Source of the DNA: Ramlibacter rhizophilus
Lineage (GTDB): Bacteria; Pseudomonadota; Gammaproteobacteria; Burkholderiales; Burkholderiaceae_C
Length of the DNA stretch: 64,000 bases
Direction of reading: 5' to 3'
Assembly (NCBI RefSeq): GCF_004681965.1
Contig: NZ_SMLL01000001.1
Coordinates: forward strand, 372,001 to 436,000
Both the position numbers and the translations under genes were made by a program. A model generated the notes under the pieces. That model searched no databases, was not told the origin of the DNA, and was given only the letters and a program-made list of their open reading frames with translations. Shown in pieces: positions 1-64,000 of this stretch. Position 1 is the first letter of the stretch; each line of letters starts with the position of its first letter.

Positions 1-171
1 CCCGCATGGCGACCGGCCGCATCGACCCGCCCGGCCCCATGGCAGCAGACCCGTCGGGCCGCGTCGCCCGAACACCGCCCGTCATCCGTGAGCCGGCGCG
101 CATCCTGGTCGTGCTCGCCGTCGGGCCTGGGGCCATGTCACGCCGATTGCGCAGGTGCTGCCCCCGCGTTC
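1..171. other. Window edge without a recognised gene
   Basis: This is the spacer downstream of the DUF1185 gene, which is read toward the window start. Short open frames exist on the plus strand, but none has a recognisable domain or ribosome binding site. It may hold the end of a transcript or the edge of a gene outside the window. Confidence 0.4.
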
Positions 172-753
172 CTAGAACGAGGGCCCCTGACCGGCTTCGA
201 CCTGCTCGCGCGTGACGCCCTGCAAGCGCGCATGGATGCGGGCGCCCGTTCCCATCGCGAGCGCGAACACCAGCTCGCGCGGCCGCGGCGCGTCGTGGAT
301 GCACAGCGCCGTCGTGTTGTAGTGGCTGCGCACCCACGGTGAATTCACGTAGACGAGCGGGATCTGCAGCTGCGACCCCAGCGCGGCCACCATCTTTCCG
401 GCGCTCACGAAGCCCTTGGCGCCCAGCACCTCCTTGATGCCCGCGCCGCCGGGCGCGTGCCAGGCGGCTGCGTGCTCGAGTTCGCCGTCGGTGCCCACCA
501 TGGAGCCCTTGCCGAACACCTGGATGTCGGACTTGTCCGTCCCCAGGTTCGCCAGCAGCTGCTGCGCCAGGTCCATTGCCAGCGGCTTGAGCGAGTTCAT
601 GAACGGCATCAGGTCGGATTCGAAGCGCCCCGCGAAGGGGTTCTCCATCACCACCGCCGCAACGCCGAGGCGCAAGGGCTGGGCGGCGGGCTTGCCCCCG
701 TCGTGGTGGATGATCTCCTGGCAGAAGAAGGACTTGCGGATCCGGTGCTCCAT
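172..753 (-). CDS. Amino acid synthesis family protein (DUF1185)
   Basis: A 193-residue protein starting MEHRIRKSFF. It resembles the DUF1185 'amino acid synthesis' family, a fold with known structures but no firmly assigned reaction. The frame is open further upstream, but those codons overlap the GntR gene and read as shadow, so the ATG at 753 is preferred. It lies 16 bases downstream of the GntR regulator on the same strand and is probably co-transcribed with it. Family members often sit near organic-acid or aromatic catabolism genes, as here. Family assignment is fairly secure; the function is unknown. Confidence 0.8.
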   Translation of the reverse strand: MEHRIRKSFFCQEIIHHDGGKPAAQPLRLGVAAVVMENPFAGRFESDLMPFMNSLKPLAMDLAQQLLANLGTDKSDIQVFGKGSMVGTDGELEHAAAWHAPGGAGIKEVLGAKGFVSAGKMVAALGSQLQIPLVYVNSPWVRSHYNTTALCIHDAPRPRELVFALAMGTGARIHARLQGVTREQVEAGQGPSF

Positions 754-769
754 TGCGTGTTTTCCTCGG

Positions 770-1492
770 TCACTGAATCCATTCGGGCGGCCCGCCGTCC
801 AGCACGGCACCCACCAGGTCGCCGGTGCGCGCGATGTGCCGGCGCAGCAGCTCCACGGCTTTTTCCGTGTCGCGCGCGAGGGCCGCGGCCATGAGCTTCT
901 GGTGCTCGTCATGCTTGCGGCGTGGCGCCTGCCGGTACTTGGCCGTCCAGCGGCGGTAGTGTTCGGCGCGGTCGAACAGTACGTCGACCAGGTCGCGCAG
1001 GATCTCGGAGGTGCACGCCGCGTACAGGCTCAGGTGGAAGGCGCGGTGCCGCGCGGACCAGTCGTCGTCCAGGGCGCGGGGGCCGTCGCCGAGCCGTCGC
1101 TCCACCAGCGCCAGCGAATGCGCGGCCGCAACCACTCCCGCTTCCCAGCTGTCGTCACCGTGCGCGATCGAGTCGCTCAGCGCCTCGCATTCGACCAGCA
1201 GGCGCACGCGCACCAGGTCGGCCACGCCGTCGGACGTGAGCCGCGCGACGCGAAAGCCGCGGTTTTCGAGGGTGCTGACGATCCCCTGCTCGGCCAGCCG
1301 GTTCAACGCCTCGCGCACCGGGCTGCTGCTGACCCCGAGGCGGCGCGTGAGCTCCTCCACCCGCAGGCGGGTGCCGGGCTCGAAGTCGCAGCGCACGATG
1401 GCCTTGCGCAGCTCGCGATAGACGTGCTCGGAAACCGGCTCGGGAGACGCTGGAAGGGCAGGGGCTTTCACGTTCCGCGGATTGTGCCGCAT
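770..1492 (-). CDS. GntR-family transcriptional regulator, FCD (FadR) subfamily
   Basis: A 240-residue regulator. The N-terminal winged helix-turn-helix (about residues 20-85) carries the typical GntR pattern VYRELRKAI, LRVEELTRRLGVS and PVREALNRL. The C-terminal FCD ligand-binding domain (about 95-225) has the expected helical pattern with histidines (RHRAFHLSL) that in this family hold a metal or acid ligand. The start is taken at MRHNPRN; upstream in-frame codons run into the operator. It is transcribed away from the FAH-family operon and probably represses it, and itself, through the palindrome at 1529-1546. The ligand is unknown, probably an organic acid used by the flanking genes. Confidence 0.88.
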   Translation of the reverse strand: MRHNPRNVKAPALPASPEPVSEHVYRELRKAIVRCDFEPGTRLRVEELTRRLGVSSSPVREALNRLAEQGIVSTLENRGFRVARLTSDGVADLVRVRLLVECEALSDSIAHGDDSWEAGVVAAAHSLALVERRLGDGPRALDDDWSARHRAFHLSLYAACTSEILRDLVDVLFDRAEHYRRWTAKYRQAPRRKHDEHQKLMAAALARDTEKAVELLRRHIARTGDLVGAVLDGGPPEWIQ

Positions 1493-1528
1493 CCACGAAC
1501 TGCGGCACCCGGGTTTGTGCCTATTTGG

Positions 1529-1546
1529 CGTTTTGTGCATAAAACG
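1529..1546. promoter_or_regulatory. Palindromic operator, candidate GntR/FCD site
   Basis: The 18-base sequence CGTTTTGTGCATAAAACG has six-base arms (CGTTTT / AAAACG) and a self-complementary TGCA centre; only one symmetric pair is mismatched. It lies in the 87-base divergent spacer between gntR and the FAH-family gene, in an AT-rich pocket of a GC-rich region. FCD-type GntR regulators commonly bind palindromes of this size. The assignment to the adjacent regulator is inferred from position and symmetry. Confidence 0.6.
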
Positions 1547-1579
1547 TACCGTCATCGCTCAAACCCACGAGAGAGGCAC

Positions 1580-2440
1580 ATGAAGCTTGTTTCCTACCTA
1601 CACGACGGCCGCGAGGGCTGGGGCGCGGTCCAGGGTGATCGCATCACTGCGCTGGCAGAGCGCACCGGCTGCGCCGACCTGGCGAGCTTCCTGGGAAGTG
1701 CCGAGTTCGGCCGGCGCGACCAGCTCGTCGCCGACGCCCGGGACCAGCTGGCGCTGGCCGACGTGCAACTGCTGCCGGTCATCCCGCGCCCGGAAAAGAT
1801 CGTCTGCGCGGTGCGCAACTACATGGACCACCACCAGGAGGTGCTGGCGGCCGGGATGCAGCGAGAGCTCTCCGCGGAGCCGCCGATCTTCCTGCGCGTG
1901 TGGCGCTCGCAGGTGGCGCACGGACAGGCCATCATCCGGCCGCGGGTGTCCGAATCCCTGGACTGGGAGGGCGAACTCGCCGTGGTCATCGGCAAGGCCG
2001 GGCGCGACATTCCGGAGGACCGTGCCTACGAGCACGTCGCGGGCTACTCCATCTACAACGACGCGAGCGTGCGCGAGTGGCAGTTCCACGCCAAGCAGAT
2101 CGCCTCGGGCAAGAATTTCGAGGGCACCGGCGCCTTCGGCCCCTGGCTCGTCACAGCCGACGAGATCGAGCCCGGACAGCCGCTGAAGCTGGCCACGCGT
2201 CTGAATGGCGAGGTGGTGCAGGACAGCCACACGGGGCACATGATCTTCTCCACCGCCCGGCTGATCGCCTACGCCTCGACCATCTTCACGCTGGTGCCCG
2301 GGGACGTGATCGTCACCGGCACGCCCGCGGGCGTGGGCTGGAGCCGCAAGCCACCGCGCTTCATGAAGCCGGGCGATGTGGTCGAGGTCGAGATCGAGCG
2401 GATTGGCATCCTGCGCAATCCCATCGAGGCGCAGGGCTGA
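1580..2440 (+). CDS. Fumarylacetoacetate hydrolase (FAH) family protein
   Basis: A 286-residue member of the FAH superfamily, metal-dependent enzymes that hydrolyse, decarboxylate or isomerise 2-oxo or diketo acids from aromatic breakdown. The metal-site acids are visible in DWEGELAVVIGK (Glu130, Glu132) and YNDASVREWQ (Asp161), followed by the conserved KNFEGTGAFGPWLV segment and VTGTPAGVGW near the C terminus. The start ATG follows a GAGAGG ribosome site; the longer upstream frame overlaps gntR and is rejected. It is first in an apparent operon with a Bug receptor, an MDR oxidoreductase and a VOC protein. The exact substrate cannot be told from sequence. Confidence 0.9.
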   Translation: MKLVSYLHDGREGWGAVQGDRITALAERTGCADLASFLGSAEFGRRDQLVADARDQLALADVQLLPVIPRPEKIVCAVRNYMDHHQEVLAAGMQRELSAEPPIFLRVWRSQVAHGQAIIRPRVSESLDWEGELAVVIGKAGRDIPEDRAYEHVAGYSIYNDASVREWQFHAKQIASGKNFEGTGAFGPWLVTADEIEPGQPLKLATRLNGEVVQDSHTGHMIFSTARLIAYASTIFTLVPGDVIVTGTPAGVGWSRKPPRFMKPGDVVEVEIERIGILRNPIEAQG

Positions 2441-2481
2441 GAAGCTGAGCCCCGGCAATTCACAACAGAAGGAGACAAGAC

Positions 2482-3456
2482 ATGGATCGACGTGACTTCA
2501 TGGCGGGCGGCTTCGGCGCGCTCCTGGCCGGTGCCCTGCCGGCTGCATTCGCCCAGTCCTGGCCCGACCGCCCGATCCGGGCCGTGCAGGGCTTTCCTGC
2601 CGGCGGCAACGCCGACACCATCGCCCGCCTCGTCGGCACGGAGATGTCCAAGGCGCTCGGGCAGCCGTTCGTCGTGGAGGCGGTGACCGGGGCGGGCGGA
2701 ACGCTCGGCTCGGCGGCTGTCGCGCGCGCGGCGCCGGACGGCAACACGATCCTGCTCGCCACCGGAGGCCACGTGGTGGCTGGTGCGCTGTACGACAAGC
2801 TGCCCTACGACACCATCGCCAGCTTCGATCCGGTCTCCACCATCACCTTCTTTCCCTTCCTGCTCGCCGTGCCGGCGGACTCGAAGTTTCGCAACCTGGG
2901 TGACGTGTTGTCGGCCGCGCGCGGCGCGCCGGGCACCATCGGCTACGGGACCGCTGGCGTGGGCTCGACGCACCACCTCGTGGGCGAGCTGCTGGCAAAG
3001 ATGGCCGGCGTGCGGATGATGCACGTGCCTTTCCGCGGCGATGCCGCCTCCATCCCGGCGCTTCTGGGCAATAACATCCCGCTCGTCATCGCGCCGCCGA
3101 CGGCCGTCCTGGGCCATGCGAAAGCGGGGAAGGTTCGAGTGCTGGCCGTGACCGGGCCGGAGCGCTGGGGCGCCATGCCGGACGTGCCCACCGTCGCCGA
3201 GCAAGGTGTCGCGGGTTACGACGTGCGTTCCTGGGCCGGCTGGATGGTGCCTGCCGGAACGCCCCCGGCCGTCATTGCGCGGCTGAATGCCGAAACGCTC
3301 AAGGCCTTGCAGGTGCCCGCCGTCAAGAGCCGACTGGAAGACATGGGCGGCGAAGCGCGCGGAAGCACGCCGCAGGAGATGCGCGCCATGATGGTCGCCG
3401 AGCTCCAGAAGTGGAAGCAGGTGGTGGCCGACGCGGGCATCCCGCGCATGGGTTGA
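2482..3456 (+). CDS. Bug-family (TTT) periplasmic solute-binding protein
   Basis: A 324-residue tripartite-tricarboxylate-transporter receptor. The N terminus has a Tat-like signal (DRRDFMAGG, hydrophobic core, AFAQ cleavage site at about residue 25). The mature part shows the Bug hallmarks: WPDRPIRAVQGFPAGG, a G-rich GTLGSAAVARAAPDG stretch and HVPFRGDAASIPALLG. A strong AAGGAGA site precedes the ATG. Such receptors capture carboxylates in the periplasm; no TctAB membrane genes lie nearby, which is typical for the many orphan Bug proteins of Burkholderiales. It is co-oriented with the FAH gene 41 bases upstream, so its ligand is probably the substrate of that pathway. Confidence 0.93.
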   Translation: MDRRDFMAGGFGALLAGALPAAFAQSWPDRPIRAVQGFPAGGNADTIARLVGTEMSKALGQPFVVEAVTGAGGTLGSAAVARAAPDGNTILLATGGHVVAGALYDKLPYDTIASFDPVSTITFFPFLLAVPADSKFRNLGDVLSAARGAPGTIGYGTAGVGSTHHLVGELLAKMAGVRMMHVPFRGDAASIPALLGNNIPLVIAPPTAVLGHAKAGKVRVLAVTGPERWGAMPDVPTVAEQGVAGYDVRSWAGWMVPAGTPPAVIARLNAETLKALQVPAVKSRLEDMGGEARGSTPQEMRAMMVAELQKWKQVVADAGIPRMG

Positions 3457-3463
3457 ACGCACG

Positions 3464-4474
3464 ATGCAGGCCGTCCTGCTGGACGAGCCGGGGGGGCCCG
3501 AAGTCCTCCGGCTGCGTGAGTTGCCGCTGCCGCAGCCTGGCCCAGGCCAGGTGCGGATCAAGGCCATGGCCATCGGCGTCGGTCGGCCCGACGCCCTGAT
3601 CCGCACCGGGCGCTACAAATGGATGCCGCCGCTGCCGGCCATACCGGGAAACGAAATGGCTGGCGTGGTCGATGCGCTCGGCGATGGCGTGAGCGGGGTG
3701 CGCCTGGGTGAGCGGGTGCTGCTCAGCGCCCGCGAGCTGCCGCAGCGCGGTGGCTGCTATGCGCAGTACGCCTGCGCGCCGGCAGCGGCCTTGTACGCAT
3801 TGCCGGATTCCATCGGCTTCGACGACGCAGTGAGCCTGCCCAACTTCCAGCTCGCACAGGCCCTGCTGTTCCACTGCGGCGGGCCCCAGCGGGCCCGGTC
3901 CGTGCTGCTCACCGGAGCCGCCGGCGGCGTCGCCAGCGCGATGACGCAGTTGGCGACGGCCTGCGGCATGCGCGTGATCGCCACCGCGAGCACGCAGGCC
4001 AAGCGCGAGTTCGCCATCGCCAATGGGGCGCGGCACGCACTGGACCCGTCGTCGGGCGACCTGGCCGACCGGGTGCTTGCGGCCACCGAGGGGCACGGGG
4101 TCGACCTGGCCATCGACCCGATCGGTGCGGCGCTCTTCATGCAGTGCCTGGACTGTCTCGCGCCGCTGGGCACCGCCGTCTCCTACAACATCGTCGGCGG
4201 CCCTCCCGCCGGCGATGTGTTCGCGCGCCTGCGCCACCACCTCGGCAAGAGCCTCGGCGTGCGCGTCTTCTCCATGCACACCTTCGACGCCGACCCTGTC
4301 CTGCGCCGGGCCTTGATGACCGCAAGCATCGAGGCCATGGCGGCAGGCCGCGTGCAGGCGCCTTCCAGCACCGTGCTGCCGCTGGAGCAGGCCAGCGAGG
4401 CTCACCGCCTCCTGGACGCACCGGACACGCTCGGCAAGATCATCCTCCATCCACACGGCATGCCATGCAACTGA
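3464..4474 (+). CDS. Zinc-independent MDR oxidoreductase (quinone reductase-like)
   Basis: A 336-residue medium-chain dehydrogenase/reductase. The N-terminal GroES-like domain contains PGNEMAGVVDALGDGV; the Rossmann domain carries GAAGGVASAMTQLA (about residue 147), binding NAD(P)H. The structural and catalytic zinc cysteine pattern of alcohol dehydrogenases is absent, so it belongs with the quinone oxidoreductase / enoyl-reductase branch. It begins seven bases after the Bug gene and overlaps the next gene, indicating one operon. It probably reduces an unsaturated or carbonyl intermediate of this pathway. Confidence 0.87.
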   Translation: MQAVLLDEPGGPEVLRLRELPLPQPGPGQVRIKAMAIGVGRPDALIRTGRYKWMPPLPAIPGNEMAGVVDALGDGVSGVRLGERVLLSARELPQRGGCYAQYACAPAAALYALPDSIGFDDAVSLPNFQLAQALLFHCGGPQRARSVLLTGAAGGVASAMTQLATACGMRVIATASTQAKREFAIANGARHALDPSSGDLADRVLAATEGHGVDLAIDPIGAALFMQCLDCLAPLGTAVSYNIVGGPPAGDVFARLRHHLGKSLGVRVFSMHTFDADPVLRRALMTASIEAMAAGRVQAPSSTVLPLEQASEAHRLLDAPDTLGKIILHPHGMPCN

Positions 4475-5016
4475 CCTGTACTCCCCAGCTTTCGCACTTT
4501 GGCGTCTATGTGCGGGACATCGATGCGATGACCCGCTTCTACACGGAGGTCTTCGGCCTGCGGGTGACGGACCAGGGCGAAGGCCGCAACTTCAAGGTGA
4601 AGCTGCATTTCCTGAGTGGAACACCCGACCAGCATCACCAGCTCGTGCTGGCGAGTGGACGCCCGGCCGACGTCCCCAGCACCGTGATGCAGCTGTCCTT
4701 CAAGGTGACCGAGATCGATCACCTGCGCCAGGTGCGCGCGCGCGCGCTGGATGCAGGCGCCACGCAGATGCGCGGCATGAACCATGGGAACGCCCTGTCC
4801 ATCTACTTCGCGGACATCGAGGGCAACACCGTCGAGGTCTACCTGGATACGCCCTGGTACGTGCCGCAGCCGCATGGATACCCGCTCGATCTGGAGAAGA
4901 CCGACGAGGCGCTGTGGGCCGAGACGGAAGCGAGGTGCCGGGCCGACCCGGGATTCCGCCCCGTGGCCGACTGGGCACGCGATTTCGAACGGAGCCGGCC
5001 GATCAAGGGCGCTTGA
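4465..5016 (+). CDS. VOC-family (glyoxalase/extradiol dioxygenase-like) protein
   Basis: A 183-residue vicinal-oxygen-chelate protein with two beta-alpha-beta modules. It opens with LSHFGVYVRDIDAMTRFYTEVFGL and ends with the DIEGNTVEVYLDTPWYV motif; His12, the HHQLVL histidine and the glutamate of VEVYLD are the likely metal ligands. The size and C-terminal tail resemble single-domain ring-cleavage-type dioxygenases. The ATG lies inside the last codons of the MDR gene (10-base overlap), so translation is probably coupled. Together with the FAH protein it suggests breakdown of an aromatic or related compound. Confidence 0.87.
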   Translation: MQLTCTPQLSHFGVYVRDIDAMTRFYTEVFGLRVTDQGEGRNFKVKLHFLSGTPDQHHQLVLASGRPADVPSTVMQLSFKVTEIDHLRQVRARALDAGATQMRGMNHGNALSIYFADIEGNTVEVYLDTPWYVPQPHGYPLDLEKTDEALWAETEARCRADPGFRPVADWARDFERSRPIKGA

Positions 5017-5611
5017 ACCGCTTGCGCGCCTCCTCCACCTGCGCTCTGGCCACGCACCCGTCAGCGTGGTCGTTCACCAGCCCCATCGCCTGGATCAGGG
5101 CATGCATCGTGGTCGGCCCGACGAACTTCCAGCCACGCCTCTTCAAGTCCTTGGACAGGTCAAGGGACGCCCGGGAGACCGACACGGAGCGATGCGCGTC
5201 GAGTTCATGCGCAGCGGGCTCGAAGCGCCAAAAGTACGCGGCCAGCGTGCCCGTCTCCTGGACCATGTCGCATGCACGCCGCGCGTTGTTGATCACCGCT
5301 TCGATCTTGCCGCGGTGGCGCACGATGCCTGCATCGGCAAGCAGGCGCGCGACGTCCGCTTCATCGAAGCGCGCGACGGCGCGGAAGTCAAAGCGCCTGA
5401 ACGCTTCGCGGAAGTGCTCTCGCTTGTCGAGGATCGTCCGCCAGCTCAGTCCCGACTGGAACCCTTCGAGGCTCACCTTCTCGAACAGGCGAGCATCGTC
5501 CGCCACGGGAAAACCCCATTCGTGGTCGTGATAGGCGAGGTAGTCGGGTGACGCGCCGGCACACCAGCCGCAGCGAGGAAGTCCGTCAGGACCCGGGACC
5601 GTGATGCTCAT
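5003..5611 (-). CDS. tag: DNA-3-methyladenine glycosylase I
   Basis: A 202-residue base-excision repair enzyme that removes 3-methyladenine from alkylated DNA. Family markers are clear: RCGWC near residue 14, YHDHEWG (residues 27-33), the LFEKVSLEGFQSGLSW segment with the catalytic glutamate (Glu49), and the C-terminal HADGC. The Cys14/His and the HADGC His/Cys form the zinc snap of Tag proteins. The start MSITVPG at 5611 fits the usual length. Its 3' end overlaps the VOC gene tail to tail by 14 bases. Its start codon overlaps the stop of the upstream small frame as ATGA. Confidence 0.93.
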   Translation of the reverse strand: MSITVPGPDGLPRCGWCAGASPDYLAYHDHEWGFPVADDARLFEKVSLEGFQSGLSWRTILDKREHFREAFRRFDFRAVARFDEADVARLLADAGIVRHRGKIEAVINNARRACDMVQETGTLAAYFWRFEPAAHELDAHRSVSVSRASLDLSKDLKRRGWKFVGPTTMHALIQAMGLVNDHADGCVARAQVEEARKRFKRP

Positions 5612-5958
5612 GCCGGGATGATGCCGCAACCCCGGGACATGCTGCCCGGCGTCCGCCTTGGGGCCAGAAGCAGCCGTCTGCCCCGCGCGCGGCGGGCGCC
5701 ACTGGCGCCGCCTCGGCGGATCCGCGACTTGCCAACGCAGCGCTGGCGCCGCGCTGCCGCCGTAGCGCCGCCTGCAGCTGTCGCGCCGCCCGTCCACCGT
5801 TCGTCGATGCCGCGACCCCGTTCGCGTCGGGCCCGGAGGATGCCCTCGAGCTCCTCGCGGCTACAGGCCGCAGCGGCTTGGTGCAAAACGCCCGGTGAAT
5901 CGTCGTCCCAAGCGTCCAAGGGGTCATGCATCGGGTTTGCTTCGTGCTTCGGGCTCAT
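5608..5958 (-). CDS. Hypothetical protein between an exported protein and tag
   Basis: A 116-residue open frame. The first 55 residues look protein-like (MHDPLDAWDDDSPGVLHQA, then an acidic and basic helix SREELEGILRARRERG); the rest is Arg/Ala/Gly-rich and passes through a copy of the dispersed repeat. I recognise no family. Support comes from context: its ATG overlaps the stop of the upstream gene as ATGA, and its stop overlaps the tag start as ATGA, a pattern of translational coupling. Against it is the low-complexity C-terminal half. It may be a degraded or lineage-specific gene. Confidence 0.4.
   Translation of the reverse strand: MSPKHEANPMHDPLDAWDDDSPGVLHQAAAACSREELEGILRARRERGRGIDERWTGGATAAGGATAAARRQRCVGKSRIRRGGASGARRARGRRLLLAPRRTPGSMSRGCGIIPA
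5656..5681. repeat. Dispersed imperfect-palindrome repeat, copy 1
   Basis: This copy carries GGCCAGAAGCAGCCGTCTG, matching the right half of the family consensus CTGCTTTCGGCCAGAAGCAG. Unlike most copies it lies inside an open frame rather than a spacer. Confidence 0.6.
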
Positions 5959-6389
5959 CGGAGCGTCAGGTCATCGATCTTCTTCGAGTCGATGTGCCGC
6001 GTGAAGCTGGTGAGTGCGGAGTTCACCGCCGGATGCCTGAACAGTTCGAGCGACGCTACTTCCCCGAGCGCCTTGAAGCTGTTGAAGATCGCCACGTCGC
6101 CCTCGTATCTTCGTGCGTGCCGCGCTTGCTGGAGGCAATCCTGCGTCAGGAGCCGGTTGAGCAAGACAGCTGTTTTTCTGTTCGCTTCCTCCAATGCCTC
6201 CGTGCCAACGCGTGTGCTGGTGGAAAGTGCGGGGTGGACCGACGAGACAGCGAACATCCAGCGCACAAGATCATTTCGATCGTTTGACGAAGTCGACCTG
6301 ACAAGGCACTTGGCAAGATCGTCCGAGTAGGCGCCCGCGTGCGTGGCAGCGCTGAAGAGAACGAGTGCGAGAGGCAGTAACTTTTTCAT
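5955..6389 (-). CDS. Small exported hypothetical protein
   Basis: A 144-residue protein with a classical Sec signal (MKKLLPLALVLFSAATHAGA, cleavage about residue 20) and a mature part rich in helices, with two cysteines (CLVRS, DCLQQ) that could pair in the periplasm. I recognise no domain. The ATG at 6389 is chosen because it gives the clean signal peptide. Base composition is slightly less GC-rich than its neighbours. Its stop overlaps the start of the following small frame, so it may be the first gene of a three-gene unit ending in tag. Confidence 0.75.
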   Translation of the reverse strand: MKKLLPLALVLFSAATHAGAYSDDLAKCLVRSTSSNDRNDLVRWMFAVSSVHPALSTSTRVGTEALEEANRKTAVLLNRLLTQDCLQQARHARRYEGDVAIFNSFKALGEVASLELFRHPAVNSALTSFTRHIDSKKIDDLTLR

Positions 6390-6508
6390 CCATGCTCCAA
6401 TCCACGGATCACTGCGATTCCGTGATGAAGAGAGCATCACCTCAGACTAGATTCCAGAACAGTGTGGAAAACCGAAGCGGCCCGGCCAGTACGGCAAGGG
6501 ATGCCTGA

Positions 6509-6539
6509 TTGACGGCTGCTTCCGGCCATGAGCAGTCAT
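6509..6539. repeat. Dispersed imperfect-palindrome repeat, copy 2
   Basis: A spacer copy beginning TGACGGCTGCTTCCGGCCA and ending AGCAGTCA. The outer arms (TGAC...CTGCT / AGCAGTCA) can pair, giving a longer hairpin than in other copies. It lies upstream of the TonB-like gene. Confidence 0.65.
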
Positions 6540-6590
6540 CGAGTTTCGGAGTGCCTGCCTATACTCAGCGATTTTTTGCTACATCAGCGC

Positions 6591-6974
6591 ATGAAGAATG
6601 TCGTGCAAACGCCTCTGCCTCAATGCGTCGGGATGGGCATTGCCGTGACGATGCTCGCTGCGTGCCTCCTGGTTGGACCGGCGGGCGCCACGGACCTTGC
6701 GCAACCCGCCAAGATGCTCCTCGCCCCGGCTCCTGAATACCCAGCTGCCGCTCGACGCCGCGAACAGGAGGGCACAGTTCATGTGCGCATTCGTGTTCTC
6801 GCGAGCGGTCAGCCAAGCGAGGTCCACGTGCAAAGGAGCTCCGGCATCGCCGAGTTGGACCGGTCGGCAGTTGCGGCTGCGGAGGGTTCGAGCTTCCGCC
6901 CGGCGCTGAGCGCCACAGCCGACCCGATGGACTCCTGGGTGCTCGTGCCTTACAAGTTCATACTGCAGGACTAA
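6591..6974 (+). CDS. TonB C-terminal domain protein
   Basis: A 127-residue protein with an N-terminal hydrophobic segment (about residues 12-33) and a TonB C-terminal domain: PEYPAAARRREQEGTVHVRIRVLASG, then SSGIAELDRSAVAAAEGSSFRPA. There is no long Pro/Lys-rich periplasmic spacer, so it is shorter than classical TonB and may not span the periplasm. A LAAC lipobox-like sequence near residue 25 makes a lipoprotein possible. The downstream of two candidate ATGs is used because the upstream stretch does not look coding. No TonB-dependent receptor or ExbBD genes lie beside it. Confidence 0.8.
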   Translation: MKNVVQTPLPQCVGMGIAVTMLAACLLVGPAGATDLAQPAKMLLAPAPEYPAAARRREQEGTVHVRIRVLASGQPSEVHVQRSSGIAELDRSAVAAAEGSSFRPALSATADPMDSWVLVPYKFILQD

Positions 6975-6998
6975 CCAGGGCCGTCGCCGTCCGAGTAG

Positions 6999-7024
6999 GT
7001 CTGCTTTCGGCCAGAAGCAGCCAT
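6999..7024. repeat. Dispersed imperfect-palindrome repeat, copy 3
   Basis: The best-formed copy: CTGCTTTCGGCCAGAAGCAG, with six-base arms CTGCTT / AAGCAG around GGCC. It lies in the spacer between the TonB-like gene and the AraC regulator. Confidence 0.7.
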
Positions 7025-7100
7025 CCTGCCTGGACACGGTTGCTCGCTTGGGCCGTGCGTCTCCTTCCACGGGAGCGAGCGCCTTGCTATCCTCCCCGCG

Positions 7101-7946
7101 ATGCACCATGAGCGGCTCTTCCTGCGACTCGACGGCGACCCGCTGTACGCGCCGGAGACGACGGTACCGGCCGGCACCATGCGCGAGCTTGCAGTACCGG
7201 CGGCGCTGCGCGGGCTGGTGGCGCATCTGATCGCCTACGACGAGCGCCTGCCCGCCGGAGCAGTGGTCAGCGAACGCGTCGTGCCTGATGGCGCACTGCG
7301 CCTCATCCTTGATTTCAGCTCCGGCGGGGCGCAGCTTGTCGGCCCGAGTGCACGCCCCGTTTTGTTGTCCATGACCGGACACATGTCGGGCCTGTCCGTC
7401 ACGCTGCAGCCTGGCGCGGCGCTGATGCTTTTCGGCATACCGGCCCACGAACTCGCCGAGAAGGCGGTCGCCTGGGACGATTTGGTACGTGCGGGCCATC
7501 GCGGCCTGTACGGCCTCGTGCAGGAATGGAGCGGAGACAACGAGCGCGCGCGCGTCCTGTGCGCGGCCTTGCAGGGCATGGCTAGCGATACCGACGGCGA
7601 GGAGCGCCGCAAAGCCATGGGCGCGGCGGCCTGGCTTCGTTCGGGCGGTCATGCACGGTCGGTGCGCGCCGTGGCCGCCGCGGTCGGCATCAGTGAGCGC
7701 CGCCTGCAGCAGATCTTCCGCTCCCAGCTCGGCCTGTCGCCGGCCGCTTGGCGCCGGCTCATGCGGGTGCACGAATGCCTGAGGCTGCTGCGCCTGCAAG
7801 GTCCGAAGCGATGGACCGACATTGCCCTGGAGACCGGGTTCTACGACCAGTCGCACCTGGTCAACGAGTTTCGCGCGCTCTGCGGGCTGACCCCTGGCCA
7901 GTTCTTGCACCGTTTCGTTTCGGGTTTCTCCAAGACACCTGTCTAG
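7101..7946 (+). CDS. AraC-family transcriptional regulator
   Basis: A 281-residue regulator. The N-terminal half (about 20-150) resembles the DUF6597-type ligand-binding domain found in many AraC proteins (VPDGALRLILDF, GHMSGLSVTLQPGAALMLFGIPAHEL). The C-terminal half carries two helix-turn-helix motifs: VRAVAAAVGISERRLQQIFRS and WTDIALETGFYDQSHLVNEFR, followed by GLTPGQFL. It is read in the same direction as the SDR gene 45 bases downstream and probably controls it. No clear ribosome site precedes the first ATG, so a start further in is possible. Confidence 0.88.
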   Translation: MHHERLFLRLDGDPLYAPETTVPAGTMRELAVPAALRGLVAHLIAYDERLPAGAVVSERVVPDGALRLILDFSSGGAQLVGPSARPVLLSMTGHMSGLSVTLQPGAALMLFGIPAHELAEKAVAWDDLVRAGHRGLYGLVQEWSGDNERARVLCAALQGMASDTDGEERRKAMGAAAWLRSGGHARSVRAVAAAVGISERRLQQIFRSQLGLSPAAWRRLMRVHECLRLLRLQGPKRWTDIALETGFYDQSHLVNEFRALCGLTPGQFLHRFVSGFSKTPV

Positions 7947-7991
7947 AGCGCGGCCACCATCGGGCACATGCATTCGAAAAAGGAGCAAGGC

Positions 7992-8879
7992 ATGGCCGCA
8001 TTGAGGAACTGCGTGGCCCTGGTCACTGGCGCGAGTCGCGGGGCCGGGCGCGGAGTCGCCATCGAGCTGGGCGCAGCCGGCGCCACGGTCTACGTTACCG
8101 GACGCAGCACGCGCGGCGCGCCGGCGCAAAGCTATGGCGAGATCGTGAGCCTCTCGGGGATGAAGCAGGTGCCAGGTAGCATCGACGAGACGGCTGAAGA
8201 GGTGACGCGTGCCGGCGGTCACGGCATCGCAGTCCGGTGCGACCACACCAGCGAGGAGCAGGTGCTGGCCCTGTTCCGGCAGGTTGAACGAGAGCAGGGC
8301 CGCCTGGACCTTCTGGTCAATAACGCGTGGGGCGGGCACGAGAAATTCGACGGCATCTTCCAAGCGCCCTTCTGGCAGCGGCCGATGGAACTCTGGGATG
8401 CGATGTTCGACCGTGGGGTGCGCAATCACCTGCTGGCCAGCCGCCTGGCGGCTCCCATCTTGGTGCGCCAGCGGAAGGGACTCATCGTCACCACCACCTT
8501 CTGGGACCGCGATCGCTATCTCGCTGGCAATCTGTTCTATGACCTGGCGAAAGCCTCCATGACGAGGCTCGCCTTCGGCATGGCGCAGGAACTCAAGCCG
8601 CACAACGTGGCCTCGGTGGCCGTGTCGCCGGGTTGGATGCGCACCGAGTTCGTCCTCGCAGGCCACCACACCGATGAGGCGAGCTGGCGAGAGCGTCCCG
8701 AATTGGCGGGTACCGAATCGACCCGTTACGTAGGCCGTGCCATCGCCGCGCTGGCGGCCGATTCGCGGGTCCTCGAAAAGACAGGCCGCGTCCTTCGCGT
8801 GGGGGATTTGGCCGTGGAGTATGGCTTCACGGACATCGACGGCCGCACGGTCCCGCCCTTCGAGCTCGATGGCTCATGA
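7992..8879 (+). CDS. SDR-family oxidoreductase
   Basis: A 295-residue short-chain dehydrogenase. The Rossmann motif TGASRGAGRGVA (about residues 12-23) binds NAD(P)H and the catalytic YDLAK pair (Tyr-x-x-x-Lys) is near residue 184. The usual NNAG motif reads NNAWGG, and the catalytic serine position lies in IVTTTFWD, so a threonine may replace it. The start ATG follows an AAGGAGC site; upstream in-frame ATGs lack one. It follows the AraC regulator and is probably under its control. The substrate is not predictable. Confidence 0.88.
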   Translation: MAALRNCVALVTGASRGAGRGVAIELGAAGATVYVTGRSTRGAPAQSYGEIVSLSGMKQVPGSIDETAEEVTRAGGHGIAVRCDHTSEEQVLALFRQVEREQGRLDLLVNNAWGGHEKFDGIFQAPFWQRPMELWDAMFDRGVRNHLLASRLAAPILVRQRKGLIVTTTFWDRDRYLAGNLFYDLAKASMTRLAFGMAQELKPHNVASVAVSPGWMRTEFVLAGHHTDEASWRERPELAGTESTRYVGRAIAALAADSRVLEKTGRVLRVGDLAVEYGFTDIDGRTVPPFELDGS

Positions 8880-9550
8880 GGCGGCGAACTGCAGCGCCTG
8901 AATTGCGCGAGTCACAGACGGTGGCCGAGTAGGCGACCCTTGTTCCAGGCAGAGCGTCGTTTGCAACCACCAAGGCTCATCATTCCTGCCGCAGAGCAGG
9001 GCACCGCCCGCAACATGAACACAGTGGCAAAGTTGGCGGAACTGGCGGCGTGCCTCTAGCCCGTGTGCGAGGACCCGCAGGGCGACCCGAAAGATCCTTT
9101 CAGGAACCTGGGTGTTGGGCTGAAGTCTTTCCGGCTTGCAGCGTGACGGCTGCTTCCGGCCAGGGGCATCCGCCCAGGAAGAGGGTACGTTGAACATGGT
9201 CGGACGTCGGTGCGACTGCGAAGGTGTTGACGCGTTCTGCGTCCGACCGCCCGTCGACTGGGGCCGCGCTTGCAAGCAGGAACACGACCGGTTCGTCCGC
9301 GTCGATCTCCCGCATCTGAATGGGAGAGGCGGGGGCCTTGGAGTCGTTCCAGTTCATGACAGGACGACGATCGTCCAGAAAACGGAACTCTGTGTCTGTC
9401 CAGAGCCGGTTTCTCGGTGCGTGCGCGACTCCTAGAATGGCTTTTGGGCGGCCGGTCAAGGCCGACCCCGCGCAGGTGTTCGGCGATGAGTCGCTGGACA
9501 GCCCCCGCCGGCGAGATTGCCGGACTGCATGAATCAGTGAAGGAGCCCGA
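8880..9550. other. Spacer without a confident gene
   Basis: About 670 bases between the SDR gene and the flavin monooxygenase. Several open frames cross it on both strands. The most protein-like is a minus-strand stretch read from about 9357 (MNWNDSKAPASPIQMREID...), but it has no ribosome site or known domain and runs through a copy of the dispersed repeat. The sequence may be decayed coding DNA. Confidence 0.4.
9144..9170. repeat. Dispersed imperfect-palindrome repeat, copy 4
   Basis: Carries TGACGGCTGCTTCCGGCCA with a diverged right arm (GGGGCATC). It is the same left half as copies at 6509 and 57596. Confidence 0.6.
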
Positions 9551-10762
9551 ATGCTAGGCAAGTCGACAAGGGTTGGCATTATTGGTGGAGGCTTAGGTGG
9601 GCTCTCCGCGGCGATTGCACTGAAGAAGATCGCGGGGATCCAAGCCACCGTGTTCGAGCAATCACACAAGCACGATGAGGTGGGCGCGGGGGTCACCATT
9701 GCACCCAATGCCTCTCGTGTCCTCGACAAGTTGGGGCTGCTCGAGCCGATGCAGCGCGCGGGAGCGATTCCGGATGGAAGCGGCGTCTATCTGGACGCCA
9801 TGGGCAACCTGGTCACCGAGGCAGCCTGGGAAGACACAGCGAAGCAGTACCAGAACATTGGCATGTACAGGCCCGACATGATCGACATCCTGGTGCAAGC
9901 GGTGGATCCGGAGGCGATCCGGCTCCACCATCGCGCAAAGTCGATCGAAATGCTGGATGCAGGTGTCCGCGTCCACTTCGAGAACGGCAAGCAGGAAGAC
10001 TTCGATGCCGTCATAGGCGCCGATGGGATCCGCTCGGTGGTGCGCAAGGCCGTCGGGCAACCCACCCAGTTCGCCTACTCCGGATTCATGGCATACCGGG
10101 GTGTGATCGATGCGTCCGACCTCCCCAGGGACTGGAACAGGATCAGCCAGACGTGGATGGGTAATGACCGGCACCTGATGACCTATCCATTGCAGCAACA
10201 CAAGCTGTACAACTATGTCGCTTGCGTGCCCAGTGACAGACCGCTGAAGGGACCTTGGTCCGGGCCTGCAGACGTGGACGAAATCAAAACTGAATTCAGC
10301 CGTCAAGCCTGGGATCCCAGAGTCCATCGGTTCATCTCGGCGATCAAGGAGACCTTCTGGTGGGGTCTGTTCGACATCGAGCCCCTCACCAATTGGTCGC
10401 GAGGGCCCATCGCCCTGCTGGGCGACGCGGCGCACACCATGGTTCCGCACCAGGGCCAAGGGGTGAACCAGGCGTTCGAGGACTGCATCACGCTGGCCTT
10501 CTTCCTCAAGCAGGCCAACAGTGTCCGTGACATCCCGGAAGCCTTCAGGCGCTACACCGCCGTTCGCATGCAGCGTGCGACGATCCTGCAGGTGGGTTCG
10601 CGCAGGGCCGGCGCAATGTTCGATTCGCAATTGCAATTCACCAACACCAAGAAGCGCGACCTCGACATCGCTTCAGGACGCGACTTCCGCAGAGCGGCAG
10701 TTTTCGACTACGACGCGCTCAAGGTGGCTGAGAACGCACTCGAACGATTCAAGAGGCTTTGA
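9551..10762 (+). CDS. FAD-dependent monooxygenase (salicylate/hydroxynicotinate hydroxylase type)
   Basis: A 403-residue class A flavoprotein hydroxylase. The FAD-binding GxGxxG is GIIGGGLGG (residues 9-17), the DG motif is IGADGIRS (155-162), and the second FAD motif GDAAHTMVPHQGQG lies at 291-304. These three motifs in this order define aromatic-ring hydroxylases that use NAD(P)H and O2. Length and C-terminal pattern resemble salicylate, 3-hydroxybenzoate 6- and 6-hydroxynicotinate hydroxylases; the substrate cannot be fixed. A GAAGGAG site precedes the ATG. It is followed five bases later by an F420-reductase-like gene. Confidence 0.9.
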   Translation: MLGKSTRVGIIGGGLGGLSAAIALKKIAGIQATVFEQSHKHDEVGAGVTIAPNASRVLDKLGLLEPMQRAGAIPDGSGVYLDAMGNLVTEAAWEDTAKQYQNIGMYRPDMIDILVQAVDPEAIRLHHRAKSIEMLDAGVRVHFENGKQEDFDAVIGADGIRSVVRKAVGQPTQFAYSGFMAYRGVIDASDLPRDWNRISQTWMGNDRHLMTYPLQQHKLYNYVACVPSDRPLKGPWSGPADVDEIKTEFSRQAWDPRVHRFISAIKETFWWGLFDIEPLTNWSRGPIALLGDAAHTMVPHQGQGVNQAFEDCITLAFFLKQANSVRDIPEAFRRYTAVRMQRATILQVGSRRAGAMFDSQLQFTNTKKRDLDIASGRDFRRAAVFDYDALKVAENALERFKRL

Positions 10763-10767
10763 TCCAT

Positions 10768-11385
10768 ATGACATCGATCAGCATCATTGGCAGCGGCAAG
10801 ATGGGTTTGGCCATTGCGAACATCGCAGCGCTCGCGGGAGCGGATATTCAAATAGTCAATCGCAGCGCCAAGCCCACCAAGGATCACCCCGATGCCAGGT
10901 ATGCGGCTCTCGGCGACGATCTGACCGGGGATCTTGTCGTCCTCGCAGTCCCGTATGGCGCCTACCCAAACATATTGAAGCACTATCGGGACAGGCTCGG
11001 CGGCAAGGTTGTCATCGACATTGCCAACACCATCGATTTCACCACGTACGAGCAACCAGAGGCTCTGGTGGGCACCTCCACCGCTCTTGAACTTGCGAAG
11101 CAGCTTCCTGGGGACGTCGCCGTCCTGAAGGCGTTCAACGCGAATCTCGCGGACACGCTCATTGCCCGCACGAATGGCACGACGGCGACCACAGTCTTGT
11201 TCGCCGGAGACGACGCCGAGGGGAAGATTGCACTCGCGGATATGCTCAGAGCGGCGGGACTTCGCGCAGTCGATGTCGGCCCTCTTCAGCGCTCGAGGCA
11301 ACTGGAGGCAATCGGGTTTCTGCAGATGGTGCTGGCATCATCGGGGAAAACGCGCTTTGAATCGGGCTTCACTCTTCTGCCCTGA
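10768..11385 (+). CDS. NADPH-dependent F420 reductase-like oxidoreductase
   Basis: A 205-residue Rossmann protein starting MTSISIIGSGKMGLAIANIAA, the dinucleotide-binding fold of NADP-dependent F420 oxidoreductase and related NAD-binding proteins. The conserved GDLVVLAVPYGAY and VLKAFNANLA segments fit that family. In organisms without F420 such proteins are thought to act on other flavins or substrates. It directly follows the flavin hydroxylase (five bases), so it could supply reduced cofactor or process the product; this is inference. A TTG nine bases upstream is in frame, but the ATG is preferred. Confidence 0.82.
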   Translation: MTSISIIGSGKMGLAIANIAALAGADIQIVNRSAKPTKDHPDARYAALGDDLTGDLVVLAVPYGAYPNILKHYRDRLGGKVVIDIANTIDFTTYEQPEALVGTSTALELAKQLPGDVAVLKAFNANLADTLIARTNGTTATTVLFAGDDAEGKIALADMLRAAGLRAVDVGPLQRSRQLEAIGFLQMVLASSGKTRFESGFTLLP

Positions 11386-11407
11386 CGCCAACTCAACTGG
11401 TCGTACG

Positions 11408-11434
11408 TTGCTGTTCCGGCCACTTTGGGCAGTC
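11408..11434. repeat. Degenerate copy of the dispersed repeat
   Basis: The stretch TTGCTGTTCCGGCCACTTTG followed by GGCAGTC keeps the CTG, TTCCGGCCA and GCAG elements of the family with insertions. It lies between two convergent genes. Confidence 0.35.
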
Positions 11435-11500
11435 CTGTATCGGCGAAGGTAGGCGTTTGTCCTGGCCACAGCATGCTGGAGGTGCTGCGCTTGGAGCGGC

Positions 11501-12631
11501 TCATGTCGGCACTTCCTCGCCGCCCACCAGGTGGCGGTAGCGCAGGTTGAGCAGCACATAGCAGATCATCGTGGCCGTCATCCCCACCAGAATGGCCTCG
11601 GGTTCGAGCGGCAACATCAGCACGAGTGTTGTCAGGGCGAAAACGGCGGCGGTATTGGTCACGAGGTACGTCCGCAGCTCCGGGACCTCCATGTAGTAGC
11701 CGTACTGCTTGCCCAGGAAGAACAGCACTGTGCCGATGGCGGCCAGTTGACGGAAGTCGTCCCGGTCGAGGTCGCCCAGGATCGCATGCCGGATCAGCGA
11801 GGCGAGGATCGCCAGGCCGATCAACACGAAAAAGTGCGAGTAGAGGATCGAATGCCCGGTGGTGAGCTTGCGCTGTTCCAGCAGGTGGAAGCTGTCGAAG
11901 TAGATCCACCAGATGGCCGACACCATGACGAATCCGCTGACGGCGGCGACGACGTTGGACGGGCCCCAGGTGATGCCCGCCAATGCCGCGGTGATGCTGA
12001 TCACGGATTCGCCCAGCATGATGATGGTCAGCAGGCCGATCCTCTCGATCAGGTGCGGCGTGTGCGCCGGCACGACCTGCAACCGCTGGTTCAGCAGCAC
12101 CAGGGCCGCCATGTCGAACACGATCCCCCCATAGAAGACCAGGTAGCTCCAAGGCGGCTCCAGAAGGACGGATGAAAGGCTGATCGCGGCGCCAACGGCG
12201 AAGACAGCGCTCACCGTCGTCGTGATGCCCCCCCGGTCGTGGTGCTTGCGCTTGGAAACGAGATACATGAGGGCGATGATCAGCCGCGCCCCGCAGTAGC
12301 ACGCCACGGTCAGCGCGTCGTGGTCCTGCGCGCCGGTCGAGATCTGCGCCGAGATCACGATCAGCAGGAACATGATCAGCAGGGTCGACAGGCGGTGCTG
12401 GCGGCTGTCGGTGTCGAAGCGATTGGCGTAGATCGTGTGGCCCGCCCAGATCCACCACAGCGGCAGGAACACGAGCACGAAGTGCAGGAACTGCTCCGCC
12501 CCGACGTGGCCGTCGTGCGCGTCGTTCAGGATCTCGCCGGCGCGGCTCACGGCGACGACGAAAATCAGGTCAAAGAACTTCTCCAGCCAGGTTGCTTGCC
12601 TGTGCCGATCGAAATATCTCAGGTCCTTCAC
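11501..12631 (-). CDS. Low-temperature-requirement A (LtrA) family membrane protein
   Basis: A 376-residue inner-membrane protein with about nine to ten hydrophobic segments. It opens with the family motif ATWLEKFFDLIFVVAVSR near residue 12 and contains WWIWAGHTIYANRFDTD and LLTIIMLGESVISI, all typical of LtrA proteins, which were named from a Listeria cold-growth mutant and have no established activity. The frame is open to a TTG at 12709, but the GTG at 12631 (VKDLRYFDRH) gives the usual family start. It stands alone and converges with the F420-reductase-like gene. Confidence 0.82.
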   Translation of the reverse strand: MKDLRYFDRHRQATWLEKFFDLIFVVAVSRAGEILNDAHDGHVGAEQFLHFVLVFLPLWWIWAGHTIYANRFDTDSRQHRLSTLLIMFLLIVISAQISTGAQDHDALTVACYCGARLIIALMYLVSKRKHHDRGGITTTVSAVFAVGAAISLSSVLLEPPWSYLVFYGGIVFDMAALVLLNQRLQVVPAHTPHLIERIGLLTIIMLGESVISITAALAGITWGPSNVVAAVSGFVMVSAIWWIYFDSFHLLEQRKLTTGHSILYSHFFVLIGLAILASLIRHAILGDLDRDDFRQLAAIGTVLFFLGKQYGYYMEVPELRTYLVTNTAAVFALTTLVLMLPLEPEAILVGMTATMICYVLLNLRYRHLVGGEEVPT

Positions 12632-12949
12632 GGGCCGATCGTAGCCTCTGAAGGTTGGTCGTGCGCTTGTCGGGCCTTCCCATGCCCTTGACCATCCTGC
12701 GGGGCCCAAGTTCGCCGCAAGCGCTTACCAAGAAAAACAAGCTTGCCATGCTCGTCGGATCGAGCGGCCTGCCTGGATCAGCCCGCGCTGGGCAGCAGAC
12801 CTCTACGCATGCCCGAGCGCGGTGGGATCCAGCACACCGGGCGCTGCGCAGGCCGCACCTTCCATGCCGGCACCAGAGGCGCCGTCCGACACGCCTGTCT
12901 TGTGCCGGCTTGCAGAATGCTCCCCCGCTCTGCTTTCCGGAGGCTGCCC
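12632..12949. other. Divergent spacer
   Basis: About 320 bases between the ltrA-like gene and the molybdenum oxidoreductase operon. It should hold promoters for both directions. I see no strong operator or small gene; an eight-base palindrome AAGCGCTT at 12719-12726 is the only symmetric element noticed. Confidence 0.4.
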
Positions 12950-13525
12950 ATGCCGCCACCTGCCCCGCCTTCCCGCCACGCCATCCGGCTGCGCGTCAAC
13001 GGTACGCCGCACGAGCTCGAAGTCGAGAGCTGGACTGCGCTACTGGACCTCTTGCGCGACCACCTCGACCTCACGGGCACCAAGAAAGGCTGCGACCACG
13101 GACAGTGTGGCGCCTGCACAGTACTCGTCGACGGCGTACGCGTGCTTTCCTGCCTGAGCCTCGCCGTCATGCACGACGGCCGCGAGGTGACCACGGTGGA
13201 GGGCCTCGCCCACGGCGACCAGCTGCATCCGCTGCAGGAGGCCTTCATGCAGCACGATGCCTTCCAGTGCGGCTACTGCACGCCGGGGCAACTGTGCTCG
13301 GCCGTCGGATTGGCGAGCGAGGGACACGCGAAGTCGCTGGATGACGTTCGGGAGCTGATGTCGGGCAATCTGTGCCGCTGCGGCGCCTATGCGCAGATCG
13401 CCCAGGCGGTGGCGCAGGTGGTGCTCGGACCCGGACCGCACGCCAGCGAGGTGGCGCGCAGCGCCTGGATCGCGGGGACGACGGTGAATGCACGCGGCGC
13501 CCGGGCAGGGGAGGAGCCGGCATGA
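12950..13525 (+). CDS. paoA: Aldehyde oxidoreductase [2Fe-2S] subunit (PaoA-type)
   Basis: A 191-residue small subunit of a xanthine-oxidase-family enzyme. Two iron-sulfur sites are visible: a plant-ferredoxin-type cluster with Cys48, Cys53, Cys56 and Cys68 (GCDHGQCGACTVL), and an alpha-helical cluster with Cys107, Cys110, Cys142 and Cys144 (CGYCTPG, LCRCG). They pass electrons from the molybdenum site to FAD. A CCGGAGG ribosome site fixes the start. Unlike E. coli PaoA there is no Tat signal at the N terminus, so the enzyme is probably cytoplasmic. Its stop overlaps the next start (ATGA). The symbol is given by homology of the set. Confidence 0.88.
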   Translation: MPPPAPPSRHAIRLRVNGTPHELEVESWTALLDLLRDHLDLTGTKKGCDHGQCGACTVLVDGVRVLSCLSLAVMHDGREVTTVEGLAHGDQLHPLQEAFMQHDAFQCGYCTPGQLCSAVGLASEGHAKSLDDVRELMSGNLCRCGAYAQIAQAVAQVVLGPGPHASEVARSAWIAGTTVNARGARAGEEPA

Positions 13526-14544
13526 ACCCGTTCACGTTTGTCACGGTAGAAGACGTTCCCGGGGCGCTCTGGCTGGCCGGCGAGGGTACAAGCTTCATCG
13601 CCGGTGGCACCAATCTCATCGACCTGATGAAGGTGAGCGTGCTGCGGCCTGCGCGGCTGCTCGACATCAACCGGCTCGGGCTCGACGCGATCGAGCCCAC
13701 GTCCGACGGTGGCGTTCGGCTGGGCGCGCTGGCCCGCAACGCGGCCACGGCCTGGCACCCGCTGGTGCGCGAGCGGTACCCCCTGCTGGCCACGGCCATC
13801 CTGGCCGGCGCCACCGCGCAGATCCGCAACATGGCCACCAACGGTGGCAACCTGCTGCAACGCACGCGCTGCTGCTACTTCTACGACATTGCCACACCCT
13901 GCAACAAGCGCCAGCCGGGTTCCGGCTGTTCGGCAATGGGGAGCCTCGCGCGGCAGCATGCCATCCTGGGTGCCAGCGCGCATTGCGTGGCCACCCATCC
14001 CTCCGACATGTGCGTGGCGCTCGCCGCGCTGGAAGCGACGGTGCAGGTTGTGTCCCCGCGCGGCGAACGCACGATCCCGTTCGCCGATTTCCACCGCCTG
14101 CCCGGTGACCGCCCGGACCTCGACACCACGCTGGCGCATGACGAGCTGATCGTCGCGCTCACGCTGCCGCCGGCGGACGGATTCCGGGCCCACAGCGTCT
14201 ACCTCAAGCTGCGCGAGCGGCTGTCCTATGCCTTCGCGCTGGTTTCGGTGGCGGCGGCACTGGACCTGGACGGCGGCATCATCCGCGCCGCGCGGCTGGC
14301 CCTCGGCGGCGTGGCCCACAAGCCCTGGCGCGATCCGGCCGCCGAAGCGCTGCTGGTCGGCCAGCCGGCGAAGGAAGCATCGTTCGCGCGCGCCGCCGAC
14401 GCACTGCTGCAGGGTGCCGTGCCGCAGGGCGCGGGCGAGGGCAGCAACGCGTTCAAGATCCCGCTGGCGCGGCGGGCCATCGTCCGCGCGTTGGCGCTCG
14501 CCACTGCCGGCACGGTCACCCAGCACGCGGAGGATGCACCATGA
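13522..14544 (+). CDS. paoB: Aldehyde oxidoreductase FAD subunit (PaoB-type)
   Basis: A 340-residue FAD-binding middle subunit. FAD contacts are in IAGGTNLIDLMK (about residues 26-37) and ATNGGNLLQRTRC (105-117). The insertion TRCCYFYDIATPCNKRQPGSGC (Cys117/118, Cys127, Cys136) is the signature of PaoB/YagS and of 4-hydroxybenzoyl-CoA reductase-like subunits that carry an additional [4Fe-4S] cluster, absent from ordinary xanthine dehydrogenases. This is the main reason for calling the operon PaoABC-type. Both ends overlap neighbouring genes by four bases. Confidence 0.9.
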   Translation: MNPFTFVTVEDVPGALWLAGEGTSFIAGGTNLIDLMKVSVLRPARLLDINRLGLDAIEPTSDGGVRLGALARNAATAWHPLVRERYPLLATAILAGATAQIRNMATNGGNLLQRTRCCYFYDIATPCNKRQPGSGCSAMGSLARQHAILGASAHCVATHPSDMCVALAALEATVQVVSPRGERTIPFADFHRLPGDRPDLDTTLAHDELIVALTLPPADGFRAHSVYLKLRERLSYAFALVSVAAALDLDGGIIRAARLALGGVAHKPWRDPAAEALLVGQPAKEASFARAADALLQGAVPQGAGEGSNAFKIPLARRAIVRALALATAGTVTQHAEDAP

Positions 14545-16829
14545 GCGCCGGCCCCGCGACGCCGCTGCAGCCGGTGGCCGCCGATGGGGCCGGCTTCGTC
14601 GCCTTGGGCGATCCCGTCCCGCGCATCGACGGGCGTGCGAAAGTGACCGGGCAGGCTCGCTATGCCGCCGAGATCACCGTGGACGGCCTCGTGCATGGCG
14701 TCGTGGTCAATGCCGCCATTCCCCGCGGACGCATCCTGGCCGTGCACGATGCGCAGGCGCGGGCGGTGCGCGGTGTGCTGGATGTGCTGTGGCACGGCCA
14801 GCCCAGCGAGGCGCCGCAGCTCGCGCACTATTTCGGGTCAGGCGAGGATTTCTCCACCGTGCCGGTCAAGCCGCTGGTGAGCGACAGGGTGCACTATGCC
14901 GGCCAGCCGGTGGCGTTGGTGCTGGCGCAGAGTTGGGAAGCGGCGCGCTACGCGGCCGGTTTGGTGCGCATCGACTACGAGCGGCAGCCACACGCGACCG
15001 ACCTGCTGCGGCGCCGCGCCGATGGCCGCGCCCCCTACGAGCTCGACGAAGACACGGCGCCGCCCACGCCGCGCGGCGACGCCGACGCGGCTTTCGCCAT
15101 CGCGCCCGTGAAGACGGACGCCGAATTCCACCAGGCCGTCGAGCACCACAACCCGATGGAACTGCACGCCAGCACGGTGATCTTCGAGGGCGATGGCAGG
15201 CTCACCATCCACGACAAGAACCAGGGCGGCTACGCGACCCGCAAGCGGCTGGCGAAGGTGTTCGGCTTGCCGGAGAGCCAGCTGACGCTGCTGAACACGT
15301 TCGTGGGCGGCGCCTTCGGTTCCGGTCTGCGGCCGCAGTACAACCTGCTGCTGGCGATCGTCGGCGCGTTGCACCTGCGGCGGGCGGTGCGGGTGGTGCT
15401 GACGCGCCAGCAGATGTTCACCTTCGGGCATCGGCCGGAGATCTGGCAGCGGGTGCGACTGGGCGCAGCGCGCGACGGCACGCTCCAGGCGCTGATCCAC
15501 GAGGCGGTAGGCGAAACCTCGCGCGTGAGCGACTTCACCGAGATGGTCACGCGATGGTCGGGCACGCTTTATCGCTGCGAGAACCTGCGCGGCGACTATC
15601 GCGTGCTGCCGCTGGATCTGCCGACGCCGCTGGACATGCGGGCACCGGGGGCGGCCAGCGGCCTGTTCGCGCTGGAGGTCGCCATGGACGAACTGGCGCA
15701 GGCGCTGGGAATGGACCCGCTGGCGCTGCGCCTGCACAACCACGCCGAGCGTTCGCCATCCGGCGACAAGCCGTATTCCAGCAAGAAGCTACGCGAGTGC
15801 TACCTGCTCGCGGCGGAGCGCTTCGGCTGGTCGCGGCGCCCCCCGCAGCCGCGCAGCATGCGCGAGGGCCACGAACTGATTGGCTGGGGCATGGCCAGCG
15901 GGCAATGGATCGCCGAGCAGCAGGAAGCGCAGGCGCGGGTGGTGTGGCATGCCGATGGCTGTGTTGACGTGGAAACGGCGGCCAGCGACATCGGCACCGG
16001 CACCAGCACGGTGCTGGCGCAGCTTGCGGCGGCCGCGCTGGGTATGCGGCTGGACGACGTGCGCGTGCACATCGCCGACACGCGCCTGCCCCAGGCGCCG
16101 ACGGAAGGCGGGTCTTCGCACGTGGCCAGCGTCGGCTCGGCGGTGGATGGTGCCTGCGAGAAGCTGCGCAAGAAGGTCTGGCAGCTCGCGCGAGCGATGG
16201 CCGGGTCACCGCTGGCCGGCAGCGAGTTCGCGGACGTGGAGTTCATCGGCGGCAGCGTGCGGCTGCGCAATTCGACGGGCGATGGGCTGGGCCTGCACCA
16301 GGTGCTGGCGGGCGCAGGCGTCGGCACGCTGGAGGCGCACTTCCACCTGGAGCCGGACGAGGACGAGCAGGGCCGCTACCAGCGCGCCGCCCATTCGGCG
16401 GTGTTCTGCGAGGTGCGGGTGGACGAGGCCATGGGCACCGTGCGCGTCACGCGGGTGGTGAGCGCGGTGGCTTGCGGCCGGATCATCAACGAGCTCACGG
16501 CCCGCAGCCAGGTCCTGGGCGGCATCGTCTGGGGCATCGGACAGGCGCTGCATGAGGGTACCTTGATCGATCACGGGCTCGGCCGCTTCATGACCGTGGA
16601 CCTGGCCAATTACCACGTGCCGGTGAACGCGGATGTCCATTCGCTGGAGGTCATCTTCGTGCCGGAAGACGATCGCATCGTCAGCCGCCTGGGCGCCAAA
16701 GGCGTGGGCGAGATCGGCGGGCTGGGAGTCGCGGCCGCGATCTCCAATGCGATCTGGCATGCCACCGGGCGCAGGACCCGGGTGCTGCCGATGACGCCGG
16801 AGAAGGTCATGTCGCCGGTAACGGCCTGA
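14541..16829 (+). CDS. paoC: Aldehyde oxidoreductase molybdenum-binding subunit (PaoC-type)
   Basis: A 762-residue catalytic subunit that binds the molybdopterin cofactor. The N-terminal a/b hammerhead domain (GDPVPRIDGRAKVTGQARYAAEI) is followed by cofactor-binding segments such as FVGGAFGSGLRPQ and GTGTSTVLAQ. The catalytic base glutamate lies in KGVGEIGGLG, near residue 724. The enzyme family oxidises aldehydes or N-heterocycles with water as oxygen donor. A dedicated maturation gene (paoD/xdhC type) does not follow, so cofactor insertion must rely on a gene elsewhere. Confidence 0.92.
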   Translation: MSAGPATPLQPVAADGAGFVALGDPVPRIDGRAKVTGQARYAAEITVDGLVHGVVVNAAIPRGRILAVHDAQARAVRGVLDVLWHGQPSEAPQLAHYFGSGEDFSTVPVKPLVSDRVHYAGQPVALVLAQSWEAARYAAGLVRIDYERQPHATDLLRRRADGRAPYELDEDTAPPTPRGDADAAFAIAPVKTDAEFHQAVEHHNPMELHASTVIFEGDGRLTIHDKNQGGYATRKRLAKVFGLPESQLTLLNTFVGGAFGSGLRPQYNLLLAIVGALHLRRAVRVVLTRQQMFTFGHRPEIWQRVRLGAARDGTLQALIHEAVGETSRVSDFTEMVTRWSGTLYRCENLRGDYRVLPLDLPTPLDMRAPGAASGLFALEVAMDELAQALGMDPLALRLHNHAERSPSGDKPYSSKKLRECYLLAAERFGWSRRPPQPRSMREGHELIGWGMASGQWIAEQQEAQARVVWHADGCVDVETAASDIGTGTSTVLAQLAAAALGMRLDDVRVHIADTRLPQAPTEGGSSHVASVGSAVDGACEKLRKKVWQLARAMAGSPLAGSEFADVEFIGGSVRLRNSTGDGLGLHQVLAGAGVGTLEAHFHLEPDEDEQGRYQRAAHSAVFCEVRVDEAMGTVRVTRVVSAVACGRIINELTARSQVLGGIVWGIGQALHEGTLIDHGLGRFMTVDLANYHVPVNADVHSLEVIFVPEDDRIVSRLGAKGVGEIGGLGVAAAISNAIWHATGRRTRVLPMTPEKVMSPVTA

Positions 16830-17406
16830 AGCCCGTCTGCGGCCAGGCGAGAGCCGGCAATCTCGTCGGGGGCACAGGCGGAGCTGCGGTCGTGAACGCC
16901 GCTGACCGCCGCCTGCTGCCTGCTTGTGCTTGCACGTCGAACGTGGAAACGGCAGGTGCGGAGTTGCCCCAGGACTGGCGCACAAAGGTCGTCAAAGCGG
17001 CCATGAGCCATGGGCTGCGCAGGCCTGACGGCTACGTCCGCGAACGTTCGGGGCCGGCGAAGCCGTTGAACGCTCGCGCGGCGGATGCGAACCGCTCGAC
17101 CTCCGTGGCGACGACCCGGGCGCCGCGCGCAGGAGGGAGGGTGACGCGTGGGGCTCCGCGGCGCCCGTCAGCCACCGCCGCAGCTTCTCGGCGCTGCTCA
17201 ACGGCGAGGTCGACCGGGTTTCGCTGGAGCACGAGATGATCATGGAGAGCGGCGAGCCACCAAGCGTGCCGAACCCTGGCTGCCGGCAGCGCCTGCGTAG
17301 TGGCGGATCTGCTGCAGGGCCAGCGACGATTCCAGGTGCCCTCCGCAGCCGTGGACAGGTGAGGACCGGCGCTTCCAGCGACCGCCCGACGCTGCTGCGC
17401 TCGCGC
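16830..17406. other. Spacer with possible gene remnant
   Basis: About 580 bases between paoC and the convergent uvrA-like gene. Near 16830-16850 a weak relic of the dispersed repeat may be present (GTCTGCGGCCAGGCGAG). A possible XRE-type remnant lies at 17149-17250. No intact gene is supported. Confidence 0.4.
17149..17250 (+). pseudogene. Possible remnant of an XRE/HTH_37-type antitoxin
   Basis: One frame reads VSHRRSFSALLNGEVDRVSLE, resembling the recognition-helix stretch of HTH_37 (COG5606) antitoxin-type regulators, whose pattern is VSQPRVSALLNGKVDRFSLD. There is no matching N-terminal part or start codon, and the continuation does not look coding. If real it is a short fragment of a toxin-antitoxin gene. 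This rests on memory of the family pattern only. Confidence 0.3.
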
Positions 17407-20085
17407 TCAGACGCGCTGGGCCCATGCCTCCCTCAGGTACGGCGCAGTGCGACTGAGCTTGTTCGCCACGACCGTCTCGACGGTGCCACTCGCGACGATG
17501 CGGCCTCCCTCGGCGCCCGCCCCAGGTCCGAGGTCGATGATCCAGTCGCTTTGCGCCATCACGCGGACATCGTGTTCGACCAGCACCACGGTGTTGCGTG
17601 CATCGACCAAGGCATGAAGTTGCCGCATGAGGCGGTCCACGTCGGCCGGATGCAGGCCGGTTGTCGGCTCGTCCAGGACGTACAGCGTCGAGCCGCGCTG
17701 GGAACGCTGCAGTTCGGTGCCCAGCTTGATGCGCTGGGCTTCGCCGCCCGAGAGCTCGGTCGCAGGCTGTCCCAGGCGCAGGTAGCCCAGCCCGATGTCT
17801 TCGAGTACCGACAGGCTTCGCGCAATCGACGGCTGGTCTGCAAAGAACGCCCTGGCAGCCTCGACCGTCAAGCCGAGCACGTCGGCGATCGACTTGCCGT
17901 TCCACAGGATGCTCAGCGTGGCCTCGTTGTACCGGGCGCCATGGCACTTCGGGCAGGGTGCATAGACGCTGGGCATGAACAGCATCTCCACGCTCACGAA
18001 GCCCTCGCCCTCGCAGGTGTCGCAGCGGCCCTTGGCGACGTTGAACGAGAAGCGGCCCGCGTCGTACCTGCGTGCCCTGGCCGCGCGTGTCGATGCGAAC
18101 AGCTTGCGCACGTCGTCGAACAATCCCGTGTAGGTCGCAAGGTTCGAGCGGGGCGTGCGGCCGATCGGCTTCTGGTCGACCACGACGAGGCGTCGGATGG
18201 CGTCCTGGCCGCCCGCCAGACGACCCGCTGCCCGCATGGACGAAACCGGACCTTCGCCCTCGCCATCGCCCTGGTCCTCACGCGCCACTTCCTGGCCGAG
18301 ATGGGCCGACACCAGGTCGACCAGGGCATGGCTCACCAGGCTCGACTTTCCCGACCCGGACACGCCCGTCACCGTCGTCAAGGCACCGATGGGGAAGGCG
18401 GCGTCGACGCCGTGGAGGTTGTTGTGCCGGATCCCCTCCAGCCGGAGGTAGTCCCGGGCCACGCGGGCCTGCGCGCGCGCGTCGCGCGCGACAGGCGCCG
18501 TGCCGAACAGGTAGCGCGCCGTGTGGGAAGCGGTCACGTCCTGCAGGCCTTCCGGCGGGCCGCTGTAGAGGATGCGGCCGCCTTTTTCGCCGGCGTCGGG
18601 GCCGACGTCCACCAGCCAGTCCGCGCGCCGGATCAAATGCAGGTCGTGCTCGACGACGAACAACGTGTTCCCGGCCTGCTTCAGGGCGTCGAAGGCTGCG
18701 TAGAGCGACTCGGCATCGGCGGGGTGGAGGCCTGCGGACGGCTCGTCCAGCACGTACACCACGCCGAACAGGTTCGACCTGATCTGGGTGGCCAGGCGCA
18801 GGCGCTGAAGCTCGCCCGGCGACAAGGTCGGCGTACTGCGGTCGAGGGACAGATACCCGAGTCCGAGGCCGACCAATGTCTCGACGCGCTGCGAGACCGC
18901 CGATGCGATGCGCTGCGCCGCGATGCGTTTTTCTTCGGAGAGGTTGGGCGTGCGCCGGACGTCAGGCGACGCGTCATGGGCGGCACCTCCTGCCGTGAGG
19001 CGGCGTGCGCGCTCGGCGGCGGCCGAGGCCTTCATGGCAGCGGCGTCGATGGGTGCAGGAAGCCGCTCTTCGTCCATCCGCGCATCCACCGCCGGCCGCA
19101 GGATCTCGACAAGCCGCTGCAAGGGCAGGGCGGACATCTCGGCCAGGTCCATGCCGGCAAACTTCACGGACAGGGATTCGCGCTTGAGCCGCTTGCCCTT
19201 GCACTGCGGGCACAGGCTCGGGCGCATGAAGCGCGAGACGCGCCTTTTCATCTGTGCGCTTTGCGTGGTCGCGAACGTGTGCAGGACGTACTTTCGAGCG
19301 CCCATGAAAGTGCCCTGGTAGCTCGGCTCGATCCCGCTGGCAAGCGCTTGCCGCGTCTCCTCGGGGCTGAAGCCTGCATAGACCGGCACCGTGGGTTGTT
19401 CTTCCGTGTACAGGATCCAGTCGCGCGTCTTCCGGGGCAGCTTGTGCCACGGCTTGTCGATGTCGTGCCCCAGAGAAACGAGGATGTCGCGCAGGTTCTG
19501 GCCATGCCACGCCGGCGGCCATGCAGCCACCGCGCGATCGCGGATCGTGAGCGTCGGGTCGGGCACCATGGTTTCTTCGGTCACCTCGAAGACGTGGCCC
19601 AGGCCGTGGCAGCCGGGACAAGCGCCTTGCGGGCTGTTCGGCGAGAAGTCTTCCGCGAACAGCATCGGCTGCCCGGGCGGGTAGCTGCCGGCGCGCGAGT
19701 ACAGCATGCGCAGCAGGCTGGAAAGCGTGGTCACGCTGCCCACCGACGACCTCGCATTGGGGCTTCCGCGCTGCTGCTGCAAGGCGATGGCTGGCGGCAG
19801 CCCGTCGATGCTGTCCACTGCGGGCACGCCGACCTGGTCCATCAGGCGACGCGCGTACGGCGCCACCGATTCCAGGTACCGCCGTTGCGCTTCGGCGTAG
19901 AGGGTGCCGAACGCCAGCGATGACTTGCCCGACCCCGACACGCCGCTGAAGACGACCAGGGCGTCGCGAGGCACGTCGAGATCGACGTTCTTCAGGTTGT
20001 GCTCGCGGGCTCCGCGAACCAGGACGAATCCAGCGGACTTCCTGTCGTTCTGCTTCTTGTCGTTCTGCTTCTTGTCGTTGCGCAT
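17407..20085 (-). CDS. UvrA-like ABC ATPase (class II, UvrA2)
   Basis: An 892-residue UvrA-family protein with two ATPase halves. Both Walker A motifs read [10 protein letters not shown]; Walker B motifs are [12 protein letters not shown] and [12 protein letters not shown]. Zinc-finger cysteines appear as [25 protein letters not shown] and CPKCHG. It is shorter than canonical UvrA (about 940) and fits the UvrA2/DrrC-like class, linked to DNA-intercalating drug tolerance rather than core repair. The first signature motif is LSPGE instead of LSGGE. The ATG at 20085 has an AGGAG site ten bases upstream. The N terminus holds tandem NDKKQ repeats. Confidence 0.9.
20044..20079. repeat. 15-base tandem repeat inside the uvrA-like gene
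   Basis: Two perfect copies and a partial third of GTCGTTCTGCTTCTT. On the coding strand it encodes repeated Asn-Asp-Lys-Lys-Gln near the N terminus. Units are a multiple of three, so copy-number change would alter protein length without a frameshift. Confidence 0.85.
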
Positions 20086-20406
20086 CGGCTGATCGCTCCT
20101 CATGATGCGGCTGAACCGGTCGCACGAGCCTAGCGGAAAGCCGATGCCGCATTGATAGGAACTGCGCCTTCCGTTTCGAGGACGACAGGAGCAGTGCCCG
20201 CAAATTCCACGCCGTGCTGGAGACGGCGCACCTGAGCGAAGCGCAGGTTCTCCCGCCAAAGTTGAGATTCAAGCGCGACAACTAGCCTGACACAGAGGGA
20301 CTTCGAAGACAAGCGATAGGGGAAGAGATGCGTTTTGCCACGTCTTGAGCGGAAAGCGACGCCTGCTTCGGGTCGGAAGCGGACTTGCTGACCCTCAGCT
20401 GCTCTA
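20086..20406. other. Divergent spacer
   Basis: About 320 bases between the uvrA-like gene and the methyltransferase gene, presumably holding both promoters. It contains one diverged repeat copy at 20362-20384; nothing else is recognised. Confidence 0.4.
20362..20384. repeat. Dispersed imperfect-palindrome repeat, diverged copy
   Basis: Reads CTGCTTCGGGTCGGAAGCGG. The arms CTGCTTC / GAAGCGG can pair; the centre GGTC replaces GGCC. Copies at 49425 and 56937 share this GGTCGG variant. Confidence 0.5.
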
Positions 20407-21162
20407 ATGGCGTCCATGGACCTCGCATCCCAGTACGAGCAGCAGTACCGCTGGAGGTCGTGGCAGCAGGCTTACGGGCCGCTCCCGTCGCTTGCGGGCA
20501 CGCGCGTGCTCGATCTGGGGTGCGCCATCGGCGAGCAGTCGCGCGACCTGGCCGCGCGAGGCGCGCAGGTTGTAGGGATAGACGGCAACGAGGAACTGCT
20601 TGCGCGCGCCCGTTCGCGCGGCGTCCCAGGTGCGACGTTCACGCGGGGGGACATTCGCGATCCGCAGGTTCAAGCTCCGTTCGATGGTATCTGGGCGAGC
20701 TTCGTCGCCGCGTACTTTCCAGATCTGCCGGCGGTGCTCTCCAAGTGGCGAGAGCTGCTGCGCCCGGGTGGCTGGATCGCACTGACCGAGGTGTCGGGCA
20801 TGTTCGACCACCAGCCGCTTTCATCCGGCGCCTGCGACTTCCTGAAGAAGTACGCGCACGACAGCCGCCAAGCCGGCCGCTACGACTTCGACATGGGCGG
20901 CAAGCTTGCCGACCATCTCGTGACCTGCGGATTCCAAGTGCGCAAGGTCGACATCCTCCCCGACCGCGAACTCTCGTTCTCGGGGCCCGCCGATCCGGAC
21001 GTCCTGGTGGCGTGGGAGGCGAGGCTGGATCGCATGCGGCTGATGCGGGAGCGAGCGCTCGATGCGGGTTTGCAGATCAAGGCGGAGCTGCTGGATTGCC
21101 TCTCCGCCCGAGGTCACACCACCGAGTGCCGTGTCCACTTCTGCCTTGCTCGGCGCGAGTAG
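20407..21162 (+). CDS. Class I SAM-dependent methyltransferase
   Basis: A 251-residue methyltransferase. The SAM-binding motif I is VLDLGCAIGEQSRDLAARG (about residues 34-52), the acidic ribose-binding residue is in VVGIDGNEEL, and the post-motif ELLRPGGWIALTE near residue 120 completes the fold. The rest does not identify the acceptor. Two in-frame ATGs three codons apart (20407 and 20416) are possible starts. It is a single gene, divergent from the uvrA-like gene and followed by a dispersed repeat copy. Confidence 0.87.
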   Translation: MASMDLASQYEQQYRWRSWQQAYGPLPSLAGTRVLDLGCAIGEQSRDLAARGAQVVGIDGNEELLARARSRGVPGATFTRGDIRDPQVQAPFDGIWASFVAAYFPDLPAVLSKWRELLRPGGWIALTEVSGMFDHQPLSSGACDFLKKYAHDSRQAGRYDFDMGGKLADHLVTCGFQVRKVDILPDRELSFSGPADPDVLVAWEARLDRMRLMRERALDAGLQIKAELLDCLSARGHTTECRVHFCLARRE

Positions 21163-21173
21163 AGACGGCGACC

Positions 21174-21195
21174 CTGCTTTCGGCCAGAAGCGGAC
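21174..21195. repeat. Dispersed imperfect-palindrome repeat copy
   Basis: CTGCTTTCGGCCAGAAGCGG followed by AC, nearly identical to the best copy at 6999-7024. It lies just after the methyltransferase stop codon and could act as a transcript-end hairpin. Confidence 0.7.
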
Positions 21196-21389
21196 AAGCG
21201 TTGAAACGTGATGTCTATCAGCCGGATGAGAGCGCATCACATGGGCTTGTCAGTTCCGCCCCGCGGCGAGCTTTCGCATTCCGGCCATGGCCGCCTTATG
21301 ACTCACTGCGTTGCCCGTGGCGGTCCCGCACCTGCGCCGGCGACGAGGGAGAGCCAGCGCTTTCACAACTGGCCTAAACTTGATCGACC

Positions 21390-21893
21390 ATGAAGCTGCC
21401 GGTACTGATCGCCAGTTGTTCCTTGATTCTTTGCGGTTGCGCAGCCACGTACGTTGCGCCGACTGCCGGTCCGACGGCGACCGTGAGGTACGTTGCTGGA
21501 GACGGAATCAGGTCGGGCGACGCATACATGTATCAGTCGGAACGGTGCGATGGCATAGCACTGCTGGGGTCCATCGGCAGTTCAACGGCGCCCACTCTTG
21601 ACAGCCTGGTGGGCAAAGTTGAGGCCAGGAGTCCTGCAAAGACCGTGATGGTGCCCGCCGGTCGGCGCGTTATCAACCATTTCAGGGTGATGCAGCACGA
21701 CGCCCGCCCCCTATACGATCTGCATTGCCAAGTCACTATTGCTTTTGAACCGCAGAAGGATGGACTCTACGAAGCAGTCTTCTCTTTGGATGGACGTTAT
21801 TGCTCCGTGCGGGTGTTCCGTCTAGATCCCGTGTCCATGAAACGCGCGCCCGAGCCCTCGGCGCAGAAGACCGCGACACAGTGCAAGTTCTAG
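21390..21893 (+). CDS. Hypothetical lipoprotein
   Basis: A 167-residue protein with an N-terminal signal and lipobox LCGC (Cys17), so it is probably a membrane-anchored envelope lipoprotein. The mature part has three further cysteines (ERCDG, LHCQV, QCKF) that may form disulfides. I recognise no domain. Its composition is less GC-rich and its codon choice less regular than in the neighbouring operons, a hint of more recent acquisition or weak selection. Confidence 0.72.
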   Translation: MKLPVLIASCSLILCGCAATYVAPTAGPTATVRYVAGDGIRSGDAYMYQSERCDGIALLGSIGSSTAPTLDSLVGKVEARSPAKTVMVPAGRRVINHFRVMQHDARPLYDLHCQVTIAFEPQKDGLYEAVFSLDGRYCSVRVFRLDPVSMKRAPEPSAQKTATQCKF

Positions 21894-22194
21894 TGTGAAC
21901 GCTGGGACGATGCGAGACCTCGCGTTGCCCGTCCAGCGGAGGTCGAGACGGGACGTGTCCGCCGCTTGCGTGGCCTCGATGCTCGGTCAATCCCGGGAGC
22001 GGATTGCCCGGGGTACCGCGCTCGCAAGCGCCGTATCCGAAGAGGCAGGGAAACAGGTGTAACTCACCTTCCTGGAGAGCGCCGATGATCGCCGACCCTA
22101 TGGCGCCTCCCAGTCCCGCAGCTACCGGCGACCCTGAAGCTGGCGAATGGGACACGCTAGAGTGCGTCGATCAGGTGCAAAGAGGACCGAACAC
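21894..22194. other. Spacer without a confident gene
   Basis: About 300 bases. A minus-strand frame from a GTG at 22155 encodes a glycine-zipper-like stretch (AAGLGGAIGSAIIGAL) but has no ribosome site and then overlaps the lipoprotein gene antisense, so it is not called. Confidence 0.35.
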
Positions 22195-22464
22195 ATGAAT
22201 GCCTTGGTCAAGGATGCTGGCGGCGTGATCCAGCGGGTGTTCGAGGCCATCAATGGCTTCAAGACGAAGCACGGCTATTGGCCCAATCAGCGTCACGTCT
22301 ATCCGGAGCTTGTCGCTGTCTTGGCGACCAATTCACTGGCGCCTCTGGGCTTCTTATTGCTGCGATCGGAAGTGAGGTCGGATGCTGGGCGGGAAGGTCT
22401 CGACCTCGCGTTCGGCCAGCGGACCTCTGGCGCCCCCGTCACTGCCGGCTGCCTGCGGGGATAA
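22195..22464 (+). CDS. Small hypothetical protein
   Basis: An 89-residue protein starting MNALVKDAGG, preceded by AGAGGA. It matches a pattern I associate with small uncharacterised proteobacterial proteins: FKTKHGYWPNQRHVYPELVAVLATNSLAPLGFLLL. The last 20 residues differ from that pattern and may reflect a late frameshift. The function is unknown. It ends seven bases before the GNAT gene, so the two may be co-transcribed. Confidence 0.6.
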   Translation: MNALVKDAGGVIQRVFEAINGFKTKHGYWPNQRHVYPELVAVLATNSLAPLGFLLLRSEVRSDAGREGLDLAFGQRTSGAPVTAGCLRG

Positions 22465-22470
22465 TCGGAC

Positions 22471-22971
22471 ATGCAGATTCGCCGACTCGTCGCCACGGAT
22501 GCTGCTGCCTTTCGCGAGCTCAGACTGCGCGCGCTGAAGGACCACCCGGAAGCGTTCACTTCCAGCTGGGAAGAGGATCGCCACTTGCCGCTGGACCAGA
22601 GCACAAGGCGCTTGGAGTCGGCAACGTCCGCGTTCTGGGGCGCGTTCGACACGAAGCTCGGGCTTGTCGGCATGGCTGGCCTGGAGCGCGGCGGGCGCGC
22701 CAAGGAGCGGCACAAAGGCACGATCGTGGCCATGTACGTGGCACCGGAGGCGAGCAGTCGCGGCCTCGGCGCCATGTTGATCGACACGGCAATTGCGCAT
22801 GCGCGAAGCGAGGGATTGCAGGATCTCGTGTTGACCGTAACCCGCGGCAACGAAGTGGCCCTGCGTTTGTACGAGCGCTGCGGGTTCCGCGCCTTCGGCA
22901 GTGAGCCGCGGGCAGTTCTCGTGGACGGCCGTGCATTCACCAAAATCCACATGCACCGCTCGCTTTGCTGA
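22471..22971 (+). CDS. GNAT-family N-acetyltransferase
   Basis: A 166-residue acetyltransferase. The acetyl-CoA pyrophosphate-binding motif A is MYVAPEASSRGLGAMLIDTAIAHA (about residues 89-112), preceded by a beta strand GTIVAMYV and followed by VTRGNEVALRLYERCGFRAFG, the classical C-terminal GNAT signature. The substrate is unknown. It follows the small hypothetical gene by seven bases. Confidence 0.9.
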   Translation: MQIRRLVATDAAAFRELRLRALKDHPEAFTSSWEEDRHLPLDQSTRRLESATSAFWGAFDTKLGLVGMAGLERGGRAKERHKGTIVAMYVAPEASSRGLGAMLIDTAIAHARSEGLQDLVLTVTRGNEVALRLYERCGFRAFGSEPRAVLVDGRAFTKIHMHRSLC

Positions 22972-23179
22972 TGACGCGAGCGCGCCGGTGTCCAAGTCCT
23001 CAGTCTATCGACTGCCCGCACGTCAATGTCTTCAGCAACTTGTGCTTCCAGGTGCCCGCAGCAGCATCACCGGCCCCAGGCTGCGGGCAGCAGCGACCAA
23101 GGAGCGGCCGAGGAGCGGCCGAGAGCGAACTCCCCGCAGTTCGCTCTTGAGCACCTTACACGCGGATAATCACCGGATC

Positions 23180-23530
23180 ATGAATCGAGAGCAGCTTTAC
23201 AGCCTTGCCCCCACAGACCGCGCCTTCCGCGAGATGAACGGGGAGCAGAAGAACCAGGTCGTCGTCACGTTCGCGCTGCAGGTGCTCGGCGAAATCCGAA
23301 AAGATGGACGGGAGCCCGATGCTTGGGAGTCCGTTCATTTGATGCACGCGCTGGGCGCTCTTCACGGAGAGCGCCTGACCTATGCGTTGACGCTGCTCGA
23401 ACTCGCGATCGAAGACCCAGCGGACCGCGCTCCTGAGGCCGCCGCACGCATTCAGAAAGAGCTTGCAAGTGCCGACACCCTGGAGCGGGCGTTCCGCGCT
23501 GCGCAGACAAAGACAGTGGGCGGCACCTGA
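23180..23530 (+). CDS. Hypothetical protein
   Basis: A 116-residue, mostly helical and acidic protein starting MNREQLYSLAPTDRAFREMNG. There are no membrane segments or signal peptide. I recognise no family. The frame is open upstream to 22901, but those codons overlap the GNAT gene in another frame, so the ATG at 23180 is used. Amino-acid composition looks like a real soluble protein. Confidence 0.55.
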   Translation: MNREQLYSLAPTDRAFREMNGEQKNQVVVTFALQVLGEIRKDGREPDAWESVHLMHALGALHGERLTYALTLLELAIEDPADRAPEAAARIQKELASADTLERAFRAAQTKTVGGT

Positions 23531-23869
23531 ACGAGGCGCACAGCGGTGCGATCAGCGGCAGATGCGTTTCGCGGCAATCCCCACAGCTTCTGTGGACAAC
23601 TCTGTGAATGCACCGGTGCGCTTCTGCCGCCAGCCCGCGCCAGTGCTGGCTCGCAGCAGATTGCCGCTTATTTAAGCAGCTGCGCTGCGCAAGGTTTGGC
23701 CACGAATCGAGCCGGAGCCCAGGCTGCCGGAGAGGCCGAGAATCGTGGTCATGGGGCCTCTCCTCGTTCCTCGCCTCGTTTACGATTTCCGCGAGGGCGA
23801 TCACGCACCGCCCCCGGGGAACGGGCTGACCGGCCTCGATCTGGCATCCCACGCAGGAAAGGCAGACGC
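23531..23869. other. Spacer with small hairpin and DnaA-box-like sequence
   Basis: About 340 bases. At 23581-23595 a perfect hairpin CCACAG-CTT-CTGTGG is followed by GACAAC; TGTGGACAA inside it differs by one base from a DnaA box (TGTGGATAA). The rest shows no gene. A single near-match is not evidence for an origin. Confidence 0.4.
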
Positions 23870-24838
23870 ATGAGTTCGATCTGGCCCGACATACCTTATC
23901 CGCCCTGGCGCGAGACCTGTTCGGCGCTGCACCTGTACGCGCAGATGATCGGCAAGTACCGCTTCGCCCGGGCTCCCTGGCAGAACCATTCCTGGCAGGC
24001 AACGCTCTATGTGAATGCGCGCGGCTTCACCACCTCGCTCGTGCCTGATGAACCGGGCGGAGTGGAGATCACCCTCGACCTCGTCGATCACGCGGTGGTG
24101 GGCGCAACGACCGACGGGAGGATGGCGCGATTTGCCCTGGGCCCGATGTCGGTAGCCGATTTCCACGCGCACTTCCTCGGGCTGCTCGGCGAACTGGGGG
24201 CCACGCCCGCTCTCCACGGCCGGCCGAACGAGGTGCCGGATGCTGTGCCCTTTGTCGAGGATCGCGCCGAGCGGCCCTACGACCGCGATGCCGTCAGCCG
24301 CTTCTTCCGCGCGAGCGTGTTGGCCGACCGCCTGTTGAAGCGCTTCCGCACGGGCTTCCTGGGCAAGGCCAGCCCTGTGCACCTGTTCTGGGGCAGCTTT
24401 GACTTGGCGGTGACGCGCTTCTCCGGGCGAGACGCGCCCATGCACCCAGGCGGCATCCCCGCGCTGCCCGACGACGTCACGCGCGAGGCCTACAGCCATG
24501 AGGTGTCCTCTGCCGGGTTCTGGCCGGGCGGCGGGCCGATCGATTACCCAGCCTTCTACTCCTACGCGTATCCCGCTCCGGCGGGGTTTGCCGAAGCGCA
24601 CGTCGCGCCCGTGGGCGCCTTCTACAGCAAGGAACTTGGTGAGTTTCTTCTGCCGTACGACGTGGTGCGGCGGGCCGCCGATCCGGAAGCGGCGTTGATG
24701 GCGTTCCTGGAAAGCACCTACCGAGCGGCCGCCGACCTCGGCGGCTGGAATGTCAGCGCACTCGAATGCGCGATCGGTGAGCCACGCCAACCGCGCGCGC
24801 TCCAGGCTGTTGGGGAACAGAAGGAGCAACGGTCATGA
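23870..24838 (+). CDS. DUF5996 family protein
   Basis: A 322-residue cytoplasmic protein matching the uncharacterised DUF5996 pattern: WPDIPYPPWRETCSALHLYAQMIGKYR at the start, then HLFWGSFDLAVTRFSGR and FYSYAYPAPAGF toward the end. No catalytic motif is known for the family. An AGGAAAGG site sits upstream of the ATG. Its stop overlaps the start of the following acetyltransferase (ATGA), so the two are co-translated. The longer upstream frame is rejected because it is Arg/Ser-rich and lacks a start signal. Confidence 0.8.
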   Translation: MSSIWPDIPYPPWRETCSALHLYAQMIGKYRFARAPWQNHSWQATLYVNARGFTTSLVPDEPGGVEITLDLVDHAVVGATTDGRMARFALGPMSVADFHAHFLGLLGELGATPALHGRPNEVPDAVPFVEDRAERPYDRDAVSRFFRASVLADRLLKRFRTGFLGKASPVHLFWGSFDLAVTRFSGRDAPMHPGGIPALPDDVTREAYSHEVSSAGFWPGGGPIDYPAFYSYAYPAPAGFAEAHVAPVGAFYSKELGEFLLPYDVVRRAADPEAALMAFLESTYRAAADLGGWNVSALECAIGEPRQPRALQAVGEQKEQRS

Positions 24839-25140
24839 CCGACATGCCGAAAGACGGATTCGAGATCGCACGGGAAGAGGGATTGTCCAAGGGGCGCTAC
24901 CTTGTGCGGCTGGACGGCCACGAAGCCGAAATGACCTATTCGCGCACCGGCGAACGGATGATCATCATCGATCACACCGACGTACCGGACGCGCTGCGCG
25001 GCCGCGGAGTTGGTCTGGCGCTGGTGCGCCGCGGCGTGGAAGACGCGCGGGCGCAGGGGCGCGTCGTGATCCCGCTGTGCCCGTTTGCCAAGGCTCAAAT
25101 TGCCCGCCATCCCGAATGGCGGGACGTGCTGAAGCGTTGA
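24835..25140 (+). CDS. Small GNAT-type N-acetyltransferase (COG2388)
   Basis: A 101-residue protein with the YjdJ/COG2388 minimal acetyltransferase pattern: EMTYSRTGERMIIIDHTDVPDALRGRGVGLALV, then VIPLCPFAKAQIARHPEWRDVL. The RGRGVG loop binds acetyl-CoA, and the CPFAK..RHPEW segment is the family hallmark. The substrate is unknown. It overlaps the DUF5996 gene by four bases. Confidence 0.87.
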   Translation: MTDMPKDGFEIAREEGLSKGRYLVRLDGHEAEMTYSRTGERMIIIDHTDVPDALRGRGVGLALVRRGVEDARAQGRVVIPLCPFAKAQIARHPEWRDVLKR

Positions 25141-25266
25141 CAGCGGATGATCGAGTCGAACCCGGAAGTACGAACGGCACACCGTGAGTTTCCTTAGTCG
25201 CTCGTGCGTAGCCGCTTGCGCCAGGAGCAGACGGCGCTCTCCGAAACCGGGCTCCACCGGGCGGAC

Positions 25267-26085
25267 TCAGGAAATGCGGAGAACCTGTCGCCCGAGCCAC
25301 GACTGTCCCGCTTCGAGAAGCACGGGCGATTGCACCTGGGCTGCCTCCACGCAGAGGAACTCACGCTCCTCGCCCGGGCCGATGTCGGCGATCCGGGCTG
25401 CCGCGACCTCGCCCGGATTCCAGACGACTGCGTCCGCGAAGCCGCTTTGTTCGATGCGAACGCACTGGCGCAGGTCCCGCAGCTCCAGTGGCCCGGTGAC
25501 GTCGTGGTACACGCTGTCGATGGGGTGCGAGAGGTCCGGGCTGTCGCGAAGCGATGTGGTGAACGTGCGGCAGAGCATGTCTTCCACGCGCAATCCCTCC
25601 AGGCCGAGCAGCCGTGTCGCGTGCAAGTCCTCGATCCGAATATAGGTGTGAAGCGCGCCTGTGACGGACCATGGATCCCCTCCGGTATTGCAGACGGCCA
25701 GTTCTACATCGAGGGCCTGTGGGTGTAGCCTCACGTGCAGGTCGAGGGCGAAGTGACGGGGCCACAGCCGCAGGGACTCCGCGTCCTCGACAAGCCGGAG
25801 GTGGATCGTGTCGGCCGCCGCGGACGGCACCTCGGACCACACGCGGGTGCGCGCGAATCCATGCTTCGCAAGCGTCCCCCGGCTCGAGAACTGCGGAAAG
25901 CACACCGGCACGCCGCCGCGGATCGGCTGGCACCCATCGGCGATCGCGTTGCGACTCAGGTAGAGCCGTTCGCGGCCACCTGCGAACCAGGACAAAACGT
26001 GCCCGCCGAAGCGGCTGACCACCACGCGTGAGCCGTCCGCCAGTTCCCGCACCAGCAGGCCAAGATGATCGAAGCGCGAATCCAT
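25267..26085 (-). CDS. D-hexose-6-phosphate mutarotase (aldose 1-epimerase family)
   Basis: A 272-residue YeaD-like epimerase that interconverts sugar anomers. It shows GGVPVCFPQF, the KHGFAR motif with one catalytic histidine, and GALHTYIRIED with a second; the basic residues near the N terminus (ADGSRVVVSRFGGHVLSW) fit the family. It is divergent from the LacI regulator with 48 bases between starts and probably shares its control. Beside uronate dehydrogenase genes its role may be to equilibrate uronate or hexose anomers; that is inference. Confidence 0.85.
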   Translation of the reverse strand: MDSRFDHLGLLVRELADGSRVVVSRFGGHVLSWFAGGRERLYLSRNAIADGCQPIRGGVPVCFPQFSSRGTLAKHGFARTRVWSEVPSAAADTIHLRLVEDAESLRLWPRHFALDLHVRLHPQALDVELAVCNTGGDPWSVTGALHTYIRIEDLHATRLLGLEGLRVEDMLCRTFTTSLRDSPDLSHPIDSVYHDVTGPLELRDLRQCVRIEQSGFADAVVWNPGEVAAARIADIGPGEEREFLCVEAAQVQSPVLLEAGQSWLGRQVLRIS

Positions 26086-26133
26086 CGGGCGATTTTAGGA
26101 ATGCCCCGGAAGGATTGAGTACAGTTGCCGTCC

Positions 26134-27204
26134 ATGATCAAGGCGGCCGCTCCATCTCCCCGCGACGCAGCCGCGGAATTGCCGCCGCTGCGCAAGGCCG
26201 CCACGATTCGGGACGTGGCCCACGCCGCGGCCGTGTCCACGGCAACCGTCTCGAAGTTCGTCAACGGCGGCCAGCGGTTCAGCCGCGAGGTGGAGGCCCG
26301 CATCACGGCCGCCATCCAGCAACTGGGCTACCGGACGAACCCACTCGCGCGCGGAATGATCACGGGCCGCACGGGCAACCTCGGCATCGTCATCATGGAC
26401 ATCCGCAATCCGCACTTCACGAGTTTCGTGAAAGGCGCATCCCGCGCGGCGGCCGAGGCCGGAATGAACCTGCTTTTCGCCGATGCGGCCGAGAGCCGCG
26501 CGCCGGAGTTGGCGCTGCTGCAGGCGCTGCTTCCGCAGGTGGATGGCCTCATCGTCAGCGCGCGCATGCCGGTGGCCGTGGTCGAGTGGCTGCGCGAGTG
26601 GGCGCGCAAGCCGGTCGTGTTCTACGGCGGACTCGCCCCACGCCCGGGCTTGCACAGCGTGGGCTGCGACAACCACGCGAGCGGACTCATGCTGGGCCGC
26701 CATCTGCGCGAGTTGGGCCACCGCCGCATCAGCTACGTGGGCTTTGGTGCCGCGCCCTGGAGCAAGGATCGGTGGGAGGGGCTGCGCGCGGCCTTCCAGG
26801 GCACCAAGGCTTCGCTGCAGTGCTTCGACGTTCCCGCTCCCGTGGCGGAGGAGGGTGAGCGTATCGCTTCCAGCGTGCTGCTCGATGCGCAGACTCCCGA
26901 GGCCGTGGTGGCCTACAACGACCTGCTTGCGCTTGGCCTGATGGCCGAGGCCCGGGCGCTCGGCTTCCGCGTGCCGCAGCAGGTGTCCATCGCGGGCTTC
27001 GACAACATCGCGTACGGCCGCTACACCACGCCCTCCCTCACGAGCGTGGACACCGGCAGCGAGGCGACGGGCGAAGCGGCCGCGCGGCATCTGCTCGGCC
27101 TGTTGGCCGGTGAGTCGGACCTCGCGCTGCACGAGACCATCGCGACCCGCCTGGTGCCGCGCGACTCGACGGCGGCACGAGGGTCGGGTTCGGGCAAACC
27201 CTAG
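26134..27204 (+). CDS. LacI-family transcriptional regulator
   Basis: A 356-residue repressor. The N-terminal helix-turn-helix is ATIRDVAHAAAVSTATVSKFVNGG (about residues 22-45), with the hinge helix near NPLARGMITGRTG. The C-terminal periplasmic-binding-protein-like domain ends with GFDNIAYGRYTTPSLTSVD, typical of the family. The ATG at 26134 is preferred to a TTG nine bases upstream. It lies between the mutarotase and the uronate/TRAP operon and very probably binds the palindrome at 27258-27271. A sugar acid is the likely inducer. Confidence 0.9.
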   Translation: MIKAAAPSPRDAAAELPPLRKAATIRDVAHAAAVSTATVSKFVNGGQRFSREVEARITAAIQQLGYRTNPLARGMITGRTGNLGIVIMDIRNPHFTSFVKGASRAAAEAGMNLLFADAAESRAPELALLQALLPQVDGLIVSARMPVAVVEWLREWARKPVVFYGGLAPRPGLHSVGCDNHASGLMLGRHLRELGHRRISYVGFGAAPWSKDRWEGLRAAFQGTKASLQCFDVPAPVAEEGERIASSVLLDAQTPEAVVAYNDLLALGLMAEARALGFRVPQQVSIAGFDNIAYGRYTTPSLTSVDTGSEATGEAAARHLLGLLAGESDLALHETIATRLVPRDSTAARGSGSGKP

Positions 27205-27257
27205 GCATCGGCGCATTGACACCGGCTTGACCGCACCAGAAAATTCGACGCATCAAA

Positions 27258-27271
27258 GTTAAACGTTTAAC
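27258..27271. promoter_or_regulatory. LacI-type operator
   Basis: A perfect 14-base palindrome GTTAAACGTTTAAC with the central CG step typical of LacI/GalR operators, in AT-rich spacer. It lies between the lacI gene and the uronate dehydrogenase gene (start 27446), leaving a leader of about 175 bases. Binding by the adjacent regulator is inferred. Confidence 0.8.
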
Positions 27272-27445
27272 AGCCGGATGGTTAGCGCTGTGGAGTCTTG
27301 GAGCAGGCAGCCTGCCATGCTGCATCGGCTCAGCGAGGTAAACGATTCATCTCCCGTCGTTCGGGAGAGTCCGTGGCCCACAGCCGTGCAGCCAGCCAGC
27401 GAAAGCTCGTCTCTTCTGTCTCATCCCGATTGCGATCAGCCCGAC

Positions 27446-28261
27446 ATGCCATCCAAGCCTGCCTTCCGATTCAAGCGACTGCTGCTGACCGGCGCCGCCG
27501 GCGGGCTGGGCCGCGAACTGCGCAGGCGCCTGAAGCCCTACTGCATTGCATTGCGCCTGTCGGACATCGACCCGCTGGGCGAGGCGGGTGCCGGCGAGGA
27601 GTGCGTGCAGACGGACCTGGCCGACAAGGCCGCTGTGCACGCGATGCTGGAGGGGGTGGACGCCGTGGTCCACCTCGGCGGCGTGTCCACCGAGCAGCCC
27701 TGGGAACCGATCCTTTCGGCCAACATCGTGGGCGCCTACAACCTGTACGAAGGGGCCCGCAAGCACGGCATCAAGCGCGTCTTCTTCGCCAGCTCGAACC
27801 ACGTGACGGGCTTCTACCGCCAGGACCAGGTCATCGATGCCGACACCCCGCCGCGTCCCGATGGACTGTACGGACTGTCCAAGGCCTTCGGTGAGGACTT
27901 GGCGCGCCTTTACTTCGACCGCTACGGCATCGAAACCGTGGTGGCGCGCATCGGTTCGTCCTTCCCCGAGCCGAAGAACCGCCGCATGCTGTCCACGTGG
28001 ATGTCCTATGACGACCTGGAGCACCTCGTGGTCGCCAGTCTCACCGCGCCGGTGGTGGGCTGGAGCGTGGTCTATGGCATCTCGGACAACAGCTCGGCGT
28101 TCTACGACAACCGCAAGGCGCGCCACCTGGGCTTTCGCCCTCGCGACAACTCCGACGTGTACCGCCACGCGCTCGAAGAGGCCGAGCCGCAGGTGGACCT
28201 GGACGATCCGGCTTCGCTCTACCAGGGCGGGGCTTTCGTGCGTACCGGCCCTTTCGAGTGA
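27446..28261 (+). CDS. udh: Uronate dehydrogenase
   Basis: A 271-residue extended SDR enzyme matching bacterial uronate dehydrogenases, which oxidise D-galacturonate or D-glucuronate with NAD+ to the aldarolactone. Visible features: Rossmann TGAAGGLG (residues 15-22), VVHLGGVSTEQPWEPIL (74-90), FFASSNHVTGFY with the catalytic serine (113-124), and Tyr142-x-x-x-Lys146 in LYGLSKAFGE. The RMLSTWMSYDD segment is also characteristic. The start MPSKPAF gives the normal family length; upstream codons are leader. It opens the operon with a TRAP transporter and a lactonase. Confidence 0.92.
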   Translation: MPSKPAFRFKRLLLTGAAGGLGRELRRRLKPYCIALRLSDIDPLGEAGAGEECVQTDLADKAAVHAMLEGVDAVVHLGGVSTEQPWEPILSANIVGAYNLYEGARKHGIKRVFFASSNHVTGFYRQDQVIDADTPPRPDGLYGLSKAFGEDLARLYFDRYGIETVVARIGSSFPEPKNRRMLSTWMSYDDLEHLVVASLTAPVVGWSVVYGISDNSSAFYDNRKARHLGFRPRDNSDVYRHALEEAEPQVDLDDPASLYQGGAFVRTGPFE

Positions 28262-28311
28262 AGCCGGACATCTGACCTCCCACCCACGACACACCACTCA
28301 GGAGACATTCC

Positions 28312-29289
28312 ATGTTCTTGCGCCGAACCGTGCTCGCCGGCCTGGCCGCCGCCGCACTGCATTTCGCTCCCCTGGCTGCCCAGGCCCAGACCATGAAGGC
28401 GGCCGACGTGCACCCCGCCGGCTATCCCACGGTGGTGGCCGTGGAGAACATGGGCAAGAAGATCGAGGCCGGCACGAACGGGCGGATCAAGTTCCAGATG
28501 TTCCCGGGCAGCGTGCTGGGCGGCGAGAAGGAAATGATCGAGCAGACCCAGCTGGGCGCCATCCAGGTGCTGCGCACGTCCCTGGGGCCCGTCGGCCCGG
28601 TGGTGCCCGAGGTCAACGTTTTCAACATGCCCTTCGTGTTCCGTGACATCGCCCACATGCGCGCGGTGATCGACGGCCCGATCGGCCAGGAACTGCTGGA
28701 CAAGATCAGCGCCTCGCCCGCCCGGCTCGTGGCGCTGGCCTGGATGGACGGCGGCTCGCGCAGCCTCTACACCAAGAAACCGGTGCGCAAGCCCGAGGAC
28801 CTCAAAGGCCAGAAGGTGCGCATGATGGGCAACCCGCTGTTCGTGGACACCATGAACGCCATGGGCGGCAACGGCATCAGCATGGGCTACGGGGAGGTCT
28901 TCACCGCACTCCAGACCGGTGTGCTCGACGGCGCCGAGAACAACCCGCCCAGCCTGTACACCGCGAACCACTACAAGGCCGGCGCCAAGTACTACACGCA
29001 GACCCACCACCTGATCATTCCCGAGATCCTGGTCGTGTCCAAGGTGACCTGGGACAAGCTCTCGCCTGCGGACCGCGAGCTGTTCAAGCGCAGCGCCCGC
29101 GAGGCGCAGATGGAGCAGCGCAAGCTGTGGGACGCCGCCGTGGCCGAATCCACCGCCAAGCTCAAGGCCGAGGGCGTGGAGTTCATCAACATCGACACCA
29201 AGCCTTTCTACGACGCCACCGCCCCGGTGCGCGCCAAGTACGGTGCCCAGTTCGCCGAGCTGATGGCCCGCATCGACGCGGTCAAGTAA
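28312..29289 (+). CDS. TRAP transporter solute-binding protein (DctP family)
   Basis: A 325-residue periplasmic receptor with a Sec signal peptide (cleavage after AQAQ, about residue 25). The family arginine that binds the substrate carboxylate lies in GQKVRMMGNPLF, and GYGEVFTALQTGVLDGAENNP is the conserved TRAP receptor segment. Between uronate dehydrogenase and a sugar-acid lactonase, it most likely binds a hexuronate. A GGAGAC site precedes the ATG. A strong hairpin downstream (29312-29334) may limit read-through into the permease genes. Confidence 0.93.
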   Translation: MFLRRTVLAGLAAAALHFAPLAAQAQTMKAADVHPAGYPTVVAVENMGKKIEAGTNGRIKFQMFPGSVLGGEKEMIEQTQLGAIQVLRTSLGPVGPVVPEVNVFNMPFVFRDIAHMRAVIDGPIGQELLDKISASPARLVALAWMDGGSRSLYTKKPVRKPEDLKGQKVRMMGNPLFVDTMNAMGGNGISMGYGEVFTALQTGVLDGAENNPPSLYTANHYKAGAKYYTQTHHLIIPEILVVSKVTWDKLSPADRELFKRSAREAQMEQRKLWDAAVAESTAKLKAEGVEFINIDTKPFYDATAPVRAKYGAQFAELMARIDAVK

Positions 29290-29311
29290 GTCGCTGCCCT
29301 GGAAGCCAATG

Positions 29312-29334
29312 ACTGCCCGGTTCGCCCGGGCGGT
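29312..29334 (+). promoter_or_regulatory. Intercistronic hairpin in the TRAP operon
   Basis: ACTGCCCGG, a TTCGC loop, then CCGGGCGGT form a nine-pair stem (one G-T pair) between the receptor gene and the small permease gene. There is no U-run, so it is more likely an mRNA-stabilising or attenuating element than a full terminator. Higher receptor than permease expression is the usual need in such operons. Confidence 0.6.
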
Positions 29335-29370
29335 CGCGCATCGCAACGCATGCACATCACCGCTTAGACC

Positions 29371-29889
29371 ATGGACCACCCCTACACGCGCCTGATGGAC
29401 AGGCTCTACCTCGCCTGCGTCTGGACCTCGGGCCTTGCGATCTTCCTGATGTCGCTCATCATTCCGTGGGGGGTGTTCACGCGGTATGTTCTGGGCACCG
29501 GCTCGCAGTGGCCCGAGCCCATCGCCATCCTGCTGATGATGGTGTTCACCTTCATCGGCGCGGCTGCCGGGTACCGCGCCAATGCGCACATCGCCGTGAC
29601 CATGCTGACCGACGTGCTCCCGCGTCCGCTGCAGTCGCTCGCCGCCGCCGCGGTGGACGTGCTGGTGATGGTGGCCAGTGCGTTCGTGGCCTGGTACGGC
29701 ACGCGCCTGTGCCTGGCGACCCTGGGCCAGTCGGTGGCCGAGCTGCCCTGGCTGCCGGTGGGCGTCACCTATGCCGCGCTTCCGATCGGCAGCCTGGCCA
29801 CGCTGCTGTTCGTCATCGAGCGGCGCCTGCACGGCCCGCAGGACGGCCGTCCGCTGGTCAGCGGCGCCGCTGCCGAGGGAGGGCACTGA
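29371..29889 (+). CDS. TRAP transporter small permease (DctQ family)
   Basis: A 172-residue inner-membrane protein with four hydrophobic segments and the DctQ pattern RYVLGTGSQWPEPIAILLMMVFTFIGAAAGYRANAHIAV. It bridges the solute receptor and the large permease of the TRAP uptake system, driven by a sodium or proton gradient. The start ATG at 29371 follows an 81-base spacer that contains the hairpin. Confidence 0.9.
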   Translation: MDHPYTRLMDRLYLACVWTSGLAIFLMSLIIPWGVFTRYVLGTGSQWPEPIAILLMMVFTFIGAAAGYRANAHIAVTMLTDVLPRPLQSLAAAAVDVLVMVASAFVAWYGTRLCLATLGQSVAELPWLPVGVTYAALPIGSLATLLFVIERRLHGPQDGRPLVSGAAAEGGH

Positions 29890-29890
29890 C

Positions 29891-31174
29891 ATGGACGCTG
29901 TCGTCCTGATCGGCAGCTTCATGCTGCTCATGCTGATCGGCGTGCCGGTCGCCTATTCGTTGGGCCTGGCGGCGCTGGTCGGCGCGCTGTGGATCGACAT
30001 TCCGCTGGACGCGGTGATGGTGCAGATCGCCGCCGGGGTCAACAAGTTCTCCCTGCTGGCGATTCCCTTCTTCGTGCTGGCGGGCGCCATCATGGCCGAG
30101 GGCGGCATGGCACGGCGGCTGGTTGCCTTTGCCGGGGTGCTGGTGGGGTTCATCCGCGGTGGGCTGTCGCTGGTGAACATCCTGGCGTCCACCTTCTTCG
30201 GTGCGATCTCCGGCTCCTCGGTGGCCGACACGGCCTCGGTGGGCACGGTGCTGATCCCCGAGATGGAGAAGAAGGGCTATCCCCGACCCTTTGCCACTGC
30301 CGTCACGGTCAGCGGCTCGGTGCAGGCCATCCTGATTCCGCCCAGCCACAACGCGGTGCTGTATTCGCTTGCGGCAGGCGGTTCCGTGTCGATCGCTGCG
30401 TTGTTCATGGCCGGGGTGGTGCCAGGCTTGCTGATGGGGCTCACGCTGGCGGCGCTGTGCCTGCTCAAGGCCCGCAAGCACAACTATCCCAAGGGCGAGG
30501 TGATCCCGCTGCGCCAGGCGCTCAAGATCGCCGGCGAAGCCATGTGGGGACTGATGACGATGGTCATCATCCTGGGAGGCATCCTGTCCGGTGTGTTCAC
30601 CGCCAACGAGTCGGCATCCATCGCCGTGCTGTGGGCCTTCTTCGTGACCATGTTCGTCTATCGCGACTACAAGTGGCGCGACCTGCCCAAGCTGGTCCAT
30701 CGCACGGTCAAGACCGTGACCGTGGTCATGATCCTGATCGGCTTCGCCGCGGCCTTCGGCTACATGATGACGCTGATGCAGGTGCCGATGAAGATCACCG
30801 GCTTCATCACCGGCCTGTCGGACAACAAGTACGTGATCCTGGCGCTTCTCAACGTGCTGCTGCTGCTGCTGGGAACGCTGATGGACATGTCGCCGCTGAT
30901 CCTGATCCTCACGCCGATCCTGCTGCCGGTGGTCAAGCTGCTGGGGGTCGACCCCGTGCATTTCGGGATGATCATGATGGTCAACCTGGGCATCGGGCTG
31001 ATCACCCCGCCCGTGGGCACCGTGCTCTTCGTCGGCAGCGCGGTGGCCAAGCTCAAGATCGGCGTGGTGACGCAGGCCATGATGCCCTTTTTCGTCGCCT
31101 TGTTCCTGGTGCTGATGATGGTGACCTACCTGCCCGCGCTGTCGCTGTGGCTGCCGCGCGCCATGGGCCTGTGA
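29891..31174 (+). CDS. TRAP transporter large permease (DctM family)
   Basis: A 427-residue integral membrane protein with about 12 hydrophobic segments, the transport subunit of the TRAP system. Family patterns include IPFFVLAGAIMAEGGMARRLV, the ISGSSVADTASVGTVLIPEM segment and MDMSPLILILTPILLPVV. The ATG lies one base after the small-permease stop codon, so translation is coupled. It should import the uronate or aldarate bound by the upstream receptor. Confidence 0.94.
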   Translation: MDAVVLIGSFMLLMLIGVPVAYSLGLAALVGALWIDIPLDAVMVQIAAGVNKFSLLAIPFFVLAGAIMAEGGMARRLVAFAGVLVGFIRGGLSLVNILASTFFGAISGSSVADTASVGTVLIPEMEKKGYPRPFATAVTVSGSVQAILIPPSHNAVLYSLAAGGSVSIAALFMAGVVPGLLMGLTLAALCLLKARKHNYPKGEVIPLRQALKIAGEAMWGLMTMVIILGGILSGVFTANESASIAVLWAFFVTMFVYRDYKWRDLPKLVHRTVKTVTVVMILIGFAAAFGYMMTLMQVPMKITGFITGLSDNKYVILALLNVLLLLLGTLMDMSPLILILTPILLPVVKLLGVDPVHFGMIMMVNLGIGLITPPVGTVLFVGSAVAKLKIGVVTQAMMPFFVALFLVLMMVTYLPALSLWLPRAMGL

Positions 31175-31187
31175 AGGGCTGGCCGCG

Positions 31188-32201
31188 ATGAGCAGCCTGG
31201 TGCTCGTCTCCTGTGCCGACAGCGGCGAGATCCACGCGCTGTCGCTGGACGCCGTCAGCGGCAGACTGCAGCGGCGACAGGTGCTGGCCCTGGGCGGCAT
31301 GCTGATGCCGATGGCCCGCCACCCGCGCTTGCGGTGCCTGTACGTGGCCCGCCGCAGCGAGCCGCTGGCGGTGGTCACGCTGGCCATTGCGCCGCAGGGC
31401 GATCTGGAATGCGTGCACGAAGCCCCCTTGCCCGAGAGCATGGCCTACCTGTCCTGTGATCGAAGCGGACGGTGGCTCCTGTCGGCCTCCTATGGCGGCG
31501 ACTGCGTTGCGGTGGGGCCGGTTGACCCGCAGGGCAGGGCGTTCGGCGCTGACCGGGTGTGGCCCACCGGCCGCCATGCCCACTGCGTCGTCGCAGATCC
31601 GGCCAACCGCTTCGTCCTCGCCACCGCACTGGGGGCAGACTGCCTGCATCGATACCTCTTCGACGAGCAGACCGGCGCGCTCACGCCCACCGAACCGCCC
31701 GTGATCGCGGTGCGCCCCGGCGCCGGCCCTCGGCACCTGGTGTTCAACGCCCAAGGAACGCGGCTGTACCTGCTCAACGAGCTCGATGCAGGCATCGACG
31801 TATTCAGCTGCGAGCCCGCCACTGGCGCGCTCACCGCGCTGCAGCGCGTCTCATGCCTGCCGGCGGGCTTCTCCGGGGAACCATGGGCTGCCGAGCTGCG
31901 GCTGTCGCCCGACGGCCGCTGGCTGCTGGCGACCGAGCGCCGTTCCTCCACCCTGAGCGTGTTCGCGGTCGAGCGCGATGACGGCCTGCTCGCGCTGCGC
32001 GCGCAGGCCGACGTCGAAGCGCAACCACGCGGCATGCAGCTGTCACCGGACGGCCGCCATGTCCTGGTAGCCGGACAGGCCAGCCATCACCTCAGTTCGC
32101 TGGCGCTCGACCCCCGCACCGGCGACCTGGCGCCGTGCGACCGCATCGGGCTTGGCCCTGGTCCCAATTGGATCGAGACCCTGACGCTGCCCCTGGGCTG
32201 A
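31188..32201 (+). CDS. Lactonase family protein (seven-bladed propeller)
   Basis: A 337-residue member of the 6-phosphogluconolactonase (Pgl/YbhE) beta-propeller family. Repeated blade motifs include LSCDRSGRWLLSASYGGDCVAVGPVD, GAGPRHLVFNAQGTRLYLLNEL and LRLSPDGRWLLATERR. As uronate dehydrogenase makes an aldarolactone, a lactonase at the end of the same operon would open that ring to galactarate or glucarate. It starts 13 bases after the permease stop. No signal peptide is evident, so it acts in the cytoplasm. Confidence 0.87.
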   Translation: MSSLVLVSCADSGEIHALSLDAVSGRLQRRQVLALGGMLMPMARHPRLRCLYVARRSEPLAVVTLAIAPQGDLECVHEAPLPESMAYLSCDRSGRWLLSASYGGDCVAVGPVDPQGRAFGADRVWPTGRHAHCVVADPANRFVLATALGADCLHRYLFDEQTGALTPTEPPVIAVRPGAGPRHLVFNAQGTRLYLLNELDAGIDVFSCEPATGALTALQRVSCLPAGFSGEPWAAELRLSPDGRWLLATERRSSTLSVFAVERDDGLLALRAQADVEAQPRGMQLSPDGRHVLVAGQASHHLSSLALDPRTGDLAPCDRIGLGPGPNWIETLTLPLG

Positions 32202-32218
32202 TGTCATGAGCCAGGGGC
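32189..32218. terminator. Candidate hairpin at a convergent gene pair
   Basis: Eight-base arms GCCCCTGG / CCAGGGGC separated by 14 bases lie across the lactonase stop codon, facing the convergent membrane-protein gene. There is no U-tract on either side, so a terminator role is tentative. Confidence 0.4.
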
Positions 32219-32226
32219 ATCGCGGA

Positions 32227-33078
32227 TCAGTAGCCGCCGGCGTCCTGCATGGCCTTGACAGCCAGGACCACGACGATCGCCACGGGTAGCGTGGCCAGCA
32301 CGGCGGCCAGGGCGTTGCGGCCCACCGGGGAGCCGCTCGTGCCTCGGGAGCGTGCCAGGGCGCCGACCACCGGGGCGGCCAACAGCGCCACGAACAGCAG
32401 GGCCAGGTAGTGCAGCGGAAAGCCGGCGTAGACGTAGGCGTTCAACAGCAGGACGCCCAGCACCAGCACGGCGAGTCCGGCCGCCGAGGGCGTGAACGGC
32501 CAGCGCCGGGCGAGCAGCGCACAGCCCAGGAGCGCACAGCCGAGCGCGCCTGCGAGCCGGCCGACCGACTGGCTCGAGTCCACGAGCAGCGCCAGCCCCG
32601 CGCCACCGGCAATGACGGCCAGGAGCAGCGGCTGAACCGGCCCGCCCAAGCCACCGCGGGCCTGTGCGGTCCAGGTCAGAACGATCAGCGCAGCGGCGAC
32701 GATCGCCACGAGCACGACCTGCGCCAACTCGAGGCTGGCGGCTGCCGGCCATACGGTCAGTGCGCATGCCCCCAAGGCCACCACCGCGCGGGCCGCACCG
32801 CGCGTCGCCGCGGCGCTCGCGGCTTCAATGGCGACCGCCAGCACGGCGGCCGCGAGCACGATCCACGGCAGCCAGTCCAAGGCCACCTTGGGAGCCGGCG
32901 ACCACTGCCCACCGAGCGCCGCTGCAAAGGACGCGAGCACGCCAGCCGCAACGGCGGCCGGGGCCGCGGCGCCGGTGGCGCCCGCCTTGCCCACTGCGGC
33001 CAGCACGGCGAGCGCGACCAGGAAGGGCAGGAGGGCGCTTTGCCAGAGCAGCGGCACGACAAAGCCGGTATCAGGCAT
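32227..33078 (-). CDS. Hypothetical polytopic membrane protein
   Basis: A 283-residue, very hydrophobic protein with about seven to nine predicted membrane segments (for example LPWIVLAAAVLAVAIEAASAA and YLALLFVALLAAPVVGALA). It is Ala/Val/Leu-rich with no motif I can assign. It lies 42 bases downstream of the yceI-like gene on the same strand and may be co-transcribed with it. Composition alone supports it as a membrane protein. Confidence 0.68.
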   Translation of the reverse strand: MPDTGFVVPLLWQSALLPFLVALAVLAAVGKAGATGAAAPAAVAAGVLASFAAALGGQWSPAPKVALDWLPWIVLAAAVLAVAIEAASAAATRGAARAVVALGACALTVWPAAASLELAQVVLVAIVAAALIVLTWTAQARGGLGGPVQPLLLAVIAGGAGLALLVDSSQSVGRLAGALGCALLGCALLARRWPFTPSAAGLAVLVLGVLLLNAYVYAGFPLHYLALLFVALLAAPVVGALARSRGTSGSPVGRNALAAVLATLPVAIVVVLAVKAMQDAGGY

Positions 33079-33120
33079 GCGCAGCCTCCGGCCGGCGCCG
33101 TCTCATTGGCTCGCGGGGCA

Positions 33121-33738
33121 TCACTGCTTGATGGCTTCGATGTTGATGCGCAGGTCCACTTCGTCGGTGGCCGCCTTCGGCACGCCGTAGGTCATGCCGA
33201 AGTCGGAGCGCTTGATGGTGGTCGTGGCCACGTAGCCCACGCGGTCGTCGCCGCGCATGCCCTTGCCGACCCCGATCTGCTTGAGCTTGAAGGTCACGGG
33301 CTGGGTGACGCCGCGGATCGTCAGGTTGCCGGCCAGCGTGCCTTCGCCGGAGGCGTTCAGTGCCACGGCCGTCGAGGCGAAGCTCATGGTGGGGTACTGC
33401 ACGACGCTGAAGAAGTCGGGGCTCTTGAGGTGCTTGTCCAGTCCCTCGTGGTTGCTGTCGACGCTTTCCGTCTTGATGTCCGCCTTGACGCGGCTCTTGG
33501 CGGGCGCGTCCACGACGACTTCGCCCGAGATGTCGTTGAACCGACCCATGAAGCGGCTGATCCCGCCCAGGTGGCCGACCTCGAAGAACGCGCCCGAATG
33601 GGCCGGGTCGATCTTGTAGGTGCCGGGCACGGGCGTTCCTTGCGCCAGGACGCCGGCAGGCAGGGTGGCCACGGCCAGGGCAGCGGCGAAGCCGAGGGAG
33701 CGAAGAGGGCGGGCGAGCAGGGTCATGAGTTGCTGCAT
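33121..33738 (-). CDS. YceI family periplasmic protein
   Basis: A 205-residue protein with a signal peptide (cleavage around VLAQG) and a YceI lipocalin-like barrel: GTYKIDPAHSGAFFEVGHLGGISRFMGRF at the start and DFGMTYG, DEVDLRINIEA at the end. YceI proteins bind long polyisoprenoid or similar hydrophobic ligands in the periplasm. The start at 33738 (MQQLMTLLARP) gives a normal signal peptide; a TTG at 33762 is the only longer option. It may form an operon with the downstream membrane protein. Confidence 0.9.
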   Translation of the reverse strand: MQQLMTLLARPLRSLGFAAALAVATLPAGVLAQGTPVPGTYKIDPAHSGAFFEVGHLGGISRFMGRFNDISGEVVVDAPAKSRVKADIKTESVDSNHEGLDKHLKSPDFFSVVQYPTMSFASTAVALNASGEGTLAGNLTIRGVTQPVTFKLKQIGVGKGMRGDDRVGYVATTTIKRSDFGMTYGVPKAATDEVDLRINIEAIKQ

Positions 33739-33874
33739 GGAAATGGAATTGAAGAGCCGCAATGATAGGCAACTCGCGCGGCACCCCGCCGTGCCTCGGG
33801 CCTGCGGTGCACGCGGCGCTCCACGGAGATCATGAAGATCGTGATGGCGCGGGAGATCCTGAGGCAGCCCCGGG

Positions 33875-34855
33875 TCACTCGCCCTTGATCCCGGCTGCCT
33901 TGATCACCTGCGCCCACTTGGCCGCCTCGGCTTCCAGGAAGGCCTTGTAGGCCGCCTGCGTACCGCCCCTCAGCTGCAGGCCGGCCGCTTCCGCCTTCTT
34001 CTTGACCTCGGCGTCGGCGATCGCGGCGTTCGCCTCCGTGTTCAGGCGCTGCACCACCGCCGCTGGCGTTCCCGCGGGGGCCATGAGGCCGTACCAGCCG
34101 TAGCCCACGACGTCCTTGAAGCCCGACTCGACGAAGGTCGGCACCTCGGGCCGCAGGGGCGTGCGCGCCTCGTTCGCGACCGCCAGCACACGCAGCTTGC
34201 CGGCCTGGATGTGCGGCACCGCGGTGGAAATGGCGGTGAGGGTCGCATCGATGCGGCCGGCCAGCAGCTCGGTGTACGCCGGCGCATCTCCCTTGAACTG
34301 GGCGACCAGGCCCTTCGCGCCGCTGGCGCGGATGAACATTTCGGCCGTGAGGTGGGGCGCCGAGCCGGAGCCGGGCGAGCCGAAGGTGAAGCCCTTCGGG
34401 TTCGCCTTGCCCCACTGTACGAACTCCGCCACGGTCTTGTAGGGCGCTTCGGCGTTGACCACCAGGAACAGCGGCGCGATGGCCGTGCTGACGATGGGCT
34501 CGAAGCTCTTGTGCAGGTCGTAGGGCAGGTTCGGGTACAGCGCCTCTCCGATGGCGATGGGTGCGGCGGCATGGAGGATGGTGTAGCCGTCGGCAGGCGC
34601 CTTGGCCACGTATTCGTTGGCGATGCGCGTGCCGGCGCCGGCACGGTTCTCCACCACCAGGGACTGCCCCAGCCGCTGTGTCAAGGCATCGCCGAGCACC
34701 CGCGTGAGGATGTCGCTGGAGCCGCCCGGGGCATAGGGGCAGATCAGCTTGACGGGGCGGGTGGGCCAGGCCTGCGCCAGGGCGGGCAGGTTCAGGGGTG
34801 CGAGCGTCGCCGCGGCGGCGGCGCCCAGCAGGTGGCGGCGGGTGATGGGGTGCAT
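33875..34855 (-). CDS. Bug-family (TTT) periplasmic solute-binding protein
   Basis: A 326-residue receptor with a Tat-like signal (TRRHLLGAAAAATLAP, cleavage after ALAQ). Mature features include WPTRPVKLICPYAPGGSSDILTR, VVENRAGAGTRIANEYVAKAPADGYT and GYGWYGLMAPAGTP, all typical of Bug proteins. A CCAAAGGAGA site precedes the ATG. It is the third gene of a minus-strand set with a CoA-transferase and a DUF1254 protein, so its ligand is likely the acid that is activated to a CoA thioester there. Confidence 0.93.
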   Translation of the reverse strand: MHPITRRHLLGAAAAATLAPLNLPALAQAWPTRPVKLICPYAPGGSSDILTRVLGDALTQRLGQSLVVENRAGAGTRIANEYVAKAPADGYTILHAAAPIAIGEALYPNLPYDLHKSFEPIVSTAIAPLFLVVNAEAPYKTVAEFVQWGKANPKGFTFGSPGSGSAPHLTAEMFIRASGAKGLVAQFKGDAPAYTELLAGRIDATLTAISTAVPHIQAGKLRVLAVANEARTPLRPEVPTFVESGFKDVVGYGWYGLMAPAGTPAAVVQRLNTEANAAIADAEVKKKAEAAGLQLRGGTQAAYKAFLEAEAAKWAQVIKAAGIKGE

Positions 34856-34898
34856 GCGTGTCTCCTTTGGTGGGTCGTTCGGCTCCCCTGCGGCCGGT

Positions 34899-36170
34899 TC
34901 ACAGTCGGCGCAGGGGGGGGTAGGCATAGCGGTACTGCAGGTGGTCGGCGCGCGGCTGGTACAGGCGCAGCACGACGTAGAACGGTTCATCGTGCGGTGC
35001 CGGCAACCAGTTGAAGCCCGGCCCCGGATCATCCGTCTGCAGGCGGATCACCAGGCTGCCATCCGCCTCCTCTTTCAGGCCGGGCGTGCGGTCGCCGATG
35101 GAGTAGCGCCCGATCGGGTTGGCCACGAACAGGCAGTCGCTGCGGCGGTACATGGTGAGCGACCAGAAGGCGCCCACCTGCAGGCCGTGGCCGTGCTCGA
35201 AGCGCAGCGCGTAGGCGTGCGATCCGTGCAGGGGCTCGCCGTCGGCGTCCACTTCCGCCGTCGGGTACATGGCCTCTTCCATGCCGAGCGCGCCGATGAA
35301 ATTGCGCGCGATTCGCGCGCGGGTCAGCACATCGTCGCCCCAGTGCTCACGCACCGCGACCTGCAGCGCCCAGCCGCCGCCCAGGGCGTGCGGCTGCTGC
35401 GCCTGGCGCAGCTGCTCGAAGACGCGCGGCAAGGCCGAGGCCAGCTCGTCCGGGTCCACGGGCCAAGCCAGCTTCTCGCCCCGGGGCACCGGATTGCGGG
35501 CGAGCGCCTCGTCGACGATGGCGCGATAAAGGGATGCATCTGGCGCGTTGGTCGTGCCGCCATCGAGCCGCGTGTCGACGCGCATGGCCGCGTCGCTGCC
35601 GTCGAGCCTGAGCGCGGCGATGCGCAGCTGGAGTTCGCGCACGAGCGCCAGGTCGGCAGGGTCGTCGTCCACCAGGATGCGACCGATGATCCACACGTCC
35701 TGACCCGGCGCCGCGATCACGGTGTCCACGCCGGCAGGCACTACACCGCCCCAGCCCGGGCCGTGCACCAGGGTGCGCTGGGGCCGGTTGCCGGTGCTGC
35801 GCCGGCCGACGTAGGCGAAGGGATTGGTCCAGGCGTCCAGCAGGCCCAGCACCCAGTAGCGGTCGCCCATGTCGGGCGTGTCGATCAGCACGGGCCCCTG
35901 CGAGAGGTCCAGCCAGGCATTGCTGTACACGGTGTCGTTGTTCGGACTCACGACTTCGCGGTCGTCCGGCCCCAGCTTGCGATGGGTGTGCGTGAACTGG
36001 TTCACCCAGCGCATGCGGGACGCGCGGTCGTCACTGGCGAAGCCGAGCCGGGGATGCCGGCGCGCGGTCGTGGCCGCTCGCATGCGCATCATCTCGTACA
36101 GGGGCAGCGTCTGGATCACCGCAGCATGCGCCGCCTCGCGGGCGGGGAGGGGAGCCGATGTCGTGTTCAT
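34899..36170 (-). CDS. DUF1254/DUF1214 domain protein
   Basis: A 423-residue protein with the two domains usually found together in this family. The N-terminal DUF1254 part contains RMRWVNQFTHTHRKLGPDDREVVSPNNDTVYSNAWLDL; the C-terminal DUF1214 part contains HAYALRFEHGHGLQVGAFWSLTMY and GRYSIGDRTPGL. No signal peptide is visible, whereas many relatives are exported. The activity is unknown. It starts six bases after the CoA-transferase stop codon. Confidence 0.87.
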   Translation of the reverse strand: MNTTSAPLPAREAAHAAVIQTLPLYEMMRMRAATTARRHPRLGFASDDRASRMRWVNQFTHTHRKLGPDDREVVSPNNDTVYSNAWLDLSQGPVLIDTPDMGDRYWVLGLLDAWTNPFAYVGRRSTGNRPQRTLVHGPGWGGVVPAGVDTVIAAPGQDVWIIGRILVDDDPADLALVRELQLRIAALRLDGSDAAMRVDTRLDGGTTNAPDASLYRAIVDEALARNPVPRGEKLAWPVDPDELASALPRVFEQLRQAQQPHALGGGWALQVAVREHWGDDVLTRARIARNFIGALGMEEAMYPTAEVDADGEPLHGSHAYALRFEHGHGLQVGAFWSLTMYRRSDCLFVANPIGRYSIGDRTPGLKEEADGSLVIRLQTDDPGPGFNWLPAPHDEPFYVVLRLYQPRADHLQYRYAYPPLRRL

Positions 36171-36176
36171 GGCGAT

Positions 36177-37388
36177 TCAGGCGACCACGCCAGCGGCGCG
36201 CAGGGCACTGATGTCTTCCTGGGTATAGCCTGCATCGGCCAGCACGGCGGCGCCATCGGCACCGCATTCGGGCGCCGCCGGCGGCGCGGGCTGCGGCGCC
36301 TGCCCCAGGCGATACGGCAGCCCGAGAGCCCGATAGCCGCCGCCTTCCGCCCCACGGGCGTCGACCACCATGCCGCTCGCCTGCATGTCGGCTCCGGCCA
36401 GCACGTCGCTGTACCGCCGCACGGCGCCGGTGACGATCTGGTTGCGCCCCAGGAGGTCCACGCATTCCTCGCTGCTGTAGCCGGACAAGCAGTCCTTCAG
36501 GACCGCGCGCAGCTCGGCGCGATGAGCCACGCGGCTGGCGTTGGTGGCGAAGCGCGGATCGCTGGCCAGCTCCTCGCGCCCCATCACGCGGCAGAACCGG
36601 CGCCAGTGCTCCTCGGCATAGGCGGACAGCACGATGTGGCCGTCACGCGTGGGCACGACGTCGGAAGCGGGCGCGTTGTGGGGCTGGCCGTCGCCAATGC
36701 GGGTCGGTTCGGGGCCGCCGCCCAGGTACTCGCACCAGGTCGCCGCCTGCAGGTGCAGCGCGGTCTCCAGCAGCGAGGTCTCCAGCGTCTCGCCCCGGCC
36801 GGTGCGCTCGCGCCCGTACAGCGCGGCCAGCACGGCCTGCGCGCCCACGTGAGCGGCCGCGGCATCCACGATGGGCACGCCCACCTTCTGCGGCAGCCGG
36901 TCAGGCTCGCCCGTGACCGACATCAGGCCACTTTCTGCCTGTGCCGCGATGTCGTAGCCCGGCCGGTCGCGGGACGGCCCGGCACCCGGAAAGCCGGCGA
37001 TGGACAGGTAGATGATCCGCGGATGCCGCGTGCGGACCTCGGCGGGCCCGAGCCCGAGCTTGTCCACGGCGCCTGGCCGCAGGTTCTGGATGACGACGTC
37101 ACTGCCGGCGATCAGCCGCCACGCCACTTCCCGTCCGGCGTCGCTCTTGAGGTCCAGCGCAATCGAGCGCTTGCCGCGGTTGTAGGCGCGGACCATCGAT
37201 TCGCCGTAGCGGCCGATGTGACGCGCCTGGTCACCGGCGAGCGGCTCGATCTTGGTAACGCTGGCGCCCAGTTCGGCGAGCACCATGGCGGCCCCGGGGC
37301 CGGCGATGTATTGGCCCAGGTCGATGACGCGCACGCCCGCGAGCGGTGCCGCGGCGGGACCGGCGGGGCCGGAAGAGGCAGTGGACAT
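36177..37388 (-). CDS. CaiB/BaiF (type III) CoA-transferase
   Basis: A 403-residue transferase that moves CoA between carboxylic acids. Family patterns: GVRVIDLGQYIAGPGAAMVLAELGASVTKIE at the N terminus, the NRGKRSIALDL motif, and the aspartate of VPIVDAAAAHVGAQAVLAALY, the position of the catalytic Asp in FRC/CaiB. It is first in a three-gene operon with the DUF1254 and Bug genes and divergent from a LysR regulator. The acceptor acid is unknown. Confidence 0.9.
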   Translation of the reverse strand: MSTASSGPAGPAAAPLAGVRVIDLGQYIAGPGAAMVLAELGASVTKIEPLAGDQARHIGRYGESMVRAYNRGKRSIALDLKSDAGREVAWRLIAGSDVVIQNLRPGAVDKLGLGPAEVRTRHPRIIYLSIAGFPGAGPSRDRPGYDIAAQAESGLMSVTGEPDRLPQKVGVPIVDAAAAHVGAQAVLAALYGRERTGRGETLETSLLETALHLQAATWCEYLGGGPEPTRIGDGQPHNAPASDVVPTRDGHIVLSAYAEEHWRRFCRVMGREELASDPRFATNASRVAHRAELRAVLKDCLSGYSSEECVDLLGRNQIVTGAVRRYSDVLAGADMQASGMVVDARGAEGGGYRALGLPYRLGQAPQPAPPAAPECGADGAAVLADAGYTQEDISALRAAGVVA

Positions 37389-37441
37389 GGCTGCACGATA
37401 GGCCGCAACGCATTCGCTGAAAATTCGATAATCCGGAACGG

Positions 37442-37480
37442 CTGATCACCTTTCCTGATCGCCCTTCCTGATCACCGGCT
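37442..37480. repeat. 13-base tandem repeat in a divergent promoter region
   Basis: Three copies of CTGATC start exactly 13 bases apart (37442, 37455, 37468), the first two within units CTGATCACCTTTC and CTGATCGCCCTTC and the third in CTGATCACCGGCT. They lie between the CoA-transferase start (37388) and the LysR start (37504), close to the LysR start codon. Regularly phased direct repeats suggest a protein-binding array, though spacing is not a full helical turn. Confidence 0.6.
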
Positions 37481-37503
37481 GCAAGGCATTCGAACATCGC
37501 CCA

Positions 37504-38484
37504 GTGACTGAACGTCCCGACTACCTCGTGCGTCGCCTGCGGCTGCGCCACCTCGAGCTGCTGGTGGCCCTTGCCGAGGCCGGAACCATGCGAGCCGCCT
37601 CCGGCCGCCTGCACCTGAGCCAGCCGGCGCTCAGCAAGATGCTCGGCGAGCTGGAAGCCGGGTTCGGTGCGCGCCTGTTCGAGCGCAGTGCTCAGGGCCT
37701 GTCCCCCAATGCGCTGGGCCAGGCGGTGACCTACCGCGCCAGGGTCATGCTGGGCGAGCTGGCGCACGGCAAGGACGAGGTGGACGCGCTGCGCAACGGG
37801 GCCGACGGCGTGCTTCGCATCGGTACCCTGTCGGTGACGGCAGCGGTCCCCCAGGCCGTGGTGCGGCTGCGCGAGCACATGCCGGCTGCGCGCGTGCAGA
37901 TCCACGAGGGCCGTGTACGCGACATGATCCAGCGCCTGCTCGATGGCGAGCTCGACTGCGTGTTCGGCGCCATCACCCCCGAGGTGCTGACCAGCGACCT
38001 GCTGTCCCTGCTCAAACCCGAGCTGCTGCTGGAGGACGAACTGTGCGTTCTGTGCGCGGCGGGGCACGTCCTGGCGCGCACGCGCAAGCTGCGGTGGGCC
38101 GATGTGCATGCGCTGCCCTGGGTCGCGCCGCCCAGGGACACGCTGGTGCGGCAGGCGCTGATGACCGCTTTCCTCAACCACGGGCTGGAGCCGCCCGAGC
38201 CGGCCATCGAGGTGCTTTCGTCGGTCTCCGTGGGAACCGTGCTGCGACTGGATTCCACCCTCCTGGCGGCGGTCCGCTTCGAACACGCGCGCGACGAACT
38301 CGCTCGCGGTGAAGTCCGCCGGCTGGCCGTCACGCCGGGCGTGGCGCTACCCTCGCTGGGCCTGTACACGCGTCGTACGGAGCAAGCGCCAGCCCCGCTC
38401 GTGCAGGCCTTCGCGCAGGCGCTGCGCAAGGTGGGCGTGCGCCCGGGACGGGCGGGACGCCATGGACCATCGGCCTCCCCTTGA
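37504..38484 (+). CDS. LysR-family transcriptional regulator
   Basis: A 326-residue regulator with a GTG start. The helix-turn-helix is LVALAEAGTMRAASGRLHLSQPALSKMLGELEAGFGARLFER (about residues 17-58); the rest is the LysR substrate-binding domain (VLRIGTLSVTAAVPQAVVRLREHMPAARV). It resembles the GbpR/PcaQ branch by its N-terminal RLRLRHLELL. It is divergent from the CoA-transferase operon and probably activates it. Its end nearly meets the convergent lyase gene (12 bases). Confidence 0.88.
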   Translation: MTERPDYLVRRLRLRHLELLVALAEAGTMRAASGRLHLSQPALSKMLGELEAGFGARLFERSAQGLSPNALGQAVTYRARVMLGELAHGKDEVDALRNGADGVLRIGTLSVTAAVPQAVVRLREHMPAARVQIHEGRVRDMIQRLLDGELDCVFGAITPEVLTSDLLSLLKPELLLEDELCVLCAAGHVLARTRKLRWADVHALPWVAPPRDTLVRQALMTAFLNHGLEPPEPAIEVLSSVSVGTVLRLDSTLLAAVRFEHARDELARGEVRRLAVTPGVALPSLGLYTRRTEQAPAPLVQAFAQALRKVGVRPGRAGRHGPSASP

Positions 38485-38496
38485 ACCGCAGCGCCT

Positions 38497-39843
38497 TCAG
38501 GGCCGCCCCTCCAAAACCCGATCCACCATCACCCCTGCCTGACCGAGGTAGTTCACCGGATCGCACATCGCCTCCAGTTGACTCCGGCTCACGTGCCGCG
38601 TGATCTCCGGTGTCTCCGACAGCACCTCGACCAGCGGCCGGCTTTCGGCCAGGGCCCTGCGGCACAGGTCATACACCAGGTCGTGCGCCACCTCGCGGCC
38701 GATGAAGGGACCCAGGCCCATCATCACTGCCTCGGACATCACCAGCCCGTGCGTCAGGTCGATGTTGGCGCGCATGCGCTTCGCGTCCACCTCCAGCCCC
38801 TTGAGCACGAACCTGGTCTGCATGAGCGCTCCGGAGATCAGGCAGAAGATCTCGGGCAGTGAGACCCATTCGATTTCCCAGGGCCCGGTGGAGCGCTCGT
38901 GGTCCGCCACCATCGCGTCCATCAAGGCGGCCGCGTGCTGCCGGGCCACCGAAACGTTGGCGTGGATGTACAGGCACGAGATGGGATTGCGCTTCTGCGG
39001 CATGGTCGATGACGATCCGCGGCCGTAGGCATAGGGCTCGAAGACCTCGGCCACTTCGGTCTGCATCATCAGCTTCACGTCCATGGCGATCTTGCCGAGC
39101 GAGCCGCCGACCAGGCCCAGGAAGGCGCCGACTTCCGCGATCGTGTCGCGCACGGTGTGCCAGGAAATCAGCGGCTGGGCCAGGCCGAGTTCCTTCATCA
39201 AGGCGGCCTGCGTTTGCATGGCGCCCTTCTCCAGCGAGGACAGCGTTCCGGACGCGCCGCCGAACTCCCCCATCAGCACCCGCGGCTTGAGCTGCTGCAG
39301 GCGCTCGCGATGGCGGTCGATGCCCGCGAGGATGCACGCCATTTTGTAGCCGAAGGTGATGGGCGTGGCCTGCTGCAGGTTGGAGCGGCCGATGATGGGC
39401 GTATCGCGGTACTTGCGCGCCAGCGCGGCCAAGGCGTCGGCGATCTCGTCGAGGTCCTGCTCGACCAGGGCCAGGCCTTCGCGCATCTGCAGCACGCAGG
39501 CGGTGTCGGTGATGTCCTGCGTGGTGGCGCCCCAGTGGCAGTACTCGCCCAGGCCGTCCCGGCAGTTCTCGTTGATCTGATTGACGACGGCGATGATGGG
39601 ATAGCCGATCTGCTCGGTCTTGGCCTTGAGCCTGGCCCAGTCGATCTGCCCGAGGTTGCAGTTGCGGACGATCTCGTCGGCCGCCTCGCGCGGGATGATG
39701 CCCAGCTCGCCCTGCACCTTGGCCAGTGCTCGCTCGATGTCCAGGTACTTGGCGGTGCGGTTCTCGTCGGACCAGACCTCGCGCATGCGGCGGTCGCTGA
39801 ACATATCGCCGAAGATGCGCGAATCGATGATGGTGGCTGCCAT
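38497..39843 (-). CDS. Class II fumarase/aspartase-superfamily lyase
   Basis: A 448-residue lyase of the fumarase/adenylosuccinate-lyase superfamily. The signature loop is GSSSTMPQKRNP (about residues 278-289), whose serine is the catalytic base, and HWGATTQDITDTA (about 91-103) supplies the second substrate-binding region. Size and the PQKRNP loop are close to 3-carboxymuconate cycloisomerase and adenylosuccinate-lyase-like proteins, but context argues against purine synthesis. It is the last gene of the Bug/PrpF/MaoC/CoA-transferase operon. The likely reaction is elimination from, or addition to, an unsaturated di- or tricarboxylate; the substrate is unknown. Confidence 0.87.
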   Translation of the reverse strand: MAATIIDSRIFGDMFSDRRMREVWSDENRTAKYLDIERALAKVQGELGIIPREAADEIVRNCNLGQIDWARLKAKTEQIGYPIIAVVNQINENCRDGLGEYCHWGATTQDITDTACVLQMREGLALVEQDLDEIADALAALARKYRDTPIIGRSNLQQATPITFGYKMACILAGIDRHRERLQQLKPRVLMGEFGGASGTLSSLEKGAMQTQAALMKELGLAQPLISWHTVRDTIAEVGAFLGLVGGSLGKIAMDVKLMMQTEVAEVFEPYAYGRGSSSTMPQKRNPISCLYIHANVSVARQHAAALMDAMVADHERSTGPWEIEWVSLPEIFCLISGALMQTRFVLKGLEVDAKRMRANIDLTHGLVMSEAVMMGLGPFIGREVAHDLVYDLCRRALAESRPLVEVLSETPEITRHVSRSQLEAMCDPVNYLGQAGVMVDRVLEGRP

Positions 39844-39878
39844 GGTGGTACGTCTTTGAAGGGGTTGGCGCATGCGGG

Positions 39879-40031
39879 TTACTCGCGCGCCAGCCGAGGG
39901 TGCGCTGCGCCTGCAGCACGACCGGCCGGTCGATCCGGGTCGGCCGCCATGGCCAGTGCCTTGGCGAAACGCTCCGGTCGCGTGCCCGGCACGAAGAGGA
40001 AGGTGCGAGCCGCCTGAACGGGGTTGGACAT
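39879..40031 (-). pseudogene. Internally deleted citrate-lyase-beta-like (HpcH/HpaI) gene
   Basis: The reading from ATG 40031 gives MSNPVQAARTFLFVPGTRPE then RFAKALAMAAD, the unmistakable N terminus of CitE-like lyases. Immediately downstream, another frame (about 39940-39895) gives TRIDRPVVLQAQRTL, the typical C terminus of the same family. About 200-230 central codons, including the metal site, are missing, and the two ends are out of frame, leaving a 50-codon frame ending in TAA at 39879. A ribosome site (GAGGGTGAG) is intact, 12 bases after the CoA-transferase stop. The junction lies near 39940-39948. Confidence 0.8.
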
Positions 40032-40042
40032 CGTGCTCACCC

Positions 40043-41233
40043 TCAAACGGCTTTGGCCTCGCGCAGCGCCGCGATCGCACCGGGGGCATACCCCAGTTCA
40101 CGCAGGATCAGGTCCGTGTGCTCGCCCAGTGCCGGGATGGGGTCCATGCGCGGACCATCATCCCAGCTGCCCGGAGGCAGCAGGGCCGGCAAGGGGCCCG
40201 CAGGCGAGCCGACCTCGGTCCAGCGGCCGCGCGCCTTCAACTGCGGGTGCCGCCACACGTCGTCCATGGTGTTGACTTGGGCACTGGCGATCTGCGCTGC
40301 TTCGAGCCGCTCGACAACCTGCGCACCCGTGAGCGGCATGAAAGCCTCGACGATGATCGCCCGCAGCGCATCCCGCTGAGCCACTCGCCTGAAGTTGGCG
40401 GTGAAGCGCGGGTCCTGCGCCAGCTCTGGCCGCTGCAGGACCTTGTCGCAGAAGCTCACCCACTCGCGTTCGTTCTGCAAGCCCAGCATGACATGGGTGC
40501 CATCGCCTGCGGGGAACAGGCCATACGGATAGATGGTGGCGTGGCTGGCACCGGTGCGAGGCGGGGGTGCTGCACCCTCGAACGCGTAGTACAGCGGGTA
40601 GCTCGTCCACTCGACCAGCGCCTCCAGCATGGAAATGTCGATGCGCCGGCCCCTGCCGGTCTGCCCACGCTGCAGCAGCGCGGCCAGTATGTTGCTGTAG
40701 GCGTACATGCCCGCGGCGATGTCGGCGATCGACGGCCCGGCCTTGACCGGCTCGTCGGGCGTTCCGGTCACGGAGACGAAGCCGGACTCGCTCTGGATCA
40801 GGAGGTCATAGGCCTTCTTGTCGCGGTACGTGCCGGTGCGTTGCGGGTCATCGCCATAGCCGGAGATGTCGCACACGATCAAGCTCGGCTTGAGTGGCGC
40901 GAGCCGGTCATAGCCCAGCCCCAGGCGCGCGGCGGCGCCGGGTGCCAGGTTCTGCACGACCACGTCCGCCTTCTCCAGTACCAGCCGCTCGAGGATGCGC
41001 GCGGCCTGCGGGTGCTTGACGTCCAGGGTGAGGCTTTCCTTGGACCGATTTGTCCAGACAAAGTGCGACGACAGGCCGCGCACGCGCTCGTCGTAGCCGC
41101 GCGCGAAGTCGCCCGATCCGGGACGTTCGATCTTGATCACCCGCGCGCCCAGGTCGGCCAGCTGACGGGTGGCGAAGGGCGCGGCGATGGCGTGTTCCAG
41201 CGTGACGACGGTCAAACCTTGCAGCGGCTGCAT
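40043..41233 (-). CDS. CaiB/BaiF (type III) CoA-transferase
   Basis: A 396-residue CoA-transferase. It shows LTVVTLEHAIAAPFATRQLADLGARVIKIERP, VWTNRSKESLTLDV, and GPSIADIAAGMYAYSNILAALLQR with the expected catalytic aspartate. The start at 41233 follows an AGGAAG site. In the operon it sits between a MaoC-type hydratase and the CitE-like remnant, the arrangement used for itaconyl- or citramalyl-CoA metabolism; it is therefore a candidate for activating a C5 dicarboxylate with succinyl-CoA. That substrate is inferred from context. Confidence 0.88.
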   Translation of the reverse strand: MQPLQGLTVVTLEHAIAAPFATRQLADLGARVIKIERPGSGDFARGYDERVRGLSSHFVWTNRSKESLTLDVKHPQAARILERLVLEKADVVVQNLAPGAAARLGLGYDRLAPLKPSLIVCDISGYGDDPQRTGTYRDKKAYDLLIQSESGFVSVTGTPDEPVKAGPSIADIAAGMYAYSNILAALLQRGQTGRGRRIDISMLEALVEWTSYPLYYAFEGAAPPPRTGASHATIYPYGLFPAGDGTHVMLGLQNEREWVSFCDKVLQRPELAQDPRFTANFRRVAQRDALRAIIVEAFMPLTGAQVVERLEAAQIASAQVNTMDDVWRHPQLKARGRWTEVGSPAGPLPALLPPGSWDDGPRMDPIPALGEHTDLILRELGYAPGAIAALREAKAV

Positions 41234-41259
41234 GTTCTGCTTCCTGTGTGGAGATCCGG

Positions 41260-42120
41260 TCACCGAAGGACGGCGGTGGCATCCATGGCCAGCCAGCCCT
41301 CGTGGTCCGACGCGAACAGGCGCACGGTCTTGCCGTCGGCGGCCGGCTGGCCGTTCACCTGGAAGGGATGGAGGTCAAAGACCGGCCGCACGGCCTTGAA
41401 GTGGAAGCCGGCCACATCGGCATCGGGCATCTCGCGACGCAGCAGGTCCATCAGCAGTGTTGCGATCAGCGGCCCGTGCACCACCAGGCCCGGATAGCCT
41501 TCCACCTCGGTGACGTAGCGGCGGTCGTAGTGGATGCGGTGGCCGTTGAAGGTGAGTGCCGAGTAGCGAAACAGCAGCACGTCATCGGGCTCGATGGTTC
41601 GGCGCCAGCTCGCGCTGGTGGGGGCGGCAAGGGGGGGAGGGGGCACGTCGTGCGGCTGCTTGGCCTCTCGGTACACGATGTCGTGGAATTCGACCAGTGC
41701 TGCTTCGGCGGCGTCCCCGCAACGAACCTCGTGCCGCACCTTGACGAAGACCAGCTGGCCGCTGCGCCCGCTCTTGATGGTCACGTCGTCGATGGTGGAC
41801 GTGCGAACGGCACGATCGCCGATCCGGATGGGCGCTCGGAACTCGAACTGGCCGCCGGCCCACATGCGCCGGGGCAGTGGCACGGGCGGAAGGAAGCCGC
41901 CGCGCCTGGCATGACCGTCCGAACCGATTTCCGACTGGCGGTGCATGGGCAGGAAGTAGAGCCAGTGCCACAGGGGCGGCAGCAGCGCACCGGGTTCTTC
42001 TCCGCCCGCCGGGCGATCCAGGGTGGCCGAGAGGGCGCGCACGGGCGTCGGATAAATGGCGTCGCGAACCGTCTCGGTCCGGCCGATCCAGTCTCGCAGG
42101 TGAGTCAGGCCCTGGGTCAT
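41260..42120 (-). CDS. MaoC/HTD2-type acyl-CoA hydratase
   Basis: A 286-residue two-half hot-dog protein like mesaconyl-C4-CoA and itaconyl-CoA hydratases. The hydratase motif is in the C-terminal half: FNGHRIHYDRRYVTEVEGYPGLVVHGPL (about residues 193-220), with the His/Asp pair of HRIHYD near the active site. The N-terminal half carries the degenerate FAS1-like dehydratase domain. It begins eight bases after the PrpF-Bug fusion gene and precedes the CoA-transferase. It probably hydrates an enoyl-CoA formed by that transferase. Confidence 0.85.
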   Translation of the reverse strand: MTQGLTHLRDWIGRTETVRDAIYPTPVRALSATLDRPAGGEEPGALLPPLWHWLYFLPMHRQSEIGSDGHARRGGFLPPVPLPRRMWAGGQFEFRAPIRIGDRAVRTSTIDDVTIKSGRSGQLVFVKVRHEVRCGDAAEAALVEFHDIVYREAKQPHDVPPPPLAAPTSASWRRTIEPDDVLLFRYSALTFNGHRIHYDRRYVTEVEGYPGLVVHGPLIATLLMDLLRREMPDADVAGFHFKAVRPVFDLHPFQVNGQPAADGKTVRLFASDHEGWLAMDATAVLR

Positions 42121-42128
42121 GTGATTGT

Positions 42129-44165
42129 TCAGTTCGCTTCTTCAAGGACAAAGGCGCGCGGCTCGTGGGTGGTCAGTCGCCCCTTCGCCACCACCGCCTG
42201 CCACCGGTGCAGTTCGGCACTCACGCGCGTGGCCAGCGCCGACGGTGGTCCGGCCTCCACGCGGGCGCCCTGGCGCTCCATGCGGGCGACGACCTCAGGG
42301 TCCTGCAGCACGGCATTGAGCAGCCGGTTCAGGCGCAGGGCGACCGCAGCGGGCGTGCCGGCCGGCGCGAACAGCCCATACCACTGCGTCACCTCCACGC
42401 CATCGACGCCCGCTTCGGCGAGCGTCGGCACCTCGGGGAGCGCCGCGATCCGCTGCGGCCCCGCGACGGCCAGGGCGCGCAGGGTTCCGGCGCCGATGAA
42501 GGGAGAGGCCGTGAACAGGCTGGGAAACATGAGCTGGGTGCGGCCGTCGATGGTGTCGAGCACCGCGGGTGCGGCGCCCTGCGAGGTGCGGGATTCCATG
42601 CGCGTGCCCGTGCTGAGCTGGAACAGTTCGGCGGCAAAGTGCGGCGGCGTGCCATCTCCGGCGGACGCGTAGCGCAGGCTGCCCGGCGATCGTCGCAGGC
42701 GCTGCACGAGGGTATGCACGTCGGCGATGCCCGACTGCGCGTTCGTCACCAGCAGCGTCGGTGACGAGCCGATGAGTCCGATGGGCACGAAGCCCGCGAC
42801 GGGGTCGTAGCCGAGCTTCTGCAAGGCCGGATTCATCGCGTGCGTGCCGATGTAGCCGAGCATGAGCGTGTGGCCATCGGGCGCAGCCCGGGCGACGAAC
42901 TCGCTGGAGATGGCGCCGTTCGCGCCCGCGCGGTTGTCGACCAGCACCTCCTGCCCCAGCAAGGGCGCGAGCTTGCCCGCGATGATGCGGGCGATCGTGT
43001 CGTTGCCGCCGCCGGCCCGGGTCGGCACGATGAGCGTGACCGGCCGGCGGGACACGGCAGCCTCCGCTTCCACGGGCGCTTCGTCCGGGCGCGAGAACAC
43101 GTACTCGGGCAGGTGCATGTTCCCCTGCATGATCTTGCGCGCGGTGCGCACCAGCGCAGCCGAGGTGACCCGGGCGCTGTCGCCGCTTCCTTCCAGCTCC
43201 ACCTCGACGTCGATCCGCCCTGCCGGGTGCAGCAGCGTGAGCGGATAGCGCCCAGGCATGCGATGGTCGCCGCTGGCCACCGTACCGGGCAGCGCGAAGG
43301 CGCTGAGCACGCCGATGGCGCCCGTCACGGCATGCGACGCATGGCAGCGGCGCGGCGTGAAGTACCGCGAGGTGATGCTGTCCGGCGTGTCGCCGGCGCT
43401 GACCAGGACGGGCTTGGGAACGACGCTGTTCGAGACATCGCCCAGCCCCATCATCGCGCCGGCCTTCAGCCGCAGCGCTTCCAGCCGCTGCAGCAGCGCC
43501 GGCTCGGCGTCCAGCGCCTCGGGCTTCTCACGGCCGGTCACGCCCAGGTCGGCGGCGCGCACGATCATCAAGGGCATGGCCGCATCGATGCAGGTCACCT
43601 CGACGCCGTCGATCGTGTCGATGCGCCGGCCGGTGGGGAAGACCTGGCCCGTGACGGCGCCCCAGGCGTCGAGGAAATTCAGCAGGATGGGCGCGGCAGT
43701 GCCGGCGACACCGTCGATGCGCGCCTCGCCTTCGTAGGTCACGCGTCCGCCGGGGGTCCGCACCGTGACGTCGATGCGCGAGCCGGTGTTGACGTTGTAG
43801 ACCCGCACCCGCGTGGTCCCGTCCTGTGCGTCGATCAGACCCTGCTCGATGGCGAAGGGTGCCACTCCCGAGAGCATGTTGCCGCAATTCGGCCGCGTGT
43901 CCACCGAGCGATGCCCCACGCCGACCTGCGCGAACAGGTAGTCGAGGTCGCAGCCGGGCCGGCTGGAGCGCGACACGATGGCCACCTTGCTGTTCAGGGT
44001 GCTGCCGCCGCCCACGCCGTCGAGCTGCAGCGGATCCGAGGCGCCGATCGCCCCGATGAGGGCCTGGTCCCGCGCCTCTTCATCCTGCGGCAGCCACTCC
44101 TTCAGGAAGAAAGGGCCGCGCGAGGTGCCCGCGCGCATCAGCACACAAGGAAGGACTCGGTTCAT
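42129..44165 (-). CDS. PrpF-family isomerase fused to a Bug solute-binding domain
   Basis: One 678-residue frame with two parts. Residues 1-355 are a PrpF/DUF453 isomerase (2-methylaconitate isomerase or 4-oxalomesaconate tautomerase type): STLNSKVAIV with Lys60, RPNCGNMLSG with Cys94, and RRCHASHAVTGAIG. Residues 373-665 are a Bug solute-binding protein (RRPVTLIVPTRAGGGND, NRAGANGAISSEFVARAAPDG, QWYGLFAPAGTP), close to the receptor encoded just upstream. No signal peptide separates them, so the Bug part should stay in the cytoplasm. Its ligand-loop motif reads SRTSQGAAPA where the upstream paralogue has IPYKGSAPA. The ATG follows the upstream stop by one base. Confidence 0.88.
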   Translation of the reverse strand: MNRVLPCVLMRAGTSRGPFFLKEWLPQDEEARDQALIGAIGASDPLQLDGVGGGSTLNSKVAIVSRSSRPGCDLDYLFAQVGVGHRSVDTRPNCGNMLSGVAPFAIEQGLIDAQDGTTRVRVYNVNTGSRIDVTVRTPGGRVTYEGEARIDGVAGTAAPILLNFLDAWGAVTGQVFPTGRRIDTIDGVEVTCIDAAMPLMIVRAADLGVTGREKPEALDAEPALLQRLEALRLKAGAMMGLGDVSNSVVPKPVLVSAGDTPDSITSRYFTPRRCHASHAVTGAIGVLSAFALPGTVASGDHRMPGRYPLTLLHPAGRIDVEVELEGSGDSARVTSAALVRTARKIMQGNMHLPEYVFSRPDEAPVEAEAAVSRRPVTLIVPTRAGGGNDTIARIIAGKLAPLLGQEVLVDNRAGANGAISSEFVARAAPDGHTLMLGYIGTHAMNPALQKLGYDPVAGFVPIGLIGSSPTLLVTNAQSGIADVHTLVQRLRRSPGSLRYASAGDGTPPHFAAELFQLSTGTRMESRTSQGAAPAVLDTIDGRTQLMFPSLFTASPFIGAGTLRALAVAGPQRIAALPEVPTLAEAGVDGVEVTQWYGLFAPAGTPAAVALRLNRLLNAVLQDPEVVARMERQGARVEAGPPSALATRVSAELHRWQAVVAKGRLTTHEPRAFVLEEAN

Positions 44166-44166
44166 C

Positions 44167-45138
44167 TCAATCCGCGGTGAGCTTGGCGGCCTGCACAACC
44201 TTCTTCCACTTGACCTGCTCCTCCTGCACGTAGGTGCGCAGCTGGTCGGGCGACATCTTCGTCACCTCCAGGCCGTGCTCTTCGAGCCGCTTGACGACGG
44301 CCGGATCGGCCAACACTTCGTTGAGCACCTTGTTCAGCTGCTCCACGGTGGCGGCTGGCGTCTTGGCCGGCGCAAACAAGGCGTACCACTGCGAAACGTC
44401 GACGTTCTCGATGCCCTGCTCCTTCAAGGTCGGCACATTCGGCAAGAGGGCCGACCGCTTGTTGCCCGCCACGCCGAGGGCCTTGAGCTTGCCGCTCTTC
44501 ACGTAAGGCACCGAGGTGAACAGGCTGGGGAACATCACCTGCGTCTGCCCTCCAAGGGTGTCGTTCAGCGCGGGCGCCGATCCCTTGTACGGGATGTGCA
44601 GCAGGGGCGCGCCGGTGGCCAGCTTGAACATCTCCGCGGCGAAGTGCGGTGCGGTGCCATTGCCGGCGGAGGCATAGCTCACCTTGTCGGGCGTGGCCTT
44701 CGCGATGGCCACGAGTTCCGCGGCGTTGGCCGCCTTGACGCCGGGGTTCACCACCATCAGGGTGGCCGACGATCCGATCATGCCTACCGGCTCGAAGTCT
44801 TTTACCGGGTCGTACCGCAGCTTCTGCAGGGAGGGGTTCATCGCATGCGTGGCGATGTAGCCCAGCATGAGGGTGTAGCCATCGGGCGGTGCGCGCATCA
44901 CGAACTCGCTGGCGATCGAGCCGTTCGCGCCCGCCTTGTTGTCCACGACGATCGACTGCTTGAGCTTGGCCGACATCGCCTGCCCGAGGACCCGGGCCAT
45001 GGCATCGTTGCCGCCGCCGGCCGCGGTGGGCACGACGATGGTGATCGTCTTCTCGGGGTAGGCAGCCGCTGCCGGGCCGCAAGCCAGGACCGCGGCGGTG
45101 GCCAGCGCGTTCAGCGCCAGGAATTTTCCGATCTGCAT
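44167..45138 (-). CDS. Bug-family (TTT) periplasmic solute-binding protein
   Basis: A 323-residue receptor with a Sec signal (MQIGKFLALNALATAAVLAC, cleavage near AAAA-YPEK). Mature motifs: YPEKTITIVVPTAAGGGNDAMAR, VVDNKAGANGSIASEFVMRAPPDGYT, and HIPYKGSAPALNDTL. A TTGGAGA site precedes the ATG. It is the first gene of the operon and a close paralogue of the Bug half of the next gene, suggesting tandem duplication. Its ligand is presumably the carboxylate handled by the PrpF, CoA-transferase and hydratase genes downstream. Confidence 0.93.
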   Translation of the reverse strand: MQIGKFLALNALATAAVLACGPAAAAYPEKTITIVVPTAAGGGNDAMARVLGQAMSAKLKQSIVVDNKAGANGSIASEFVMRAPPDGYTLMLGYIATHAMNPSLQKLRYDPVKDFEPVGMIGSSATLMVVNPGVKAANAAELVAIAKATPDKVSYASAGNGTAPHFAAEMFKLATGAPLLHIPYKGSAPALNDTLGGQTQVMFPSLFTSVPYVKSGKLKALGVAGNKRSALLPNVPTLKEQGIENVDVSQWYALFAPAKTPAATVEQLNKVLNEVLADPAVVKRLEEHGLEVTKMSPDQLRTYVQEEQVKWKKVVQAAKLTAD

Positions 45139-45254
45139 GTGTGTGTCTCCAATGGGGGCGAAGTGTGTGGGGGACGGTCCGCGTGCGCCTTGAACCGGCT
45201 GGATGCGAATGGTCCGTTCTTCGCTCGAACCTGTGAATTGCTCATTTCCGATGC

Positions 45255-45277
45255 ATTGATGCAAACTGTCGATCAAT
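45255..45277. promoter_or_regulatory. LysR-type binding box
   Basis: ATTGAT, an 11-base spacer, then ATCAAT: a perfect inverted repeat with the T-N11-A geometry of LysR-type activator sites. It lies between the divergent lysR (start 45308) and Bug operon (start 45138), about 30 bases from the lysR start codon, suiting autorepression and activation of the operon. Assignment to the adjacent LysR is inferred. Confidence 0.75.
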
Positions 45278-45307
45278 CAAACGAGCTGCAAAGGCAGCAT
45301 CCGACGC

Positions 45308-46249
45308 ATGGCCCTCAACTTCAACCTCAACGACCTCCAGGCGTTCCGCGCGGTGGCTGAACTCAGCAGCTTCCGCAAGGCAGCTGCCGCCTTGCACGTG
45401 TCGCAACCCGCCTTCAGCCGGCGCATCGAGAAGCTGGAGGAAGCGCTGGGCGTGCGCCTGCTCGAACGAACCACCCGCCAGGTGAGCCTCACCTCGGTGG
45501 GTCGCGAGTTCGACCGCAAGGTGCAGCAGTTGTTGGACGACCTCGACCAGACCTTGCTGGGCATCCGGGGAGTGGCTGGCACCCGAATGGGGGAAGTCAC
45601 GGTGGCCTGCGTGCCGTCGGCCGCCTACTACTTCATGCCCAAGGTGATCTCCCGCTACCACGAGCGCTATCCGAAGGTGCGCGTGCGGGTCCTGGATGCG
45701 AGCGCGAACGAGGTCCTGCGCGCCGTCTCCGAAGGCGACGCCGACTTTGGCCTGAACTTCGTGGGCGGACAGGAGCCGGACATCGAGTTCAGCCCCCTGA
45801 TCGAGGAGCGCTTCGTCGCCGCCTGCCGGCGTGACCATGAGTTGGCGCGCAAGCGCAAGGTCTCCTGGTCGGAGCTTGCCCGTTACGACTACATCACGGT
45901 GAGCAAGTCTTCAGGGAACCGGCTGCTGCTGGACCAGGCGCTGTCCGGTCTTGCCGACCGGCCCCACAGCATCTATGAAACGCAGCATGTCACGACCATG
46001 CTCGGCCTGGTGGAAGCGGGACTCGGCGTGGCGGTGGTCCCGTCGATCGCCATGCCCGGCGCCGAGCATCCGCTGCTGGCGAGCGTGCCGCTGGTCGATC
46101 CGGTGGTCACGCGCAAGGTGGGCCTGATTCGCCGCAAGGGCCGCACCCTGTCCGCGAGCGCGGACCGGCTGTATTCGTTCTTCAGTGAGCTGAAGGTCGC
46201 ACCGCGCAAGGGCACCCCCAGAGCGTCCCGCTCACGAGTGACGCCGTAG
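45308..46249 (+). CDS. LysR-family transcriptional regulator
   Basis: A 313-residue regulator. The helix-turn-helix is FRAVAELSSFRKAAAALHVSQPAFSRRIEKLEEALGVRLLER (about residues 14-55); the effector domain starts with GEVTVACVPSAAYYFMPKVI. It is divergent from the Bug/PrpF operon and probably senses a carboxylate of that pathway. The 3' end overlaps the decayed merR fragment on the other strand by a few bases, marking the edge between the two modules. Confidence 0.9.
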   Translation: MALNFNLNDLQAFRAVAELSSFRKAAAALHVSQPAFSRRIEKLEEALGVRLLERTTRQVSLTSVGREFDRKVQQLLDDLDQTLLGIRGVAGTRMGEVTVACVPSAAYYFMPKVISRYHERYPKVRVRVLDASANEVLRAVSEGDADFGLNFVGGQEPDIEFSPLIEERFVAACRRDHELARKRKVSWSELARYDYITVSKSSGNRLLLDQALSGLADRPHSIYETQHVTTMLGLVEAGLGVAVVPSIAMPGAEHPLLASVPLVDPVVTRKVGLIRRKGRTLSASADRLYSFFSELKVAPRKGTPRASRSRVTP

Positions 46250-46394
46250 CATGTCGCCGCAGCGGCGAATACCGCCCTGAGGACGGTTGGGCTCGGGCAC
46301 CAGGGCCTTGATAGAAGCGGAGGGTCTCCACCGACGCGCCCGCGGCTGCCGCGAGCCCGCCGATGGTGAGCTTGTCATTTTCCGCGGCTCCCAT
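46232..46394 (-). pseudogene. Frameshifted, truncated merR-family gene
   Basis: From ATG 46394 the frame gives LTIGGLAAAAGASVETLRFYQ, the MerR DNA-binding helix-turn-helix. The expected continuation, ALVPEPNRPQGGIRR, is present immediately after but in another frame, so bases were lost at the YQ-RRG position (near 46312). Coding similarity stops after DMLRRHS at 46235, next to the end of lysR, so the dimerisation helix and metal-binding domain are gone. The divergent MerR-type promoter at 46399-46428 is intact. Confidence 0.8.
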
Positions 46395-46398
46395 GAGC

Positions 46399-46428
46399 TT
46401 GAACCGTACTGGGCTACGGACCTAACCT
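46399..46428 (+). promoter_or_regulatory. MerR-type promoter/operator
   Basis: A -35 box TTGAAC (46399-46404) and -10 box TAACCT (46423-46428) are 18 bases apart, with a dyad CCGTA-N6-TACGG (46404-46419) inside the spacer. This is the layout of mer promoters, where MerR binds between the boxes and untwists a long spacer. The predicted start falls on or next to the ATG at 46435, so the transcript may be leaderless. Confidence 0.75.
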
Positions 46429-46434
46429 TAGGCC

Positions 46435-46620
46435 ATGAACACGGAAACGCCGCCTGTCGACGGAGTTCGCCGACGCATCCCGAAGGACTTCTGGTTCTAT
46501 GAGTGCGAGGGCTGCCGCACTGTCCTGAAACCGAAGGCGGGCGACTGCTGCGTGTTCTGCTCCCATGGCACCGAGTCTTGCCCGCCCGTGCAGGCCGAAG
46601 GCCGCGGCTGCTGCGGTTAG
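46435..46620 (+). CDS. Small cysteine-rich protein of mer-like loci
   Basis: A 61-residue protein with nine cysteines. The first pair is ECEGC and the core is GDCCVFCSHGTESCPPVQ, ending in GCCG. I recall GDCCVxCSxGTxxCPP as a pattern found in short proteins beside MerR regulators and flavin oxidoreductases in metal-resistance loci; the function is unknown but metal binding is likely. Its ATG directly follows the MerR-type promoter. It precedes the oxidoreductase gene by 23 bases. Confidence 0.72.
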   Translation: MNTETPPVDGVRRRIPKDFWFYECEGCRTVLKPKAGDCCVFCSHGTESCPPVQAEGRGCCG

Positions 46621-46643
46621 CCGCCCAACTCCGAAAGCAGCTC

Positions 46644-47993
46644 ATGTCCCACGAGTACGACCTGGTGGTGATCGGAACCGGGACGGCCGCCATGGTCGTC
46701 TCCATGCGCGTCAGGGCCGCCGGGTGGCGCGTGGCGGTCGTCGACTCGCGCCCCTTCGGCGGCACGTGCGCGCTGCGCGGCTGCGACCCCAAGAAGATGC
46801 TGATCGGCGGCGCGTCTGCCGTTGATCACGCCCGCCGCATGCGCGGCAAGGGCGTCGTGGGCGAGGCACGGATCGACTGGGGCGAGCTCATCCGGTTCAA
46901 GCGATCCTTGACGGACCCCGTGCCGACGAAGAACGAGGTGCGCTACGCGGAGAAGGGGATCGAGGCCTTCAAAGGCGTGGCCCGCTTCGTCGGGCCGGCG
47001 TCGGTGGAGGTCGAGGGCGCAGGACGCCTCGAAGCCAAGCGCGTCGTGATCGCCACCGGCGCGGAGCCCGCGCGGCTCGGGATACCGGGCGAGGAGCACT
47101 TGCTGGACAACGAGGGCTTCATGGCATTGGAGCGGCTGCCCCCCCGCATCGCCATGGTGGGGGGCGGCTACGTCGCCGCCGAGTTCTCGCACATCGCGGC
47201 CAGAGCCGGCGCGCAGGTCACCATCCTGCAGCACGGCGAGCGGCTGTTGAAGCAATTCGACCCGGACATCGTGAGCTGGGCGATGGCGTCGTTCCGGGAG
47301 CTGGGCGTTGACGTTCGCGTGGGAGCTTCGGTGGAAGGCGTCGAGAAGACGGCAGGCGGCTTTCGCGCGCGGGGCGTCGCGGGCGGCGCGCCATTCGCCG
47401 TCGAGGCCGATGCTGTCCTGCACGCGGCCGGCCGCGTTCCCGCGCTGGGCTCGCTCGACCTGGCGGCGGCCGGCGTGGAAGTGGAGCGCGGGAGGCTGAA
47501 GCTGAACGAGTTCCTGCAAAGCGTATCGAACCCGGCCGTCTATGCCGCCGGTGACGCCGCCGCGGTGGGGCCGCCCCTGACGCCGGTGTCGAGCCACGAC
47601 GCGAAGGCCGTGGCGGCGAATCTCCTGCAAGGCAACCACCAGCGGCCGGACTACCGGGGCGTGCCCAGCGTGGCCTTCACCCTGCCGCCGATTGCGGCGG
47701 TGGGGCTCTCCGAAGCCGAGGCCCGAGCGCGTGGGTTGAAGTTCCGCATGAAGAGCGATCTCGTCCCGACGTGGTTCAGCGCACGCCAAGCCGCCGAGAA
47801 GGTCTACGGCTACAAGGTCCTGGTCGACGAGGCGACGGATCTTGTCCTGGGCGCACACCTGGTCGGGCCGCACGTGGACGAGGTGATTAACCTCTTCGCG
47901 CTCGCGATTCGCCACGGCCTCACGGCAGAGGACCTGAAGACGACCATGTTCGCCTACCCCACCGGCGCTTCTGACATCGGGTACATGCTTTAG
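46644..47993 (+). CDS. NAD(P)/FAD-dependent disulfide oxidoreductase (GR/MerA-like)
   Basis: A 449-residue pyridine-nucleotide-disulfide oxidoreductase. FAD motif LVVIGTGTAAMVVSMRV (about residues 7-23), active disulfide GGTCALRGCDPKKML (Cys42 and Cys47 region), NAD(P) motif MVGGGYVAAEFSHI, and AAGDAAAVGPPLTPVSSHD for the second FAD contact. The C terminus ends YPTGASDIGYML and lacks the vicinal Cys-Cys of mercuric reductase, so it is not MerA proper; GR-like proteins with the CALRGCDPKK loop are common near MerR genes. It probably shares the MerR-type promoter with the small cysteine-rich gene. Confidence 0.88.
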   Translation: MSHEYDLVVIGTGTAAMVVSMRVRAAGWRVAVVDSRPFGGTCALRGCDPKKMLIGGASAVDHARRMRGKGVVGEARIDWGELIRFKRSLTDPVPTKNEVRYAEKGIEAFKGVARFVGPASVEVEGAGRLEAKRVVIATGAEPARLGIPGEEHLLDNEGFMALERLPPRIAMVGGGYVAAEFSHIAARAGAQVTILQHGERLLKQFDPDIVSWAMASFRELGVDVRVGASVEGVEKTAGGFRARGVAGGAPFAVEADAVLHAAGRVPALGSLDLAAAGVEVERGRLKLNEFLQSVSNPAVYAAGDAAAVGPPLTPVSSHDAKAVAANLLQGNHQRPDYRGVPSVAFTLPPIAAVGLSEAEARARGLKFRMKSDLVPTWFSARQAAEKVYGYKVLVDEATDLVLGAHLVGPHVDEVINLFALAIRHGLTAEDLKTTMFAYPTGASDIGYML

Positions 47994-48214
47994 GCACCCG
48001 GCTTGCTGGAGGCAGGAACGGCGGCGGTGCTCGATGAGCTGCGCTCGATTGCTTGGATGAGGTCGGGTGGAGGGCACCGCGCGCTCCATGTGCCGGGCGA
48101 CCCTGGGTCGGCAATGACTGGCGGGTTACCGTGATACGGGCTTCTTTGCGGCGGCCTGTGCTGCGCGGATAGACTGCGAACTTGCACGCTGGGCCTAAGC
48201 TGAAAGGGCTCTGG

Positions 48215-49291
48215 ATGGACCATCTCGTCATCAGCGATATCCGAGCCAGGGCCGTGGTTGCGCCGCTGAGCCGCCCCATTCGCACAGCCTCGGGCAGCAT
48301 CGACGCGTCACCGTTGGTGCTGCTCGATGTCACTACCGGGCAAGGTGTCACCGGCCGGGCCTACCTGTTTGTCTACACGCCGCTCGCGCTACAGCCGCTG
48401 CTCGCGCTTTCAGCGCAGCTGGCCCCCCTGCTGCGCGGTCAGCCGGTGGTACCGCTGGCGCGGCAGGAGCAGTTGGAGCGTCAGTTCCGGCTGTTGGGAG
48501 TGCAGGGCCTGCTGGGCATGTTGATCTCGGGCCTTGATATGGCGTTCTGGGATGCCCTTGGCCAGGCGGCTGGCTGTCCCGTGGCGACGCTGCTCGGCGG
48601 CGCCCCACGACCGGTTCGCGCTTACGACAGCTGGGGCCTCGTCGATCCGGCGAAGGATGCGGCGGAACTCGCACGCAGCATCGAGCTCGGGTTCCGCGGG
48701 ATCAAGATCAAGCTGGGAGGTGGATCGCTGGACCACGACGTGGCCACCGTGCGTGAAGTACGGAACATCGTCGGCGGCACGACGGCGTTGATGGTGGACT
48801 ACAACCAGAGCCTGACTCCTGGCGAGGCGATGCGTCGCGTGAAGGCGCTGGAGCCGTTCGGGCTGGAATGGGTGGAAGAGCCGGTTGCCGCAGAGGACCT
48901 GCACGGGCACGCGCAAGTGCGCTCGCGCTCGACGATACCGATCCAGACGGGGGAGAACTGGTGGTTCGCGCGTGACGCCGAGCGGGCGCTGACGGCGGGC
49001 GCCTGCGACCGCATGATGCCGGACCTGATGAAGATCGGCGGCGTGACAGGCTGGCTCAGTGTGATGGGCCTGGCGCGAGCAGCATCCATGCCCGTGTCCA
49101 GCCACCTGTTCATTGAGGCTAGTGCGCATGTGCTGGCCGTAACGCCGACATGCGATTGGCTGGAGTACATGGACTTCGGTTCGGCCGTTCTGGCCCGCCC
49201 GTGCCCCTTGGTCGACGGCTGCGTGACCGCCCAAGGTCCCGGCCTAGGGATCGAGTGGGACGAGGCGGCAGTGAGTCGCTACGAGATTTAG
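48215..49291 (+). CDS. mdlA: Mandelate racemase (enolase superfamily)
   Basis: A 358-residue enolase-superfamily enzyme. All catalytic positions of Pseudomonas mandelate racemase occur at the same residue numbers: Lys164 and Lys166 (IKIKLG), metal ligands Asp195 (DYNQSL), Glu221 (VEEP) and Glu247 (GENW), Asp270 and His297 (PVSSHLF), and Glu317. Flanking strings such as MKIGGVTGW and SSHLFIEASAH also match. The enzyme interconverts R- and S-mandelate through an enolate. No mandelate dehydrogenase or benzoylformate decarboxylase gene lies nearby, so the pathway must be completed elsewhere, or it acts on a related 2-hydroxy acid. Confidence 0.88.
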   Translation: MDHLVISDIRARAVVAPLSRPIRTASGSIDASPLVLLDVTTGQGVTGRAYLFVYTPLALQPLLALSAQLAPLLRGQPVVPLARQEQLERQFRLLGVQGLLGMLISGLDMAFWDALGQAAGCPVATLLGGAPRPVRAYDSWGLVDPAKDAAELARSIELGFRGIKIKLGGGSLDHDVATVREVRNIVGGTTALMVDYNQSLTPGEAMRRVKALEPFGLEWVEEPVAAEDLHGHAQVRSRSTIPIQTGENWWFARDAERALTAGACDRMMPDLMKIGGVTGWLSVMGLARAASMPVSSHLFIEASAHVLAVTPTCDWLEYMDFGSAVLARPCPLVDGCVTAQGPGLGIEWDEAAVSRYEI

Positions 49292-49424
49292 AGCGGCTGT
49301 GTCCAGGCCAGGGGCTGAGTTGGATGCATGGTGGGACGGCAAGTCGGTGATCAGCACGCGCAGTCGGAGCCCGGCGGGGCAGGTCACGATCCCACCCGGA
49401 TATGCGACGGGTCGAAGTCGATGG

Positions 49425-49450
49425 CCGCCGTGGGTCGGAAGCGGCCCTCA
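49425..49450. repeat. Dispersed imperfect-palindrome repeat, diverged copy
   Basis: GCCGCCGTGGGTCGGAAGCG followed by GCCCTC, the GGTCGGAAGCGG variant also seen at 20362 and 56937. It lies in the spacer between the racemase and the exported lipoprotein. Confidence 0.45.
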
Positions 49451-49552
49451 CGGTATGGGGACCGCGGGGCAGGATTGCTGCTGCCGGGCCCGAGCAGCCA
49501 CTCGTGCGCCACGCGCAGCAGTCTGCGCGAAGGCATCGCCCGCAACTCCGGA

Positions 49553-51601
49553 CTAGATCCGGTCCCTTGGCGTAGGCGCAGACAGCGGTTCGACCCGCTC
49601 CCAATCGATCGACAGGGCCATCGCCGCGTCCGTGAAATGCCTGGCGGGGATGGCGTAGTCCGCAGCGAATGCGAACCGCAGCGCCATCAGCGGCACATCG
49701 GGGATGCCGTCTTGCGTGCTGGGGAAGCGCTCGAATCCGTCCAGCAGGCCGAGGTTGACCCCGAAGCGGCTGTCCGGAATGCCGGAGATCGATTGGAGAA
49801 ATCCGTCGCCGGGACCGTGACCCAAGGCCAGTCCGATGGCGCCCACGCCCGCATCCGCGTCCAGCAGTGCACGGCAGGAGAGCACCTGGGCGGGAGAGCT
49901 GGAGGGAACGCCCATGTAGTTCATGTCGCCGCTCCAGGTGATTCCGCTGAAGCTGCCTTCGGCCCGCAACGGAAAGTGCGAGTTCCCGGTCGCCGCTGCA
50001 TAGCGGCGGACCTTCTGCGGATCCTGGCCGGGACGATCGCGCACCGGCGCAACGTCGCCGCGCAGGAACACGGTCGAGGTCCCCGCGACCCTGAGAGCCG
50101 TGCTGCCCGGGCTGTGCTGTTGCAGTCGCATGCGCAGGGTCCACAGCGTCAGCCAACGCGCGTTGCTCGTGTGCTTGTCCACTTCCACTACGACCGGGCC
50201 ATGGGAGCCGCTTTCGCCAGGTTGCGCAAGCCGCACGCGCACTTCGTTGCGTGACCACGACTCGATGACGGCGTCGTGCTCGCCGATCCGGACCGTCCCC
50301 CGTTTCGAACCGAACTCGCCGATGACGAGGAGCAGGCCCTTGAATTCATCGACCTCCAAGTGGTGAATGCTGGGCGCCAGTGTCTGCACCGTGCCCCGGA
50401 ACTGCGCGAAGAAGCGCGCTTCGCCGCCCGTCTCCGGGTGCCGGGAAGCATCGCGGCCTTCGCGGCGCATCTCGGCCAGAACCGGGTCCCAGGCGAACGG
50501 GCGCTGCTTGGGAACTTCAGGGTGTTCCTGATTCGCACCGAGCAGGCGGTCGACCAGGTAGGCCGGTGCGTCGTACACCGCGGGGTCGCCTACGACCTCG
50601 GTCCAGCCCAGGCACACGCCAGCGCCCTTGTTCAGGCAGGCATTCAGGAAGCTGGACGCCAAGCGTGGGTTCGCGCTGTTGCAGGCGTTGATGATCACCA
50701 CGCTGTCGGGCGCGAAAGACCAGTAGCGCTCGACGAAATGGACGGTGATGCCGTACCGCGTGTCGCGCGAGGTGGACGTGACGCCGTTGGGCGCGTTGTA
50801 GTAGGTGAGGCGCTGGTTGGCGAAGTCGTCCCGCATCTCAGGCAGGTTCTCCAGCGCCGGATCGACCAGCGTGGAGGACTGGATCGAGAAGAACAGCGGC
50901 GAGGCGGGGTCGTTCTCGCGGGTGCGCTTCACGCCACCATGGGTGTTGATATAGAAGAAGCCGTCACCGTTGACGCTGCGCAAGGTGGTGAGGCGCGCAT
51001 CGCCTTCGCGGCCGCTGCGCACCCCGTAGTCCTGCGCCGTGAGCCAGGACGACATCCGCGTCACCACGTCCTGCCCGACGAAGTTGTTCCCAAATGAGTG
51101 CAGCAACCGCGCAGGCTTTGCGCCCGGCAACTCCACCGGCGCGGCTGCCTTCGCGACTGCCCGGGCGGAAGCGTCTTCGGCGACGGCAGGTGCCGGGACC
51201 GGACGGCTGCTGCTGTCGATGATGTGCAGCCGTCCATCGGCGAAGACCCCCCACACGCACAGCGCAGTTTCCTCGACGCCGACTTCGGTGTAAGCGGGAT
51301 CGGCCTTCATGAAGGCCGCCAGGGCATGCAGCCTGTCCACCGCAGGCATGGGCTGCGCGTCCAGGTCGACGGACTTGGCCTCCACGGCTGCGAGCGTCAC
51401 CGTGCGGGCGTCGCTGGGTACTTCCTTGTCGCCGCTGCTGCCGGCCGAATCGCCGCCGCCACACGCGCTGAGAAGGCTCGGCACGGCCAAAGCGGTCGTC
51501 GCGCCGGACAACCAGGACAGGAACTTACGGCGCTGGGGTGCATGCGCTTGCCGGCTTTCGAGGAAGGACCGTGCGACGGAATGGGAAGGAGTCGGAGACA
51601 T
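49553..51601 (-). CDS. Tat-exported lipoprotein with clan-CD (caspase/CHAT-like) protease signature
   Basis: A 682-residue protein. The N terminus has a twin-arginine motif RRKFLSW (Arg24-Arg25), a hydrophobic stretch and a lipobox LSAC (Cys47), so it is probably a folded lipoprotein in the periplasm or outer membrane. Two motifs fit clan-CD cysteine peptidases: a strand ending in His, GFFYINTHGG (His221), and a later strand ending in Cys, DSVVIINACNSA (Cys307). An IPT/TIG-like beta domain follows (about 415-475, VRIGEHDAVIESWSRNEVRV). The remaining C-terminal third is unassigned. Protease activity is inferred from the His/Cys dyad only. Confidence 0.75.
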   Translation of the reverse strand: MSPTPSHSVARSFLESRQAHAPQRRKFLSWLSGATTALAVPSLLSACGGGDSAGSSGDKEVPSDARTVTLAAVEAKSVDLDAQPMPAVDRLHALAAFMKADPAYTEVGVEETALCVWGVFADGRLHIIDSSSRPVPAPAVAEDASARAVAKAAAPVELPGAKPARLLHSFGNNFVGQDVVTRMSSWLTAQDYGVRSGREGDARLTTLRSVNGDGFFYINTHGGVKRTRENDPASPLFFSIQSSTLVDPALENLPEMRDDFANQRLTYYNAPNGVTSTSRDTRYGITVHFVERYWSFAPDSVVIINACNSANPRLASSFLNACLNKGAGVCLGWTEVVGDPAVYDAPAYLVDRLLGANQEHPEVPKQRPFAWDPVLAEMRREGRDASRHPETGGEARFFAQFRGTVQTLAPSIHHLEVDEFKGLLLVIGEFGSKRGTVRIGEHDAVIESWSRNEVRVRLAQPGESGSHGPVVVEVDKHTSNARWLTLWTLRMRLQQHSPGSTALRVAGTSTVFLRGDVAPVRDRPGQDPQKVRRYAAATGNSHFPLRAEGSFSGITWSGDMNYMGVPSSSPAQVLSCRALLDADAGVGAIGLALGHGPGDGFLQSISGIPDSRFGVNLGLLDGFERFPSTQDGIPDVPLMALRFAFAADYAIPARHFTDAAMALSIDWERVEPLSAPTPRDRI

Positions 51602-51640
51602 GGTGTTCCAGGAACAGGTGGAGGAAGTTGGGGAGAAAGC

Positions 51641-52612
51641 TCAAGGCCGCGCAGAACGGGCCGAAAGGCCAGCCGGCGGCGGAAGGGACCGCAGGAAGCG
51701 CGCGTAGGCTTCGGCGGTGTCGCGCGGCGCTTCCATCATGGGCAGGTGTCCCAGTCCGGGGAGCGCCTCGATGCGGGCGCCGGGCAAGTGATCGCGCAGG
51801 CGCTGCATGCCGCTCGGATGGAAGACCTGGTCGGCCTCGCCCCAGAGCGCCAGCGTCGGCGCACGCAGGCTGCCGATGCGTGCGTCCAGCAGGTAGCGGT
51901 GCTGCAGCTGCTCGTGCCACACGCGCAGATTGGACGGTGCATCGCGCTTCGCTGAGGACATCGCGCGCTGCAGAACGGGGAAGGGAATCCACGGCTGGCG
52001 CGCAAAGAGCAGGTCCATCATCCGGTCGAACTGTTCGGGTGTTGCGGCGACCAGCGGCGCCTGGCCCGCATCGATCAGCGTATCCATCGTGCTCGGCTTG
52101 GGTGTGCGCAGGCCATGGGGCGAGCCGATCAGCGCCACGCTCGCCACCCGCTCCGGGTATTCCTGCGCGAAGAGCACCGCCAGCGTGCCGCCCATCGAGC
52201 TTCCCGCGAGATGCACGCGCTGCAGCTGCAATGCGTCCAGGAGTGCGCGCAGCCGGGCGACCTGCGCTTCGTAGTGATAGGGCTCGTGCGCATGCCGCCC
52301 ACTGTCGCCAAAGCCCGGCAGGTCCGGCGCGATGACACGCCAGGTGCCTGTGAGCGGCCGGGCGAACTCGACCCAGTGGTCCTTCTCCGCGAAAATCCCG
52401 TGCAGCATCACGATGGGCGTGCCCACGCCGTCGGGGCCGCCGGCAAGATAATGCACCCGGTGTCCGGCTGCGCCGATCGTGTGCGCCTGCAGGCCCGACA
52501 GGCCGCGGTTCACCGAAAGCAGCGGGTGCAGGAAGAGCGCAGGCGTGGCATGCCATGCGAAGACCAGCGCCACGATGGCGCCGACAAGGGCGAACAACAG
52601 GACTCGTTTCAT
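51641..52612 (-). CDS. Alpha/beta hydrolase with N-terminal membrane anchor
   Basis: A 323-residue hydrolase. A hydrophobic segment near the N terminus (LLFALVGAIVALVFAW) anchors or exports it. The fold motifs are VMLHGIF (oxyanion), GSSMGG with the nucleophile serine (about residue 144), GEADQVF with the acid aspartate, and GLGHLPMMEAP with the catalytic histidine. It resembles lipase/esterase or meta-cleavage-product hydrolase-type enzymes. A start at 52636 is also possible. It is divergent from an AraC-type regulator and lies just downstream of, and in the same direction as, the preceding spacer of the protease-like gene. Confidence 0.85.
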   Translation of the reverse strand: MKRVLLFALVGAIVALVFAWHATPALFLHPLLSVNRGLSGLQAHTIGAAGHRVHYLAGGPDGVGTPIVMLHGIFAEKDHWVEFARPLTGTWRVIAPDLPGFGDSGRHAHEPYHYEAQVARLRALLDALQLQRVHLAGSSMGGTLAVLFAQEYPERVASVALIGSPHGLRTPKPSTMDTLIDAGQAPLVAATPEQFDRMMDLLFARQPWIPFPVLQRAMSSAKRDAPSNLRVWHEQLQHRYLLDARIGSLRAPTLALWGEADQVFHPSGMQRLRDHLPGARIEALPGLGHLPMMEAPRDTAEAYARFLRSLPPPAGLSARSARP

Positions 52613-52724
52613 CGATGCAGATCCAGGTGAATTCATCGGTCGTGCGCCGCAGGACTGTCGCGGACCTTCCGAGGCTGGCGCGACCTTACCGGCGGGCGAC
52701 GTGGACCGCTTGCACGTTTGGGCT

Positions 52725-53462
52725 ATGGCACGCGGCAACCGCTTGACCATGGCGCCTGACCGGGCGCTCTACGTCGGCGAGCTGGCGGCAACCGGCCTGC
52801 ACCGCCACGCAGCCGTCGCCCTGCTCGTGGGCCTGTCGGGCCGCTTCGCGGTGCACCTTGCCCACGGTCGGGTCGAACACTGCCGCAGCGTGCTGGTGGA
52901 CATCGGTGTCGAACATGTGTTCGACCCTTGCGGCGAGCAGGTGGCGCTCGTTTACATGGAGCCCGATGCGCCCGAGGTGCAATGCCTGCGGCCGCTGCTG
53001 GCGCGCGAAGGCGGTGTGCTGTTCGATGTCGCCATCCCCGTAGGCGCATGCAGCCCGATGGAGGGGCGCCTGCGGGCCTTCGACCTGCCGCAGCTTCTGC
53101 GCCTTCCCGTGGAAACGGCCGCCGCGGGCCTCGATCCGCGCGTGGCGCGCAGCCTGCAGGCGCTGCGCCGCGTGGGCGACCAGCCCTGGGCGCGTGGAGG
53201 GCTTGCACAGGCGGTCGGACTATCGCCTTCGCGCTTCAATCACCTCTTTCGCGAAGAGGCGGGGGTGAGTTTTCGCAGCTACCGGATCTGGTGCCAGGTG
53301 CGCGCCGCGATGACGGGGGCCGGGCCCCTCATGAGCCTGACCGACGCGGCGCTGCAGGGCGCGTTCGCCGACTCGTCGCACTTCAGCCGCACGTTCCGCG
53401 CAACCTTTGGCATGACGCCCTCGAGCGTCCTTCAGGGGGTTGCTCGCGAGGTGGTGGGCTGA
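52725..53462 (+). CDS. AraC-family transcriptional regulator
   Basis: A 245-residue regulator. The C-terminal part has the AraC helix-turn-helix pair: GGLAQAVGLSPSRFNHLFREEAG and LTDAALQGAFADSSHFSRTFRATFGMTPS. The N-terminal half is a small cupin-like sensor (HRHAAVALLVGLSGRFAVHL). The start is uncertain: ATG at 52725 or 52749, neither with a clear ribosome site. It is divergent from the alpha/beta hydrolase gene, which it may control. Confidence 0.83.
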   Translation: MARGNRLTMAPDRALYVGELAATGLHRHAAVALLVGLSGRFAVHLAHGRVEHCRSVLVDIGVEHVFDPCGEQVALVYMEPDAPEVQCLRPLLAREGGVLFDVAIPVGACSPMEGRLRAFDLPQLLRLPVETAAAGLDPRVARSLQALRRVGDQPWARGGLAQAVGLSPSRFNHLFREEAGVSFRSYRIWCQVRAAMTGAGPLMSLTDAALQGAFADSSHFSRTFRATFGMTPSSVLQGVAREVVG

Positions 53463-53486
53463 CTATGTGCCTCGTGAGGCGGTGAG

Positions 53487-54527
53487 CTACTGCTCAGCGG
53501 AAGCGATGCCGGTCTCGTGAACGGAGGCGCCGTTCACGATGGTGCTGCGGGCCCAATCCCGGCACGGCCCGTAGGTCGTCGGGTCCTGCGCTGCGACCTG
53601 GTACTGGTCGAACATCAGGTTGGAAAACACCGCCCGGGCCGGCGGCATTGCATGGCAGCCTGGCAGCTGGGTGAAGTACTCGGTGAACTGCGGCAGCCAG
53701 TGTCCCAAGCCGACCTGCTGCGTCACACGGATGCGTCCGAGGTGGATCGGCTCCATGCCTGGGGCGGAGATGTCGAGGGCCCACCAGAGCGGATCGGCCT
53801 GCCTTTGCATGCGGAAGGTGTAAGGCACGTTCTCCTGCCAGGCAAAGGCCCTCCGGACGCTGTAGCCGATGCCCTCCCCGCCAAAAGGCTGCGCCGTGGC
53901 CGAAGGTCCTGCCTGCGCCTCGACCGCGTTCCAGATGGAGAAGATGAGCATCTTGCCCACGACCTGGTTGCCAATGGTGCCGCCGGTCTGCAAGCCGAAG
54001 TACCCGCCGTGGTCCACGGGCCCGGCGGGCATGAACTGCTGCGCCCAGAAGTAGGTGCCTGGCGGCGAGGGCTCGCGCTCGATGGTCAGCGTCACCTGAA
54101 GGGCTGACGCGTTGTCATGGAGCCCGATGCCCTGACTCGAGACGATGCCGCCCGGCGTCACTGGTGACGGCGCGGGCGCCGGGGCCGGGCCCGGAGATGG
54201 TGCGGGTGCTGGTGCTGGTGCTGGTGCTGGCGCCGGAGATTGTGTGGGTGGTGGGCTGGGCGGCCGCGGTGCGGACGGGGGCGGCGCAGTGGGCCCGCCA
54301 GGGCCAGGTGGCGGCGTTGGGTTTGGTTGCGGTGCCGGCGAGGGCCCGGCGGGCGGTGGTGCTGGAACGGGCCGGGAGGCTGAAGGTGGCGGTGCAACCG
54401 CCGTGGGCGGGGCGGCCGAGGCTGCATCGGATCCGATCACGCTCTCCCCTGCGTCGCCACCGCCACCGCAGGCCGCCAGCGATCCGGAAACGATCAAGAT
54501 CAATGCGCGCTTGAGTTCGTGGGACAC
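53487..54527 (-). CDS. DUF3472-type lipoprotein with proline-rich stalk
   Basis: A 346-residue protein. It begins at a GTG preceded by GGAGACGGTC and has a lipobox LAAC (Cys20) followed by Gly residues, so it is a surface or periplasmic lipoprotein. Residues 38-125 form a Pro/Ala stalk with runs such as APAPAPAPAPAPSPG. The globular part (about 130-346) fits DUF3472, a domain with unknown, possibly carbohydrate-binding, role (GTYFWAQQFMPAGPVDHGGYFGLQTGG). The stalk likely holds the domain away from the membrane. The upstream frame is rejected as non-coding. Confidence 0.75.
   Translation of the reverse strand: MSHELKRALILIVSGSLAACGGGGDAGESVIGSDAASAAPPTAVAPPPSASRPVPAPPPAGPSPAPQPNPTPPPGPGGPTAPPPSAPRPPSPPPTQSPAPAPAPAPAPAPSPGPAPAPAPSPVTPGGIVSSQGIGLHDNASALQVTLTIEREPSPPGTYFWAQQFMPAGPVDHGGYFGLQTGGTIGNQVVGKMLIFSIWNAVEAQAGPSATAQPFGGEGIGYSVRRAFAWQENVPYTFRMQRQADPLWWALDISAPGMEPIHLGRIRVTQQVGLGHWLPQFTEYFTQLPGCHAMPPARAVFSNLMFDQYQVAAQDPTTYGPCRDWARSTIVNGASVHETGIASAEQ
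54205..54228. repeat. Hexanucleotide tandem repeat in the DUF3472 gene
   Basis: Four perfect copies of GGTGCT, with degenerate copies on both sides, encode alternating Ala-Pro in the stalk. Slippage in six-base units would change stalk length without a frameshift. Confidence 0.8.
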
Positions 54528-54759
54528 GACCGTCTCCTTGTTCGTCGCAGAGCATGCGCAGTGCATCCAGGATTCGAATGTCGGACGCTTCAGGGACTGG
54601 AGCAATAGTGCAAATGAGTGAGGATCCGGACGCGCTGCCACGGCGTGACGTCGTGTTCTCGTCCTAGGACAAAGCGCACCCGCGCAGCAGGACTTTCCAT
54701 CCCTTGTGTTGGCGGCCGTTCGCTGCCCGAATACTGTGAGACCGCAAGGAGATTCCGGC

Positions 54760-55176
54760 ATGCGTCACGTCACCATCATGAAGGTCGCGGCGGCCGTCGC
54801 GTTCCTGTTCGGCATTGCGCTCCTGCTGACGCCAAATGGGCTGATGGCGGTGTACGGCGCCGAGCCGATGAACACCTCAGGCGTCTACAACAGCATGCTG
54901 TATGGCGCATTGCTGATCGGCGTGGCGACCTCGAATTGGCTCGCCAGTGCGCTGGCCTACGAAGGCCGGCTTCCCATCGTGCTCGGAACGCTCATTGCGT
55001 CCTTGGCTGGCCTTGCGGTTGCGCTGATTCGTGTGCTCACGATCCCCGACATGCCACCCATGTCTTGGCTCAACGTCATCATCTTTGCGGCTTACTGCGC
55101 GGCATATGGTGTCTTGCTGGGATCCGGCTCTACGGAGGGAGCGAGCCGTGAGAGGGCTCCCGGCCAAGTTCATTGA
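54760..55176 (+). CDS. Small hypothetical membrane protein
   Basis: A 138-residue protein with four hydrophobic segments (VAAAVAFLFGIALLL, NSMLYGALLIGVATSNWLA, IVLGTLIASLAGLAVALI, WLNVIIFAAYCAAYGVLL). It resembles short four-helix inner-membrane proteins of the DUF4345/DoxX-like type, but I cannot assign a family with confidence. An AAGGAGA site precedes the ATG. It is divergent from the DUF3472 gene and stands alone. Confidence 0.72.
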   Translation: MRHVTIMKVAAAVAFLFGIALLLTPNGLMAVYGAEPMNTSGVYNSMLYGALLIGVATSNWLASALAYEGRLPIVLGTLIASLAGLAVALIRVLTIPDMPPMSWLNVIIFAAYCAAYGVLLGSGSTEGASRERAPGQVH

Positions 55177-55301
55177 CTCCGCGAGGTCGCCGACGTCGTT
55201 CGCTACGGGACGTTGCGCTGGCGGACCCCACACCGGCAGAGACGCCATCGCGCTACAGCTTCGACGGCGGCCCACGCCCTCTGCGGCCTAGGCTTTGGGG
55301 G

Positions 55302-55324
55302 CAGCTTTCGGCCAGAAGCGGAAC
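55302..55324. repeat. Dispersed imperfect-palindrome repeat copy
   Basis: CAGCTTTCGGCCAGAAGCGG followed by AAC, close to the best copies at 6999 and 21174, in the spacer between two convergent genes. Confidence 0.65.
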
Positions 55325-55427
55325 TCCCAGACTGTCTGCTTCGAGGCCCGGGCGGCCATCGGCCCGGTGATCCGCGAGCCGGCATCCGGCCGACGCACTG
55401 AACGAAGGGCGAAGACCTGCTCGCCGG

Positions 55428-56777
55428 CTAGCCGGTGACAAGCGCGACGGCGGTGTCGAGGCCGTCTCCGCCTTTCACGCGCTCGGCGAGGCGTACCGCC
55501 GCCGCCTTCCACGCGCTCTCGCCCGGCGCGAGCATTTTCGGGAGGATCTCCTCCGTGATGCGCGCGAGCGATTGCGCGCCGGCGAGGTTCGGGTACATCA
55601 GCGACTCGATGGGGACGCCGATGCCGAGCTTGCCGGCTGTCTCCGCGACGCTCTCCTGATCGCCGAACACCGGCCAGACGAGCACCGGAACTCCCGCAAG
55701 CACCGTCTCATGGAAGGTGTTCGCGCCGCCGTGCATGAGCATGACGTCGACGAGGCCATGAGCGAAGAGAAGCGGCTGAGGGACGAATGACATCGCGATG
55801 ACGCGATCCCGCGTGTCTTTCCCGAGCGTGGCCTCGTCCACGCCGAAGTCCTCCGGCTGCCCGACCGTGGTCGACGCTATGACGACCGCGCCGGCGCCCA
55901 GGGCGGCCCGCGCCACGCTGGAATAGAGATGCTTCAGCGCATGACTATAGGGCGGCCCCCTGCGCAGCGCGACCTTCGTCACGATGGTGCCGACCGAGAG
56001 AAGCACCACGCGAGCACCGCTCTCGCGTGCCGCGCGAAGCCGGTTTACGAGCGCCTGATGCTCATGTGGGGCGGAGCCGAGATCGTCCACCGACGGCAGC
56101 GCATCAACGTGCGCGCCGACGAGGCGCACGTAGTCGGGCGGATCGAGGCACAGATCCTTCGAGGAGAAACCCAGTACCTCCACGGAAGGATCGTCGGGAA
56201 TGAGGCCGGCTCGAAGCGGCCGGTCGAGCCCGCTGACGTCGGCGTGGCGCGAACGGAGGTCTGCGAGCTCCCTTTGCACGGCCGGGTCTGACGCCCCCAC
56301 GTCGAGCGACGGCGCGCTGAGTGACGAAGGAAATGAGCTGACGACCGTCTTGATCCGATCAATCCCGAGCTTGCGCATCGCGACGTACGCCCAGAGGGCG
56401 AAGTAGTCGTTCACGCCGGCGACCACGGTGCGTCCAGCGACGGCGACTGCGATCGCGTTCGCGGCGCCCTCGGCCACGTCGTTCGCACGGGCGAGCGCGC
56501 GCAGATAGACCGACGTAGCGCTCGCCGTCGGAAACGCGTCGTTGCGTGCGAAGGGAGCGACCGCGTCGACGTCGACGAAGGTGACGCCCATCTGTGCGAA
56601 GGGCTCTTTCCAGTCCGATGCGGGTTCGCTCGCATCGCCGCTGATGGCCCAGACCACGTCGAAGCCGCGTGCGACGAGCCGCGCCGCCAGCGGCATCAGC
56701 GGACGAACATGACCCACCGCCATTGGCGAGCCGAAAACCACGACCTTCGCCCTTTTCACCATGGACCCATTGTGCAT
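55428..56777 (-). CDS. Macrolide/UGT-type glycosyltransferase (GT1)
   Basis: A 449-residue GT-B-fold glycosyltransferase. The N-terminal acceptor half opens with VVVFGSPMAVGHVRPLMPLAARLVARG. The C-terminal donor half carries the GT1 nucleotide-sugar motif MLMHGGANTFHETVLAGVPVLVWPVFGDQESVAETAG. Such enzymes glycosylate small molecules such as macrolides, flavonoids or lipids. The start at 56777 or 56762 (MVKRAK) is uncertain; neither has a good ribosome site. Codon choice (frequent TCGACG, GCGACG) differs from nearby genes, and the gene is alone, suggesting acquisition by transfer. Confidence 0.85.
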   Translation of the reverse strand: MHNGSMVKRAKVVVFGSPMAVGHVRPLMPLAARLVARGFDVVWAISGDASEPASDWKEPFAQMGVTFVDVDAVAPFARNDAFPTASATSVYLRALARANDVAEGAANAIAVAVAGRTVVAGVNDYFALWAYVAMRKLGIDRIKTVVSSFPSSLSAPSLDVGASDPAVQRELADLRSRHADVSGLDRPLRAGLIPDDPSVEVLGFSSKDLCLDPPDYVRLVGAHVDALPSVDDLGSAPHEHQALVNRLRAARESGARVVLLSVGTIVTKVALRRGPPYSHALKHLYSSVARAALGAGAVVIASTTVGQPEDFGVDEATLGKDTRDRVIAMSFVPQPLLFAHGLVDVMLMHGGANTFHETVLAGVPVLVWPVFGDQESVAETAGKLGIGVPIESLMYPNLAGAQSLARITEEILPKMLAPGESAWKAAAVRLAERVKGGDGLDTAVALVTG

Positions 56778-56936
56778 AGGAATCGTAAACCGTCAGGCAA
56801 TGACTAGCATGCGTGCCAGGCTGCCGCTACCTCTGGCTGAAGTGGCGAATCCGGGCTTCTTGACGAGACCTCCCTCGAAGGACTTGGCCCGTAATTAAGC
56901 GACCGCTCCGGGGCGACGAGCTCACGGCCGGGATAT

Positions 56937-56961
56937 CGGCTTTGGGTCGGGAGCGGACCTT
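56937..56961. repeat. Dispersed imperfect-palindrome repeat, diverged copy
   Basis: CGGCTTTGGGTCGGGAGCGG followed by ACCTT, of the GGTCGG variant, in the spacer upstream of the glycosyltransferase. Confidence 0.45.
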
Positions 56962-56987
56962 TGCCGTGAACAACAGGAGTGCTGCAG

Positions 56988-57563
56988 TCAGTAGGTCGGC
57001 TCTGTACGCGCGTCGTTCAGAACGCCAGCATCCGTGAACGCAAGTTGCAGCGCACGGTGGCCCAAAGCAATCTGGCGTTCCCTCGCAAGGGTTGCAATGC
57101 CCGGGAGCATCCGGTCTGCGGCGATCAGAACATCACCCGCTCGGTCGCTTGCGATCTTCTCTGGATGACAAGCTAGAAACCAAAGCTGGAACACCTGGAA
57201 CTCCACCGGCGACCTGCCGCGCATGCGGATGTAGTCCTCCACGGCCAAGAACAGCACTGGGTCGACCTTGGGCGCTTAGAAATCCTCGAGCACGGCATCC
57301 GGATCGCGGTCAGCGTGCTTGAAGAAGTTGCGGAAGGGGGAGTTGATGTAGTCGCGCTTTAAGTCCTTCCCCGCTGTGAGGTGCCCGCGGGTTTGCGTCG
57401 ACGCACTTGTGACACGAGCACGTGTGCACAAGACATCGATGACTTCCCATGCATTCGCGGCAAGCGAAAACACCGAGATCGGATCAGCGCCATCGAAGAA
57501 AAGTCTGATCGCTGTGGCGAGCTGCCGGCTCGCAACATCGAACTTGGTGAGGGGAGTCGTCAT
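56988..57563 (-). pseudogene. Hypothetical gene split by one in-frame stop
   Basis: Two open frames on the same strand and in the same register are separated only by a TAA at 57276-57278. The first part (95 residues, MTTPLTKFDVASRQLATAIR...HADRDPDAVLEDF) runs directly into APKVDPVLFLAVEDYIRMRGRS...NDARTEPTY. Joined, they give a 190-residue soluble protein matching a hypothetical family I recall at that length. Conservation continues across the stop with no frameshift, so a single substitution probably made the TAA. The first half could still be made. Confidence 0.75.
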
Positions 57564-58137
57564 CCCAACAATATACGGCTGGGCTTTCGAACCCTACGGC
57601 TGCTTCCGGCCAGGAGCGGCCGAACGATCCACAAGACCTCCTATCTTTCGCGTGCTTGTCGGGGAAGGCGCGCCGGCTCCTGGCGTGCAAGTCTGCCCAG
57701 TTGACGTTCAGTGTCGAATGCCAAACTTCGACCGCGCCCCTGTACATGCCAGCGCGCGGAACCTCGGAGCGGAGGCGCCCTGTAGCGGGAGATCACATGT
57801 CCGCTCGAGGGCCGGCCTCTGACAGCCAAGCGGTCAACCGCGCGCCGGTCGACTCTGATGCAGCCAGGCGAGCACAAACGCGCGCCCCTGTCCGGGGAAG
57901 ACTTCGTCGAGATACTGAGAAATGGCTGAAGACTCCGAGAGCGCGGTTACAAGGGAAGATTACTCATGTGCACTATGCAGGCTGCAACACACGCGAAAGT
58001 CATGTTCCGGCCCGGCGGCAAGGCACATTTCGGACTGAGACTTGTTGATCTTCTATCGGGAGGGCTTCGTCGCCCTGCCGGCTTCAGAATCGGCCCCCAC
58101 GGCCTCGCGCGCGCGGCGGCCGGTTACATGAAACGGA
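57564..58137. other. Spacer with a repeat copy
   Basis: About 570 bases upstream of the oxidoreductase gene. It has one repeat copy at 57596-57623. Open frames exist but lack protein-like composition or start signals. No gene is supported. Confidence 0.4.
57596..57623. repeat. Dispersed imperfect-palindrome repeat copy
   Basis: ACGGCTGCTTCCGGCCAGGA followed by GCGGCC, sharing the left arm of copies at 6509 and 9144 and most of the right arm. Confidence 0.65.
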
Positions 58138-59055
58138 ATGTCCATGAAAGCACTGCGTGTCCACGCCTGGGGCCAGCGGCCCGTGTGGGAAGACCTCGAG
58201 CCGCCCCTGCGCACGCCGGGCCACTCGCTGGTGCGGCTGAAGGCCGCGAGCGTCGGGCACATCGACGCCACCGTCTGGGGCGGCCGGTTTCCGCTGCGGC
58301 CCAGCCTGCCTTATGTGCCCGGGACGGAAGCCTCGGGCACTGTGCTGGAGAGCGAGCGATTCCGGCCCGGCACGCGCGTATGGCTGCGCGGCGGCGGCCT
58401 TGGGACGCGGCGCGACGGCACCTGGCGCGAGATTGTTGAGGCGCATGACGAGAGCATGGGCGAGTTGCCCGAGGGGGTGTCGTTCGAAACCGGGGCGGCG
58501 TTCTTCTCGCCTGCCACCTCCGCCTGGTGCGCGCTGCACGAGCTCGGCGGCTGGGCGCCCGCCCAGGAGGTGCTGGTCACGGGTGCGAGCGGGGCCGTCG
58601 GTTCGCTGGCCTGCCAGCTCGCGCGGCTGGCCGGGGCCCGCGTGCGCGCGGTGATGGGGCCGCGGTCGACGCGGCCCGAGGGCGTGGAATGCGTCGGGCT
58701 CGACGAGCTCCAGCCGCAGGCGTCGCTCCTGATCGACACCGTGGGCGGCGAGGTGCTTCCGGCGGCGCTCAAGGGCGTGGCGCCCGGCGGGCGCGCGGTG
58801 CTGGTGGGCTACACCGCCGGCACGCAGCTCACGCTGGACCTGCCGCGGCTCATGCTGGCCGATGTGGCGCTGCTACCCTTGAACATGGTGCGCCGGGAGG
58901 AGATCGCGCGCCAGCGCGCGCCGGATCTGCTGGCGCGGCTGGCGAGCGGCGCGCTCAGGCTCACGGTTGAGACCCTGCCACTCGCCGCGGGCGGCGCGGT
59001 GCTGGAGCAGCTGGCCCAGCGGCGCGGGCGCGGGCGCGCCGTGCTCGTGGCCTGA
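58138..59055 (+). CDS. MDR-family oxidoreductase (quinone reductase-like)
   Basis: A 305-residue medium-chain dehydrogenase/reductase. The N-terminal GroES-like domain contains LPYVPGTEASGTVLESERF; the cofactor domain has VLVTGASGAVGSLACQLARLAGA (about residues 143-165). No zinc-binding cysteine pattern is present. It is shorter than average because loops before and after the Rossmann fold are reduced. It converges with the racemase-like gene, ten bases apart, and stands beside a TRAP operon. Two starts, at 58138 and 58144, are in frame. Confidence 0.83.
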   Translation: MSMKALRVHAWGQRPVWEDLEPPLRTPGHSLVRLKAASVGHIDATVWGGRFPLRPSLPYVPGTEASGTVLESERFRPGTRVWLRGGGLGTRRDGTWREIVEAHDESMGELPEGVSFETGAAFFSPATSAWCALHELGGWAPAQEVLVTGASGAVGSLACQLARLAGARVRAVMGPRSTRPEGVECVGLDELQPQASLLIDTVGGEVLPAALKGVAPGGRAVLVGYTAGTQLTLDLPRLMLADVALLPLNMVRREEIARQRAPDLLARLASGALRLTVETLPLAAGGAVLEQLAQRRGRGRAVLVA

Positions 59056-59064
59056 GGGGCGCGC

Positions 59065-59856
59065 CTAGCGGTGGTCCAGGAACTCGCGCAGCGTCTGGTC
59101 CGAGGGGAGGGCGAAGCCGGACTGCGGCAGCCGGCTCGGCCCGAGTCCTTCCAGCCGGCGCAACTTCACGGCCATCTCGGCGCACTTGATCACCACCGTG
59201 CAGCCGTTGACGACGGGCGCGCCGTCAACGTTGGCGCCCTGCTCGGCGCCGAACAGCATCATCGGGATGCCGCCGGTGGGCACGATGACATCGGCCCCCG
59301 CGTCGATCAGCACCCGCGCCTCACGCTGGAAAACCTGCCAGAGCGCGGCCTTCCGCTCGGGTGAGCGGAAGGCTTCCATCCAGTCGGCGATGGACGCGTC
59401 CACGGCGCGCACGCCGACCACGCGTTCCTTGAGGCCGTAGCGGGCGAGCTGGTCCCAGTGGGTGGCTACGAAGCCCTGATTGATGCACAGCAGCCCCAGC
59501 CGGCGGCCCAAGGTGCAGGCATGCAGCAGCGTGCTCTCGCCCAGGCCCAGCACCGGAATTCCCACCGCGGCGCGGGCCTCGAACAGGCCAACGTCCTGGA
59601 AGTGGTTCATGTAGAACGCCGCGTAGCCCTCGCGCTCGGCCCGCACCGCGCCGCGGATCACCTCGTGCGCGAAGCGGAACTCGGACAGCGCGTGCACCGT
59701 GGTGACCGAGGGCGTGATGGTGTGGAAGTCGACCTCGAAGTCCGGGTCGGTGCAGGCCTTCAGGTGCGGCAGCAACTTCGACAGGTACGGGGCGTGACCC
59801 TCATGGTCGGTTGCTCCCTGGGCCCAGATGCGATGACGTGCAGGCGCGCTGTCCAT
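59065..59856 (-). CDS. Asp/Glu racemase superfamily protein lacking both catalytic cysteines
   Basis: A 263-residue protein of the aspartate/glutamate/hydantoin racemase superfamily. Framework motifs are present: GYAAFYMNHFQDVGLFEARAAVGIPVLGLGES and GADVIVPTGGIPMM. In active racemases the first region has a cysteine after the Asn (NCF.DPG) and the second has a Gly-Cys-x-Gly-Met; here the positions hold His85 and Gly196, so both catalytic cysteines are missing. Another cysteine (VNGC, Cys219) is elsewhere. It is divergent from a TRAP receptor gene and probably shares its control. It may be a non-racemase enzyme or binding protein. Confidence 0.8.
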   Translation of the reverse strand: MDSAPARHRIWAQGATDHEGHAPYLSKLLPHLKACTDPDFEVDFHTITPSVTTVHALSEFRFAHEVIRGAVRAEREGYAAFYMNHFQDVGLFEARAAVGIPVLGLGESTLLHACTLGRRLGLLCINQGFVATHWDQLARYGLKERVVGVRAVDASIADWMEAFRSPERKAALWQVFQREARVLIDAGADVIVPTGGIPMMLFGAEQGANVDGAPVVNGCTVVIKCAEMAVKLRRLEGLGPSRLPQSGFALPSDQTLREFLDHR

Positions 59857-59893
59857 GGTGTCTCCTCTCGTTTTCCCGGATGAATATACCCTT

Positions 59894-59912
59894 TGAACCT
59901 GGAATGTTCAGG
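59894..59912. promoter_or_regulatory. Overlapping dyads in a divergent promoter
   Basis: TGAAC-N7-GTTCA (59894-59910) overlaps CCTG-N7-CAGG (59898-59912) in AT-rich spacer between the racemase-like gene and the TRAP receptor gene. The first has five-base perfect arms. No regulator gene is adjacent, so the binding protein is unknown. Confidence 0.45.
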
Positions 59913-59954
59913 ATTAAAGTGATTCGTGCAGTTCACTTCCAGGAGCGCGTTTCC

Positions 59955-60941
59955 ATGATTGCTCGTTTGTTCGCCCGGCGCTGCCTTGCCGGCGTGGTGC
60001 TCGGTGGCGCCGCGTTCCTGGCCCAGGCGCAGGAGGCGGTGATCAACGCCGTCCACTTCACGCCGGCGCAGAACGGCTACGCCAAGAGCTTCCTGAAGTA
60101 CGTGGACCTGGTGAACACCCGCGGCAAGGGCGTGGTGCGCATCCAGGTGCGGGGGGGGCCCGAGGTCATGCCCGTGATGCAGCTGGGCGAGGCGCAGAAG
60201 AACGGCCTCATCGACATGCTGGACGCGCCGCCCGGGTTCTACCTGAACCTGATTCCCGAGGGGGAGGTCTTCTCCGCCACCCGCAAGAAGCCCTGGGAGC
60301 TTCGCGAGAACGGCGGCTTCGCCCTCATCGACCGGATCTTTGGCGAGAAGGGCAACGCCAAGATCCTCGCCCACGTGGACGCCGGCACGGGCTTCCATGT
60401 GTTCACCGTGGACGAGCCCGCGCGCACGGCCGACGGCGGCGTGGACTGGAGCAAGCTCAAGGTGCGCAGCGCTCCGCTGTACCGCGACTTCCTGGACGCC
60501 CTCGGAGCCACGCCGGTGGTGCAGCCCCCGGGCGAGACCTACACCTCCCTGGAGCGCGGCCTCGTCAATGCCAATGCCTACACGGTTCTAGGCTACTCCA
60601 GCTTCGGCTGGGACAAGTTCACCAAGCACCGCATCGACCCGTCCTTCCTGCAGGCCGACGTGCTCATCACGATGAACAAGCGCAAGTGGGACAGCCTCTC
60701 GCCCCAGGCGCAGAAGATCCTGCAGGACACCGCCATCGAGTACGAGCGCGCGAGCTACGACGCCAACCTGGCCGGGACCAAGGCCGAGGGCGAGGCCATG
60801 ATCGGCAAGGGCATGAAGGTCGTGACGCTCTCCGGCGAGGCCCGCAAGCGCTACGAGGACGCCGCCAGCCGCGTCACCTGGGAGCGCATGAACAAGCGCG
60901 ACCCGAGCAACGTACCCGCGCTCAAGGCCAAGTTCGACTGA
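59955..60941 (+). CDS. TRAP transporter solute-binding protein (DctP family)
   Basis: A 328-residue periplasmic receptor with a Sec signal peptide (cleavage near LAQAQ, about residue 24). The TRAP pattern is diverged: the substrate-site Arg is in KLKVRSAPLYRDFLDALGATPV, and PGETYTSLERGLVNANAYTVLGY replaces the more common EVFTALQ segment. An AGGAGCG site precedes the ATG; upstream codons are leader. With two permease genes it forms a complete operon. The ligand is unknown, probably a carboxylate related to the divergent racemase-like protein. Confidence 0.9.
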   Translation: MIARLFARRCLAGVVLGGAAFLAQAQEAVINAVHFTPAQNGYAKSFLKYVDLVNTRGKGVVRIQVRGGPEVMPVMQLGEAQKNGLIDMLDAPPGFYLNLIPEGEVFSATRKKPWELRENGGFALIDRIFGEKGNAKILAHVDAGTGFHVFTVDEPARTADGGVDWSKLKVRSAPLYRDFLDALGATPVVQPPGETYTSLERGLVNANAYTVLGYSSFGWDKFTKHRIDPSFLQADVLITMNKRKWDSLSPQAQKILQDTAIEYERASYDANLAGTKAEGEAMIGKGMKVVTLSGEARKRYEDAASRVTWERMNKRDPSNVPALKAKFD

Positions 60942-60957
60942 CGCGCCCGCCGCCCCG

Positions 60958-61470
60958 GTGAACCTCGTCTTCCGTTTCACCGGGCTGGCCGCCGACGCGC
61001 TCGCCCGGCTGGCCGTGCTGCTGCTCGGCGCACTGGTGCTGATCGTGAGCGCCGACGTTGGCGTGCGGGCGGCGGGCCTGCGGCCCCTGGCCTGGGTGCC
61101 GCAGGTGGCCGAATCCATCCTGCTCTACGCCACGTTCCTGCCCATGGCGGCCCTGGTGCGTGAAAAGGGCCACGTGTTCGTGGAGTTCCTGCGGGCACCG
61201 CTGCCCGCGTGGGCACAGCGGGCCCTAGAACGGTTCGTTTACCTCGCCTGCATCGCCATCAGTACGTGGCTCGGCTGGATCGGCTGGCAGCACCTGGCCG
61301 AGTCGGTGCGCACTGGCGCCTTCGTCACCGGCACCTACGACATGCCGCGCTGGGTGGTGTTCCTGCCCATGGTGCTGGGCTTCGGCCTGTCCGCGCTCGA
61401 ATGGCTGCGGATGCTGCTCGGGCACGACTCGCTGTACCGCGCCGACGCCCAGGCGCGCGGGGGCTACTGA
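60958..61470 (+). CDS. TRAP transporter small permease (DctQ family)
   Basis: A 170-residue inner-membrane protein with a GTG start and four hydrophobic segments; the DctQ pattern is visible in WVPQVAESILLYATFLPMAALVREKGHVFVEFL. It begins 16 bases after the receptor gene, and its stop overlaps the start of the large permease (TGATG), so translation is coupled. Confidence 0.88.
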   Translation: MNLVFRFTGLAADALARLAVLLLGALVLIVSADVGVRAAGLRPLAWVPQVAESILLYATFLPMAALVREKGHVFVEFLRAPLPAWAQRALERFVYLACIAISTWLGWIGWQHLAESVRTGAFVTGTYDMPRWVVFLPMVLGFGLSALEWLRMLLGHDSLYRADAQARGGY

Positions 61471-62780
61471 TGTCATGGGAGCTGCCGCTGGCCCTGATGG
61501 TGGGCCTCATCCTGCTGGCCATGGGCATCGGGCTGCCGGTCGCCTTCGCGTTCTTCCTCACCAATATCGTCTGCATCTACCTGTTCTTCGGCGGGCTGGT
61601 CGGCGTCTCGCAAATGGTGGCCAACTTCCCGAGCGCGGTCGCGGTTTACGCGCTCACGCCGATGCCGCTGTTCCTCATCATGGGGAGCCTCTTCTTCCGC
61701 TCGGGCCTAGCGGCGGGTGTGTTCGGCGCCATCGACCTGTGCATCGGCAACCTGCGCGCACGCCTGTCGTACCTGGTGGTGCTGGCGGGGGCCGTCTTCG
61801 CGGCCCTTTCGGGCTCGAGCCTGGCGAACACGGCCATGATGGGGACGGCCATGGTGCCGGACATGCTGCGCCGTGGCTACAAGCCGCACATGGCCTACGG
61901 CCCGGTGCTCGGGGCCGGCGGGCTCGCCGTCATCATCCCGCCCTCGGCGCTCGCGGTGCTGATCGGGTCCCTCGCGCAGGTCAACGTGGGCGCGCTGCTG
62001 GTCGCCGGCGCGATTCCCGGCCTGCTGCTCGCGCTGTCGTACATGCTGCTGATCACGCTGCAGGCGCGCCTGGACCCGCAGGCTGCGCCGCATTACGATG
62101 CGCCGCGAAGCACCTTGCGCGAGAAGCTGCTCGCGATTGCGCGCAACGTGGTGCCCATGGGCGTGATCGTCTTCCTGGTGGTGGGCACCATCCTGCTGGG
62201 TATCGCCTCCCCCACCGAGTCGGCGGCGCTGGGATGCCTTGGCGTGGTCAGCCTGCTGCTGGCGTACCGCCGCTTCCGCTGGGCGATCGTGTGGGACAGC
62301 CTCCGGGACGCAATGAAGGTCACCGGCATGACCTTCCTCATCATCTCCGCCTCCAGCACCTACGCGCAGGTGCTGGCCTTTACCGGCGCCAGCGCCGGTT
62401 TTATCCAGTGGGCACTGTCCTTCGATCTGTCCCCGTACGCGGTCCTGATCGCCATCGCCGGCGTAGTGCTGGTGCTGGGCATGTTTATGGACCAGGTCTC
62501 GATGATGCTGGTCACGCTGCCCATCTTCCTGCCGCTGGCGACCAGCCTGCAGATGGATCTGGTCTGGTTCTGCCTCATTCTGCTGCTGCTGTTCGAGGTG
62601 GGCTTCACCACGCCGCCGTTCGGGCTGCTGCTGTTCATCATGCTGGGAATCGCGCCCCCGGGAACGAGCCTGCGCACGGTGGCCATGGCGGCGCTGCCCT
62701 ACATCGGCTGCGCGCTGTTGGTGATTGCGCTGGTGATCGCCTTTCCGCAGCTGGCACTCTGGCTGCCGCGCATGCTCTGA
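61470..62780 (+). CDS. TRAP transporter large permease (DctM family)
   Basis: A 436-residue integral membrane protein with about 12 hydrophobic segments. DctM patterns include TPMPLFLIMGSLFFRSGLAAGVF, AALSGSSLANTAMMGTAMVPDM, IIPPSALAVLIGSLAQVNVGALL and MFMDQVSMMLVTLPIFLPL. It is the last gene of the operon, starting within the stop codon of the small permease. It should carry the receptor ligand into the cell. Confidence 0.93.
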   Translation: MSWELPLALMVGLILLAMGIGLPVAFAFFLTNIVCIYLFFGGLVGVSQMVANFPSAVAVYALTPMPLFLIMGSLFFRSGLAAGVFGAIDLCIGNLRARLSYLVVLAGAVFAALSGSSLANTAMMGTAMVPDMLRRGYKPHMAYGPVLGAGGLAVIIPPSALAVLIGSLAQVNVGALLVAGAIPGLLLALSYMLLITLQARLDPQAAPHYDAPRSTLREKLLAIARNVVPMGVIVFLVVGTILLGIASPTESAALGCLGVVSLLLAYRRFRWAIVWDSLRDAMKVTGMTFLIISASSTYAQVLAFTGASAGFIQWALSFDLSPYAVLIAIAGVVLVLGMFMDQVSMMLVTLPIFLPLATSLQMDLVWFCLILLLLFEVGFTTPPFGLLLFIMLGIAPPGTSLRTVAMAALPYIGCALLVIALVIAFPQLALWLPRML

Positions 62781-62901
62781 GGTCGCCCGCGCCGCTGGGT
62801 TCCAAGCCCGGCGTTTGCCGGGTTCAACCAGCAGCAATCGCTCCGACCGATTCACCGCGCAATTGTTCGGCACCTGCTCGGCCAATTTTCCATCGACGCG
62901 T

Positions 62902-62927
62902 CCGCTGCTGGGCCAAGAGCAGCCGTC
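62902..62927. repeat. Dispersed imperfect-palindrome repeat, diverged copy
   Basis: CCGCTGCTGGGCCAAGAGCA followed by GCCGTC. The arms GCTGCT / AGCAGC pair around GGGCCAAG. Confidence 0.5.
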
Positions 62928-62993
62928 GACTCAGGTTGCTGGAAGTGCGAGGCCGCTTGCGCCAGTAGCCCTGCGACGCAAGGAAAAGCACAG

Positions 62994-63216
62994 TGACCAG
63001 GCACCACGAAAGAAGGCTTCGCCGCGCGCAATCGCGCGATCGAGAATGTTCCGCTGCTGTTCGACGCGAAGCTGCCAGGACGTGTCTAGCGTCTGCTTCT
63101 GCTCGGGCGCATCGCCGGTGCTGAACGCCATAGCAATGACAGCTCTCACGCGTGGACCTGGGAACGTCTCAAACACCTCAGCGAGGGCCTGAGCGAGCCA
63201 ATTACGCAGCGCACCG
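62994..63216 (-). pseudogene. Possible fragment of a TetR-family regulator
   Basis: One minus-strand frame reads LRNWLAQALAEVFETFPGPR, then VRAVIAMAFSTGD, then RVEQQRNILDRAIARGE, a pattern like the C-terminal ligand domain of TetR regulators (final helix with ILxRAVARGE). The N-terminal helix-turn-helix is not found upstream, and the sequence after RGE looks random. If real it is a gene remnant; the match is by pattern memory only. Confidence 0.35.
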
Positions 63217-63475
63217 CAGCCCGCGACCGGAATCGCACCTGCAGTGACTCGTCGATGGTGGCACCCTGGCGCCGGCTGCCTTCCAGCCCGCGGTTGATCC
63301 CCTGGGACGTGTACCTCGCGATCATCGCCGTCACCGTGTGGGTCCTGCAGGACCCACCGCGCGTCGGGGTGAGCCATCGCTGGGTTATTAGTGCTGCTCT
63401 GCTTTCGGTGTTGGGCTCGCAGCGATGCGGCGCCAACGGCGGCGATGGCGCCAAAGGGGGCATACTGGCGCGAAG

Positions 63476-64000
63476 ATGGCCACCTCGATCGAGCTTGGCA
63501 GGCAGGCTTTCCTGCGCCGGGAATGGAAGGAGGCGTTTCGACAGCTGAAGGCTGGCGACGCCGAATCTCCATTGGAGCCTGCAGACCTCGAGCGCCTGGC
63601 ACAGGCGGCGTACCTCATCGGCCGGGACGCTGACGCGACGGCGCTCTTCATGCGTGCGCACTACGTCTCGATGGACGCAGGCGCGCCCGAGCGGGCGGCG
63701 CGTTGGGCGTTCTGGCTGAGTTTAAATGCCCTGCTTGGCGGCGATATCGCGCAGAGCACCGGCTGGCTTGCACGGATCCAGCGGATTGTCGGAACGTGCC
63801 CCGATTGCGCCGAGCAGGGGTACGTCGACGTGCTGTCCGGCTTGGCGCAGTTGGGCCAAGGACATGCAGAGAACGCATGCGCGATCTTCGGGCATGCCAT
63901 TTCTCGGGCCGTTCGGTTCAAGGCCCCGGACCTGATGGCGATGAGCCTCCTCGGCCAAGGACAGGCTCTGATCCAGATCGGGCGAGCCGCCGACGGCGTG
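63476..64000 (+). CDS. TPR-containing LuxR-type regulator, N-terminal part (cut by window end)
   Basis: A reading frame from ATG 63476 stays open to the window end, giving 175 residues (MATSIELGRQAFLRREWKEAF...). The pattern LEPADLERLAQAAYLIGRDADATALFMRAHY, then RAARWAFWLSLNALLGGDIAQSTGWLARIQRI, is that of tetratricopeptide-like repeats in the N-terminal region of LuxR-type helix-turn-helix regulators of Betaproteobacteria. The C-terminal DNA-binding domain would lie outside the window. The assignment is by resemblance of the repeat region only. Confidence 0.62.
   Translation, partial: MATSIELGRQAFLRREWKEAFRQLKAGDAESPLEPADLERLAQAAYLIGRDADATALFMRAHYVSMDAGAPERAARWAFWLSLNALLGGDIAQSTGWLARIQRIVGTCPDCAEQGYVDVLSGLAQLGQGHAENACAIFGHAISRAVRFKAPDLMAMSLLGQGQALIQIGRAADGV

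Follow-up and report, generated by a model that had tools for sequence, protein, structure and literature searches.

A PrpF-type isomerase fused to a TctC/Bug receptor domain in Burkholderiales, with and without a predicted internal signal peptide

The fused gene and its product

The stretch of DNA analysed here, henceforth the window, spans 64,000 nucleotides of Ramlibacter rhizophilus and encodes on its reverse strand a protein that combines a PrpF-type isomerase with a TctC/Bug solute receptor (Table 1). The original prediction, made from the letters alone, described a PrpF enzyme joined to a full Bug domain in one frame, and this is what the frame holds: it is open for 678 codons from 44165 down to 42129 with no stop between the halves, and Pfam places PrpF (PF04303, E 1.2e-106) at residues 5-353 and TctC (PF03401, E 2.3e-52) at residues 391-661 of the window protein. 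The start codon lies one base past the stop of the upstream receptor gene (TGAGATG), and the genome of the window encodes no other PF04303 protein. A hydrophobic stretch was looked for in the window linker and none is present, in agreement with the claim that no signal peptide separates the halves; the linker as mapped covers the junction that had been anticipated near 43050-43100. The Bug half is indeed a paralog of the receptor encoded just upstream, with 53.6% identity, and the change of its ligand-loop motif to SRTSQGAAPA from IPYKGSAPA is genuine. A structure prediction of the full chain, which had been proposed as a check, brought out the linker, with pLDDT below 50 at residues 353-372, but left the mutual placement of the halves unfixed: at a pTM of 0.50 the inter-domain placement is uncertain, and so is the way in which the halves face each other.

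Throughout, state 1 denotes neighbouring separate prpF and tctC genes, state 2 a single frame that keeps the predicted ribosome-binding site (RBS), start and signal peptide of tctC, and state 3, to which the window belongs, a fused frame from which this stretch has been lost.

Table 1. Features of the fused gene and its neighbours in the window; T1 is the receptor encoded upstream
Feature	Position	Strand	Remark
PrpF-TctC fused gene, 678 aa	42129..44165	-	conserved as a fusion among relatives
PrpF half, residues 1-356	43098..44165	-	4-oxalomesaconate-tautomerase type
Lys60	43986..43988	-	aligned with LigU Lys66; invariant in 12 of 12 fused proteins
Cys94	43884..43886	-	aligned with LigU Cys100; invariant in 12 of 12 fused proteins
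Linker, residues 357-375 (more widely, about 354-375)	43041..43097 (43041..43106)	-	state-2 relatives have a predicted RBS, start codon and signal peptide there
TctC/Bug half, residues 376-664	42174..43040	-	without signal peptide
Residue 383, Arg	43017..43019	-	aligned with TphC Ser31, closing pincer
Loop 526-531, RTSQGA	42573..42590	-	exported relatives have IPYKGS, VPYKGS or the like
C-terminal tail 665-678 and stop	42129..42173	-	longer than the constant end of 45 state-2 proteins
Upstream exported TctC/Bug receptor (T1)	44167..45138	-	signal peptide and own GGAGAC RBS
MaoC-like dehydratase	41260..42120	-	few bases past the fused-gene stop; near 33/45 state-3 and 18/20 state-2 loci
Class III CoA-transferase	40043..41233	-	near 33/45 state-3 and 18/20 state-2 loci
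Adenylosuccinate-lyase/3-carboxymuconate-cycloisomerase family lyase	38497..39843	-	near 37/45 state-3 and 16/20 state-2 loci
Divergent LysR regulator	45308..46249	+	near 33/45 state-3, 18/20 state-2 and 8/8 separate-gene loci

The window protein passed the curated cut-off of the 4-oxalomesaconate tautomerase model NF033377 (490 bits against 440) and failed that of the 2-methylaconitate isomerase PrpF model TIGR02334 (191.8 against 440.55 bits). We take the LigU lysine and cysteine with which K60 and C94 align to be catalytic residues. Titles of PDB entries name the mutants LigU(K66M) and LigU(C100S). As judged by family score, fold and the aligned Lys and Cys, the PrpF half belongs to the isomerases of the 4-oxalomesaconate tautomerase/LigU class, and isomerase activity would be expected of it. 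The likeness to LigU and YbhH (NF033377; PDB 6p3j, 6otv) covers the common fold, the score and the aligned residues, whereas their solved chains are single-domain proteins of 350-365 residues and the window protein adds a receptor domain.

Gene neighbourhood

The MaoC-like dehydratase, the CoA-transferase and the lyase were found near none of the eight separate-gene loci, for which the flanks extended about 5 kb against up to 10 kb for most fused loci, and one of these eight falls in a looser MaoC cluster. An HpcH/HpaI lyase occurs at 46 of 74 loci under loose clustering, and at 8 of 45 state-3 and 5 of 20 state-2 loci under a stricter cut. In its make-up the gene set appears to resemble routes by which unsaturated polycarboxylates (itaconate or mesaconate, for example) are handled as CoA esters. 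Genes of the LigB or RraA-like families form the usual, though not strictly defining, context of 4-oxalomesaconate tautomerases; these are absent beside the window gene, whose operon, unlike that of LigU/YbhH, includes a CoA-transferase, a MaoC hydratase and a fumarase-superfamily lyase. Neither a LigB-type dioxygenase (eight matches in the genome) nor an RraA-like aldolase (three) lies within the window, so that the substrate may differ from 4-oxalomesaconate. On contig C11 of the genome of the window, G000 (135990-138750), LigB dioxygenase and RraA-like genes lie about 1.5 kb apart with no PrpF-family gene of their own, and perhaps represent a ring-cleavage cluster.

There is no TctA gene in the window, and three are found at distant places in the genome. 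Searching the whole of G000 with P0001 produced 112 matches, of which 111 concern just the TctC half; against only three TctA genes, this is a large set of orphan receptors. The passages of PMC5812351 that bear on this describe orphan receptors as common in the TctC/Bug family.

Distribution of the fusion

Each of the 120 database matches listed (of 2220, the query included) has both domains in 662-689 aa, and the others among these 120 are 74-91% identical to the query; the suggested search for further proteins with PrpF followed by a Bug domain thus found them in every match listed. Database entries of about 670 aa named '4-oxalomesaconate tautomerase' or 'PrpF/TctC' have the same architecture, and automatic names for it already exist. 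A family search of 299 genomes gave 47 that matched at E 1e-120 or better, comprising 13 with a fusion lacking a signal peptide (that of the window included), 25 with a fusion containing an internal one and nine with separate neighbouring genes; in all nine of the latter, tctC lies directly downstream of prpF. A search of the order matched 17 of 300 genomes at 1e-110 and recovered, besides the genome of the window, three fusions, all signal-less, one of which has a linker identical to that of locus L137. The PrpF-TctC fusion is a conserved architecture that recurs across Burkholderiales, and not a one-off. The same recurrence bears on the concern that an assembly or base-calling error joined two genes: nothing was found in its favour, full-length fused relatives occur in many separate assemblies, and on this ground we consider it excluded, with a probability close to nil.

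A single tblastn piece in plasmid records suggested a fusion in Rhizobium, which reading of the frames resolved into two genes; in four alphaproteobacterial plasmid records (L003, L012, L013 and L015) prpF and tctC are adjacent yet separate. Among the papers listed by a literature search, with subscription papers largely outside its reach, none dealt with the PrpF-TctC fusion or its states, and a search of the literature on nested genes gave nothing concerning the PrpF-TctC system by title.

Three states of the prpF-tctC junction

The best 80 of 165 relatives were kept, with identical cores removed and near-copies retained. Distinct fused frames number 45 in state 2 and 58 in state 3, the latter including the window (L004); its second copy, L005, is a 59th state-3 row that was excluded from later counts. 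A frame counted as state 2 if it was open and the 15-residue hydropathy within its linker exceeded 1.3; the GGAGAC motif played no part in the assignment. State-2 loci include L023, L027, L028, L030-L041, L043-L051, L053, L102, L104, L116 and L134. Examples of cultured species are Sphaerotilus mobilis and Albitalea terrae for state 2, and members of Variovorax and Hydrogenophaga for state 3.

An in-frame GGAGAC is present in the linker of all 45 state-2 frames, followed after 6 bases (43 frames) or 3 bases (two frames) by an in-frame start codon, which is ATG in 40 and GTG in five. The glycine codon of this motif is GGA in 45/45, whereas among all 3144 glycine codons in these frames GGA accounts for 5.2%. 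The alternation of ATG with GTG and the use of a rare codon point to a constraint on the DNA, as ribosome-binding site and start, and not on the protein. GGAGAC likewise precedes the tctC start in eight of nine separate-gene relatives, as well as T1 in the window. Downstream of the state-2 start comes a basic beginning and then a hydrophobic run, as in signal peptides. Counting cleavage from the F/W/Y-P-x-K start of the mature domain, alanine occupies position -1 in 33 and position -3 in 33 of the 45 frames, and in the remaining frames cleavage is likely to fall a few residues earlier. On these features, the state-2 frame is likely to be a two-product, two-compartment gene, and one frame apparently serving two compartments is a more unexpected find than the state 3 of the window.

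The cytochrome b-c1 polyprotein of Bradyrhizobium (fbcH) is made from a single frame, and its second protein crosses the membrane by means of an internal signal peptide. State 2 looks similar in having such a peptide inside one frame, but its first part is a soluble enzyme, and it retains in addition an internal ribosome-binding site and a start codon. The window gene, being in state 3, departs from fbcH in having lost the internal signal, ribosome-binding site and start altogether.

State-3 proteins link the end of PrpF to the mature TctC start by 9-36 residues without a signal stretch. A leftover internal start was considered for this state; GGAG precedes a start codon in 3/58 junctions, that of the window (GGAGGCTGCCGTG) among them, and this is unconserved and was taken as chance. 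The two states also end differently: all 45 state-2 proteins have a common shorter C-terminal end point (13 residues), whereas the tail counted from the same point is 21 residues long in 25 of the 58 state-3 rows, many of which finish in Leu-Asp or Leu-Glu.

Order of events

Phylogenetic analysis of PrpF unites the fused genes in one clade with the separate genes outside, with a support of 94 in a tree of 116 rows and 97/96 in a second tree of 63 of these rows, picked to thin near-copies; short rows were omitted from the trees. State 3 needs four changes on the PrpF tree, and the starred branches force at least three of them; not one of 200 bootstrap trees of the 63-row set has state 3 as a single clade. 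Its origins are the Oxalobacteraceae pair L100 and L105, L042, L112 as sister to the state-2 locus L043 (support 100/98), and the large clade that includes the window. The alternative to repeated loss, namely regain of an identical ribosome-binding site and signal peptide, seems unlikely. We are thus highly confident, as far as sequences can tell, that separate genes were first fused with the internal signal retained and that the signal stretch was then lost at least three times. A receptor captured through loss of a stop codon and a signal sequence had been envisaged, which is the right kind of history, but it would have taken two steps and not one.

The TctC tree, a quick one with SH-aLRT as its only support measure, groups 31 of 35 T1 rows with six of the nine separate-gene TctCs (87), the other four T1 rows standing apart, and places the fused domains in another group (82) that also includes the separate L052 and L054. 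Since T1 clusters with separate-gene TctCs, it is probably not the source from which the fused domain was copied; most likely T1 did not descend from the fused domain either. Capture of the upstream paralog, as first supposed, is not favoured by this tree, and the source is most likely the tctC gene that relatives have immediately downstream of prpF. At L052 (G258), prpF and tctC are separate, with PrpF outside the fused clade and TctC within state 2, which may reflect a gene that split again or was mixed by recombination. Between L002 and L081 the PrpF halves differ by a dN of 0.022 and the TctC halves by 0.199, a disparity that looks like separate histories of the two.

Compartment and separate exported copies

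For the TctC domain, the lysine fraction K/(K+R) lies at 0.46-0.84 in separate genes (n=9), 0.68-0.84 in T1 (n=35) and 0.58-0.81 in state 2 (n=45), against 0.10-0.46 in state 3 (n=58); the PrpF halves have medians of 0.12-0.20. Every additional loss lies below a state-2 neighbour: L112 (0.37) below L043 (0.75), L042 (0.35) below L041 (0.74), and the Oxalobacteraceae losses L100 (0.37) and L105 (0.46) below L023 (0.77). As a control, 44 further TctC-family frames from the loci have a median of 0.61, with five of the 44 at or below 0.46, and hence the sign is strong but not absolute. The frame L013:4968-6134, with a value of 0.12 despite a signal-like start, bears this out. Another TctC-family stretch, in a 493-residue stop-to-stop frame (L089:18881-20359, plus strand), has a value of 0.13, and is perhaps another receptor kept inside or merely arginine-rich.

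We read the lysine/arginine balance as indicating that export of the domain continues in state 2 and has ceased in state 3. The window protein is very probably located in the cytoplasm, as had been assumed for it; the linker is signal-less, the N-terminus of the PrpF half has no signal-like start by eye, and both halves are arginine-rich. The same absence of a signal-like start and the same composition speak against export of the whole fusion to work in the periplasm, an idea that could appeal to the fact that TctC proteins are normally exported and that we hold to be very improbable.

With T1 as query in 43 genomes, a separate homolog of at least 63% identity was found in 10 of 19 state-3 genomes, a chosen subset in which the genome of the window has T1, and in none of 24 state-2 genomes. 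In the other nine state-3 genomes, some of them metagenome drafts, no separate homolog of at least 50% identity was found, and these genomes seem to keep the fused domain as the sole close copy; completeness is not given for seven of the genomes in this search, which were reached through loci. A rule by which loss of export requires a separate exported copy is therefore not general, such a copy being seen in 10/19.

Changes in the state-3 receptor domain

When TctC distance is divided by PrpF distance, 943 state-2 pairs give 0.81, 36 separate-gene pairs 1.0 and 1629 state-3 pairs 2.42; in the 35 loci that have both receptors the ratio is 1.57 for T1 and 2.65 for the fused domain (576 pairs). 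The ratios for fused rows omit pairs with a PrpF distance of 0.05 or less. State-3 receptor domains change about three times faster relative to PrpF. This acceleration also fits relaxed constraint, and it is not mirrored in omega, the median of which is 0.112 for the state-3 TctC domain (134 pairs, range 0.011-2.67) versus 0.140 for state 2 (16 pairs). For comparison, omega is 0.068 for PrpF over the same 134 pairs and 0.073 for T1 (78 pairs). These pairs have PrpF at least 88% alike and a PrpF dS of 0.1-2, and the figures are rough because many dS values are high (near or above 1). By this measure the state-3 domain is under continued purifying selection.

These observations bear on the possibility that the receptor half is a passive relic left by loss of the signal peptide, whose removal would need a new stop codon. 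The coincidence of export loss with the roughly threefold faster change would suit such a relic, as would the separate exported homolog of 10/19 state-3 genomes, a possible replacement. An omega of about 0.11 is against it, as are the retention of the half in several lineages and the 9/19 genomes that lack a separate homolog of at least 50% identity, though some are drafts of unstated completeness. Moreover, none of the nine separate-frame genomes falls inside the fused clade, and as the family genomes were picked by score and not by an open frame, this means that no broken fusion was seen. We regard a passive relic as quite improbable.

Of the 120 columns conserved at 95% or more in exported relatives, the 33 rows of clade A have not kept 34 and the 21 rows of clade B have not kept 23. 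Residue 383 is alanine in 85 of 89 exported rows and in one of 58 state-3 rows; residue 527 is proline in 89/89 and 3/58, and residue 529 lysine in 85/89 and 1/58, respectively. The six-lineage agreement at residue 383 was matched by 1 in 20,000 random placements, a test that assumes equal site rates in lineages that are partly related. Residue 529, in the loop 526-531, aligns with Lys177 of TphC and Lys184 of TBP. In TphC, according to the relevant part of PMC8556258, Ser31 and Lys177 bond across the cleft upon closing. TBP K184D (8hkb), in which the equivalent lysine is replaced, was solved with terephthalate bound, going by PDB titles, so loss of that lysine need not abolish binding.

The ligand pocket, with columns hand-chosen from TphC contacts and neighbouring columns, has fared differently. 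In state 3 conservation is 0.82 in pocket columns versus 0.62 elsewhere (p 1e-7), and when the loop sites are set aside the pocket columns score 0.93 in clade A, 0.92 in clade B and 0.92 in state 2. Q594, W595 and the AGGGND and ASAG-GT-PH stretches are retained. It is this conservation that tells against a receptor half serving solely as a structural partner, which would stabilize or assemble the isomerase after ligand binding had been lost. Such a partner would be in keeping with the altered closing-loop residues in nearly all state-3 rows, the faster change of TctC relative to PrpF, the flexible linker and the drop of 95% constant pocket columns to 30/50 in state 3 from 40/50 in state 2 and T1; we deem it unlikely, if less so than the relic. 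That the TctC half retains ligand binding is, on the pattern of conserved residues, reasonably probable.

Proposed function and implications

The TctC half of the window protein has the domain and fold of TctC/Bug receptors such as TphC, TBP, AdpC, BugD and Bug27, but differs from them in being arginine-rich and without a signal peptide, in its altered closing loops and in having no TctA nearby. The reading we prefer overall, with a confidence slightly above even, is that the isomerase has domesticated a periplasmic receptor, which now serves it as a ligand-binding module in the cytoplasm. An exported TctC/Bug receptor gene directly downstream of prpF would have been joined to it in frame, giving state 2, whose frame would yield a long chain of PrpF, signal and TctC as well as an exported TctC that arises through internal initiation. 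Subsequent loss of the stretch with ribosome-binding site, start and signal would leave the one soluble cytoplasmic two-domain chain of state 3. In the window, a receptor half with altered closure would thereby sit on a flexible linker beside the isomerase, where it might sense or hold a metabolite of the operon. Opening and closing next to the enzyme, the TctC half could gate the isomerase or hold substrate locally; its ligand would be a di- or tricarboxylate that probably serves the operon as substrate, product or inducer. From the sequence pattern, such a regulatory or capture role is conceivable, at somewhat short of an even chance. An allosteric or substrate-channelling sensor, as first envisaged, would be compatible with the retained pocket and with purifying selection. 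More tentatively, we suggest a wider picture with state 2 as a conserved two-compartment gene, starting from which the receptor was moved into the cell in separate lineages to act there as a Venus-flytrap switch, gating or feeding the isomerase.

Fusions of chorismate mutase with cyclohexadienyl dehydratase offer a parallel: the part of PMC10520331 that deals with them presents these as exported, likewise rare, and with their compartment set by the export signal. The direction is the opposite one, with those enzymes sent out and the receptor of the window retained inside.

A fusion of a cytoplasmic enzyme to a periplasmic receptor should fail unless the receptor changes compartment. Each inferred step of such a change is found in living genomes, the last one repeated in several lineages, so that the path from secreted binding protein to intracellular domain is directly testable, with state-2 and state-3 proteins as natural controls for each other. 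The system also indicates that one gene annotated as '4-oxalomesaconate tautomerase' can conceal what is likely to be a second, exported product. If the two-compartment gene and the indoor switch are both true, the family would offer an observable path by which a secreted receptor becomes a cytoplasmic regulatory domain.
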